42,702 nucleotides of DNA from Hyphococcus sp. (GTDB lineage: Bacteria > Pseudomonadota > Alphaproteobacteria > Caulobacterales > Parvularculaceae), in the NCBI GenBank assembly GCA_028285645.1, contig JANQOV010000156.1:1-42702 (forward strand). Reading direction: 5' to 3'. The translations under genes and the position numbers were made by a program. Under the pieces are notes generated by a model, which saw only the letters and a program-made list of their open reading frames with translations, was not told where the DNA came from and ran no database searches. Shown here piece after piece: positions 1-42,702 of the stretch (position 1 is its first letter; each line of letters begins with the position of its first letter).

Positions 1-1782
1 CCCGATCTTGTTCAGACCGTTGAGGTGGTGCGTGGCCCCACTTCGGCGCTCTACGGGTCCGGCGCGCTTGGCGGCGTCATCGCTCTGCGAACCGTCACCG
101 CGAATGACCTGCTGCAGGAGGGTGAAACCGCGGGCGTTAAAGTCGGCGCCGGATATCAAAGCGTCAACAATGAATGGCGCGTGACCGGCACAGGCGTTTG
201 GCGCAGTGCTGACGAAAGGTTTGATGTCGTCGGCAATTTCACCGTGCGACAATCGGAGGACATAGAGCTCGGCAGCGGGCTTACGCTGCCAGCGGATGAT
301 GAGATTGTATCCACGCTTCTCAAAACGACCTTTCGCCCGTCGAGTGATTTAACAATGTCAGCGTCCTGGATTCGATTCGGCGGCGACAGCATTGACCCTA
401 ACAATCCGCAGGGCGCGAACATCGCCGGGCCCGGTAATGGCGAAGTGTTTCGTGATATTGAAACAAACACTATCCGTGGCGCGATCAATTATGCGCCGTC
501 ATCCGATCTGATTGATCTCAATCTCGTCGGATATTATACGCAAAACACAGTCGAAGAAGATGAAGTCGATACGACACGGTTGATCTCGCGGGACGTCGAG
601 ACGATTGGCGTTTCCTTAGACAACCGCTCGAGATTTTCTTTTGGTTCCGCCGCAGATCTGATTCTAACCTATGGCGGTGAATATTACCGCGATGAACAGA
701 CGGGTCTGGATAACACCACAGCAGACGGCACACGCGGCGGCGTCCCCAATGCAACAAGCCGTTTTTACGGCGCCTTCGCGCAGGCGGAGCTTTCCTTAAG
801 TCGCCCTCTAGGCGCGCCGGGGATTTTGACGATCATTCCCGGCGTTCGTTGGGATAAGTTTGAAAATGAAGCGCCAGGCGAGCCATCCACTGACGATACC
901 GCCGTTTCTCCGAAGGTCGGCGTGTCATACAAGCCGGTCGAGCAATTGATCATTTTTGGCAACTGGTCTGAGGCGTTTCGCGCCCCGTCCTTCAACGAGA
1001 TCTATGCGGACGGCGTGCATTTTCGAATTCCCAATCTGTCGGTCCCGGGTCCCTTCGGACCCTTTGGTCCGCCCGCTTTTGTAACGAATTTCTTCGTAAC
1101 AAACGAGGATCTGGTTCCTGAGGAATCGCAAACATGGGAAGTTGGCGCTGGTGTCGATTTTGACAGCGTCCTATTCGACGGCGATAGTTTCACCGCAAAG
1201 GGATCGTACTACCGGTCCGACGTCACCAATCTCATCGACCTTGAGGTCAACATTCCGTTTACCTGCTTTTTGACGCCAGGCATGGTTCCGCCATTTGCGC
1301 CGCCTTGCGGTTCCGGCGAAGCATTCGGGAATACAAGCCGAAACGTCAATGTCACTAATGCTGAAATCGACGGCGTTGAACTCGAAGCGCAGTATGATTC
1401 TTCCTACTATTACATGCGCGCTAATTTTTCGACCATTGACGGGCAGGATGTTGATACCGGCGATTTCGTTGGCGTGCTCTCGCCAGACCTGTTCTTTGTT
1501 GATGCCGGCGTTAAATGGCCGGCAACGGACTTGCGATTGGGCGCGCGAGTAACGATTGCTGGCGATTTTAACAAGGTCAATGACCCGACGCTTGTCCGCG
1601 ACGGTTATACCGTCGGCGACGTTTACGCCGTATGGGAACCATCGAGCGGCGCCCTTGAAGGGCTGCGGCTCGACATCGGCGTTGATAATGTCACGGACGC
1701 TGACTACGAGGTCGTCGCTGCCGGCGTCAGTCAGCCCGGGCGAAACGTCAAAGCAGCAATCAGCTGGCGAAAAGGCTTCTAA
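1..1782 (+). CDS. TonB-dependent heme/hemoglobin-type receptor (5' end outside window)
   Basis: Outer-membrane TonB-dependent receptor, 3' part only: the frame is open from base 1, so the signal peptide, TonB box and most of the plug lie upstream. The visible part opens with the end of the plug (VEVVRGPTSALYGSGALGGV, residues about 7-26), the form typical of the hemoglobin/transferrin/lactoferrin receptor family. Further on are the family barrel signatures FRAPSFNEIYADG (about 326-338) and LVPEESQTWEVG. It ends with a barrel-closing strand and a terminal Phe (SWRKGF). By family it would move heme or an iron-protein ligand into the periplasm using TonB energy; the ligand is inferred, not shown. 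A second gene follows 4 bases after the stop, suggesting co-transcription. Confidence 0.88.
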   Translation, partial: PDLVQTVEVVRGPTSALYGSGALGGVIALRTVTANDLLQEGETAGVKVGAGYQSVNNEWRVTGTGVWRSADERFDVVGNFTVRQSEDIELGSGLTLPADDEIVSTLLKTTFRPSSDLTMSASWIRFGGDSIDPNNPQGANIAGPGNGEVFRDIETNTIRGAINYAPSSDLIDLNLVGYYTQNTVEEDEVDTTRLISRDVETIGVSLDNRSRFSFGSAADLILTYGGEYYRDEQTGLDNTTADGTRGGVPNATSRFYGAFAQAELSLSRPLGAPGILTIIPGVRWDKFENEAPGEPSTDDTAVSPKVGVSYKPVEQLIIFGNWSEAFRAPSFNEIYADGVHFRIPNLSVPGPFGPFGPPAFVTNFFVTNEDLVPEESQTWEVGAGVDFDSVLFDGDSFTAKGSYYRSDVTNLIDLEVNIPFTCFLTPGMVPPFAPPCGSGEAFGNTSRNVNVTNAEIDGVELEAQYDSSYYYMRANFSTIDGQDVDTGDFVGVLSPDLFFVDAGVKWPATDLRLGARVTIAGDFNKVNDPTLVRDGYTVGDVYAVWEPSSGALEGLRLDIGVDNVTDADYEVVAAGVSQPGRNVKAAISWRKGF

Positions 1783-1786
1783 ATAA

Positions 1787-2272
1787 ATGAGTTTCGTCAA
1801 GGATCTGCGCATAACCGATCTTGGAACGGGCGGCGGTCTGGCGGTGTGGTCGTTCCGCGCCGCTGCAACCGGCGAATATCCATGCTGCGTCATAAGAAAG
1901 GGTTTCAATTCTGCGTTTGGTGAAGAAGCGCACAGCGCGCTTGGCGCATTGATTGAGTTCGCACAGTTGTTGGGAAGTGCAGGCCGGCGCCGCATTTTGT
2001 TGGCGCGCGCAGGCTGTTGTAGCGTCACAGCCGATGAATTGAGTATCATTGCAACTCTTGCGGCGGCGCAACGCAATGACATTGAATTGTGTGATGCGCA
2101 TCTTAGCTGGCTGATGTGCGGCAGAGGCGAACAACAAGCAAGAGACGCCGCGTTAAAGCTCAGCGCGATATTCGCGAACGCGAAACTGACGATTTTGTCA
2201 GCGCCAGTCGAACTCTCCAGACCGAAACGCCAAGGCCCGCTTCCCGTGTTCTATGCCGTAGGACATGCTTGA
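1787..2272 (+). CDS. uncharacterised 161-aa protein coupled to the heme-type receptor
   Basis: I do not recognise this family. The ATG lies 4 bases after the receptor stop, so the two are probably translated together. The product has no signal peptide or membrane segment and looks like a cytosolic alpha/beta protein. It has six Cys, including adjacent pairs in YPCCVI (about 32-37) and RAGCCSVTADE (about 73-83), and a helical stretch around ATLAAAQRNDIELCDAHLSW. Its position suggests a role in handling the imported ligand (heme or iron), for example as an accessory or regulatory protein, but no heme-oxygenase or HmuS/HutZ signature is visible. Codon use and GC resemble the receptor, so I accept it as a real gene. 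Confidence 0.7.
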   Translation: MSFVKDLRITDLGTGGGLAVWSFRAAATGEYPCCVIRKGFNSAFGEEAHSALGALIEFAQLLGSAGRRRILLARAGCCSVTADELSIIATLAAAQRNDIELCDAHLSWLMCGRGEQQARDAALKLSAIFANAKLTILSAPVELSRPKRQGPLPVFYAVGHA

Positions 2273-2626
2273 GATACCCGTAAACCGCGCTGACGGGGGC
2301 TCACAAATAAGCCGTGGTTCCAATTCAAATGAGGCGTTGGAGTGGCGATAAGGTTGAATGATTTTGCTGATTCGATCTTGTTCGTCGAAAGAACTCATGC
2401 TGAACGCTTCAAGCAAAAAAGTACTCGAAAATTTGTACGATCATTGAACGCTAACTGGTGCTGATGGTTCAAGCCGGAGACGCGCCGGGAATTCGTGATC
2501 GCACTATCAAGGTTAATATTCAGTAGTCGGTACACCATGAAAAATTATCTCCGCGGATATTGCTTTCGTCCGCACAAGCTGTTCTGTTAACAGCAAAAAA
2601 GAGTTCAATCATAATGAGTTAAGCGC
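2273..2626 (+). other. 354-base non-coding stretch, no feature recognised
   Basis: No ORF with convincing codon use on either strand; the short minus-strand frame at 2198-2416 overlaps the 161-aa gene in antisense and looks like a shadow. AT content rises towards the next gene, which may reflect its promoter, but I cannot pin down -35/-10 boxes. Confidence 0.5.
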
Positions 2627-3343
2627 ATGAATGGTAGAGTAGCGATTGCGGAGAGGATTTTTCAAAGCGGATTCTCACCGTTAAAAATCTCGCAATACGT
2701 TCTGACCATTGCTTTTCCTGCTACGCTTTTTGTTCTCGTCATTTTGCAGCCATGGATGGAGCCGAGCTTGCTGATCACCGATGTGATAAGTGCGGCGCAA
2801 ATGGTTGGAGCTGAGCGGTGCTGCAGCGTGTATTTCGGCGCATTGTCAAATTTCGGCATACTAAACTGGACTGTCGCGGCAGGCGTTTCTCTTTTTACCG
2901 GGCTTGTTCTCTTTATCATGCGCGCAGAGGCGACATTGATTCGTTTTTTAGTCCTCAGCGGCATACTCACAGGGTGGTTTGCTCTTGATGATATGTATCT
3001 TTTCCATGACCAGTTTCTCCCTGGTATTGGCGTCAATGAAAATTTCGTCTTATTGAGTTATGCATTGGCGGCGCTGTTTTATTTGTTAGATTCACGGCGT
3101 GAGATCCTTAAGACGGATTACGTGCTGTTCGGTATTAGCGGCTTTTTTCTGTTTTTGAGTTTGTTTTCTGACGTATTGAGGCAAGTCATTGATGTGACCG
3201 CGACTCAATACTTAGAAGATGCCTCAAAAGTCATCGGTATTTTTTGTTGGATGACATACCACATAAGCGCCTCGGCCCGCGCGATTTTAGTGACAATGAA
3301 AGTAATTGGTGATGAAGCCACGCCACTCATAAGGTCAGATTAA
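2627..3343 (+). CDS. uncharacterised multi-pass inner-membrane protein (238 aa)
   Basis: Integral membrane protein of unknown function. Hydrophobic segments occur at about residues 22-43, 83-103, 107-126, 137-154, 164-184 and 198-216, giving roughly six helices. A conserved-looking polar motif, ALDDMYLFHD (about 123-132), sits at a membrane boundary, and a second polar stretch with SDVLRQ and LEDASK precedes the last helix. Paired Asp plus His in this setting could be metal-binding or catalytic, but this is inference. Base composition is clearly more AT-rich than the neighbouring housekeeping genes (many TTT/TTA/ATT codons), which suggests recent acquisition. It stands alone, with about 350 bases of non-coding DNA on each side. 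Confidence 0.75.
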   Translation: MNGRVAIAERIFQSGFSPLKISQYVLTIAFPATLFVLVILQPWMEPSLLITDVISAAQMVGAERCCSVYFGALSNFGILNWTVAAGVSLFTGLVLFIMRAEATLIRFLVLSGILTGWFALDDMYLFHDQFLPGIGVNENFVLLSYALAALFYLLDSRREILKTDYVLFGISGFFLFLSLFSDVLRQVIDVTATQYLEDASKVIGIFCWMTYHISASARAILVTMKVIGDEATPLIRSD

Positions 3344-3724
3344 CAACGTGGATAATCCGAGTAGCTGGTTTTCGAATTGCCCCCATACGAGTTCTTGCAG
3401 GGCGCTATTTGGAAAGCTGCTCCAAAATAACGGAACCGAATTTGCGGGTTAGCTTTAACACGCTGCGAGAGAGATCGAATTCGGCGACCACCGGTGGTGC
3501 GAAGAATATAGCAGGACGGGTGTTAACCTAGATCGCCGGATGCATGCGCGGTTCAATCTGTGGAAAACGAGCGCTGCTTGAAATGAGTTGCAACGAAAAA
3601 CTTCGTAGATTTTTCGTAAACAATGCTCGGCGTTCACGAACAGTTCCGCACAAAACGATACAGATCGGAACAGTCGCAAATCGTTTAAAGCGTTGATCAA
3701 AGCCGCTTAATTAAAGGGTTTGCG
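3344..3724 (+). other. 381-base non-coding stretch before tRNA-Thr
   Basis: No supported gene: the 81-codon minus-strand frame at 3455-3700 has no ribosome-binding site or recognisable composition. One perfect 12-base palindrome, ACCACCGGTGGT, is at 3487-3498. I found no copy of the tRNA 3' end that could mark an integration site. Confidence 0.45.
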
Positions 3725-3799
<75 letters not shown>

Positions 3800-3906
3800 G
3801 GATTTATCGAGTGTGCGGCTTCTAGCAAGGTTCTCGCCAGATTCAAGCTTCGCCAAATTGGGGCGTGATGTGGGAAGGCCGTGACACGCGAGCCGATTGC
3901 CGCTTG

Positions 3907-3945
3907 TAAAATACACCAATAGCGTGTATTTTAGTGTTCGAACAC
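3907..3945. promoter_or_regulatory. two abutting palindromes (possible operator)
   Basis: A perfect 10-base inverted repeat, TAAAATACAC (3907-3916) and GTGTATTTTA (3924-3933) with a 7-base spacer, is followed with no gap by a perfect 12-base palindrome GTGTTCGAACAC (3934-3945). Two perfect dyads back to back in otherwise non-coding DNA suggest a protein-binding site. It lies about 110 bases upstream of the minus-strand tRNA-Thr and 120 bases before a possible small plus-strand ORF. No T-run follows, so it does not look like a terminator. The binding protein is unknown. Confidence 0.45.
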
Positions 3946-4066
3946 GTTAAGAATGAACGAAGTTGGTTCTGCCCGGCGCTGCTGAAAGATCGCGTGTGCG
4001 CACCATGAAATCCTTGATGTAAAGTCGCTATCGGTCGCTTCAGATGAGGCGTGTACTGAGGAATTG

Positions 4067-4201
4067 ATGATGTTGAATGCGAAACGAGCGCGGGCGAAGC
4101 AGTGTCGTTTATTGGAACGAATCTATATTGCCTCTGCGATAAGAAATTTGGAAAGGTTCAAAATCTTTTCAATCGAAGCCCGTTTGAAAACGCGCATTTA
4201 A
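4067..4201 (+). CDS. possible 44-aa basic small protein
   Basis: Short frame starting at tandem ATG codons (4067 and 4070) preceded by a GAGGA ribosome-binding-like sequence at 4058-4062. The product is basic (MMLNAKRARAKQ at the N-terminus, ending RLKTRI) with no recognised family, signal peptide or membrane segment. It lies in a 539-base stretch (3800-4338) with no other gene and just after the double palindrome. It could equally be chance in non-coding DNA; the only support is the start-site context. Confidence 0.25.
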   Translation: MMLNAKRARAKQCRLLERIYIASAIRNLERFKIFSIEARLKTRI

Positions 4202-4338
4202 TTCATGCGTTCTAAAACGCTCGCACTTACGAACTTTCTTCGCTGATTACAAAAAAGTGATTTGGCTTGAGCATGCAGCGCAATGCAATCAGTCAAGCGC
4301 ATAGTCAACGACAGTAAATAAAAATAGGTGGGCCGACG

Positions 4339-4725
4339 ATGAATTCAGAGAATTTCAACCCGACCGAATCACCTGATCGCATCATGCGTAGTTGCCCGTT
4401 TTGTGGGCGGCAAAATACGCTTGTCATTGATACCCAAAGCGATGACGTGAGCGACGAATTTTTGCGCGTTGTGTGCGATCCCCACCGTCAAGGTTGCGGG
4501 GCAGAAGGGCCGCTGGTTCGCGTCGCTTGGAAACGAGGGATAACGCTTGCCAGCGAAGCGGTTCGCCTTTGGAATGAGCGTGCTGATAATGTGTGCGAGG
4601 AAGCGCCGCTCGCTCGCCAATCATCCAAAGAGGGCTTAACTCGGAATGCCGAAGGGGGTGAAAATATCAGGACCCACACGGACGGGTTTGCGGCTTTTGG
4701 CGTTGATAAGGCACCAATCAGTTAG
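4339..4725 (+). CDS. Lar-family (restriction-alleviation-like) zinc-ribbon protein
   Basis: Small soluble protein whose N-terminal two-thirds fits the Lar restriction-alleviation-like zinc-ribbon family. CPFCG lies at about residues 19-23, a second pair of Cys in VVCDPHRQGCGAEGP at about 44-58, and the family ending motif EAVRLWNERA at about 72-81. Family members are common on phages; the Rac-prophage Lar protein modulates a type I restriction system, but many chromosomal members have no tested role. The last 47 residues are unlike the family and polar. The final 30 codons overlap the 3' end of the minus-strand thioesterase gene. Location in the AT-richer tRNA-Thr segment fits a horizontally acquired gene. 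Confidence 0.7.
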   Translation: MNSENFNPTESPDRIMRSCPFCGRQNTLVIDTQSDDVSDEFLRVVCDPHRQGCGAEGPLVRVAWKRGITLASEAVRLWNERADNVCEEAPLARQSSKEGLTRNAEGGENIRTHTDGFAAFGVDKAPIS

Positions 4726-5085
4726 GAGTTTGGCTGAGGCTCGCGTTGCGCGCGGTTTGCGAATATCCACATGGCGCTCAAAGCGCGCGCCGCGGGCGCG
4801 TCCGAGCCAAGTGCGTATTTCAACCGTTTCGCCTTCCACCACCTGGTCGCGATAATCAATCTCGTGGCGCAACACGACCCAAACATATTTGCGCACAAGA
4901 TCGATCGAACCGACTCGCATCCAGTGTGCCGTCGCGATCTCCTGGGCCCAGACCAGATAGACTGCGTTATTAACGTGACCGAGTTCGTCAATTTCGTCCG
5001 CGGTTGCAACCCGCGTCGCCATGGCGGCTGTTTCAAAAGAAACGGCGCCGTTGATATTGCCTGTTAATGTCGCCGGTTCGATCAT
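4636..5085 (-). CDS. acyl-CoA thioesterase, hotdog fold (4HBT family)
   Basis: Single hotdog-fold domain of 149 aa, likely hydrolysing acyl-CoA thioesters in the cytosol. The family active-site segment DEIDELGHVNNAVYLVWAQE is near residues 29-48, including the Asp and the HVNN turn typical of the 4-hydroxybenzoyl-CoA thioesterase/YbgC group. I chose the ATG at 5085: the frame is open further upstream, but that translation (to 5382) has no family resemblance and overlaps the next gene. The gene converges on and overlaps by 90 bases the Lar-like gene. The natural acyl substrate cannot be read from sequence. Confidence 0.82.
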   Translation of the reverse strand: MIEPATLTGNINGAVSFETAAMATRVATADEIDELGHVNNAVYLVWAQEIATAHWMRVGSIDLVRKYVWVVLRHEIDYRDQVVEGETVEIRTWLGRARGARFERHVDIRKPRATRASAKLLTDWCLINAKSRKPVRVGPDIFTPFGIPS

Positions 5086-5263
5086 CAAGCTAGGTCTGTT
5101 GTTGCGGGCGGCGGGGCGTTTTAGCGCCCCCGCGCCGACGGACCACAGAACGGCGTGCGATTCAATGATCTTTTTCAGCCTGCAGGTTGGTTTTGGAATC
5201 GGCAAAAACCGGGACGCGCTGCGGCGCTGTCCCGGTTTGGTCGCGTCTGAGATGTGTCGCCGC

Positions 5264-5581
5264 CTAGTTTGAAAGCGACGCCAGCTGGTCGCCTTCGCCG
5301 CCGGTCCAGGCGATGTCGATGACTTCGCCGCGTTTAACGGCGCATTCGACCGTTTCCCGCTCATCGCCCGAGCGCATTTCAAAGGTCAGTTTCTTCACCG
5401 CACCGCCGCGGATCGACTTGAACTTGAAATTAACGTCGTCGCCAGCGAGCGTCGGTTGGGCGGCGAACGCTTCCTGGCAGAGTTCAAGCTTGTCCTGCGT
5501 GCTGCTGGCGGCCATGGCGCCGGTTGAGGCGAAAAGCGCGGCGCTGGAAAGGGCGGCGATTGTGATGGTCTTGATGGTCAT
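5264..5581 (-). CDS. small exported protein of unknown function
   Basis: 105-aa protein with a clear Sec signal peptide: MTIKTITIAALSSAALFAST, then GAMA with likely cleavage before ASSTQ. The mature part (about 80 residues) is soluble, with two Cys (about residues 35 and 80) that could form a disulfide in the periplasm, and strands around VNFKFKSIRG and KLTFEMRS. No domain is recognised. A GGAGACAGACC-type ribosome-binding sequence precedes the ATG. It is divergent from the LysR gene at 5706, with 124 bases between the starts, so it is a candidate target of that regulator. Confidence 0.72.
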   Translation of the reverse strand: MTIKTITIAALSSAALFASTGAMAASSTQDKLELCQEAFAAQPTLAGDDVNFKFKSIRGGAVKKLTFEMRSGDERETVECAVKRGEVIDIAWTGGEGDQLASLSN

Positions 5582-5663
5582 GGTCTGTCTCCTGGTTCGG
5601 TTGGCTTCGTGAACTTGATGATTGCCAAGATAGGCGCCGCTGCGTTATGATAGAAATGCATAG

Positions 5664-5684
5664 TTGGCATATTGAATATAACAA
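5664..5684. promoter_or_regulatory. LysR-type operator candidate
   Basis: A 21-base imperfect dyad with outer arms TTG and CAA and inner arms ATAT and ATAT symmetric about base 5674; only the two bases between each outer and inner arm break the symmetry. AT-rich interrupted dyads with a T-N11-A core are the usual binding sites of LysR regulators. The site ends 21 bases upstream of the LysR start codon, in the shared divergent promoter region, which fits autoregulation plus control of the exported-protein gene. Binding is inferred. Confidence 0.42.
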
Positions 5685-5705
5685 TGACGCATAGAGGAGA
5701 GGCTC

Positions 5706-6662
5706 ATGGAAAAGCGGCTGGAAAGCCTCGATCTCAACCTGCTTTTGGTGTTGCACTGGCTTTTGACCGAACAGAATGTGACGGCCGCCGCCGACAAGAT
5801 TGGACTTTCACAGCCGGCGACGAGCCGCGCGCTGGCGCGGCTTCGGGAGGTTTTTGACGATCCGCTGTTGGTCAAGACCGGCGGCGAGATGAGCCCGACG
5901 CCGATGGCGGAAAGACTGCAGCCGGCGGTCGCCCGCGCCATTGAGCGATGCCGGGACGTGTTGCGCGTTTCAAGCCGTTTCGAGCCCTCAAGCCAGGCTG
6001 GTCAGTTCCGCATCGCCTGCGTTGACTTCACCGGCGCCATGGCGGCAATGGCGTGGGCGAAGGTGATTGCGCCTGAAGCGCCGGGGCTGGAGCTGGATAT
6101 TGTTAACCCAACGATTGCCGCCAGCCGCGATCTTGTCTCCGGCAAGATTGATCTTGTTATCCTGCCGGATATTGCCGTGCTCGAATTACCGCCAAGCGTT
6201 GATATCGATCAGTTTGTGCGCCGCCCCATCCTGCAGCAGGAGTTTCAATGCGCATTTCGCAAAAATCATCCGATGGCGGGGGAGAACATCACGTTAAAGC
6301 GGTACGCCGCGATGGATCATGTGCTCGTTGCGCCCCAGGGCGGCAAGACGGGCTTTGTTGATCGCTCGCTTGCTGAACAGGGATTGACCCGAAGGATTGC
6401 TTACAGAACATCGACTTTTTTACTCGCGCTGCCGATTCTCATGAAAACCGATTGCGTTCTGACGGCGCCGATCGGGATGTTGCAGCTCTATGCCGAAAAT
6501 CTTGTCATATTCCCGCCGCCATTCAAGGTCGCCGGCAATACGCTGTTCGGCGCTTGGCATCCGAATTGGACCCATGACGAGCGTCATCGCTGGGTTCGGG
6601 AAAAACTCTTTGCCGAAATGGCGCTGGAAGCCGAGCAAATAAGGGGCCGCGCCGGGAAATAG
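5706..6662 (+). CDS. LysR-family transcriptional regulator
   Basis: 318-aa regulator of standard LysR length. The N-terminal winged helix-turn-helix covers about residues 6-65 (LDLNLLLVLHWLLTEQNVTA, then GLSQPATSRALARLRE). The effector-binding domain runs from about 98 to 300 and starts with FRIACVDF. The helix-turn-helix resembles the NodD/NahR-like branch, which often starts LDLNLL. The start ATG is preceded by AGAGGAGAGG. It is transcribed away from the small exported protein, so that gene is the most likely local target. The effector is unknown. Confidence 0.9.
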   Translation: MEKRLESLDLNLLLVLHWLLTEQNVTAAADKIGLSQPATSRALARLREVFDDPLLVKTGGEMSPTPMAERLQPAVARAIERCRDVLRVSSRFEPSSQAGQFRIACVDFTGAMAAMAWAKVIAPEAPGLELDIVNPTIAASRDLVSGKIDLVILPDIAVLELPPSVDIDQFVRRPILQQEFQCAFRKNHPMAGENITLKRYAAMDHVLVAPQGGKTGFVDRSLAEQGLTRRIAYRTSTFLLALPILMKTDCVLTAPIGMLQLYAENLVIFPPPFKVAGNTLFGAWHPNWTHDERHRWVREKLFAEMALEAEQIRGRAGK

Positions 6663-6723
6663 CAAGGTTGAAAGACGGACCGCTTGCTTGACCCTAGGGC
6701 TATCGCGCTTATGGTCCGCGGCC

Positions 6724-6897
6724 ATGCCGTCCCAACCGCCCAAACAACAACAAACGCCGCGGCAGCGTCGCGAGATCGCCTCGAAAAAGCCCGTCCCGTC
6801 CGCTAGCACCGCTTCTTCTGGGCGCGAAGAGCGGCTGGCCGAGGCGCTGCGGGAAAATTTGCGCCGCCGAAAGGCCGCCAATAAGAAAGACAAATAA
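6724..6897 (+). CDS. small basic protein translationally coupled to murA
   Basis: 57-aa Lys/Arg/Gln/Ala-rich protein, [18 protein letters not shown] at the N-terminus and a C-terminal amphipathic helix [16 protein letters not shown]. Small proteins with this [10 protein letters not shown] tail are, to my knowledge, a conserved unnamed companion of murA in alphaproteobacteria. Its TAA shares one base with the murA ATG (TAATG), so murA translation is probably coupled to it. I use the ATG at 6724; one 12 codons upstream (6688) gives an extension unlike the rest of the protein. No strong Shine-Dalgarno is visible. Function is unknown. Confidence 0.65.
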
Positions 6898-8156
6898 TGG
6901 ACAAGCTGGCGATTATCGGGGGCCGGCCGCTATTTGGCGAAATCGCGATCAGCGGCGCCAAAAACTCGGCGCTGAAAGTGATGGCGGCGTCGCTTCTGTC
7001 TGACGAGGCGCTGACGCTTCACAATGTGCCACGGCTTGCCGATGTCGACATGTTGTTGCGGCTTCTGGCGCAGCATGGTGTTGACGCGTCTTTCGAGGGC
7101 TCAACGCTTCGCCTTAACGCCAAGACCATCACATCGACGCTTGCGCCTTATGATCTTGTTCGCAAAATGCGCGCGAGCTTTAACGTGCTCGGGCCGCTTC
7201 TCGCACGGGAAGGCGCAGCGAAAGTATCGCTGCCGGGCGGTTGCGCGATTGGCGCCCGCCCGGTTGACCTCCATCTTAAGGCGCTTGAAGCCATGGGGGC
7301 GAGCGTTGCGCTAGATGAAGGTTATGTGATCGCCGAAGCGCCATCGGGATTGCACGGCGCTGAAATCGCGTTTCCTTTCGTATCGGTAGGCGCAACTGAA
7401 CATACGATGTTGGCGGCGGTGTTGGCGAGAGGCGAAACCGTTATCGAGAACGCAGCACGCGAGCCCGAGATTGCCGATCTTGCGGATTGCCTGAATGCTA
7501 TGGGCGCTGATATTTCTGGCGCCGGCGGAACGACGATTCGTGTTACCGGCGTTGATCGTCTGCATACGGCGGAGCACCGGGTGTTGCCGGACCGAATTGA
7601 GACCGGCGCCTATATGATGGCGGTGGGCGTCGCCGGCGGCGAACTGACACTGACGGAGACCCGCGGCGAATTGCTTGGCGCAGCCTTGCCGGCGCTCGAA
7701 GAAACCGGCCTTCATATCGAAGAAACAGAAACGGGGCTTCGCATTCGAAAAACCACAGACCGATTGCACGCCATGGATATTGTGACGGAACCGTTTCCGG
7801 GCTTTCCAACCGATTTGCAAGCGCAGTTCATGGCGATGATGGCGACGGCCGAGGGCGTCTCGACCATCAAGGAGACGATTTTCGAAAACCGTTTTATGCA
7901 TGCGCCGGAATTGTCGCGCATGGGCGCGCAAATCTCTGTAGACGGAGAGACGGCGACGGTGCGCGGCGTTGAGCGCCTTAAAGGCGCGCCAGTGATGGCG
8001 ACTGATTTGAGGGCTTCCATGTCGCTGGTAATTGCCGCGCTCGGCGCTGAAGGCCAGACCATGGTCAACCGCGTCTACCACCTTGACCGCGGCTTTGAAC
8101 GGCTCGAAGAAAAGCTCGCCCAATGCGGCGCGCTGATTGAGCGCGTGAAGGAATAG
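6897..8156 (+). CDS. murA: UDP-N-acetylglucosamine 1-carboxyvinyltransferase
   Basis: First committed step of peptidoglycan synthesis: transfers enolpyruvate from phosphoenolpyruvate to UDP-GlcNAc in the cytosol. At 419 aa it is the usual length. It shows the substrate-binding Lys in [10 protein letters not shown] (Lys22), the catalytic-loop Cys in [19 protein letters not shown] (Cys116), which is also the fosfomycin target, and the FPTDLQAQF motif carrying the catalytic Asp. The start overlaps the stop of the preceding small gene by one base; DUF2948 follows 10 bases after the stop. Nothing in the sequence suggests a defect. Confidence 0.97.
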
Positions 8157-8166
8157 GAGACGAAGG

Positions 8167-8619
8167 TTGGCGTCGCTGAAGGATTATCGGCCATTGCGGC
8201 TAATGGCCGGAGATGAGACTGATCTGGGCGTCATCTCAGCGTGCCTCCAGGACGCCGTCGCTAAGCTCGGCGACTTCGCCTGGCTGCCGAAAGAGCGCCG
8301 GTTTGCCTTTGTCGCCAACCGGTTTCTTTGGGAATGCGCTGGCGAGCGGCGCGCCAGCGGCTTTGCGCGGGTTCGCACGGGCGTTCATTTCGATGATGTT
8401 CTGGCGGCGCAATTCCAGCATTTGCGTACCGACTCCAAAAACGCAGTGGTGGAGCTTTTGTCGATCCGGTTCGCTGCTGGCGAGGATGGTGCAGGGACCG
8501 TCACATTTGATTTCGCTGGCGGCGGCGTCATTCGCCTCAATGTCGAAAGCATCAACGCATATCTGTCGGATTTGACGGATCCCTGGCGCACAAGGGCGAA
8601 ACCGCAGCATAAAGAATAG
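8167..8619 (+). CDS. DUF2948 family protein
   Basis: 150-aa protein of the alphaproteobacterial DUF2948 family, function unknown. Family features visible are the N-terminal LRLMAGDETDLGVISACLQD, then DFAWLPKERRFAFVANRFLWE, and the C-terminal ESINAYLSDLTDPW. The likely start is TTG at 8167, preceded by a GGAGACGAAGG purine-rich stretch directly after the murA stop, so it is probably co-transcribed with murA. No signal peptide or membrane segment. Its constant linkage to murA and hisD in this class suggests a housekeeping role. Confidence 0.85.
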   Translation: MASLKDYRPLRLMAGDETDLGVISACLQDAVAKLGDFAWLPKERRFAFVANRFLWECAGERRASGFARVRTGVHFDDVLAAQFQHLRTDSKNAVVELLSIRFAAGEDGAGTVTFDFAGGGVIRLNVESINAYLSDLTDPWRTRAKPQHKE

Positions 8620-8646
8620 GATTTGATTGATAGCGTTTCTGGATGT

Positions 8647-8726
8647 GTCATCCCAAATATAATTTGGGATCCAGGTGTCTTGGCGTTGGGTTTGCCACCC
8701 TGGATTCCAGCTTTCGCTGGAATGAC
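8647..8726. repeat. dispersed intergenic palindromic repeat, copy 1
   Basis: An 80-base element bounded by GTCATCC and GGAATGAC. It contains two hairpins, TCCCAAAT/ATTTGGGA and TTCCAGC/GCTGGAA, and an outer pairing CCAGG/CCTGG. The GTCATCC...GGATCCAGG layout is typical of palindromic repeats scattered between genes in many alphaproteobacteria. It sits between DUF2948 and hisD and resembles the second copy at 10620-10701. As RNA it would fold strongly and could affect read-through or mRNA stability. Confidence 0.75.
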
Positions 8727-8781
8727 GGTTGTGTTGGATTAGATCGCCAATCTAAAAAGCTAATTTTTAGGACAAAACGGC

Positions 8782-10080
8782 ATGGTTCGCAGACTTAACA
8801 ATTCGGCGTCAGACTTCGATGCGGCCTTCGACTCCTTTGTGAATGCGTCCCGCGACGGCGGCGATGATGTCGGCGCCGCAGTCCGCAATATCATAGCAGC
8901 TGTCCGCAAGGAGGGGATGGCGGCGTTGGCGCAACTCACGCAAGAGTTCGACGGGTTTGCGTTGACGGATGACAATCTGCGTTTGACGCAAACCGAAATC
9001 GATGAAGCAGAAGCCGCTTGCGACCCAGAAGACTTGAAAGCGCTCGACTTCGCTGTGACGCGCATCCGCGCTTATCATGAAAAGCAATTACCGCGGGATG
9101 AGCGCTATACGGATGATGCCGGCGTTGTGCTCGGCTGGCGCTGGACATGTGTTGATGCTGCGGGCCTATATGCGCCGGGCGGGCGGGCGGCCTATCCGTC
9201 AAGCGTCTTGATGAACGCGATCCCCGCGCGGGTTGCGGGCGTTGGGCGCCTCGCCATGGCAACGCCGGCGCCGAAGGGTGAGGTTAATCCCTTGGTGCTG
9301 GCGGCGGCGCGGCGCGCGGGCGTTGATGAAATTTACCGCATAGGCGGCGCCCAGGCGATTGCAGCGCTCTCTTTCGGCGCGGGGGAGATCGCGCCCGTCG
9401 ATGTCATTGTCGGGCCCGGCAATGCCTATGTCGCCGAAGCCAAGCGGCAAGTGTTTGGCCATGTGGGCATCGACAGCGTTGCTGGCCCGTCGGAGATTCT
9501 GGTCGTCGCAGACGGGAAGAACAATCCGGATTGGATTGCCGCGGACCTTCTAAGTCAGGCGGAGCATGATCCTTCGTCGCAGAGCGTTCTGATTACGGAT
9601 GATGCCGCGTTCGCTGATGCGGTTGCTGCGGCAGTAGACAAGCAATTATCGAACAGCCCGCGGCGGGCCATTGCCGAGGCGGCATGGAGTGACAACTCCG
9701 CCATCATTGTCGTCGGCGCGCTTGAAGACGCGCCGGCGTTGGTCAACCGCCTTGCGCCCGAACACCTTGAACTTGCCGTCGATGATCCGGAAAGCCTCAT
9801 GTCAGACATCCGCCATGCGGGCGCGATATTCCTCGGACGCTACGCGCCGGAAGCCGTAGGAGACTATGTGGCGGGGCCTGACCATGTTTTACCGACGGCC
9901 CGCGCCGCGCGCTATGCGTCGGGCTTGTCAGTTTTGGATTTTATGAAGCGCACCTCGATCATCGGGTGCGACGAAGCGGCGCTTGGCGCCATCGGTCCCG
10001 CCGCTGCGTGTCTTGCGGACGCCGAAGGCTTGCCAAGCCACGCCCAATCGATCCGGGTGCGGTTGAAGCCTCGCAAATAG
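8782..10080 (+). CDS. hisD: histidinol dehydrogenase
   Basis: Cytosolic zinc enzyme catalysing the last two steps of histidine synthesis, L-histidinol to L-histidine with two NAD+. 432 aa, normal length. Zinc and catalytic residues are present: Gln259 and His262 in SQAEHDPSSQS, the Glu-His pair 327-328 in APEHLEL, the Asp in GDYVAGPDHVLPT, and His420 in LPSHAQSIRVRL. ATG at 8782 follows a weak AGGAC. The last 20 codons (10021-10080) have a diverged in-frame copy at 10558-10617 beyond the next gene, so the present C-terminus may be a replacement. Confidence 0.97.
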   Translation: MVRRLNNSASDFDAAFDSFVNASRDGGDDVGAAVRNIIAAVRKEGMAALAQLTQEFDGFALTDDNLRLTQTEIDEAEAACDPEDLKALDFAVTRIRAYHEKQLPRDERYTDDAGVVLGWRWTCVDAAGLYAPGGRAAYPSSVLMNAIPARVAGVGRLAMATPAPKGEVNPLVLAAARRAGVDEIYRIGGAQAIAALSFGAGEIAPVDVIVGPGNAYVAEAKRQVFGHVGIDSVAGPSEILVVADGKNNPDWIAADLLSQAEHDPSSQSVLITDDAAFADAVAAAVDKQLSNSPRRAIAEAAWSDNSAIIVVGALEDAPALVNRLAPEHLELAVDDPESLMSDIRHAGAIFLGRYAPEAVGDYVAGPDHVLPTARAARYASGLSVLDFMKRTSIIGCDEAALGAIGPAAACLADAEGLPSHAQSIRVRLKPRK

Positions 10081-10137
10081 GCTTACTGCCGCCGGCTAGC
10101 GAATGCCGCAAGACCAAGCTAATGAGGAATTCACTAC

Positions 10138-10554
10138 ATGGCGGACAGGAAGAAGAAGCCGAAACTCCTTTCAGGCGGCAATCCTCAGATAGCCAAAGGG
10201 TACGGCGATGCGCCCGTCCAGGAATATGTCGCAGCAATGCCCGAATGGAAGCGCGATGTCGGGCGCCTTATGGACGAGATTATCGTTCGAATGGTTCCCG
10301 ACGTACAAAAAGCGGTAAAATGGAATTCACCTTTTTACGGCGTCGAGCGCGATCACTGGTTCCTCTCGTTTCACGTCTTTACGCGTTACGTAAAGGTGAC
10401 CTTCTTCCGCGGCGCGTCCCTTGAGCCCCAGCCGCCCGTTAAGTCCAAATATGAGGAAGTCCGTTACTTTCACATTCATGAGGGCGATGCGTTCGAAGAA
10501 CAGTTCGCCGATTGGGTGGCGCAGGCGAGCCAGCTTCCCGGTGAGAAGATGTAA
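10138..10554 (+). CDS. DUF1801 domain protein (YdhG-like)
   Basis: 138-aa single-domain protein of the DUF1801 family: VKWNSPFYG, then HWFLSFHVFTRYVKVTFF and a Pro-rich turn before KSKYEEVRYFHIHE. Related Firmicutes proteins include a frataxin-like iron chaperone, but that role is not established for this branch. ATG at 10138 follows GAGGA by about 10 bases. It lies between hisD and a relic of a second hisD C-terminus, which suggests it arrived together with a hisD tail in a recombination event. Confidence 0.85.
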   Translation: MADRKKKPKLLSGGNPQIAKGYGDAPVQEYVAAMPEWKRDVGRLMDEIIVRMVPDVQKAVKWNSPFYGVERDHWFLSFHVFTRYVKVTFFRGASLEPQPPVKSKYEEVRYFHIHEGDAFEEQFADWVAQASQLPGEKM

Positions 10555-10557
10555 GGG

Positions 10558-10617
10558 CCGCAACACTTGCCGCGCCATGGCTAATCGATCCGTGTGCGGT
10601 TGAATAAATCAAAATAG
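10558..10617 (+). pseudogene. relic of a second hisD 3' end
   Basis: Twenty codons that align with the last twenty codons of hisD (10021-10080) with no insertion or deletion, about 42 of 60 bases identical. Shared features are LP-x-H, then SIRVRL, a Lys and the TAG stop, with the equivalent of zinc-ligand His420 kept; one internal TAA replaces a Gln codon (10582-10584). It starts 3 bases after the DUF1801 stop and is not itself translatable. The simplest reading is the former end of hisD, left behind when a segment carrying a new tail plus DUF1801 inserted. Confidence 0.72.
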
Positions 10618-10619
10618 CC

Positions 10620-10701
10620 GTCATCCGAAGTTTGACTTGGAATCCAGGGCTGCTTGCACAGGAGCATTAAGCCCTGGACCCTGAATTAAGTTCAGGATGA
10701 C
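10620..10701. repeat. dispersed intergenic palindromic repeat, copy 2
   Basis: An 82-base element with ends GTCATCC and GGATGAC. Internal stems are CCAGGGCT/AGCCCTGG and CCTGAA/TTCAGG. It has the same layout and end sequences as copy 1 at 8647-8726 but different stem sequences, as expected for an old repeat family with compensating changes. It begins 2 bases after the hisD relic stop and lies between a plus-strand and a minus-strand gene, where it could also reduce read-through. Confidence 0.75.
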
Positions 10702-10766
10702 GTGTACGGCTAGTTGGTCAAAACTTTCACTGAAAAGCAGGACAGCCAATATAATATGCGCGACCC

Positions 10767-11720
10767 CTAAAACCCGTAAATCACCGAGGCCCGCGCAATC
10801 GTGTCGGTGTTTTCGCGGCCAAGCGGCGGATCGGTTTCATAGCGGTACTCAAAGGAAAGCCCCGTTGAAATGGAATCGGTCAAGTCCGTTGTCAGCGCCG
10901 AGATCGACTGGAAGGTCGTTGTTGGCGATGTCCAGGTCACAAAGAAATCCTGTTCAAAGGTAACGCCTTCGCGGATCAGCCAGTCCATTTCGCTTGCGCC
11001 ATAGAGCGCGAATTCTTCTTCCACTTCCCGGGTTAAGTCGATAGGCGAATAGCGGAAGCCGGGACCGCCCTCGACCTTCCAGACGAAGGGTTCGTTGAGC
11101 GAAATGAAATAGCCAACGCCGGCGCCGCCGAACAGACGGTAGTCGAAGCCAGAAAATTCGTCTTCGTCATAAGAAAATCTGCCGTAGGCGTATAATCGCT
11201 CGTTGAACTTATAGTCGAGCTGGTAAGCGGCGCCCCAGCGTTTCTGGTTGGTGACGCCATTCGATTCAGCGATATCGAAATAGGCCGTTACATTGTGCAC
11301 GAACTTGCCGGCCTCGCGGGCGGCGTCGAGCGCAACGCCAACGGCTGCATTGTCGGAGTTGCCCGAGGCGAAGGAAGCGCCGGCGGAAAACTTGCCTTCC
11401 CATTTGCGTAAAGACAGGAGACCGCCGGCGTCGTCGTCTGCCTCGGCGGTTTCGCTCGCTGCTTCTTCGGCTCCCTCTGGCGGCGTTGCGGCGGCGATCC
11501 GCTCTGCAGATTGTGCGATGATGGCGGGCTCATAATCCGGGAACACCGCCTTCACGGCTTTTGCGACAGCTGCAATCTCGCCGGGATCGCCGGTCTCATA
11601 GGCGGCGTTGAGCATCGCCTGGGCAAGATCGGGGATGGCTGGCGTCTGGCCTTGCGCCGAAGCCTCGGCGATCATCAGGCCAGCGATGGCGAGCGGTCCA
11701 AATTTCCGTTGAATTTTCAC
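10767..11720 (-). CDS. DUF481 outer-membrane beta-barrel protein
   Basis: 317-aa exported protein. A signal peptide (KIQRKFGPLAIAGLMIAEAS, then AQG) is followed by a helical region of about 70 residues rich in Ala/Glu, then from about residue 105 a DUF481 (YdiY-like) barrel starting KWEGKFSAGASFASGNSDN, with alternating strands and a C-terminal Phe (SVIYGF) suited to BAM insertion. I chose the GTG at 11720: AAGGAG lies 7 bases upstream, whereas the TTG at 11726 would be only 1 base away. DUF481 proteins are salt- or acid-induced in some species, but the role here is unknown. It interrupts the hisD-to-UPF0262 run on the opposite strand. Confidence 0.85.
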   Translation of the reverse strand: MKIQRKFGPLAIAGLMIAEASAQGQTPAIPDLAQAMLNAAYETGDPGEIAAVAKAVKAVFPDYEPAIIAQSAERIAAATPPEGAEEAASETAEADDDAGGLLSLRKWEGKFSAGASFASGNSDNAAVGVALDAAREAGKFVHNVTAYFDIAESNGVTNQKRWGAAYQLDYKFNERLYAYGRFSYDEDEFSGFDYRLFGGAGVGYFISLNEPFVWKVEGGPGFRYSPIDLTREVEEEFALYGASEMDWLIREGVTFEQDFFVTWTSPTTTFQSISALTTDLTDSISTGLSFEYRYETDPPLGRENTDTIARASVIYGF

Positions 11721-11853
11721 TTCCAAACTCCTTACTGCGCATATTGGTCTCTCGCCCAGTGGTGATTCATTGCTGATTCGCTGCGAGGCATGAAGCGCGT
11801 GACGGGCGCGCCGAGCGCGGCTACAAGACCGGCAGTGATGATTCGGAAAGACG

Positions 11854-12351
11854 ATGGCTGAAGACGATCAGCAAGACGACAAGGCGGGGGCCTACCGCAT
11901 CGTCAAAATCGAGCTTGACGAGCGCAGCCTTGCGCGCGCCACCGCCGATATCGAGCATGAGCGCAAAGTCGCCATCTATGACCTTCTGGAGGAGAATTTT
12001 TTCAAGCCCAATGGCGCCGGCGAGGGGCCGTTCGAGCTTTACCTGTCAAATGTCGAACGGCGGTTATTATTCGATGTGCGCCGGGAAGGTGGTGAGGCGC
12101 TGGGGCAGATTCACCTCTCGATGACGCCGTTCCGCAAAATCATCAAAGATTATTTCATGCTGTGCGAGAGTTATTATGACGCCATCCGCAACGCCGCGCC
12201 GGCGCAGATTGAGACCATCGATATGGCGCGGCGGGGCATGCACAATGAGGGCTCCGAAATCCTGCAGGAGCGTCTCAAGGACAAGATTGAGCTCGACATG
12301 AATACCGCACGGCGCCTTTTCACGCTGATCTGCAGTTTCCATATGCGATGA
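11854..12351 (+). CDS. UPF0262 family protein
   Basis: 165-aa cytosolic protein of the alphaproteobacterial UPF0262 family. Recognised by [17 protein letters not shown] (about 34-50), [39 protein letters not shown] and the C-terminal [18 protein letters not shown]. Function is unknown. It normally sits between hisD and the phosphatase/infA genes, as here, except that DUF1801, the relic, the repeat and DUF481 now separate it from hisD. The next ATG follows 10 bases after the stop, implying an operon. Confidence 0.92.
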
Positions 12352-12361
12352 GGAACAACCG

Positions 12362-12787
12362 ATGACCAAATCCGTACTCTTCGCATGCAACATGAATTCG
12401 GTGCGCTCGCCGATGGCGGCGGCGCTGTTGCGCCGTGCGGCGGCCGATCGTCTGCGCGTTGACTCCGCCGGCGTTTATGAGGGCGGGCTTGATCCATTTG
12501 TCGAAATTGTCATGGAAGAGATATCGGTCCCGCTGGAAGGGCACGAGCCTAAAGCGCTAAGCGATGTGGACCTTTCGAAAATTGATGTGGTTGTGGCGCT
12601 GACGCCTGAGGCGGCGGTCGAAGCGCGGCGTTTCATGCCCCGTGAGAGCATTGAGTTCTGGGACATCGATAATCCGTCCGATGAGCGTGGCGGGCGCGAT
12701 ATTATCCTTGAATCCTACCGCCGCGTGCGTGACGAGCTCGACGCCAGGCTCAAAAAACGATTCCCTGAAATTTATGAAAACCCTTGA
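12362..12787 (+). CDS. low-molecular-weight protein-tyrosine-phosphatase-like protein
   Basis: 141-aa cytosolic protein with the phosphatase P-loop near the N-terminus: Cys9-x5-Arg15 followed by Ser (CNMNSVRS). The general-acid segment DIDNP is at 101-105. This combination is shared by low-Mr tyrosine phosphatases and thioredoxin-type arsenate reductases. The single visible active-site Cys and the absence of a clear redox Cys pair favour a phosphatase, but the substrate is unknown. GAGGA precedes the ATG. It is a standard neighbour of infA in this class of bacteria. Confidence 0.88.
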   Translation: MTKSVLFACNMNSVRSPMAAALLRRAAADRLRVDSAGVYEGGLDPFVEIVMEEISVPLEGHEPKALSDVDLSKIDVVVALTPEAAVEARRFMPRESIEFWDIDNPSDERGGRDIILESYRRVRDELDARLKKRFPEIYENP

Positions 12788-12843
12788 TTTTGGCGGCTTA
12801 CGCGACCATGTTCCGCCCGCACAAAAGCCCGACAGAGGAGTGA

Positions 12844-13062
12844 ATGGCTAAAGAAGAATTATTGGAGTTTGAAGGCACAGTTGAAGAACTGCTGCCGAAT
12901 GCGACGTTCCGCGTAAAGCTTGAGAACGAGCATGAAATTATCGCGCATACGGCGGGAAAAATGCGCAAGAACCGGATTCGCGTTCTGGCCGGCGACAAAG
13001 TCCTGGTAGAGATGACGCCCTATGATTTGACCAAGGGCCGCATCACCTACCGTTTCAAATAA
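12844..13062 (+). CDS. infA: translation initiation factor IF-1
   Basis: 72-aa OB-fold protein of standard length ([19 protein letters not shown], then [20 protein letters not shown], ending KGRITYRFK). It binds the ribosomal A site during initiation with IF-2 and IF-3. A strong GAGGAG sequence lies 4 bases before the ATG. It is flanked by the phosphatase and maf in the usual alphaproteobacterial order. Confidence 0.98.
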
Positions 13063-13089
13063 TCCGCAATCTCCCTTAAACTGCCGCCA

Positions 13090-13665
13090 ATGACTGGCGC
13101 GTCCTTCATCCTGGCGAGCGCGAGCCCGCGCCGCAAAGCGCTATTGGCGCAAATTGGCGTTCACCCGGACGACATTGTCGGCGCCGACATTGACGAAACG
13201 CCGCGTCCGAAAGAATTGCCGCTTGATTACGCTTTTCGGTTGGCGAAGGAAAAAGCGGAGGCGATTGCTGCAGCAAAGCCCGATCATTTTGTCCTCGGCG
13301 CTGATACGGTTGTCGCTTGCGGGCGACGCATTTTGCCCAAGGCCGATGATGAGGCGTCAGCGCGCGAATGCCTTGCGCTGTTGTCGGGGCGAGCCCACCG
13401 GGTCTATTCAGGAGTCGCGCTTGTTGCGCCAGGCGGCGACGTTTCAACGCGGCTTGTTGAAACCCGCGTAAAAGTGCGCCGGCTCGATCAAGCTGCGGTT
13501 GATGAATATATCGTCGCCGACGAATGGCGCGGCAAGGCTGGCGGCTACGCAATTCAGGGCCTGTTCGCAAAACACATCATCAGCATTATTGGTTCGTACA
13601 CGAATGTTGTTGGGCTGCCGCTCTATGAGACGGCGAACCTCCTTAACGGCGCTGGCATTCGGTAA
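13090..13665 (+). CDS. maf: Maf-type nucleoside triphosphate pyrophosphatase
   Basis: 191-aa house-cleaning pyrophosphatase that hydrolyses non-canonical or excess nucleotides to the monophosphate. Family motifs: FILASASPRRKALLAQIGV at the N-terminus, LGADTVVACG (about 74-83), and near the C-terminus GGYAIQGL and GSYTNVVGLPLYE. The last motif resembles the YhdE (dTTP/UTP) subgroup, but substrate choice is inferred. The stop overlaps the next ATG by one base (TAATG), so translation is coupled to RNase G. Confidence 0.93.
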   Translation: MTGASFILASASPRRKALLAQIGVHPDDIVGADIDETPRPKELPLDYAFRLAKEKAEAIAAAKPDHFVLGADTVVACGRRILPKADDEASARECLALLSGRAHRVYSGVALVAPGGDVSTRLVETRVKVRRLDQAAVDEYIVADEWRGKAGGYAIQGLFAKHIISIIGSYTNVVGLPLYETANLLNGAGIR

Positions 13666-14831
13666 TGAGCGCGCGAACAATTGTCATTGAATGCGGCGCT
13701 GCTGAAACGCGCGCCGCGCTTATCATTGACGACATTGTAAGGCGGTTCTGGTTCGGACCAGCGCGGGGAGAAGAAGCCTCGGCGCCGGCATCGCCGGGTG
13801 AAATTTTTACCGGGCGCGTCAAGGTGGCGAGAAAATCAGGCGCCGCGTTGTTCGTTGATATTGGGGAAGCGATCGACGGATTTTTGCAACTTGGCCAAGG
13901 CGACGCTTTTCCAGCAGAGGGCGCGCTTGTTTCGGTACGCGTCAAGCGCGCAGCGCGGGGCGAGAAGGGTGTAACGCTCGCGCTTGTCGGCGAAGAGCAG
14001 TCTTCAGTCGCGATTGGTCGCCAATCATCGCCCGACGATGCGGCGTTGCAAGCGGCAAAGCATCTAAGCGGCGATGCGCCTGTCGATGAAATCATCATCG
14101 ATAACGGCGATGCAAAGGCGGCGCTCGAACGGGCGGAGGCTTGGCGGGGGACAGCGCTTGTTCATAAGTCCGGCGCACTCTTTGAATGCTATGGCGCCGA
14201 CGAAGCGCTGCAAGACGCCTTTGCGCGCAAAGTTACGTTGCCATCGGGCGGTGTCCTCGCCATTGATGAAGCAGAGGCGTTAACGGCTATCGATGTGGAT
14301 GCGAGCGCGGCGTTTGACGCAATGGATGGCAAAACCATCGAGCGGATCAATATGGAAGCAGCCTGGCGCCTTTCCCTTGAGCTTGGCCGGCGCGAGATTG
14401 GCGGCCAGATTGTTATCGATTTTTTGCGCGCACCGCGTGCGAGACGGACTGCGCTGGATGAGGAATTAAAGGCGCAATTTCCAAAGGCGCAAAAGGCTAT
14501 GTGGACGAAGTCTGGTCTGTTTTCGTTTACAATGCCGCGCGCACGAACTTCGCTATTAGAGCGGTTCACGGAACTGGCGCCCGCCGATCCGCTGGGCGGC
14601 AGGCGCTTTACTATTGAATGGCTGGCGCGGGCGGCGATGCGGGCGGGGGAGCGCCGCCTTGCGGAACAGAAATCATCGCGCATTACGCTGACAAGCGGCG
14701 CGCATTTGTATGAATACTTGGCGAACCGCCCGAACTGGACAAAAGCGCTCGGCGAACGCTATGGCGAAAGGCTGTCGTTGATCAAAGACGACAACATGGA
14801 GGATCGGGCTTTTGAACTCTCTGAAGGGTGA
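13665..14831 (+). CDS. rng: ribonuclease E/G family protein (RNase G type)
   Basis: 388-aa endoribonuclease, shorter than E. coli RNase G (about 489 aa), as is common at this locus. An S1-like region at about 45-110 contains EIFTGRV and ALFVDIGEAIDGFLQ. The catalytic DNase I-like region at about 230-300 includes LTAIDVDASA and GGQIVIDFL, which hold the metal-binding Asp residues. No zinc-link CPxCxGxG motif is seen, so oligomerisation may differ from RNase E. It would process rRNA and mRNA 5' ends in the cytosol. Starts by one-base overlap with maf and overlaps the start of yacG. Confidence 0.9.
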   Translation: MSARTIVIECGAAETRAALIIDDIVRRFWFGPARGEEASAPASPGEIFTGRVKVARKSGAALFVDIGEAIDGFLQLGQGDAFPAEGALVSVRVKRAARGEKGVTLALVGEEQSSVAIGRQSSPDDAALQAAKHLSGDAPVDEIIIDNGDAKAALERAEAWRGTALVHKSGALFECYGADEALQDAFARKVTLPSGGVLAIDEAEALTAIDVDASAAFDAMDGKTIERINMEAAWRLSLELGRREIGGQIVIDFLRAPRARRTALDEELKAQFPKAQKAMWTKSGLFSFTMPRARTSLLERFTELAPADPLGGRRFTIEWLARAAMRAGERRLAEQKSSRITLTSGAHLYEYLANRPNWTKALGERYGERLSLIKDDNMEDRAFELSEG

Positions 14832-15027
14832 ACATCAAAAGACGGCGGCAAAGGGCGCCCCTTGTCCGATCTGCAAGGCGTCGGCCGATCCCGATTACGC
14901 GCCTTTCTGCTCAAAGCGCTGTGCGGATGTCGACCTGCATCGCTGGCTTTCTGGCGGCTATGGCATTCCTGCTGTGGAAGATGAAGGCGACGGCGGCCCA
15001 GGCGCAGGCGAAGACGAAGACCTATAA
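14812..15027 (+). CDS. yacG: DNA gyrase inhibitor YacG
   Basis: 71-aa zinc-finger protein: CPICKA (about 18-23) and FCSKRCADVDLHRWLSGGY (about 32-50) provide the four Cys ligands and the conserved tail helix. YacG binds GyrB and inhibits supercoiling in E. coli. The C-terminus is very acidic (DEGDGGPGAGEDEDL). The likely start is TTG at 14812, with GGAGG about 9 bases upstream inside the RNase G gene; the two genes overlap by 20 bases. Confidence 0.9.
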   Translation: MNSLKGEHQKTAAKGAPCPICKASADPDYAPFCSKRCADVDLHRWLSGGYGIPAVEDEGDGGPGAGEDEDL

Positions 15028-15073
15028 GATATTTCCGCGGCGATTGTTGACATCGGTAAGATGTGCACTATTA

Positions 15074-15091
15074 TTCAACCGTAGGGTTGAA
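15074..15091. promoter_or_regulatory. ArsR-type operator upstream of arsR/SRPBCC
   Basis: A perfect inverted repeat TTCAACC (15074-15080), 4-base spacer GTAG, GGTTGAA (15085-15091), with AT-rich flanks, ending 9 bases before the regulator's start codon. Its position would block transcription or initiation, as expected for an autorepressed ArsR gene. The AACC...GGTT half-site pattern matches my recollection of operators for ArsR regulators paired with SRPBCC proteins. Confidence 0.6.
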
Positions 15092-15100
15092 CAATAACTG

Positions 15101-15439
15101 ATGATGCAAAGCACTCTTGATCACACCATGACGGCGCTTGCGGACCCGACGCGCCGCGCCATCCTGCAACGGCTTGCAAAGGGCGAGGCGCGGGTGACGG
15201 AAATCGCCGAGCCCTTCGAAGTTTCGCTCAACGCGGTGTCGAAACACATCAAGATTTTGGAGCGGGCGAACCTTGTGCGACGGCGCCGGTCAGGGCGCGA
15301 GCATTATCTTTCCTTCAACCCGAAACCGCTCGATGCAGCGTCGCAATGGATCGAGAAACAACGCGCCTTCTGGAACGCGCGGCTCGACACATTGGAACAC
15401 CTACTCGAACAAGAAGACAGGAAGGGATCGCGGCAATGA
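15101..15439 (+). CDS. ArsR-family regulator
   Basis: 112-aa winged helix-turn-helix repressor: LADPTRRAILQRLAKGEARV (about 12-31), recognition region FEVSLNAVSKHIKILERANL (about 38-57), then the wing RRRRSGREHYLSFNP. No metal-binding Cys cluster (no CxC), so it is not a typical arsenic or zinc sensor. It belongs to the branch that pairs with SRPBCC proteins. Tandem ATGs at 15101 and 15104; the stop overlaps the next start (ATGA). The palindrome just upstream is the likely autoregulatory site. Confidence 0.92.
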   Translation: MMQSTLDHTMTALADPTRRAILQRLAKGEARVTEIAEPFEVSLNAVSKHIKILERANLVRRRRSGREHYLSFNPKPLDAASQWIEKQRAFWNARLDTLEHLLEQEDRKGSRQ

Positions 15440-15969
15440 ACGACTATGGCGAACAAATTGATGAGACGACGATCCGGTTTACACGGACCTTGCCCGGACC
15501 CATTGAACGCGTCTGGTCATGGATTACCGATGGCGAAAAGCGTAGTCGTTGGCTCGGCGCTGGTGAAATGCAGCTCGAACCTGGCGGCAGGGTGGAGTTG
15601 ATCTTTAACAACGCCAACCTTTCGGCGTCCGATGATCAGCCGCCGGAGAAATACAAGCAATATGCCGGGGAAACGCGATATGTGGGTGAGATCCTTGAGA
15701 TTGATCCGCCGCGGCGTCTAAAATTTACCTGGCCCGACGGCAGTGACGAAGTGAGCGAAGTCTTGTTCGAACTTGAGGCCAGAGACGACAAAGTGGTTTT
15801 GACCCTAACCCAGACCAAGATCACCGATCGCGACAAAAAGCTCGGCGCGCTTGCCGGGTGGCACGTGCATTTCGCCATCATGGCCGCAAAGCTCAAGGGT
15901 GAAACGCCGCCCTCCTTCTGGAAGACGCATACTCGCTTAGAGGATGCGTATGCAGGCCGGCTCAGCTAG
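15436..15969 (+). CDS. SRPBCC / AHSA1-like ligand-binding protein
   Basis: 177-aa protein of the START/Bet v1-like fold, AHSA1 (activator of Hsp90) subgroup: TIRFTRTLPGPIERVWSWIT (about 12-31), RSRWLGAGEM, then RLKFTWPDGS and the C-terminal helix LAGWHVHFAIMAAKL. These small cytosolic proteins have a hydrophobic cavity; ligand or activity is unknown. ATG at 15436 overlaps the ArsR stop by 4 bases, so the two are co-translated and the protein may be expressed when the repressor is released. Confidence 0.88.
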   Translation: MNDYGEQIDETTIRFTRTLPGPIERVWSWITDGEKRSRWLGAGEMQLEPGGRVELIFNNANLSASDDQPPEKYKQYAGETRYVGEILEIDPPRRLKFTWPDGSDEVSEVLFELEARDDKVVLTLTQTKITDRDKKLGALAGWHVHFAIMAAKLKGETPPSFWKTHTRLEDAYAGRLS

Positions 15970-16070
15970 AAGGCGCGTTGCCGCAGCGCCATATCCTGGC
16001 GCTGGACTTGGGTTCGCCTATGTGAGATTGTAACACCCCGCATGGCCTAGCTGACCAAGGGGGGTCTGGA

Positions 16071-16385
16071 TTGCGCAAACCGGCGAATAAGCTGGTCGAT
16101 TCCCGTCTCGCTGCGTTTCTCATCGCGGCGGTAACGGTGTTTGCGTTGTCGCAAATCATCGCTTCTGCGCACGCTGCGCATTTTGGCGACGAGCCCCATG
16201 AACACAATGGTCAAGTTTGCGTCCTGTCGCTTGTAGCGCCGGGCAGCGACAAGCTGACCGCTTCGGGCGTTTTTGCGCTGACCGTTTCCTTCGCCATCTG
16301 GGCGGTCTCGGCCAACAGCGCACAATCTGAGCGTGCGCGCTTAGTTGTTCGCGCCGCTCGGCCGCGCGGTCCCCCCAACCGATAA
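16071..16385 (+). CDS. small His-containing membrane-associated protein upstream of ZnuD-like receptor
   Basis: 104-aa protein with an N-terminal signal or anchor segment (LAAFLIAAVTVFALSQIIAS), a short periplasmic motif HFGDEPHEHNGQVCVLSL with three His and a Cys, and a second hydrophobic stretch at about 65-80. It resembles the small DUF2946-like proteins found beside metal receptor genes. The likely start is TTG at 16071 after AAGGGGGG. It precedes the ZnuD-like receptor by 85 bases on the same strand, so a periplasmic zinc-binding role is plausible but not shown. A Zur-like half-site (TTGTAACA, 16028-16035) lies about 35 bases upstream. Confidence 0.6.
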   Translation: MRKPANKLVDSRLAAFLIAAVTVFALSQIIASAHAAHFGDEPHEHNGQVCVLSLVAPGSDKLTASGVFALTVSFAIWAVSANSAQSERARLVVRAARPRGPPNR

Positions 16386-16470
16386 ATTTCAAACAAAAAG
16401 CACTGTTGAAATTATCTGCGCTCGAAGTCTCGGGAAGAGCTGCAGCGCGTATCGGTTGAGGAATTGAAAA

Positions 16471-18609
16471 ATGACGAGAAAGACATTGATGCTTGGCGCA
16501 GCTGCACTTGCCGTAACGGCGCCGCTTAACGGCGCGGTGGCGCAACAGCCCATAGTATCTACTGACGACGAAATCATAGTAACGGGATCGCCAATAGCGC
16601 GTACCGAACATGAGTCGATCATCGGCGGTTCGGTGTTGAGTGAGGAAGAGATCGCCAAGCGTAACGACATTTCGCTTGGACAACTCTTACGCCGCGAGCC
16701 CGGCATCTCGACGAGTTTCTTCGGGCCCGCCGCGAGTCGGCCGATCGTTCGCGGCCAGGGCGGGCCGCGTGTTGGCGTGCTCGACGCGGGGATCGGATCG
16801 ATCGACGCTTCGACCGTAAGTGACGACCATGCTGTCGCCGTCGATCCGGCGACGACCGAACGTATCGAGATCGTCCGCGGTCCGGCCGCCCTTTATTACG
16901 GCAGTACTGCGGCTGGCGGCGTTATAAACGTATTTGACGGCCGCATTCCAAACGCTGTTCCTGAAGGCGGTGTTGACGGCGCTTTGCGCGTCGGCCTTGG
17001 CAGCGTGGACGAGTCTGTCGAGACAGCCGGCGGTTTCGACGCTCATCTCGGCACGTTCGGCGGCGCTGATCTTGTTTTTCACGGCGATGGGTTTTTCCGC
17101 AATACAGATGATTTCGAGATTCCCGGATTTGCTGAGTCTGAACGCCTTCGCGCATTAGAGGAGGCCGAGGAAGAAGATCACGATGACGACGACGACCATG
17201 ATCATGACGAGGAAGAAGAAGAGGTCTTCGGAATTGCTGAAAACAGCGACACAGAAAGCAAGGGCGGCTCTGTCGGCGCATCGTTGATTTTCGAAAATGG
17301 TTTCATCGGCGTTTCCGGCAAGATTCTTCGCGCCAATTATGGCATTCCGGGCGGTGGTCATCATCATCATGAAGAGGAAGAAGAGCATGGCGACGACGAC
17401 CATGATGAAGATGAGCACGAGGAAGAAGAAGAAGAGGAAGAAATCCGCATCGATCTGGAGCAAGAACGGCTCGACCTTATGGGCGAATTCAACAGTCCGT
17501 TCCTGATCTTCGAGACCACGCGCGTCCGTTTTGGATGGGCTGATTATGTTCATACGGAGCTCGAAGGCGCCGAGATCGGTACGGTCTTTAAAAACGAGGG
17601 CTACGAAGCGCGCATCGAGTTAGTGGAAAGGCAGTTTGGCAATTTCCGCGGCGCGTCCGGTTTCCAGTTCAGCCATCGCGACTTCGAAGCGATCGGAGAC
17701 GAGGCCTTTACGCCGCCGAACATAACAGATCAGTTCGGCGTCTTTACGGTGCGCGAATACGAAACCGGCCCGCTTCTTCTGCAAGTTGCCGGCCGCTACG
17801 AGCACACCAACACCGAGGCGAAAACCGTCGGATTGGAGCGCAGTTTCGATACGTTCAGCGTATCCGCAGGCGCTGGCTTTGAGGCCACCGAAAATATCTT
17901 CTTTGGCGTTAATCTCTACCGCACGGAACGCGCGCCAGCGCCGGAAGAATTGTTCTCCGACGGACCGCACCTTGCTACCAACGCCTATGAAATCGGCGAC
18001 CCGGATCTGGACACCGAAGTCGCCCTTGGCGTTGAAGTAACTGCCCATGGCGAGAACGATCGTTTTTCTGCGACGGTCAACGGGTTCTTTACCAGCTACG
18101 ATAACTACATCGCGCTCATTGCACGGGGTGACGAACTGGACGAACTGCCAGTTTTTGAATTCCTTGCGCGCGACGCGACCTTTAGAGGCTTCGAAGCTGA
18201 AGTTGCGGCCAATCTCTTTACATTCGGCGCCTTTGACATTGGCGCGAGGGCGCAGGGAGATTATGTGCGCGCCAAGTTTACGAATGGCGGCGGCGACGTG
18301 CCGCGCATTCCGCCCTTGCGCGGGATCGTCGGGCTGGAAGCCGCGTCGCCTCACTTTGACGTAAGCGCCGAACTTGAAATGGCGGCGGAACAGGACAACG
18401 TTGCAACTGACGAGTTGCCGACCGACGGCTATCAGCTATTCAACCTTGCTGCGACCTGGCGGCCAGGCGGCGCTGACAGCGGTTTTTCTGTTCAAATAAG
18501 GGCGGACAACATTACGGACGAGGAAGCGCGATTGCATTCCTCTTTCCTGAAAGACATGGTGCCGCTGCCGGGCCGTAATGTCCGGCTCACAGTGCGCGGT
18601 ACATTTTAG
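16471..18609 (+). CDS. znuD: TonB-dependent receptor, probable zinc importer (ZnuD-like)
   Basis: 712-aa outer-membrane receptor: signal peptide MTRKTLMLGAAALAV to AVAQ, plug domain to about 170 (GQLLRREPGIST, ERIEIVRGPAALYYGSTAAG), then a 22-strand-type barrel ending NVRLTVRGTF. Two low-complexity insertions mark it as a metal receptor: about residues 229-251, mostly Asp/Glu with three His, and about 294-327, with a run of four His followed by long Glu/Asp runs and further His. ZnuD of Neisseria has His-rich extracellular loops that capture zinc. Zinc as cargo is inferred from this and from the upstream His-containing protein; copper or nickel is possible. A strong terminator follows. Confidence 0.88.
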   Translation: MTRKTLMLGAAALAVTAPLNGAVAQQPIVSTDDEIIVTGSPIARTEHESIIGGSVLSEEEIAKRNDISLGQLLRREPGISTSFFGPAASRPIVRGQGGPRVGVLDAGIGSIDASTVSDDHAVAVDPATTERIEIVRGPAALYYGSTAAGGVINVFDGRIPNAVPEGGVDGALRVGLGSVDESVETAGGFDAHLGTFGGADLVFHGDGFFRNTDDFEIPGFAESERLRALEEAEEEDHDDDDDHDHDEEEEEVFGIAENSDTESKGGSVGASLIFENGFIGVSGKILRANYGIPGGGHHHHEEEEEHGDDDHDEDEHEEEEEEEEIRIDLEQERLDLMGEFNSPFLIFETTRVRFGWADYVHTELEGAEIGTVFKNEGYEARIELVERQFGNFRGASGFQFSHRDFEAIGDEAFTPPNITDQFGVFTVREYETGPLLLQVAGRYEHTNTEAKTVGLERSFDTFSVSAGAGFEATENIFFGVNLYRTERAPAPEELFSDGPHLATNAYEIGDPDLDTEVALGVEVTAHGENDRFSATVNGFFTSYDNYIALIARGDELDELPVFEFLARDATFRGFEAEVAANLFTFGAFDIGARAQGDYVRAKFTNGGGDVPRIPPLRGIVGLEAASPHFDVSAELEMAAEQDNVATDELPTDGYQLFNLAATWRPGGADSGFSVQIRADNITDEEARLHSSFLKDMVPLPGRNVRLTVRGTF

Positions 18610-18640
18610 AACGACAGGCAAGCCTTTAAAGCGACAAAAA

Positions 18641-18670
18641 ACCGCCCGCATGGAAGTCCATGCGGGCGGT
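18641..18670. terminator. strong bidirectional rho-independent terminator
   Basis: A perfect 13-base stem, ACCGCCCGCATGG paired with CCATGCGGGCGGT, around a 4-base loop. It is followed by TTTCTTTT on the plus strand and preceded by an A-run (18636-18640) that gives a U-run on the minus strand. It lies between the convergent receptor and EF-hand genes and can stop transcription from both sides. Confidence 0.95.
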
Positions 18671-18703
18671 TTCTTTTACGCAACTAATCTTTAATCGGCG
18701 CGA

Positions 18704-19450
18704 TTAAAGATTGTCAGCCGGCGCTGCAACAGCAACCAGTTTGGCGAAATGCGCACGCTCTTCGTCGTCCAGCGTTTCGTCGTTATTGGCGTCAGCGGCG
18801 TCGAACACGGCAATGCGCGATTCGATGAGTTCTTCTTTCGTGAGCTCTTCGTCGCCTTTGCTAAGCTCTGCGAACTGCTCTTCCGTCGTCAGAGCCTTTT
18901 CTTCTGCTTTCTCATCGGTCTTGGCTTCTGCAACGTCATAGGCTGCGTCGCCTTCGACTTCTCCTTTAGCGGTTTCGATTTCAGCGTCGCCTTCGCCGAT
19001 TACTTCAGCAGCAGCTGTTTCGGCGTCTTTCTTGGCTTTTTTAGCTTTCTTGCCTTCTGCTTTCGCAGCTTTTTCTGACTTCTCGTCAGCTTCGATAGGC
19101 GTGACAGAAGCAAGGATCGGCGTAGAAACACCGTCTGTATCGCCTTCAGCGTGAACAGTCGAAGTTACTTTCGCAGAGGCGTAGGCGACAAATTCGATCT
19201 TGGAAACTTTGCCGTTTGCATCGAGGTCAGCTTGGGTGAACTCGGCTTCGGCGAGCGCTTTTGCGTCGTCGCGGGTCAGAACCTGCGCGGCGTCGATGAT
19301 TTTTGCAGGCTGCGTAAGCGTTTCTGCAGATGCTTCGATCGCAGCAGCTTCAGCTTCTTTGGCTTCTGCCTTGTCTTTGTCTTTTCCTGCATGCGCAACA
19401 GAAGTTGCAATGGCAAGCGCCGATACGCCGGCGATAATCGGTCGGAACAT
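18704..19450 (-). CDS. exported EF-hand calcium-binding protein
   Basis: 248-aa exported protein: signal peptide MFRPIIAGVSALAIATSVAH ending AG. Two canonical 12-residue EF loops are seen: 75-86 (DLDANGKVSKIE) and 220-231 (DANNDETLDDEE). Between them is a long low-complexity stretch rich in Lys, Glu and Ala (about 120-195), likely coiled or disordered. The start at 19450 is supported by AAGGAG upstream; the frame extends further but without resemblance. It would bind calcium in the periplasm or outside. Downstream of it is the shared terminator with the ZnuD-like gene. Confidence 0.82.
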   Translation of the reverse strand: MFRPIIAGVSALAIATSVAHAGKDKDKAEAKEAEAAAIEASAETLTQPAKIIDAAQVLTRDDAKALAEAEFTQADLDANGKVSKIEFVAYASAKVTSTVHAEGDTDGVSTPILASVTPIEADEKSEKAAKAEGKKAKKAKKDAETAAAEVIGEGDAEIETAKGEVEGDAAYDVAEAKTDEKAEEKALTTEEQFAELSKGDEELTKEELIESRIAVFDAADANNDETLDDEERAHFAKLVAVAAPADNL

Positions 19451-19650
19451 GGAGATCTCCTTAGGGTTCTTATTCTGTAAGTCAGGCGTCGCCCTTCGCG
19501 ACGTGCGGGGAGGGATATAGCCCGTTTGAAAAAAAGCGTTAGTTACGCTTGGTTCATGACGGCATTGTAAGGAAGTCGTCCGTGTAAGTGACAGAATGTT
19601 CACTTTGCTTTTGGCGCGAACAATGAACGCGCAATGCAATTAACTTGTTG

Positions 19651-20682
19651 CTATTGCGTGTTGAACATGGCGCGCAAATCCACTGACGACTGAACGCCGA
19701 CATCGTCAAAATTCGCATGCAGCCAGTCTTCTGCGATCTCCCGGCCGCGGGCCTTCAAATCTGTAAGAAACGGCCAGTCTGTGCGGTATTTGCTTTCGAT
19801 GGAGTATTCCACAAGCGCCTTGTCCGAACGGATCGAGTGTATGCGGATGTCACGCAGTCGGTCCCGGTATTCGTCCTTTAGCCAGCCGTCGTCCAGCAGT
19901 TTGTGAACGAAGCTGATGGCGCGGAGTTCCCGCAGCAATGACGAGTTGAAGCTGATTTCGTTAACCCGGTTCATGATTTCCGGCGAGGTTTGGGGCAGGT
20001 CTTCGCGCTCAATCGGGTTCACATGGACAATGACGATATCAGACGCTTCGACCTCATAGAAGAACGGATAAAGGACCGGATTGCCCATATATCCGCCGTC
20101 CCAATAATGTTCGCCGTCGATTTCCACAGCCCGGAAGAGATGCGGCAGGCAGGTGGAGGCAAGCACCACATCGGTATTCATGTCTTTGGTTTCAAACACG
20201 TGCACCTTGCCGGTGCGGACATTGGTGGCGGCGACAAAGAGTTTGGTCGCCGTGCACTGGCGAAGGCTTTCGAAATCGATACAGCTGTCGAGAATGTCCC
20301 GGAGCGGATTTATGTCAAACGGGTTGAACTGATAGGGTGAAAAGGTCCGCGTCAGACTTTCGAACATGCGGTAGGAAAAGGCGTTCACAAGATCGCTTTG
20401 ACCCATGGCGAGCAGCGGGATTGCATGGACCGGGCTGTAGACTTTGCCGGCGTCGCTGACCTTTCGCCAAAGCGCATCCATGGCTTCACGCCCGCCGGCC
20501 GCGCCGCCTTTGTGCAGACCATAAGCAAGCGCTGTCGCATTCACCGCTCCCGCGCTCGCCCCTGATATGCCGGCGATTTCGATGCGGTCGTCTTCAAGGA
20601 GGCGATCAGCAACGCCCCAGGTGACCGCGCCATGGGCGCCGCCGCCCTGAAAGGCGAGGTTGATCTGCTTTCGTTTGGTCAT
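19651..20682 (-). CDS. patatin-like phospholipase
   Basis: 343-aa cytosolic serine hydrolase with the patatin catalytic dyad. The oxyanion loop GGGAHG is at 13-18, the nucleophile Ser43 in GASAG (41-45), and the catalytic Asp195 in DGGYMG. Patatins deacylate lipids; substrate unknown. The start at 20682 is 4 bases after the bdhA stop, and ATG 9 codons or more upstream would overlap bdhA. Pairing of a patatin with 3-hydroxybutyrate dehydrogenase recurs in alphaproteobacteria, which suggests a role in polyhydroxybutyrate or lipid turnover. Confidence 0.88.
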   Translation of the reverse strand: MTKRKQINLAFQGGGAHGAVTWGVADRLLEDDRIEIAGISGASAGAVNATALAYGLHKGGAAGGREAMDALWRKVSDAGKVYSPVHAIPLLAMGQSDLVNAFSYRMFESLTRTFSPYQFNPFDINPLRDILDSCIDFESLRQCTATKLFVAATNVRTGKVHVFETKDMNTDVVLASTCLPHLFRAVEIDGEHYWDGGYMGNPVLYPFFYEVEASDIVIVHVNPIEREDLPQTSPEIMNRVNEISFNSSLLRELRAISFVHKLLDDGWLKDEYRDRLRDIRIHSIRSDKALVEYSIESKYRTDWPFLTDLKARGREIAEDWLHANFDDVGVQSSVDLRAMFNTQ

Positions 20683-20686
20683 TTGT

Positions 20687-21469
20687 TTAGTGCGCGACCC
20701 AACCGCCATCGACTTGCAACGCGGCGCCGGTGATTGAGTTCGCACCCTCAGAACAAAGAAACACCGCCAGCGCGCCTATCTCAGCCACGTCGACAAATTT
20801 CTTCGTTGGCTGCGGCCCGAGCATGACGTCTTTGACGACTTCTTCTTCGGTAATGCCGCGCTCCCGCGCTGTGTCGGGGATCTGTTTTTCAACCAGCGGG
20901 GTTTTCACATAACCGGGGCAGATTGCGTTGGCAGTAACGCCGAATTCCGCGCCCTCAAGGGCGACCGTTTTGGTCATGCCAACGACGCCGTGTTTTGCCG
21001 CGACATAGGCTGACTTGAATGGCGAGGCGACAAGGCCATGGGCTGACGCGATATTGATGATGCGTCCGAAGCCGCGTTCCTTCATGCCGCCTATGACGGC
21101 TTTGGTGGTGTGAAAGGCGGACACCATATTGATTGCGATGATGGCGTCGAATTTTTCTTCAGGGAACTCCTCGATTTTCGAGACATGCTGAATGCCGGCA
21201 TTGTTCACCAGCACATCGACCGGGCCGAAGGCGCTTTCCGCTTCCCGCATCATCGTCCGGATTTCCTCGGGCTTGGTCATGTCAGCGCCATTATAGAGAA
21301 CGCTGATGCCGTATGTTTCTTCAAGGCCGGCGCGGATCTTTTCGATTTCGTCGGCATCGCCGAAGCCGTTGAGCATGACATTCATTTTGTTCTCGGCAAA
21401 GGCGGTCGCGACGCCGAGACCGATGCCTGAGGTAGAGCCGGTGACGACGGCGGTAAGAGGCGCGGGCAT
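20687..21469 (-). CDS. bdhA: 3-hydroxybutyrate dehydrogenase
   Basis: 260-aa short-chain dehydrogenase oxidising (R)-3-hydroxybutyrate to acetoacetate with NAD+, the entry of polyhydroxybutyrate breakdown products into central metabolism. Motifs: TGSTSGIG (10-17), NNAG (89-92), catalytic Ser142, Tyr155 and Lys159 in ASAHGL and AYVAAKH, and the family-typical CPGYVKTPLVEKQIPD and GAALQVDGGWVAH. AAAGGAAC precedes the ATG. First gene of an operon with the patatin. Confidence 0.92.
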   Translation of the reverse strand: MPAPLTAVVTGSTSGIGLGVATAFAENKMNVMLNGFGDADEIEKIRAGLEETYGISVLYNGADMTKPEEIRTMMREAESAFGPVDVLVNNAGIQHVSKIEEFPEEKFDAIIAINMVSAFHTTKAVIGGMKERGFGRIINIASAHGLVASPFKSAYVAAKHGVVGMTKTVALEGAEFGVTANAICPGYVKTPLVEKQIPDTARERGITEEEVVKDVMLGPQPTKKFVDVAEIGALAVFLCSEGANSITGAALQVDGGWVAH

Positions 21470-21687
21470 GGGATGTTCCTTTCAAGATGACGGCGGCCAA
21501 ACAGGCGGCGACAAGGCTTATATTCGTTACTGTATGTGAGGCGGTCACGTGAAGCGCAAATTCTCTCGGCGGCGTTTATAAGGGAAGCTTCCACGTGAGT
21601 TTCAAGCGTCAGCGCCGTGAACGGCTTATCACGCTTGCGTTTTTGGCTGTTGTCGACGCCGGGGGCGGTGTGTGTTGGAATTGCTGA

Positions 21688-21867
21688 GTGACTGAATACA
21701 TCGACCTTTGGTCCGTCGGATGGCGATTTCGAGCCGCTTCAACCGTCATGGGGCAAGGCGCCGACAGTCGGCAAGGGCTCAATCAGGCATTTGCCGCGGC
21801 AGCGCGCCCTATTGTAAACCTTAGCCCCAAGGAGACGCCCTATGAGCATTTCAAGCTTTCCCAATGA
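21688..21867 (+). CDS. possible 59-aa small ORF before the DUF899 gene
   Basis: In the 372-base gap between bdhA and DUF899 (21470-21841) a GTG frame at 21688 encodes 59 residues including EYIDLWSVGWRFRAAST and GLNQAFAAAARPIVN, with codon use similar to real genes. It begins directly after the stop of another in-frame 30-codon stretch (GTG at 21595) and overlaps the DUF899 start by 26 bases. There is no good ribosome-binding site and no family is recognised. It may be a leader, a remnant or chance. I see nothing else in this gap. Confidence 0.2.
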   Translation: MTEYIDLWSVGWRFRAASTVMGQGADSRQGLNQAFAAAARPIVNLSPKETPYEHFKLSQ

Positions 21868-22510
21868 ACCCGATGATTATCGCGCCGCGCGTCAAAAATT
21901 GTTGCAGGCGGAGATAGAGCTGCGCGCCAAGGTCGCTGACGTGGCGGCGCTCCGGCGCGAATTGCCCTTCGGCGGCGAGGTCAGGCAAGACTATGTTTTC
22001 AAGACGATTGAGAACGGCGCCGAACAGGACGTTAAAATGTCAGACCTGTTTGCGCCGGATAAGGATACGCTCTTTCTTTACAGCCTGATGTATGGCCGCA
22101 AGCAGGAAAATCCGTGTCCATCTTGCACGTCGCTCATTGATTATTTAAGTGGCGGCGCGGCGCATGTAGGGCAGCGCATCAATTTTGCGGTATGCGCAGC
22201 GGCGCCAATTGCCGACTTCAAAAACTTCGCCGATGGTCGTGGCTGGCGCAATGTCCGATTGCTGTCGTCAGCGGATAATACGTATAACACGGATTATTTT
22301 GCGGAAACGTCCGATGGCGGGCAATTGCCCATGGGAAATGTCTTTGTGAAGCGCGACGGCGCCGTTCGCCATTTCTGGGGAACAGAGTTGCTTTATGCCA
22401 ACCTTGACGGTCATCCCCGCCACATGGACCAGATGTGGCCTTTGTGGAACATTCTTGATCTGACGCCCGCGGGACGCGGCGATGATTGGAGCCCAAGTCT
22501 TACTTATTAG
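21842..22510 (+). CDS. DUF899 family thioredoxin-fold protein
   Basis: 222-aa cytosolic protein of the DUF899 family, which has a thioredoxin-like fold. Family signs: the N-terminal helix region YRAARQKLLQAEIELR and LRRELPFGGEV, DYVFKTIENG, SLMYGRKQENPCPSCTSLID with a CxxC-like pair of Cys (about 92-95), and the C-terminal MWPLWNILDLTPAGRGDDW. A redox role is suggested by CPSC, but no activity is established. ATG at 21842 follows CAAGGAGACGC. It abuts dusA. Confidence 0.85.
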   Translation: MSISSFPNEPDDYRAARQKLLQAEIELRAKVADVAALRRELPFGGEVRQDYVFKTIENGAEQDVKMSDLFAPDKDTLFLYSLMYGRKQENPCPSCTSLIDYLSGGAAHVGQRINFAVCAAAPIADFKNFADGRGWRNVRLLSSADNTYNTDYFAETSDGGQLPMGNVFVKRDGAVRHFWGTELLYANLDGHPRHMDQMWPLWNILDLTPAGRGDDWSPSLTY

Positions 22511-22518
22511 CGGCGTTT

Positions 22519-23532
22519 GTGTTGACCCATCATCCTCATCGTTTTTGCGTTGCCCCGCTTATGGACGGCACCGACCGCCATTGCCGCTATTTTCATCGGC
22601 TGCTGAGCAAACACGCCCGTCTTTATACGGAGATGATTACGGCGTCGGCGATCTTGCATGGGGATTGCGACGCGTTGCTTGGCTTTGATGAGAGCGAGCA
22701 TCCGGTTGCGCTGCAGATCGGCGGCAGCGAGCCTGCGTTGCTGGCGGAGGCGTCTATGATCGGCGAGGCATTCGGCTATGATGAGATCAATCTCAATGTC
22801 GGCTGTCCGTCCGACCGGGTGCAGTCAGGCGCCTTTGGCGCTTGTCTGATGAAAACGCCGGCGCTCGTCGCAGATTGCGTGGCGGCGATGCAAGAAGCCG
22901 TTCAGGTTCCGGTGACCGTGAAGTGTCGCCTTGGTGTTGACGACCAAATTCCAGCTGAGAGCCTGCCTTCCTTTGTGGAAACCGTCGCTGCCGTTGGCTG
23001 CAAGACGTTCATCGTCCATGCCCGCATGGCCTGGCTGGAAGGGCTGTCGCCAAAGGAGAACCGCACCATTCCGCCGCTCGACTATGACCTTGTGCGCAAG
23101 TTGAAGCGCGACCGGCCCGACCTGTCGGTCATCTTAAACGGCGGCATCGAATCGATCGACGAGGCTGTGTCGCTGGTTGTGGATTTTGACGGCGTCATGT
23201 TGGGGCGCGCCGCCTATGGCCAGCCTTTCCTGTTGGCGGAAACAGACGCAAAACTGTTCGGCGATAGCGCAGCGGCGCCAAGCCGCGAGGAAGTTGTGAA
23301 AGAGATGTCCGCCTATCTGAGGGCAAAGGTGAAAGAGGGCGTCAGGCCGCATGCGGTGACGCGCCACATGCTTGGGCTTTTCCACGGCGCGCCGGGCGCA
23401 CGGGGCTGGCGACGGTTCCTGTCGGAAAACGCATCAATTGGCGGCGGCGATCTTCTGGACCGGGCCTTAGACCAAATGCGCGCGGCGCGCGACCGAACAG
23501 CAGCAGCGCAGCGGTCTGACGTTCATGCTTGA
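22519..23532 (+). CDS. dusA: tRNA-dihydrouridine synthase, DusA type
   Basis: FMN-dependent enzyme reducing specific uridines in the tRNA D-loop to dihydrouridine. Motifs: FCVAPLMDGTDRHCRYF near the N-terminus, the catalytic Cys in NLNVGCPSDRVQSGAFGACL, VKCRLGVDD, FIVHARMAWLEGLSPKENR and LNGGIES; SPKENR is typical of DusA. The start is uncertain: GTG at 22519 or TTG at 22522 lie just after the DUF899 stop, while a TTG at 22486 would overlap it by 25 bases; none has a good Shine-Dalgarno. The 3' end overlaps the TauE gene by 8 bases. Confidence 0.92.
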   Translation: MLTHHPHRFCVAPLMDGTDRHCRYFHRLLSKHARLYTEMITASAILHGDCDALLGFDESEHPVALQIGGSEPALLAEASMIGEAFGYDEINLNVGCPSDRVQSGAFGACLMKTPALVADCVAAMQEAVQVPVTVKCRLGVDDQIPAESLPSFVETVAAVGCKTFIVHARMAWLEGLSPKENRTIPPLDYDLVRKLKRDRPDLSVILNGGIESIDEAVSLVVDFDGVMLGRAAYGQPFLLAETDAKLFGDSAAAPSREEVVKEMSAYLRAKVKEGVRPHAVTRHMLGLFHGAPGARGWRRFLSENASIGGGDLLDRALDQMRAARDRTAAAQRSDVHA

Positions 23533-24352
23533 TTTTCTTGCTGCAAATCTCGCGCTCATCGGCCTTGTCTTTGCCGCGGGGTTTGCCGCCGGCTTTGCTG
23601 GCGGACTGTTCGGCATTGGCGGCGGCATCGTTACCGTGCCGGTGCTCTACGCAGTTTTTCAAACTCTCGGCGTCGGCGAAGCCGAAAGTCTTAAGACCGC
23701 AGTCGGCACGTCGCTCGGCGTCATCATTGTTACATCCTTCCGCGCCCTGATGACCCATCGCAGCGTCGGCCATGTGGATACGAAGCTGTTGCGCGCCTGG
23801 ACGCCGTGGATTGCTCTTGGCGCCGCCGCTGGGGGCTTGCTGGCGAAATGGGCGCCGGTGGAACTGTTGACGCTGGTCTTCGCAGGCGGTGCGTTGTTCG
23901 TTGCCTGGCGGCGACTTGTCCCGCGCAAGCGCAAGGCAGACAGCGCGGCGAACTTGCTCCATGGCGTCGTTAAAATCCCTGTCGGGTTTGGCACGGGATT
24001 GTTTTCGAGCTTGATGGGGCTTGGCGGCGGCGCGGTCGGCGTATTGTTGATGACCGGGTCCGGGCGGACAATCCATCAGGCGGTCGCAACCGCCGCTGGT
24101 TTTGGCGTCGCTGTGGCGGCGCCCGGGGTGGCTGGCTTTATCGTTTCAGGGCAGGGCGCAGTGGGCCTTCCTGCTGGCTCAACCGGCTATTTCAACCTGC
24201 CGGCGTTCGCCGCCATGTCCCTCATGGCCGCCATCGCAGCCCCTCTCGGGGCGCGGCTTGCCCACCAGACCCAAGGCGAGCTCTTGTCGCGAGCCTTTGG
24301 CCTTTATGTGGGCGCTGCGGCGATCGGGCTCCTCTGGGATGTTTTTGCATAG
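23525..24352 (+). CDS. TauE/SafE-family membrane transporter
   Basis: 275-aa inner-membrane protein with about eight hydrophobic segments. Two inverted-repeat halves each carry the family glycine motif, FGIGGGIVTVPVLY (about 28-41) and LMGLGGGAVGVLLM (about 162-175). TauE/SafE proteins export sulfite or sulfonate-derived anions; here the substrate is unknown. The ATG overlaps the end of dusA by 8 bases, suggesting co-expression rather than a shared pathway. Confidence 0.9.
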   Translation: MLDFLAANLALIGLVFAAGFAAGFAGGLFGIGGGIVTVPVLYAVFQTLGVGEAESLKTAVGTSLGVIIVTSFRALMTHRSVGHVDTKLLRAWTPWIALGAAAGGLLAKWAPVELLTLVFAGGALFVAWRRLVPRKRKADSAANLLHGVVKIPVGFGTGLFSSLMGLGGGAVGVLLMTGSGRTIHQAVATAAGFGVAVAAPGVAGFIVSGQGAVGLPAGSTGYFNLPAFAAMSLMAAIAAPLGARLAHQTQGELLSRAFGLYVGAAAIGLLWDVFA

Positions 24353-24444
24353 TCTGACAAACTAATTTTCGCGCTGCAGCATTTTTCAGTATGCAACGCA
24401 GCGGAAGGCTGTTACCGTTCACATTCAAGCGGGCGGTCGCGTTT

Positions 24445-25422
24445 ATGTCTTCTATTGAGTCCATCATTGCCGGGGTCGGAAGTTTTCTGCCGGCAAATGT
24501 CGTCACCAATCATGACCTGGCGAAACGGGTCGACACCAATGACGAGTGGATCAGGAGCCGCAGCGGCATCGCCCAACGCCACATTGCCGGCGATGACGAA
24601 GCGACATCCGACATGGCGACTGCCGCCGCCTGGAACGCCCTCGATCAGGCCGGCCTTAAGCCTCGCGATATTGGGCTTATTATTGTTGCAACGGTAACGC
24701 CTGACAAAACGTTCCCGTCGACCGCTGTTTATGTGCAGCAAAAACTCGGCGTGCCGCCGGGCATTGCTTTTGACGTGTCGGCCGCCTGCGCTGGTTTTCT
24801 TTATGCGATGAATGTCGCGGACACCTTTGTCTCATCGGGGCAGGTCAAACACGCATTGATCATCGGCGCGGAAAAGCTTTCCTGTTTTCTCGACTGGAAC
24901 GACCGCGCCACTTGCGTATTGTTTGGCGACGGCGCCGGCGCGGTGGTGCTAAGCGGCGAAGAAGCGCAAACCGCAGCGCCGCCTCGCGGGGTTCTCGCAA
25001 CCTATCTTTCCGCTGACGGACGGCTTGCAAAGCACCTTTATGCAGATGGCGGGCCGGCGACCACAAAGACTGTTGGGCTTGTGCGCATGAACGGCAAGGA
25101 TGTCTTCCGCAACGCCGTGCAAGAGATTTCAAACGCCGTCTTTGAAGTCACGGAACGGGCGAAAGTCAGTCGCCATGAAATCGATTGGTTCGTCCCGCAC
25201 CAGGCCAATATTCGTATTATTGAATCCTGCGCCCGCAAACTTGAACTCGACATGGACAAGGTGGTTGTCACTATCGACCAACACGCCAACACCTCGTCGG
25301 CGTCGATCCCGCTCGCCCTCGACGCTGGCGTTCGCGACGGGCGAATCAAGCACGGCGAGTTGCTTGTCTTTGCGGCCCTCGGCGGCGGCTTGGCTTGGGG
25401 CAGTGCGCTGGTGCGGTACTAA
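24445..25422 (+). CDS. fabH: beta-ketoacyl-ACP synthase III
   Basis: 325-aa condensing enzyme starting fatty-acid synthesis by joining acetyl-CoA (or another acyl-CoA) to malonyl-ACP. The full catalytic triad is visible: Cys115 in DVSAACAGFLYAM, His252 in WFVPHQANIRII and Asn282 in DQHANTSSASIPLAL. I chose ATG 24445, which gives the usual N-terminus SIIAGVGSFLPANVVTN; the ATG at 24391 adds 18 unlike residues. It is not in the common plsX-fabH-ihfA cluster, so it may be a second copy or a specialised paralogue. Confidence 0.92.
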   Translation: MSSIESIIAGVGSFLPANVVTNHDLAKRVDTNDEWIRSRSGIAQRHIAGDDEATSDMATAAAWNALDQAGLKPRDIGLIIVATVTPDKTFPSTAVYVQQKLGVPPGIAFDVSAACAGFLYAMNVADTFVSSGQVKHALIIGAEKLSCFLDWNDRATCVLFGDGAGAVVLSGEEAQTAAPPRGVLATYLSADGRLAKHLYADGGPATTKTVGLVRMNGKDVFRNAVQEISNAVFEVTERAKVSRHEIDWFVPHQANIRIIESCARKLELDMDKVVVTIDQHANTSSASIPLALDAGVRDGRIKHGELLVFAALGGGLAWGSALVRY

Positions 25423-25500
25423 GCGCAGCTGCCCCCGGGTGTGAGCGCGCAACCAACGCTTCGGGGCGGCGGCTGATGACTGAGAAGCGGCGCGGTTCGC

Positions 25501-26262
25501 TTAGTCCCGGTTCGACTTCGCATGCTTAGCTGCGGCTTCAAACACAATCACAGGCGTTGCATACACCAGCAGCACAAGTCCGGTTGTCTTGGGGTCAAAG
25601 TGAGAGCCCATGACCGGAAACAGCATCCAGGCAAGATTGCTCATTGTGTGAAACAAAGCGGCGCCAAACACGCTTCGTCCGCCGCGCGCATAGACCCAAA
25701 CGATAATGATCCGTCTCATCACCGTACTGAGCGCCCACCACGCGATCCAACTCCAAGTGCGATCGGCCTGTATAAGCGGTAATAAGTGCCAGACTGCAGC
25801 AACGAACCCGACTATTAGTCCCGTGCTCAGAATGCTTTGCGTATTGAGCAAACGTTGAGTCGCAAAACCTGTCCAGCCGAGTTCTTCAGCGGTCGCTGCA
25901 ACAAAAAAAGCAACAAGTAAGATGAGCGTTTGAGTAACGTCGATCGCCGGCGGGGGAAGGTTTGCGCCTGATGCGAGTTGTAGCCAGGCAGACAAGATCA
26001 TGGCGCTCGGCATGGTGAAAAGTACGATAAACCAAGCCCAGCCTCGCATTTTGTGGGCGTCGAATGATTGCGAAAGAAAACGCAGTAGCGCCGCTCGCCC
26101 CTCATGCCTTGCTGTAGCAACACTTGCGACAAGCACCGGGGCGACGACCATCAGTGCGCTGAGCGGCAAACCGGGAAGGATCATATCCCTTGACAAAGCG
26201 CCCAACGCCCAAAAAGGCATTGAGACCAGAAACAACCAGAAAAAGTATTTTGTGACGGTCAT
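25501..26262 (-). CDS. CPBP-family intramembrane metalloprotease
   Basis: 253-aa polytopic membrane protein of the CAAX protease/bacteriocin-processing (CPBP, Abi) family. Catalytic motifs: Glu126-Glu127 in TAEELGWTGFA, His159 in AAVWHLLPL and His205 in AALFHTMSNL, all on predicted helices. Such proteins cleave within or near membranes; bacterial substrates are mostly unknown and some confer self-immunity to peptides. No peptide-precursor gene is visible nearby. It stands alone on the minus strand. Confidence 0.88.
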   Translation of the reverse strand: MTVTKYFFWLFLVSMPFWALGALSRDMILPGLPLSALMVVAPVLVASVATARHEGRAALLRFLSQSFDAHKMRGWAWFIVLFTMPSAMILSAWLQLASGANLPPPAIDVTQTLILLVAFFVAATAEELGWTGFATQRLLNTQSILSTGLIVGFVAAVWHLLPLIQADRTWSWIAWWALSTVMRRIIIVWVYARGGRSVFGAALFHTMSNLAWMLFPVMGSHFDPKTTGLVLLVYATPVIVFEAAAKHAKSNRD

Positions 26263-26294
26263 TCAAATTGTCGAGGCGAACACGCAATCGGTGA

Positions 26295-27029
26295 TTATCT
26301 GAGCGCCCAATCGAACGCTTTTTCAACGGTGCTGCGCGCATTTTCAGTGATGCATTTGCCATGCGCAATCACCACCCGGTCAAAGTTCCAACGAAGGAGT
26401 TTTTCTGCACTGGCGCGGGCGGCGGCGCGATCCCTGAATGCGCTCCGCAAATCTATGGCGGTGCCGCCTTTGTCGCCAAGCACGCCGGCGAGGCGCTTGC
26501 CAAAACGCCAGAAAAAAGTCTCCTTTGCGGGATCGTGGCGCTGGATGAGATCTGTAACGATCAAGGTTCTTGAATTGTGGTGGAAGAACACGACTTCATC
26601 GAGAAAGATGTTTCCGCCAAAACATAGGTAGTCGATCTGACTGCTCCATGCCGGCGGCGCATCTGCCCCGATGACGTGGTCGACGGGAGCGTCTGGATGC
26701 CGTTTTCTAAATTGTGGAGAAACCCACACTTCCGCTGCGGGGTGTCGCTTCTTCCATGGCTCGACGCCAAGACTATGGATCTTGTTCGGCGCGACGATGA
26801 ACTTTACGGCCCCTAGCGAATCGACAGCGTCCTGCAGATTGGGCGTCGGCTCGATCGGCGAATGCACCCAAAGAACTCCGGGTTCGAGTTCAACGATGGT
26901 CATTCGCGTCTCGAACGGAATGGTCATCATCCGCACCCGCGGCCCGTCACAAATCCAGATCCTCTCGCCAAATCTTTGCAGTAGTGCGCTTTGGTCTGTC
27001 TCTTTTTTTGGCTTAGCCGCCTGTATCAT
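26295..27029 (-). CDS. DUF4336 protein (metallo-beta-lactamase-like)
   Basis: 244-aa cytosolic protein fitting DUF4336, a divergent metallo-beta-lactamase-fold family: LWVHSPIEPTPNL (about 53-65), FIVAPNKIHSLGVEPWKKR (about 77-95), VVFFHHNSRTLIVTDLI (about 146-162) and a late VVIAHGK. The classic HxHxDH is absent, but scattered His and Asp residues could still bind metal. The ATG overlaps the stop of the phosphohexomutase gene by 4 bases (ATGA), so the two form an operon; a link in function is not evident. Confidence 0.8.
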   Translation of the reverse strand: MIQAAKPKKETDQSALLQRFGERIWICDGPRVRMMTIPFETRMTIVELEPGVLWVHSPIEPTPNLQDAVDSLGAVKFIVAPNKIHSLGVEPWKKRHPAAEVWVSPQFRKRHPDAPVDHVIGADAPPAWSSQIDYLCFGGNIFLDEVVFFHHNSRTLIVTDLIQRHDPAKETFFWRFGKRLAGVLGDKGGTAIDLRSAFRDRAAARASAEKLLRWNFDRVVIAHGKCITENARSTVEKAFDWALR

Positions 27030-28513
27030 ATCGTCTGGTTATACTCGCCGACTTCAGGGTGCTTTCTGAGCTCCGCGTCCATTTCGGCGAACATAGCTTT
27101 CATGTTTTCTTCCGAAGTCGGACTTTCGATGACAACGACCAGCTCCGGCTTGTTGGAGGAGGCGCGTATAAGACCCCAGGTGCCGTCTTCAGCCGTGATG
27201 CGCACGCCGTTGACGGTCACGACATCGCGCACTTTCTGGCCGATGATCTCTTTACGCTCTTGAAGCGACGCCACGACCTTGTCGACCACGGCGTATTTTT
27301 CTTCGTCAGCGCAGTGGGGCGACATGGTCGGCGATTGATAGGTTTTCGGCAGGGATTTGCGCAAGTCGGAAAGTTTCTTGTCCGGATTGCGGTCAAGCAT
27401 CTGCAACAGTGCGATCGCCGCAACCAGGCCGTCATCATAACCACGACCAATCGGCTTATTAAAAAAGAAGTGCCCAGACTTTTCGAAACCGGCCAGCGCG
27501 CCCATCTCGTGGCTCTTGCGCTTGATATAAGAGTGGCCGGTTTTCCAATATTCTGTCTTGGCGCCGTTCTGCTGCAGGACCGGATCGGTCATGAAGAGGC
27601 CGGTGGATTTCACGTCAACGACAAACTGCGCGTTTTCATGCAGCGCTGACAAGTCGCGGGCGAGGAGCACGCCGATCTTGTCTGCAAAAATTTCCTCGCC
27701 TTCGTCGTCAACAACGCCGCAGCGATCGCCGTCGCCGTCAAAACCAAGGGCTACATCAGCGCCGTGTTCTTTCACCGCCGCCTGCATGGCGTGCAGCATT
27801 TCCATGTCTTCAGGATTGGGATTATAGCGCGGGAACGTGTGGTCGAGTTCAGCGTCCATGGGGACAATATCTATGCCGAGGCGGGAAAGTGCGTCAGGCG
27901 CAAAGGCCCCGGCGGTGCCGTTGCCGCAGGCGGCGATGACTTTCATTTTGCGGTTTAGCGAAACGCCGGAGATCACATCTTCGATATAGCGTTCGCGCAG
28001 GCCTTCGACATATTTATAAGCGCCGCCGGAAAACTCCTTATACTGACCGCGAAGGACGATTTCCTTCAGCCGGCCCATTTCTTCAGGGCCGAAAGTCAAG
28101 GGGCGTGCGGCGCCCATTTTAACACCGGTCCAGCCATTTTCATTGTGGCTCGCGGTCACCATGGCGACGCAGGGAATATCGAGATCGAACTGTGCGAAAT
28201 AAGCGACCGGCGACAGCGCCAGGCCAATGTCATTGACCTCAATGCCGGCGGTCATCAGGCCGACCGTCAGCGCCTGCTTGATGGAGATGGAATAGCCGCG
28301 AAAATCATGGCCGACGACAATGCGCGGCTCCTTGCCCATCTCGCGGATCAGCGTGCCCAGGCCCTGGCCGAGGGCCTGAATGCCCAAAAGATTGATTTCC
28401 TCCTCAAAGAGCCAGCGTGCGTCATATTCACGAAAGCCGGTGGGTTTGACGAGGGGCGTGATCTCATAATCGAGCGTATTGGGCGACAAGTCGGCGCAGG
28501 GCGCGGGCAACAT
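27026..28513 (-). CDS. phosphomannomutase/phosphoglucomutase
   Basis: 495-aa alpha-D-phosphohexomutase that interconverts hexose 1- and 6-phosphates for surface polysaccharide precursors. The phosphoserine loop is TASHNENGWTGVKMG (Ser122), the magnesium loop DGDGDR is at 259-264, and the sugar-binding loop GFEKSGHFFFN replaces the usual GEMSGH. The C-terminal phosphate-binding stretch is RASSNKPELVVVIES. Start 28513 is preceded by AAAGGA; the longer frame to 28582 adds a basic tail unlike the family. Confidence 0.9.
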   Translation of the reverse strand: MLPAPCADLSPNTLDYEITPLVKPTGFREYDARWLFEEEINLLGIQALGQGLGTLIREMGKEPRIVVGHDFRGYSISIKQALTVGLMTAGIEVNDIGLALSPVAYFAQFDLDIPCVAMVTASHNENGWTGVKMGAARPLTFGPEEMGRLKEIVLRGQYKEFSGGAYKYVEGLRERYIEDVISGVSLNRKMKVIAACGNGTAGAFAPDALSRLGIDIVPMDAELDHTFPRYNPNPEDMEMLHAMQAAVKEHGADVALGFDGDGDRCGVVDDEGEEIFADKIGVLLARDLSALHENAQFVVDVKSTGLFMTDPVLQQNGAKTEYWKTGHSYIKRKSHEMGALAGFEKSGHFFFNKPIGRGYDDGLVAAIALLQMLDRNPDKKLSDLRKSLPKTYQSPTMSPHCADEEKYAVVDKVVASLQERKEIIGQKVRDVVTVNGVRITAEDGTWGLIRASSNKPELVVVIESPTSEENMKAMFAEMDAELRKHPEVGEYNQTI

Positions 28514-28710
28514 GCGGGAGGTCCTTTTCTTTGGCGTTTGCGAGGCGCACTTTAGGCGGGTCTTTGTGAGACGCAACCGCAAAGAACGGGAGGATAAGCC
28601 CCCCGTGACAAGCGCAGGCTATTTGTTCATAGTCCCCGGCTTTATGGGGCGCCCGTTGCGTTTTAGCCTTTAGTCCAGCTTACAAAAATCAATCAACAAA
28701 AGGATGACGA

Positions 28711-29961
28711 ATGGGCGCGGAATTTCTTCAAATGCTGGAAGGCCGTGCGGTCGGCCTCATTGGCGTCGTTGTGATCATTGCGATCGCTGTCATCTTTTCG
28801 CGTAACCGCCGGGCCATCAATTTGCGGATTGTGTTAAGCGCCTTTGGCCTGCAAGTCGCCGTTGCCTTTTTTGTGCTTTATTCATCGGTCGGGCAGGGCG
28901 TCATTGGCGCCCTTTCGGGCGGCGTTACGAACATTCTTGGTTTCGCCAATGACGGGATCGGCATGGTCTTCGGACAGCTCGCAGGCGACAGCATGGGAAC
29001 GATTTTCGCCGTTCATGTGCTGCCGATCATCATCTTTTTTTCCGCGCTTATGGCTGTGCTTTATCATTTGCGCGTGATGCAGATGATTGTCGCCGGCGTT
29101 GGCGGTTTTCTGCAACTCATCATCGGCACGCGGCCGGTGGAGTCGCTCAACGCTGCGGCAAATGTCTTTGTGGGTCAGACCGAGGCGCCGCTTGCGGTCA
29201 AGCCCTATCTCGACCGACTGACGGGTCCGCAATTGTTCGCGATCATGGTGTCGGGCCTTGCCTCCGTCGCGGGTACGGTGCTCGCTGCTTATGCGCAGCT
29301 CGGCGTGAAACTCGAATATCTGCTCGCCGCCAGTTTCATGGCCGCCCCAGGCGGATTGTTGATGGCGAAACTGATCTTCCCTGACGGCGAAGAAAAGTCG
29401 GAGGATGATCTTACTGTTATGGCAATTACCAAGGAGCGTTCGTCCCACACAAACGTGATCATGGCGGCGGCGGTTGGCGCGCAGGACGGCTTGAAGCTCG
29501 CACTGACCATCGGCGCCATGTTGATCGCTTTTGTCGGCTTGATTGCGCTGGTCAACGGACTGCTGGGCGGCGTTGGCGGGCTGATCGGCATGGAAGATCT
29601 TTCCGCGCAAAAGATTCTCGGCTGGATTTTTGCGCCGCTAATGTTTTTGTTAAGCGTTCCCTGGTCGGAAGCGCAAGCGGCGGGTGCGATCTTCGGCGAA
29701 AAGCTCATCCTCAATGAATTTGTCGCTTATATCAGCCTTATCAATCAGACTGAGTCGCTTAGCCCCAAGACTGTTGCAATTGTGACGTTTGCGCTGTGCG
29801 GTTTTGCGAATTTCTCCTCGATCGCCATTCTGCTGGGCGGGCTGGGCTCGCTAATACCTGACCGCATGAGTGAGATTGCAAGATATGGCGTACATGCGAT
29901 TTTGGCGGGGTCCTTGTCGAACTTGATGAGCGCAGCGCTGGCGGGCCTGATCTTGCCATAG
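28711..29961 (+). CDS. concentrative nucleoside transporter (NupC/CNT)
   Basis: 416-aa inner-membrane symporter. Family signatures: [18 protein letters not shown], the core [18 protein letters not shown] (about 151-168), [14 protein letters not shown], and the C-terminal [19 protein letters not shown] with a final helix pair. It takes up nucleosides with protons or sodium. AAAAGGATGACG precedes the ATG. Divergent from the phosphohexomutase gene, with 197 bases between the starts. Confidence 0.93.
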
Positions 29962-29986
29962 CTGCACATAAGACCGTCGGGATTGA

Positions 29987-30382
29987 ATGATGACAAAAAG
30001 CTGGAAAAAGGGCGGGTGCCATTGCGGCGGCGTTCAATGGGAAGCGGAAACTGATGACGACGTAACGGTCGATGCCTGCAATTGTTCGATCTGCACGATG
30101 ACAGGCTTTTTGCATATCATCGTGCCGAACTCACGGTTTCGCCTGACCACCGGAGAAGATCAGCTTACGACCTATGTTTTCAATACCTGCGTCGCCAAAC
30201 ATTATTTCTGCAAGAATTGTGGCGTTAAGTCTTTTTACGTGCCGCGTTCGAACCCTGATGGATATTCCTTGAACCTGCGTTGCATGGATCGCGCACAATT
30301 CAAATCAATCGACATTCGCCAGTTTGATGGTCAGAACTGGGAAGAAAACGCAGGCGATCTGGCGCATTTATCAAAAGAGTAG
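29987..30382 (+). CDS. GFA-family zinc protein, first copy
   Basis: 131-aa protein of the GFA family (glutathione-dependent formaldehyde-activating enzyme-like; the assigned activity has been disputed). Zinc-site Cys residues: GGCHCGGVQW (about 10-19), CNCSICTMTG (about 31-40) and YFCKNCGVKSF (about 73-83). Tandem ATGs at 29987/29990. It follows the nucleoside transporter by 25 bases. A second GFA protein is at 41467-41847, only distantly similar outside the Cys motifs. Confidence 0.9.
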   Translation: MMTKSWKKGGCHCGGVQWEAETDDDVTVDACNCSICTMTGFLHIIVPNSRFRLTTGEDQLTTYVFNTCVAKHYFCKNCGVKSFYVPRSNPDGYSLNLRCMDRAQFKSIDIRQFDGQNWEENAGDLAHLSKE

Positions 30383-30388
30383 TGCAGG

Positions 30389-30811
30389 CTAACGCGGCCA
30401 AAGCACCATTTGGGTGCAGCGAAAGAGTGCGATCGTTTTGTCCTTGTGTGTAACCTTGGCGTCCCAAATATGCGTGGTGCGGCCTAGATGCTGAGCTGTT
30501 GCTTCGCAAGAAATGACGCCGTCATGGGCGGTGCTAAGAAAATTCGATTTAAGTTCGATGGTCGTAAAGCCTGTTGCGCCTTCCTGCAGCGCGTGCATGC
30601 TGCCATAGCCGCAAGCTGAGTCTGCAAGCGTCACAACCGAGCCGGCATGGAGATAGCCGTTTGGTGCCATCAGCGCTTGTCGAATCGGCAGCTCCGCCTC
30701 AACGCGGCCGTGCTCAACAGACAGGAAGCGGATGCCGAGCAACCCGGGCAGGAAGTCAGCTCCAAATTTGTTGAATTGTTCATTCGTCTTCGGCGTATTA
30801 GATGATGCCAT
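30389..30811 (-). CDS. PaaI-type thioesterase
   Basis: 140-aa hotdog-fold thioesterase: LPGLLGIRFLSVEHGRVEAE, then the conserved MAPNGYLHAGSVVTLADSAC with the GxxHxG-like turn and catalytic-loop Asp, and ELKSNFLSTAHDGVISCEAT. It likely cleaves aryl- or acyl-CoA thioesters. The start is ATG 30811; upstream codons in frame are unlike the family. Converges on the GFA gene with 6 bases between stops, and is divergent from the uracil-DNA glycosylase-family gene. Confidence 0.87.
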   Translation of the reverse strand: MASSNTPKTNEQFNKFGADFLPGLLGIRFLSVEHGRVEAELPIRQALMAPNGYLHAGSVVTLADSACGYGSMHALQEGATGFTTIELKSNFLSTAHDGVISCEATAQHLGRTTHIWDAKVTHKDKTIALFRCTQMVLWPR

Positions 30812-30910
30812 GAGTCGTGCCTTGGATTCGATGGATTGGTATGACCTTAACTTGCGCGCGTGCTCAGGCAACGCATTGCAGCAGTTGCAACTGCAATTGA
30901 AGGGATAAGA

Positions 30911-31516
30911 ATGGCGACGCCTTCACTGACCGGCCTTATTAAAGACATACGCAACTGCACGATTTGCGTTGATGATCCAAAAGGCGCGCCCTTGCCCCAT
31001 GATCCGCGTCCCGTTTTGCAGGCGTCGAAATCTGCGCGGCTCGCCATCTTCGGGCAAGCGCCGGGAAAACGCGTTCATGAAAGCGGCAAACCATTTACTG
31101 ACCCTTCCGGCGACCGGTTGCGCGAATGGCTAGGCGTCAGCGATGACGAGTTTTACGATCCAAAGCGCATCGCTATCATCCCCATGGGCTTTTGCTTTCC
31201 CGGCTATAATGACAAAGGCGCAGACTTGCCGCCGCGAAAAGAATGCGCTGCCCACTGGCGAGCAAGGTTGATGGACGCCTTGCCGAACATCGAAACGGCG
31301 TTGCTTGTGGGCGGCTATGCGCAAAAATGGCATCTCGGGAAGGGCGCAAAGTCTTCGCTCACAGATACGGTGGCGGACTGGAAGGAATTCGCGCCGCGTT
31401 ATTTTCCGACGCCGCATCCTTCCTGGCGTAATAACGCCTGGCTTAAAAAGCACCCTTGGTTTGAAGCGGACTTGTTGCCGGTTTTGCGCCGCCGGGTGCG
31501 GCGGTTGATTGGTTAG
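30911..31516 (+). CDS. uracil-DNA glycosylase family protein
   Basis: 201-aa member of the uracil-DNA glycosylase superfamily, the branch often found in proteobacteria without an iron-sulfur cluster. Motif A is FGQAPGKRVHESGKPFTDPS (about 50-69) and motif B PTPHPSWRNN (about 174-183). CTIC at 16-19 is only two Cys, so a four-Cys cluster is not supported. It may remove uracil or other damaged bases, but activity is not proven for this branch. ATG 30911 follows AAGGGATAAGA. Confidence 0.85.
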   Translation: MATPSLTGLIKDIRNCTICVDDPKGAPLPHDPRPVLQASKSARLAIFGQAPGKRVHESGKPFTDPSGDRLREWLGVSDDEFYDPKRIAIIPMGFCFPGYNDKGADLPPRKECAAHWRARLMDALPNIETALLVGGYAQKWHLGKGAKSSLTDTVADWKEFAPRYFPTPHPSWRNNAWLKKHPWFEADLLPVLRRRVRRLIG

Positions 31517-31678
31517 ATTTTCCGGATGTGCTTGAGAGCAAGCGCAGCACATGATTGCACAGCCAGATTACTCGTGGATCGCCCTCGGCTCTTAACGATT
31601 TTTCAGGATTAACCCTTTATCAATTTTAGCCGAAAAATTGCGCATTTTAATATGCGCGCAAGTTGAGGGGCGGCGCTG

Positions 31679-32551
31679 ATGTCGGCGCAAGCGATCAAGC
31701 TTTCCGGGTTCCAAGCGAAATCCGCCTTTTGGCGGCGGAAGTTTCATGCCTGGTGGGAAGGCTACGCATTTGATGAAACCGCCGAGCGCGCGGCCATTGC
31801 TGCTGAATTCCCCGGCGCCGGCGGCGTTGCCGCAGATCCGGACGAGATCATCGCGCAAGCGATCTGGGGCGAGGGGCGTATCGATCCGGGTTCGCCCGCC
31901 TGGACCATGCGGTATGCGCGGCAATTATCGCTGCCGGTCAAAGCGAACGTGATTGTGTTCGGCGCTGGCGTCGGCGCGCCGCTCAACGACTTGCGCCACG
32001 GCACGCGTTGGAAAGTATCGGGGCTCACCCGCGCCAAAGGCATTTCAGGAAACGACTTGAAGCATTACGACGTTGCTTTGCAAAAATTGCAAAAGGCCGG
32101 CGCGGCCGGCGCCTTGTCATTCTTTGAAATGTCGGCAGATGCAGACCCGGCAGCCTTTGCGCGCATTGCAGCAGAGCTACTGTTGCCTGGCGCCAAGGCG
32201 ATTTTTGTTGATTATGCTGTGTCGCGAAAGGGCGCGCGGCTGCGCTCCTGCTTTCCGTCATCGATGAAGGGGACAGCGCGCGCTGTCGATGAATATGAGC
32301 GGGCGCTTAGCGGCGCCGGGTTCAGCGTTTCCGGCGCGCTTGACGAGACAGCGACGTTTTTGCCGATGATCGCACAAGGCTGGTCTGGCTGGCGCGGCGC
32401 CTATAATGCGATCAGTCAACTGGACAGTGATCGTCAGCGTGCGCGATTGTTGCGGGCGCTTGGCGATCACGCGCATTTATGGGCGGAGCGTTATGATGCG
32501 TTAAAGGCCGGGCGGCTGCGCGTCATGCGCTTTCAGGCGACGCGCGACTAA
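31679..32551 (+). CDS. divergent SAM-dependent methyltransferase-like protein
   Basis: 290-aa cytosolic protein. Region 62-100 (IWGEGRIDPGSPAWTM, then NVIVFGAGVGAPLNDLRHG) resembles the WGEG-x-SPGG and glycine-rich SAM-binding motifs of small-molecule methyltransferases, but the usual acidic residues after motif I are not clear. The rest (FFEMSADADP, KAIFVDYAVS) follows the alpha/beta order of the fold. N-terminal FWRRKFHAWWEGY is distinctive. Activity may be lost or altered. TTAA-N7-TCAA at 31609-31623 upstream loosely resembles a CtrA box. The stop overlaps the lysozyme gene end by 4 bases. Confidence 0.6.
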   Translation: MSAQAIKLSGFQAKSAFWRRKFHAWWEGYAFDETAERAAIAAEFPGAGGVAADPDEIIAQAIWGEGRIDPGSPAWTMRYARQLSLPVKANVIVFGAGVGAPLNDLRHGTRWKVSGLTRAKGISGNDLKHYDVALQKLQKAGAAGALSFFEMSADADPAAFARIAAELLLPGAKAIFVDYAVSRKGARLRSCFPSSMKGTARAVDEYERALSGAGFSVSGALDETATFLPMIAQGWSGWRGAYNAISQLDSDRQRARLLRALGDHAHLWAERYDALKAGRLRVMRFQATRD

Positions 32552-33600
32552 CGGCGGTAATTAAACCAGTCATCGACCCGCGCATAAATAATAAACAAGA
32601 CTGCGATGATGATGAGGATCATAAGCGCGAACTGAATCTGCGCTTCGACTGCATGGACTTCGTGCCGTGAAGGCATGCCTTCCACTTCGACCATCGTTCC
32701 GGCATCGGGTATGCTGTCGGTAATTGAAATGTCGTCGTCGTCGCTAGTTTCAGCATCTGGCGTTTCTGTATCTTCGGTTTCTTCCTCTCCTGAAGGCATG
32801 CCGTTTCCGGTCTCCGGCGCCGTCGGCTCGGTTATATCTTCAGGCGGCGTTTCCGGTTGGTCGTCAGGGTCGTCAGCGCCGCCTTCACGAATGGCGCTTG
32901 GCGGCACGGCGCTGCCTTCATGTTGGTCGGGACCTTCCGTCATCCCGATCCCTTGCTCGATATTTCTTTCCAATTGATCGAGCTCTTCGACATTATCCCG
33001 GCCCATGGTCGATGATGCGACGCCAGCGCCGCCGGCAATCGTGGCGCCCTGAACCGTCCGGCTTTCGAGAGGGTTGTCCCGGCGCGGGGAATCTTCAATC
33101 GGCGTTACCCGCGAGTTTTCTTCGATGCGTTCCGTCTCGGCGACCTGGACCGGTTCAGTCGGCGTCAGAAACAACGCCGCTTCCGCAGCGCGTCTTCTGG
33201 TAAGTCCGGTGACGGCGCGCAAGACCCCGCCGACCGTTGCCTTGTTCCACCAGGTAAGCGCATCAGCGGCGCCAACGCGATCGCCATTGTTGAGGCGCCG
33301 TAGCGCTGTCGATCGGCGGAAACCCTCAATGCCCACATTGTAGACAAAGCTCACCAGCGCATCGAATTCATTTTGGTTGAGGGGCACCGTGACATGGCGA
33401 TCAACGGCGTCTTCACGCGGTCTTAAATCGCGCCTTAACAGCGCTTCCGCTTCCCGTTCAGTGATCCGCATCCCCGGCCGTACATCATCGCCCGTATGGC
33501 CATAGCCGATGGTCCAGATGCCGGCGATATCCTGATAGGCTTCAAGCTCAAGGCCTTCAAACCTTTTCAGGAGTTCAATACCGCTTGGAGACATTCGCAT
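32548..33600 (-). CDS. membrane-anchored GH24 lysozyme (endolysin-like)
   Basis: 350-aa protein with an N-terminal phage-T4-type lysozyme domain (about 1-150). The catalytic spacing Glu15-x8-Asp24-x5-Thr30 is exact, within FEGLELEAYQD and GIWTIGYGHTG, and LNQNEFDALVSFVYNVG is present. A long linker (about 170-315) is rich in Pro, Glu, Asp and Thr. A single transmembrane helix (about 322-339) is followed by RVDDWFNYRR, a C-terminal anchor. No N-terminal signal peptide, so it may be tail-anchored or exported by another route. On the same strand after the flgI run, it may supply wall-cutting activity missing from the FlgJ-type protein; a domesticated phage lysin is the alternative. Confidence 0.85.
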   Translation of the reverse strand: MRMSPSGIELLKRFEGLELEAYQDIAGIWTIGYGHTGDDVRPGMRITEREAEALLRRDLRPREDAVDRHVTVPLNQNEFDALVSFVYNVGIEGFRRSTALRRLNNGDRVGAADALTWWNKATVGGVLRAVTGLTRRRAAEAALFLTPTEPVQVAETERIEENSRVTPIEDSPRRDNPLESRTVQGATIAGGAGVASSTMGRDNVEELDQLERNIEQGIGMTEGPDQHEGSAVPPSAIREGGADDPDDQPETPPEDITEPTAPETGNGMPSGEEETEDTETPDAETSDDDDISITDSIPDAGTMVEVEGMPSRHEVHAVEAQIQFALMILIIIAVLFIIYARVDDWFNYRR

Positions 33601-33811
33601 AGCAACCCACACCTCTAGCCCGTTGCGGACCCAATACAATATTATGGTCAATTGTGGCGGAAGTGTAGATAACGAGGCTGTGATATAATGGCCGGCCGGT
33701 GCGGGCGCTGTTTGCGCCCGATTGCAAATCCGTCACGAAATCAAGCAGATATTGCAAGCGTCAGTCAGAGAGATGAAATGCGGCGCAAATCAGGCGTCAC
33801 ATCTCAGCGAT

Positions 33812-34243
33812 CTAGGCGCTTTCGTTTATCGAAATCGGCGTTGCCTTTGCTGGCCCTTCCGGACCATTTGAATAGCCATTTGCGTCCTGCGCAGCAGCTT
33901 CTTCAGCGACCGCTTTGACGACGCCTTCCGCTGCACGCTGGGCGCCGTCGAGGAGTGAGCGCTGCACGGCGGCGCGCGCTTCAAAGGACTTTGTGATCGC
34001 CCGCAATTCCAGAAGAAGCGCGCTGTCGGCGTCCTGAACGATGGCGCGATTTGCTGCGACGTCCCTGATTGATTGGGCGTAAGCGGCGGCAAGCCGCGCT
34101 TTTTCCGCTTGCAAGGGCGCGATTTCAAGGGGCCGCTGGTCGGCCAGCAACTGGTTTTCCTTGCCGAAAATCTCTGAGAGATTTTCAGTCAATTCGATGA
34201 GCGTTCGAACGCGCTCTGTCGCGTCGATCGTTGGTTGGGTCAT
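33812..34243 (-). CDS. FlgN-like / FlbY-type flagellar protein
   Basis: 143-aa, mostly helical, cytosolic protein (TERVRTLIELTENLSEIFGK, then EKARLAAAYAQSI and a second coil to about residue 115). Length, helix pattern and position after the rod-binding protein fit the FlgN-like chaperones or the Caulobacter FlbY protein located here. It would assist export of hook-associated proteins. The start overlaps the stop of the preceding gene by 4 bases, so it is in the flgI operon. Sequence similarity to named members is low by eye. Confidence 0.65.
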   Translation of the reverse strand: MTQPTIDATERVRTLIELTENLSEIFGKENQLLADQRPLEIAPLQAEKARLAAAYAQSIRDVAANRAIVQDADSALLLELRAITKSFEARAAVQRSLLDGAQRAAEGVVKAVAEEAAAQDANGYSNGPEGPAKATPISINESA

Positions 34244-34551
34244 GAGAGCTCCCCCTTGTCGGAAATTGCACCTTGCATTTGGATCAATACGTCTTTGACG
34301 AAGTCGGCGATGCCGACGCCGCCGCGCGCGGCGATGGCTTTGGCGTATTCGTCGTGCAATAGGCTTTGGAAAGCGTCCTGGTCGGCTTTGCCGCCGCCAA
34401 GCAGGCTCGGCCCTTTTGTGTTTTCGAACATCGGGGCCAGCATTTGAGAAAGCACCAACGCTTCAAATTCTTGCGCCTTGCGGTCGATCTGCGAAGCGTG
34501 CTGTTGCGCCGGTTGCGCAAGCGGCGAAGCGATTGACGAAAGTTCCATCAC
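34240..34551 (-). CDS. flagellar rod-binding protein (FlgJ N-terminal type, muramidase-less)
   Basis: 103-aa protein matching only the N-terminal rod-binding domain of FlgJ: KAQEFEALVLSQMLAPMFE (about 26-44), LLGGGKADQDAFQSLLHDEY and AKAIAARGGVGIADFVKD. The peptidoglycan-hydrolysing half is absent, as is usual in alphaproteobacteria, where a separate enzyme (SltF in Rhodobacter) cuts the wall. It would act as rod cap in the periplasm; no signal peptide, as for FlgJ. Overlaps flgI upstream and the FlgN-like gene downstream by 4 bases. The Caulobacter counterpart is called CheL. Confidence 0.88.
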   Translation of the reverse strand: MMELSSIASPLAQPAQQHASQIDRKAQEFEALVLSQMLAPMFENTKGPSLLGGGKADQDAFQSLLHDEYAKAIAARGGVGIADFVKDVLIQMQGAISDKGELS

Positions 34552-35669
34552 ATCACCTCAATGTCAGCTTGCAGGGCGCCAGCGGCTTTCACCGCCTGCA
34601 GGATTGAAATCATATCGCGCGGCGAAACGCCGAGCGCGTTAAGACCGTCTACGAGATCGCGCAGGCGAACGCCTTCTTCCACCAATTGCAACTGCGCCGG
34701 CGCTTCATCGACTTCTGCTGTGGTGCGCGGAACCACCACTGTCTCCCCTTGTTCGGAGAAGGGGCTTGGCTGGCTCACTTGCGGTGTTTCAGAAATCGAG
34801 ACTGTCAGCGCGCCTTGTGCGATGGCAACTGTCGATACGCGTACATCGTCGCCCATGACGATCACCCCTGAGGCTTCGTCGATGACAACTTTCGCCGTGT
34901 GGTCGGGCTTAACGCGCAGATTTTCGATGTCGGTGATCAGCGCCACCATGTCTCCATTGAAACCGTCGCTGCGGGCGACGCGTACGGTTCCCGGGTCCAC
35001 AACGTTGGCGATGTTCGTTTTGAACTTTTTGTTGATCGCTCCCGCGATGCGTTTTGCGGTGGTAAAGTCTGGATTGCGCAGCGCCAGCTTAACATTCCTC
35101 TGGCTGGCAATGTCATAACGCAGCTCGCGCTCCACGACGCCGCCATTAGCGATGCGACCATTGGTGGGCACGCCGCGCGTGATCGAGGCGGCGTCACCCC
35201 GCGCTGCAAACCCGCTAACCGCAACGGATCCTTGCGCAATGGCGTAGACTTCACCGTCGGCGCCGTGCAGGGGCGTTACCAGCAAGACGCCGCCGCGCAG
35301 ACTTTCTGCATCGCCGAGCGCGCTGACCGAAACATCAAGCCGCGTTCCCTGTGTGGCGAAAGCCGGCAGGTTCGCCGTCACCATCACCGCGGCGATATTG
35401 TCCGTATCCAGCGCTTCTGAGCGAATATTAACGCCCATGCGCTCAAGCATCGAAATGAGAGATTCGCGGGTGAACGGCGTATTGCGGATGCGATCGCCGG
35501 TGCCGTCAAGGCCGACGACAAGGCCGTAGCCGATCAGCATGTTCTCCCGCACGCCTTCGATGTCGGCGAGGTCTTTGATGCGCGAATCGGCGAATGCCGG
35601 GCCTGCAAAAAAGATGCTGACGAGCGCGACGAGGAGATGAAAGCGTGCCTTGGCCAAACTTGGACCCAT
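34548..35669 (-). CDS. flgI: flagellar P-ring protein FlgI
   Basis: 373-aa periplasmic protein forming the P ring around the rod. Signal peptide: hydrophobic FHLLVALVSIFFAGPAFA. Family features: RIKDLADIEGVRENMLIGYG, GLVVGLDGTGD, ITRGVPTNGRIANGGVVERE, and the C-terminal LRDLVDGLNALGVSPRDMIS. I chose ATG 35669, giving the normal family length; ATG 35741 adds 24 residues before the signal peptide. Neither has a clear Shine-Dalgarno. First gene of the run flgI, rod-binding protein, FlgN-like; divergent from fliX. Confidence 0.95.
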   Translation of the reverse strand: MGPSLAKARFHLLVALVSIFFAGPAFADSRIKDLADIEGVRENMLIGYGLVVGLDGTGDRIRNTPFTRESLISMLERMGVNIRSEALDTDNIAAVMVTANLPAFATQGTRLDVSVSALGDAESLRGGVLLVTPLHGADGEVYAIAQGSVAVSGFAARGDAASITRGVPTNGRIANGGVVERELRYDIASQRNVKLALRNPDFTTAKRIAGAINKKFKTNIANVVDPGTVRVARSDGFNGDMVALITDIENLRVKPDHTAKVVIDEASGVIVMGDDVRVSTVAIAQGALTVSISETPQVSQPSPFSEQGETVVVPRTTAEVDEAPAQLQLVEEGVRLRDLVDGLNALGVSPRDMISILQAVKAAGALQADIEVM

Positions 35670-35844
35670 TTGCGTTACGAGCGCCCAAAGACGGCGCCCG
35701 TTAACGCTAAAGCGAAGCCCGTGCCAACCGGCGCTCGCCATGAAAAATCGATCAAAAACATGACGTTGGCCGTCTTGCTGTGGCGGTCCCCCTGATTGAC
35801 GATGAGCGCGGATAGGCGCCTTTGACCGGGAAAACTTTGCCGGC

Positions 35845-35859
35845 TTAACGAAACCTTTA
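35845..35859. promoter_or_regulatory. CtrA-like site between flgI and fliX
   Basis: TTAA-N7-TTTA (TTAACGAAACCTTTA), one base off the CtrA consensus TTAA-N7-TTAA. It lies 92 bases before fliX and 176 before flgI. In Caulobacter, CtrA activates early flagellar genes including this divergent pair, which makes the match meaningful, but one 8-base site in AT-rich promoter DNA can arise by chance. Confidence 0.4.
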
Positions 35860-35950
35860 TCGCCCTTGCCCATCAATAGGTCTCGTTCGGTGAAACCGCG
35901 CGCCGAGCGCGCAGGATGGCCCCGATGGAAACGCAATATAGGCAAGGGCG

Positions 35951-36352
35951 ATGAAAATAAGGGGTACGGGTGAAGCGCCGCCGCCGACGCGCACAAGAAA
36001 AAGTGAAAAGTCGAAACCCGCCTTTGCGTTGAACCGCAGCGCCCCCGCCGATGCGTCTTCCGCCTCCAAAACCAGCGCGCTGTCGGCGCCTGCCACTCTA
36101 AGCGCGCTGATTGCGCTGCAGACCCGCCAGGACGCCGGCAAAAAAACTATTGCTGCAGCGCAGCGTGTTCTTGATGCGCTTGACGGCTTGCACCTGAAAC
36201 TTTTAAACGGCGAGGCGAGCACCGATGATCTTGATGCGCTGGCGTCAGCCGCGCAGCTACGCGCGCATTCCGGCGCCGATGCGGCGTTGCTTGATATCTA
36301 TGACGAGATCACCCTTCGGGCGCGTGTCGAGCTGGCCAAGCTTGGCCGCTAA
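35951..36352 (+). CDS. fliX: flagellar assembly regulator FliX
   Basis: 133-aa protein: N-terminal polar tail (MKIRGTGEAPPPTRTRKSEK), a flexible Ala/Ser-rich stretch, then helices LSALIALQTRQD, AAQRVLDALDGLHLKLLNGE and the signature C-terminus IYDEITLRARVELAKL typical of FliX. In Caulobacter FliX couples completion of the early flagellar structure to FlbD activity. Divergent from flgI, matching the arrangement there. Known mainly from Caulobacterales-like bacteria, so it helps place the organism. Confidence 0.85.
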   Translation: MKIRGTGEAPPPTRTRKSEKSKPAFALNRSAPADASSASKTSALSAPATLSALIALQTRQDAGKKTIAAAQRVLDALDGLHLKLLNGEASTDDLDALASAAQLRAHSGADAALLDIYDEITLRARVELAKLGR

Positions 36353-36512
36353 GCCCGACAAAAAGCGCGCCGAGCGCTAAATATTTTTAAGACATTTTTG
36401 CGAAGAGAGCTTTCGAAAAAGCCCACTTGAGCCATGGCGTTCGCGTGGGTATACAGGCCGCGGATTCGCCCGAAGAAGGTTCCCAGGCCAGTTAGTGAAC
36501 GGGGAGTGAAGA

Positions 36513-36929
36513 ATGTCGAATACCGTCACCGAAGAGTATCGTCCGTCTGAAGACGAACCGTTTATGAGTGACCGTCAAAAGGACTATTTCCGGCGTAAGC
36601 TTGTTAACTGGAAGCAGGAAATCATCGATGAAAGCCAGGGCACGCTGAACCAGCTTCAGGAAGACAATCTTCATTTGCCGGATATCGCCGACCGCGCATC
36701 GAGCGAAACCGAAAAAGCCATTGAACTGCGCACCCGCGATCGCCAGCGAAAGCTCATCGCAAAAATTGACTCAGCATTGCGTCGAATCGATACCGGCGAA
36801 TATGGCTATTGCGAGGAAACCGGCGAGCCGATCAGCCTGCGCCGGCTTGATGCGCGCCCCATTGCGACGCTGTCTCTCGAAGCGCAAGAGCGCCATGAGC
36901 GTCAGGAAAAAGTCCATCGCGACGATTAG
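36513..36929 (+). CDS. dksA: DksA-type RNA polymerase-binding factor with a reduced zinc finger
   Basis: 138-aa protein that enters the RNA polymerase secondary channel and works with ppGpp. Coiled coil at about 20-90 (KDYFRRKLVNWKQEIIDESQ, then ASSETEKAIELRTRDRQRK). The zinc-finger region GYCEETGEPISLRRLDARPI keeps only one of the four usual Cys; the others are Thr/Ala/Ser, a zinc-independent form typical of alphaproteobacteria. Located next to fliX as in Caulobacter. Start ATG 36513 is preceded by GGGGAGTGAAG. Confidence 0.93.
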   Translation: MSNTVTEEYRPSEDEPFMSDRQKDYFRRKLVNWKQEIIDESQGTLNQLQEDNLHLPDIADRASSETEKAIELRTRDRQRKLIAKIDSALRRIDTGEYGYCEETGEPISLRRLDARPIATLSLEAQERHERQEKVHRDD

Positions 36930-36952
36930 AGCCTAGCTGCCCCGGCGGTTGG

Positions 36953-38608
36953 TCAGGAAAGCGGCGTCGCCCGTTCGATGATCGACGCGCAATCGACCGT
37001 GCCGTCCAATGCGCCGTAAGCCAATGATTTTCCATCGTTGTTGAGACGTGCTGAGCAAAAACCGTCAACCACGTGACCTGGTGCGGTCTGCATTAATGCG
37101 GCGGCCTCCAAGGCAAGCGCCATCTCTTCGGCAAAGGCCCGCGCTGTGCTCTCACCAAGAGCGCTTGGCTCCAGCCATTTCGCAAGACCGGCAACATGCC
37201 TGTCATACAAGGCGTTGGCGCCACGGGCGGCGTCGAGTTCCGCGCGCACGGCGGCAAGACTATCGGGCTCCCGGGCGATCGCCCGCAGAATGTCGAGCGC
37301 AATGACGTTGCCGGAGCCTTCCCAGATGGCGTTCAGTGGCGATGCGCGAAACAGTCTTGGCATCGGTCCTTCTTCGACAAAGCCTGCGCCGCCATGACAC
37401 TCAAGCGCTTCATAAACGAAGCCGGGTTGGCGTTTGCAGATCCAGTATTTGGCGATCGGCGTCGCGAGCCTTGCGAAGGCGGCTTCGCTTTCGCTTGAAG
37501 CTGTCGCATCGAAAGCCCGCGCCAAGCGAAAGGCAAGGGCGGTCGCTGCTTCGCATTCAAGGGCAAGGTCCGTGAGCACCGCCGCCATTGCCGGTTGATC
37601 GACGAGCTTTTTCTGAAACGCCGTTCGATGGCCTGCATGCCAAAGCGCTTGCGCGAGCGCCGCTCGCATGCCGCCCGCCGAGCCGACGACGCAATCAAGG
37701 CGCGTATGCTGCACCATATCGATGATCGTTTTAACTCCGCGGCCTTCTTCGCCGACGCGGCGCGCATAGGCGCCATGATACTCAATCTCCGAGGAAGCGT
37801 TGGAACGATCGCCAAGCTTGTCCTTAAGGCGCATGATGTGAAAGGCGTTGCGCGTTCCGTCACGTCGCCAGCGCGGCACGAGAAAACAGGTGACGCCGGC
37901 GTCCGTCTGCGCCAGCGTCAAAAACGCATCGCACATGGGCGCCGAACAAAACCACTTGTGCCCTGTGAGCTCATATTCATCGCCGCCGATGGCGTTTGCC
38001 CGTGTCGTGTTAGCGCGAATATCGGAGCCGCCCTGTTTTTCCGTCATCGCCATGCCCATGGTCGCCGCTTTTTTGTCTGCGGCGGGGATGAAGCGAGGAT
38101 CATAAGCGTTGGCGGTAACGCGCGGCTCCCATTCCTTAGCGATCTCAGGGGCATGACGCAGCGCCGGAACGGCGGCGTAGGTCATGGACATCGGGCAACA
38201 AACGCCGCCATCGGCCTGACCCATCATATACAAAAGTCCTGCATGGAGAACATGACCGGCTTCTTTTGCGGTCCAGGCGCCGGCGGCGACGCCAGCACCG
38301 AGGCCGAGCGACATGAGTTCATGATAGGCCGGATGAAACTCGACCTCGTCGATGCGGTGGCCGTAGCGATCAAAGCTCCTCAGCTGCGGCGGATAGTGGT
38401 TGGCCTGCCTTGACCACTCGACCACTTCCGCTGATCCACACTGACCGCCGAAGTCAGAAAGGTGTTTCGCATGCGTGCGCCCGCCGTTCTCTTCAACAGC
38501 ATTGGCAAGCGCTGCATCCGTTTCGAAAATATTGATGTCTTCGAATGGCGGCGGCTGGTTGGTGACGTCGTGGGTCTGAAGATCAGCGCGCGGGCGATAG
38601 GCGGTCAT
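36953..38608 (-). CDS. aidB: AidB-like acyl-CoA dehydrogenase family protein
   Basis: 551-aa flavoprotein of the AidB branch: N-terminal VTNQPPPFEDINIFETD, RIDEVEFHPAYHELMS, the acyl-CoA dehydrogenase core with MTEKQGGSDIRANTT and GHKWFCSAPMCDAFL, and the C-terminal ECHGGAGFVEEGPMPRLFR and NAIWEGSGNVIALD. E. coli AidB binds DNA and is induced by alkylation; other members act as isovaleryl-type dehydrogenases. No ada gene is near, so the role is open. ATG 38608 has AAGGAG upstream; the longer frame is not supported. Confidence 0.9.
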   Translation of the reverse strand: MTAYRPRADLQTHDVTNQPPPFEDINIFETDAALANAVEENGGRTHAKHLSDFGGQCGSAEVVEWSRQANHYPPQLRSFDRYGHRIDEVEFHPAYHELMSLGLGAGVAAGAWTAKEAGHVLHAGLLYMMGQADGGVCCPMSMTYAAVPALRHAPEIAKEWEPRVTANAYDPRFIPAADKKAATMGMAMTEKQGGSDIRANTTRANAIGGDEYELTGHKWFCSAPMCDAFLTLAQTDAGVTCFLVPRWRRDGTRNAFHIMRLKDKLGDRSNASSEIEYHGAYARRVGEEGRGVKTIIDMVQHTRLDCVVGSAGGMRAALAQALWHAGHRTAFQKKLVDQPAMAAVLTDLALECEAATALAFRLARAFDATASSESEAAFARLATPIAKYWICKRQPGFVYEALECHGGAGFVEEGPMPRLFRASPLNAIWEGSGNVIALDILRAIAREPDSLAAVRAELDAARGANALYDRHVAGLAKWLEPSALGESTARAFAEEMALALEAAALMQTAPGHVVDGFCSARLNNDGKSLAYGALDGTVDCASIIERATPLS

Positions 38609-38771
38609 AGTCGAACTCCTTCGGCGGATCCATTTTGCGCTACGCACGGCGATGCGGCAAGGAAACTGCGCAGAACAATTTGCGCCCAAGTGAGCGTTCA
38701 CGCCCGAAGCAGCGCTTGACATTGACGGGCGCCGCTTATCAACTTCTGTAATCCAAACAAAGGGACTTCAG

Positions 38772-39935
38772 GTGGCGGATAATACGCTCAGGGAATTCGT
38801 CAGGGAGGCGTTGGCCAAGGGTCAAAGTCGCAAACACATTGAGTCCGCCTTACGCAAAGCCGGCTGGCCGGATGATCAGATTGCAGATGCGCTCGCCGGT
38901 TACGCCGACGTCGACTTTCCGGTGCCGGTGCCGCGTCCGCGGCGGTTTGGCGGCGCGCGCGAAGCGTTCCTTTACATTGTTTTCTTTTCGCTTCTGGGTG
39001 TTTTCTCCATTCAGCTTGGCGCGGTTGCGTTCGCCTTTATCGATTCCCTGTTCGCAGACCCGCTCGAACGCGGTTTGCAATATGGCGCAGCGAGCCGCCT
39101 TCGTTGGTCGATCGCATCGCTGGTCGTCGGTTATCCGATCTTTGTCTATCTCGGTTGGCGGCTTAGCGCTGCGCGGCGGAAGGATCCGGAAAGGCGCGTC
39201 TCGCGCGTGCGCGCATGGCTTACTTATGTAACATTGATTTTCGCGGCGCTCGTGTTGATCGGCGATCTTGTTGCAGTGGTGTACAATTTTCTCGGCGGCG
39301 AACTGCAGTCGCGGTTTCTTGCGAAAGCTGGCGTCGTCGGCGTCATTTCCGGCGCGATTTTGTGGAACTATACGCGAGACGCAGAACGCACGACGGCCGG
39401 CGCCGATTGGGCGGGTCGCCTGCTTGCCATATTGACGACCCTGGTAACCGTGGCGCTGGTGATTTGGGCGTTCACCCGCGTTGATACGCCGAACGAAGTG
39501 CGGCTGCGCGCGTTCGATCAGCAGCGGATGGACAATCTTCACGCGATCGCAAGACGCGTTGACTGCCATCGCACGTATTTCGGCGCAACACCGGAAAATC
39601 TAACGGTCATGGAGGAAGCGCTTAAGCAACACGCCGAGAGCACGCCCGTTGCAGCAGGATGCGCCGGCGAAACGCCTTCTGATCCCGCGACTGACGCGCC
39701 GTATAGATATGAAGCTTTGGAAGGTGACGAATTCCGGCTATGCGCCACATTCGCCCGAGGGTGGCCGGAAGATGAAGACGAGGGCCGCACGCGGCCTGCG
39801 CCACATTTTAGTTATGTGGCCGGCGAAGCGCGGCGTACGCTTCAATATCCTAAAGCGCCGGGCGAAACCTGTTTTGATCTCGAGGCCATTGATTTTGAAA
39901 AAGAAGATGACGATCCCGCGCCGGCCCTCGAATAA
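38772..39935 (+). CDS. DUF5671 polytopic membrane protein with N-terminal helical domain
   Basis: 387-aa protein. Residues 1-46 form a compact helical segment (LREFVREALAKGQSRKHIES, ALRKAGWPDDQIADALAGY) resembling small UBA-like or SHOCT-like helical modules. DUF5671 follows from about 64 (FLYIVFFSLLGVFSIQLGAV) with about five membrane helices to residue 238. The last 150 residues are soluble, probably periplasmic, with four Cys (near CHRTYF, AGCAGE, RLCATF and ETCFDL) that could form two disulfides, and acidic ends. GTG start with AAAGGGAC upstream. Function unknown. Confidence 0.8.
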   Translation: MADNTLREFVREALAKGQSRKHIESALRKAGWPDDQIADALAGYADVDFPVPVPRPRRFGGAREAFLYIVFFSLLGVFSIQLGAVAFAFIDSLFADPLERGLQYGAASRLRWSIASLVVGYPIFVYLGWRLSAARRKDPERRVSRVRAWLTYVTLIFAALVLIGDLVAVVYNFLGGELQSRFLAKAGVVGVISGAILWNYTRDAERTTAGADWAGRLLAILTTLVTVALVIWAFTRVDTPNEVRLRAFDQQRMDNLHAIARRVDCHRTYFGATPENLTVMEEALKQHAESTPVAAGCAGETPSDPATDAPYRYEALEGDEFRLCATFARGWPEDEDEGRTRPAPHFSYVAGEARRTLQYPKAPGETCFDLEAIDFEKEDDDPAPALE

Positions 39936-39944
39936 TCTAAACTG

Positions 39945-40595
39945 TCAGCGCAGCTTCAACAGATCGTCGAGTTCTGTGATCGCAGGCTGAACATCGCCAA
40001 TGGGAACCTTGACCGTTGTCATGCCCATGGCGCGCGCGGGTTTTAAGTTAATCCCGAGATCGTCAAGGAAAACGCATTGCTCCGGCGCAACTCCAAGCGC
40101 CTCGCACATCATTTCATAAATGCGCGGTTCAGGCTTTCTGACGCCTGCTTTAGATGATTCAATAACCTGATCGAACAGCGCAATGATCTTTCGCGCTTCA
40201 TCCATGCGGGACGCGTCTTTCACCATCGCGGCGCTGTCAAATTTAGGCAGGTTGTTGGTGATGCAGCCAGTCTGGTAACCGGCATCCTTTACCCGATTGA
40301 GCGCAGCGACCATCTCGGGTTTAAGATCGAGCCGCAAAAGCGAGACCAGTGTGCGTCCGGCGATCTCAAAGCCCGCCGTACGGGTTTCTTCTGCAAATGC
40401 GCCATCGAACTCTTCCAGTGAAATCTCAGCCCGTTCAAACCGCGCCCAGGCATTGGTGTGATGGTTCTTCTTGATGACCCCGCCAATGAATTTCTCGGGC
40501 AGTCCGTTGGCGTGTTCGTAAATCGCAAAGTTCTCAACCGGCGAGGTGGTAAAGACGCCGCCAAAATCGAAAATAACTGCTTTGAACGCCGTCAC
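39945..40595 (-). CDS. HAD-superfamily hydrolase (subfamily IA)
   Basis: 216-aa Rossmann-like hydrolase. Motif I is VIFDFGGVF with nucleophile Asp10, motif II CITNNLP (about 110-116), motif III Lys in AGVRKPEPRIYE, and motif IV FLDDLGINLKPA. The DFGGV form resembles soluble epoxide hydrolase N-domain and ACAD10-like phosphatases. The GTG start overlaps the stop of the SDR gene by 4 bases; last gene of the rlmB-GFA-SDR-HAD run. Substrate unknown. Confidence 0.87.
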   Translation of the reverse strand: MTAFKAVIFDFGGVFTTSPVENFAIYEHANGLPEKFIGGVIKKNHHTNAWARFERAEISLEEFDGAFAEETRTAGFEIAGRTLVSLLRLDLKPEMVAALNRVKDAGYQTGCITNNLPKFDSAAMVKDASRMDEARKIIALFDQVIESSKAGVRKPEPRIYEMMCEALGVAPEQCVFLDDLGINLKPARAMGMTTVKVPIGDVQPAITELDDLLKLR

Positions 40596-41467
40596 TTATT
40601 CTGCGCCTCTTGCGGAAGGCCAACGCGCTTTGCAGCGGCGCGGTCGATCATCCGTTGCGGCAGGGCGCGCAGCAACGTCCACATGACGAATTGATTCTTC
40701 ATGATGGCGTAGCGGGTTTTCGGTTTGTCCGTTGTCAGAATACGCAGCGCCAAATCGCCGACTTTTGCAGGCTCTAGCCCATTGTCGCCGACCTCTTGCA
40801 ACATTTTACGCATATTCTGTATGACGCCGTAATATTCCGTATCCTTATAAGGCGCTACGTCGATGTCGTCGGCCTTGGCCCAGATCGGCGTCTTGATCGC
40901 GCCGGGTCCGACGGTAATGACGTCGATCCCATGCATCAGGAGTTCGCGGCGGAGGCTGTCTGAGAACGCTTCAAGGGCGTGCTTCGACATGGCGTAAGGA
41001 CCAAGAATAGGGGAGGCGATTTTACCGGCGACCGAACTCATATTGATGATCCGTCCGGGCGGGCCTTTGAACACCGGATCGGCGCCGAGCATCGGCAAGA
41101 AGGCTTGCGTTACGCGCACGACGCCAAAAATGTTGACGTCGAACTGCCGATGTACTTCTTCCAGTGGAATATGACGAAGCGGTCCCGCCACGGCGATGCC
41201 GGCGTTGTTGACGAGCGCATTCAGCGTACGGCCTTCTAGCGCGTCGCTGACCGTTGCTGATGCTTCGCGAATTGCAGTGAAATCCGTCACGTCAAAGATC
41301 AGCGACGTGAAATTTTCACCGAGGCCTTGTCGCAGGGTTTCAGCATCTTCCGGTTTGCGGACGCTGCCGAATACGCGCCAGCCATTGTCGATAAGCGATC
41401 GTGCGATCGCTCTGCCGATCCCGGTTGAAGCGCCGGTGATAACGGCTGTTGATTGTGTGTCCGACAT
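40592..41467 (-). CDS. short-chain dehydrogenase/reductase
   Basis: 291-aa classical SDR: VITGASTGIGRAIARSLI (cofactor glycine motif), NNAGIAVAGPL, MSSVAG and YAMSKHALEAF (catalytic Ser, Tyr, Lys), GPGAIKTPIW. The C-terminal hydrophobic and basic segment (NQFVMWTLLRALPQRMIDRA) resembles SDRs acting on lipids or sterols. Substrate is not readable. I use ATG 41467, which shares a base with the stop of the GFA gene, rather than TTG 41470. Confidence 0.9.
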   Translation of the reverse strand: MSDTQSTAVITGASTGIGRAIARSLIDNGWRVFGSVRKPEDAETLRQGLGENFTSLIFDVTDFTAIREASATVSDALEGRTLNALVNNAGIAVAGPLRHIPLEEVHRQFDVNIFGVVRVTQAFLPMLGADPVFKGPPGRIINMSSVAGKIASPILGPYAMSKHALEAFSDSLRRELLMHGIDVITVGPGAIKTPIWAKADDIDVAPYKDTEYYGVIQNMRKMLQEVGDNGLEPAKVGDLALRILTTDKPKTRYAIMKNQFVMWTLLRALPQRMIDRAAAKRVGLPQEAQNK

Positions 41468-41847
41468 CAAGCGTCCTTTCCATGAAGCGCCCAGGCAAGC
41501 GCGTCTTCCGTGAATACTTCCTTACGCGGCGTAAACGCATTGGGATCATCAAAGACGCCTATCAAGAAGTGGGTTTCTCCCGGCCATTGATCGCTTGCAT
41601 AGGTCAGTGGCGTTCCGCAGGCGCTGCAATAGCCGCGGCGAACGCCTTTAGAACTGGCGTAGAATGTAGGACTGGCGTTATCCCAACGCACTTTATCTTC
41701 ATTGAACCCTACCCATGTAGAAAAAGCAGCGCCCGTGGCTTTCCGGCAGCTTTCGCAATGGCAGTTGCAAACAAATTTGGGCGGATCCGAAGCTTCAAAA
41801 CGCACCGCGCGGCACTGGCATCCGCCTTTATGAATAATGTTGCTCAT
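41467..41847 (-). CDS. GFA-family zinc protein, second copy
   Basis: 126-aa GFA-family protein: GGCQCRAVRFEA (about 8-19), CNCHCESCRKATGAAFSTWV (about 27-46) and GYCSACGTPLTYASDQWPG (about 72-90). This is the more canonical family form compared with the copy at 29987. The activity once assigned (glutathione-formaldehyde adduct formation) is uncertain. The ATG overlaps the rlmB stop by 4 bases, so it is translated from the same mRNA. Confidence 0.92.
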   Translation of the reverse strand: MSNIIHKGGCQCRAVRFEASDPPKFVCNCHCESCRKATGAAFSTWVGFNEDKVRWDNASPTFYASSKGVRRGYCSACGTPLTYASDQWPGETHFLIGVFDDPNAFTPRKEVFTEDALAWALHGKDA

Positions 41848-42644
41848 TTGCCGCCTCCGCGACCGTGCGTGATTTCATAAAGCGCGATGGCGGTCGCCGT
41901 AGAAACATTGAGGCTTTCCATGGCTGGCGCAATCGGGATGCGCACAAGCATGTCACAGGTTTCCGCAACGAGGGCGCGAAGCCCGGCGCCCTCGGCGCCG
42001 ACAACGAGTGCAATAGGCGCGTCCTTCTCAAGTATTGTGATGTCCTCAGCGGCGTCGCCGGCAAGACCGGCGGTGACATAACCAAGCGCCTTTAACGCCT
42101 CAATGGACCGAGCGATGTTGACCGCCTTGACGCAAGGAACCGTCTCGATGGCGCCGGCGGCCGCCTTGGCGAGAGCGCCGGCGAGGGGCGGCGTGCGCCG
42201 TTCCTGTACAATGACAGCCCGGGCGCCGAAGGCGGCAGCAGAGCGAAAGATTGCGCCGATATTTTGGGGATCGGTGATTTGGTCAAGGACGAGTACCGGT
42301 CGGTTTGCGCCGTCCGGCTGGCAAACCTCCTTAAGGCGCGCCCGCGGCAGATCGAAAACCTCTGCGGCAAGACCCTGATGCACCGCGCCGGCAGGCAGGA
42401 GGGCGTCAATCGCATCGGGGCGGGCGTCTTCTGTTTTCGCGAGCCGGTCGCGGTCGATCTGCAAGTCTTGCTGGTCCGCCAGCCAGTCCGCAGCGTTTTT
42501 GGTGGCCACGACCCGGCGCATCCGACGGTCGGGATTGGCCAGCGCCGCGGCCACCGCATGGCGGCCATAGAGCCAAAGGCGCGCAGGCGCGTCGCCGCGC
42601 TTGCCGCGGGGGTGATGCTTTTGTTGCTGGGCGCGGTGTTGCAT
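41844..42644 (-). CDS. rlmB: 23S rRNA 2'-O-methyltransferase RlmB (TrmH/SpoU family)
   Basis: 266-aa SPOUT methyltransferase: N-terminal substrate-binding domain (LWLYGRHAVAAALANPDRRM), then the knot domain with LDQITDPQNIGAIFRSAAAF, VVGAEGAGLR and the C-terminal IPIAPAMESLNVSTATAIAL. By similarity it methylates G2251 of 23S rRNA. ATG 42644 gives the usual basic N-terminus; ATG 42683 adds 13 residues and is possible. First gene of an overlapping run. The 58 bases to the window end hold nothing I recognise. Confidence 0.92.
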   Translation of the reverse strand: MQHRAQQQKHHPRGKRGDAPARLWLYGRHAVAAALANPDRRMRRVVATKNAADWLADQQDLQIDRDRLAKTEDARPDAIDALLPAGAVHQGLAAEVFDLPRARLKEVCQPDGANRPVLVLDQITDPQNIGAIFRSAAAFGARAVIVQERRTPPLAGALAKAAAGAIETVPCVKAVNIARSIEALKALGYVTAGLAGDAAEDITILEKDAPIALVVGAEGAGLRALVAETCDMLVRIPIAPAMESLNVSTATAIALYEITHGRGGGK

Positions 42645-42702
42645 CGCTATCCAGTAGCGGTTTCTGCGGGCGCGGCAAACCACGGCTCATGGGATTTGTG
42701 GC

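Follow-up and report, generated by a model that had tools for sequence, protein, structure and literature searches.

A second, decayed hisD 3' end beside a DUF1801 gene in Hyphococcus sp., probably the scar of an insertion at a variable gene boundary

In contig JANQOV010000156.1 of Hyphococcus sp. (42,702 nucleotides, analysed over its whole length and referred to here as the window), the 3' end of hisD is present twice, once as the end of the gene itself and once, in decayed form, behind a small DUF1801 gene that follows it. The question raised by this locus is how the repeat came about, and in particular whether the end that hisD now carries is its original one. An earlier note on this DNA had read the arrangement as a recombination scar, in which a segment carrying a hisD tail plus DUF1801 entered at the end of hisD, replaced the tail of this essential enzyme, including a zinc-ligand His, and left the old tail behind.

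The source genome amounts to 3.55 Mb in 163 contigs, the window being contig C94 (G, C and L numbers denote genomes, contigs and loci, respectively). The gene order in the window is a gene that we take to be murA (6897), a 150-aa ORF (8167), hisD, DUF1801, the second hisD end (hereafter the relic), a palindromic repeat, a gene presumably of the DUF481/YdiY-like family, and a gene presumably of the UPF0262 family (11854); family assignment by profile covers hisD and the DUF1801 gene only. The hisD gene (8782-10080, + strand) encodes an intact histidinol dehydrogenase of 432 aa. It matches PF00815 (E 4.9e-164) over profile positions 9-411 of 411, so that the profile match reaches the C-terminus, and a solved HisD can be aligned with residues 1-429. 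Its present 3' end (10029-10080, + strand), identified by the repeat alignment and aligned to the C-terminus of solved HisD, is the functional copy of the repeat and contains the His of LPSHA, which we take to be a zinc ligand. There follow a spacer (10081-10137, + strand) with a sequence that, judged by eye, resembles a ribosome-binding site ahead of DUF1801, the DUF1801 gene (10138-10554, + strand, 138 aa) and the relic (10566-10617, + strand). The DUF481/YdiY-like gene (10767-11726, - strand) is convergent with hisD and is a probable ancestral neighbour, considering that homologs are found downstream of hisD in relatives. Palindromic intergenic repeats of the GTCATCC...GGATGAC type were seen by eye before hisD (8643-8740) and immediately 3' of the relic (10618-10701); the repeat region at 10615-10725 has four additional partial matches, in three places, in the same genome.

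Recount and translation confirmed that a second copy of the last 20 codons of hisD, with one internal stop, lies after DUF1801. When 10021-10080 and 10558-10617 are aligned without gaps, 42 of 60 bases are identical; at codon positions 1, 2 and 3 (20 each) there are 13, 16 and 13 identities and 7, 4 and 7 differences, respectively. The present tail translates as AEGLPSHAQSIRVRLKPRK* and the relic as PQHLPRHG*SIRVRLNKSK* (asterisks denote stops): a CAA codon of hisD reads TAA in the relic, producing the in-frame stop, and both copies end in TAG. Over the initial 8 bases of the 60-mer only 3 positions agree, and the match becomes convincing from about 10029/10566 onwards; a separate alignment located the strongest core at 10029-10067 versus 10566-10604 (33 of 39 bases, 85%). 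Between the end of DUF1801 and the core of the relic there are 11 bp. The spread of the differences over all codon positions, together with the stop, fits decay without selection.

It is hardly credible that the similarity between tail and relic is a chance resemblance. The repeat is admittedly short, and weak matches that rise above their own 20 shuffles occur in some relatives (scores 37-41) and in named hisD loci (up to 36). However, the local score in the window is 57, far above the best of 20 shuffles (36), and the best of 29 relatives, 41, is a gapped alignment on the opposite strand. In a gapped local alignment of hisD and spacer with 10546-10760, the score was 28, compared with 16 for the best of 300 randomised versions. 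A scan of both strands of the window for 60-mers similar to the present tail gave, apart from the relic, nothing with 33/60 or more identities. The same genome (86.6% complete) holds no equal match elsewhere: the 21-nt core is exact at two sites only, and the sole further match has 3 mismatches. A chance match was rejected on the combined results of the 60-mer scan, the shuffles and the own-genome search.

A hisD match was present in 57 of 60 genomes, the source genome included. The 3' side of hisD was read in 29 relatives, i.e. in 28 of the hisD-matching genomes and in Amphiplicatus metriothermophilus, the downstream sequence being short in some of them (242 bp in G016, about 1 kb in G018 and G034). 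None of the 29 has a second hisD tail of comparable strength (local score at most 41, versus 57 in the window); in three, a gapped alignment scored more than 2 above the maximum of that relative's shuffles. The same holds for 80 named hisD loci, scanned on the + strand only with 20 shuffles each, where the best match (L089) scored 36 versus a shuffle maximum of 31 of its own. Five of these loci repeat relatives: L034 is Amphiplicatus, and L032, L033, L035 and L036 are apparently G026, G011, G015 and G033. No DUF1801 gene follows hisD in any of the 29 relatives, nor was one detected at the 80 named loci with E values up to 0.01.

Other genes are found at this position in the relatives. Of the 29, 17 have a DUF481 homolog in the sequence read beyond hisD; in five of these (L021-L025) the two genes run tail to tail and their ends share 21-23 nt. 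Convergent glutathione-transferase-like and rhodanese-like genes, as named by eye from their ORFs, stand 3' of hisD, either directly or after another gene, in 9 of 11 relatives. With either DUF481 or this pair in place, the 3' flank of hisD is variable in the genus. The source genome has its rhodanese-like/glutathione-transferase-like pair elsewhere (G000:C138:19644-21220, L171 and L172), 59% and 56% identical to that of G021. There is no sign that the relic moved with the pair, since the best tail and relic scores around the C138 pair are 27-31 (taken without shuffles), versus 57 in the window. A second hisD-like gene, of 37-38% identity, occurs in two congeners (G002:C7 and G014:C3), and G013, G017 and G020 have only a hisD-like gene, of 39-46% identity.

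The DUF1801 protein of the window scores 52.4 bits against PF08818, above the cut-off of 27.2, and is thus a member of the family. Its gene is patchy and plausibly mobile. None of 27 congeners, several of them represented by incomplete genomes, has a homolog; among the relatives sampled, 5 of 59 do, and with a threshold of E <= 1e-30 homologs were detected in 73 of the order's 397 other genomes. In the 29 of these 73 genomes whose DUF1801 loci were read (about 1.5 kb on each side, less at some contig ends), the gene is never near hisD, DUF481, UPF0262 or murA, so that a position beside hisD is seen only in the window among the loci read. Plasmid records with a DUF1801 homolog number 96, of which 64 are from Sinorhizobium. 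A scan of viral contigs for close relatives returned none, and phage cargo was consequently set aside as an origin for the gene. In a DUF1801 tree of 30 rows, the window protein adjoins that of G029, a genome of the same family (96/88), and therefore a distant donor is not indicated. The G+C content of DUF1801 (0.544) is below that of hisD (0.620), but the third-position values are alike (0.647 and 0.674, respectively), and composition is no strong sign that the gene is foreign.

The best reading of these data, and one that we regard as reasonably probable, is that the repeat is the species-level scar of the entry of DUF1801 at the hisD 3' end by recombination. About 485 bp with DUF1801 (10081-10565) would have been joined after the hisD stop in one event, and the insert would then be flanked on either side by about 52 bp of hisD end sequence. 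Copying of the hisD end while recombination or fill-in repair took place would produce this arrangement, and so would crossover at the site with a fragment, or a circle, that brought a hisD end with it. The copy attached to the hisD body would have remained functional, and the outer copy, which is not translated as part of hisD any more, would decay at all codon positions. Since hisD was kept intact, the cost would be low and the outer copy free to decay. The present tail would be native, or at least of the same genus.

This entry of DUF1801 at the hisD end is consistent with the direct-repeat geometry, with the neutral type of decay, with the lack of a comparable second tail in the 29 relatives and at the 80 named loci, and with the absence of DUF1801 from all 27 congeners. 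The other genes found 3' of hisD in relatives, a tail that is not unusually divergent and the G+C content of DUF1801, lower than that of hisD, are also in its favour, as is, with almost no resolving power, the best placement of the relic beside the window's own hisD. The part of the earlier note that concerns a scar is in agreement with these findings, i.e. the duplication is real, a patchy DUF1801 gene lies between the copies, and no comparable second tail was seen in relatives; the replacement of the tail is the part that these findings do not show. Insertion and duplication presumably occurred together. Among the genomes read there was no intermediate, with either two tails but no DUF1801 or DUF1801 behind a single tail, and one joint event is accordingly not proven. 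Other points also count against this reading. With about 52 bp, the duplicated stretch exceeds the ordinary target duplication of a transposition. The third-position G+C content of DUF1801 is close to that of hisD. The phylogenetic discordance near the hisD end and the codons of the relic, both described below, lean weakly towards a swap of the tail, and the nearest DUF1801 in the tree belongs to the same family, so that loss of the gene in congeners is a possible alternative to its gain here. The locus resembles known partial gene duplications that flank an acquired gene, in that a patchy gene lies between short direct repeats derived from the end of a host gene, the outer of which has decayed, but it differs from them in being a single case.

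If the tail had been replaced, strains without DUF1801 were expected to have a tail closer to the relic. The opposite was observed: all 29 relatives have a tail that agrees better with the present tail (26-40 of 48 positions) than with the relic (21-34 of 48), a comparison that the decay of the relic biases. Nor does the present tail look foreign. Its identity to 11 of the 29 relatives ranks at 0.50-0.94 among 18-codon windows of hisD, its third positions are more alike than those of the gene body in 8 of the 11, and overall it was not found to be more divergent than the gene body in these relatives, as a foreign tail would be. A donor with the hisD-DUF1801 arrangement was found neither among the 29 outside DUF1801 loci nor among the 80 hisD loci. 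The proposed swap of the hisD C-terminus with its zinc-ligand His is thus not borne out, and a tail donor from outside the genus finds no support in tail similarity, in the DUF1801 loci or in the hisD loci.

A tail swap from within the genus is, judged from the sequences, possible. According to this alternative, which we consider somewhat unlikely, hisD recombined with an incoming fragment that bore a hisD end together with DUF1801; the working tail would then be an import, and the relic what is left of the native end. The more specific proposal that the last 30 or so codons of hisD, with the metal-ligand His, were exchanged between congeneric species along with a hitch-hiking DUF1801, the old tail being left as a fossil, is unlikely. 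The idea draws on placement tests, from which, as from the concatenated tree, five outgroup rows (G028, G029, G033, G034 and G035) were left out. Of 26 half-overlapping windows, the one comprising the final 96 nt of the hisD core (about 9973-10068) is the most discordant, at 10.66 log units (the next 8.25), and is best placed beside G001 and G015; the 48 nt directly before the tail are the most discordant of 27 segments (9.62). By comparison, hisD without its last 30-odd codons, taken with the neighbouring genes, groups the window with G021 and G016 (91/88). The grouping of the window with six genomes that have DUF481 directly 3' of hisD was rejected (p-AU 0.0004), a result that may be driven by Amphiplicatus, which is one of the six and is placed elsewhere. 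The last 48 nt, the tail alone, are best placed beside Amphiplicatus (bootstrap 0.39), but 7 of the 26 other segments are equally or more discordant, and the signal fades as the 3' stretch lengthens (6.17 log units at 144 nt, 6.52 at 192, 5.74 at 240 and 1.91 at 288). It should be noted that the maximum among 65 simulated windows was 3.39 log units, which 11 of the 26 real windows exceed; the model is therefore a poor null, and no probability value attaches to the 96-nt signal. The codons lean weakly to a swap. At two of the three synonymous differences between tail and relic, the relic codon is the commoner one among 17 hand-picked close relatives (CCG in 13 and CAT in 14 of 17), but at the third it is the present codon (CGG in 7, CGT in 2 of 17), and among all 29 relatives the two are tied, 8 to 8. 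The relic itself is best placed beside the window's own hisD, with the ten best placements within 0.64 log units, so that its placement has almost no resolving power. These points have to be set against the ordinary similarity of the present tail, its nearness to the tails of all 29 relatives and the want of a donor among the loci read.

Integrative elements can insert at the 3' end of a gene and rebuild that end, and the window does show a rebuilt gene end on one side of the insert and the old end on the other. A remnant of such a site-specifically integrated element, which would have used the end of hisD for attachment and later have shrunk to DUF1801, appears nonetheless improbable. No integrase gene was found within the insert: the 485 bp between the copies contain no ORF of integrase size, the longest ORF touching them has 152 aa, and the ORFs of at least 60 aa overlap DUF1801 or hisD (the profile search covered DUF1801 alone). 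One small gene is thus all that the hisD ends enclose here, in contrast to integrative elements. The two copies are not near-identical, as attachment repeats would be (85% over 39 nt, 70% over 60 nt), a difference that decay could explain. In addition, none of the 29 relatives has a comparable second tail, no integrase was recognised by eye after hisD in 11 relatives, and the scan of viral contigs found no close relative of DUF1801. As far as titles and the beginnings of abstracts tell, the literature searched for integration at the hisD end or for gene-end scars holds nothing on point.

A tail swap within the genus would, if true, be a neat case of mosaic formation at the extreme end of a core gene. 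As an insertion scar, the locus is an ordinary, lineage-specific one at a variable gene boundary and is not evidence of a replaced active-site residue. Because the working tail resembles those of relatives, the consequence for the HisD enzyme is probably nil. The scar would thus be the fossil of a patchy accessory gene coming to adjoin a core gene without breaking it.
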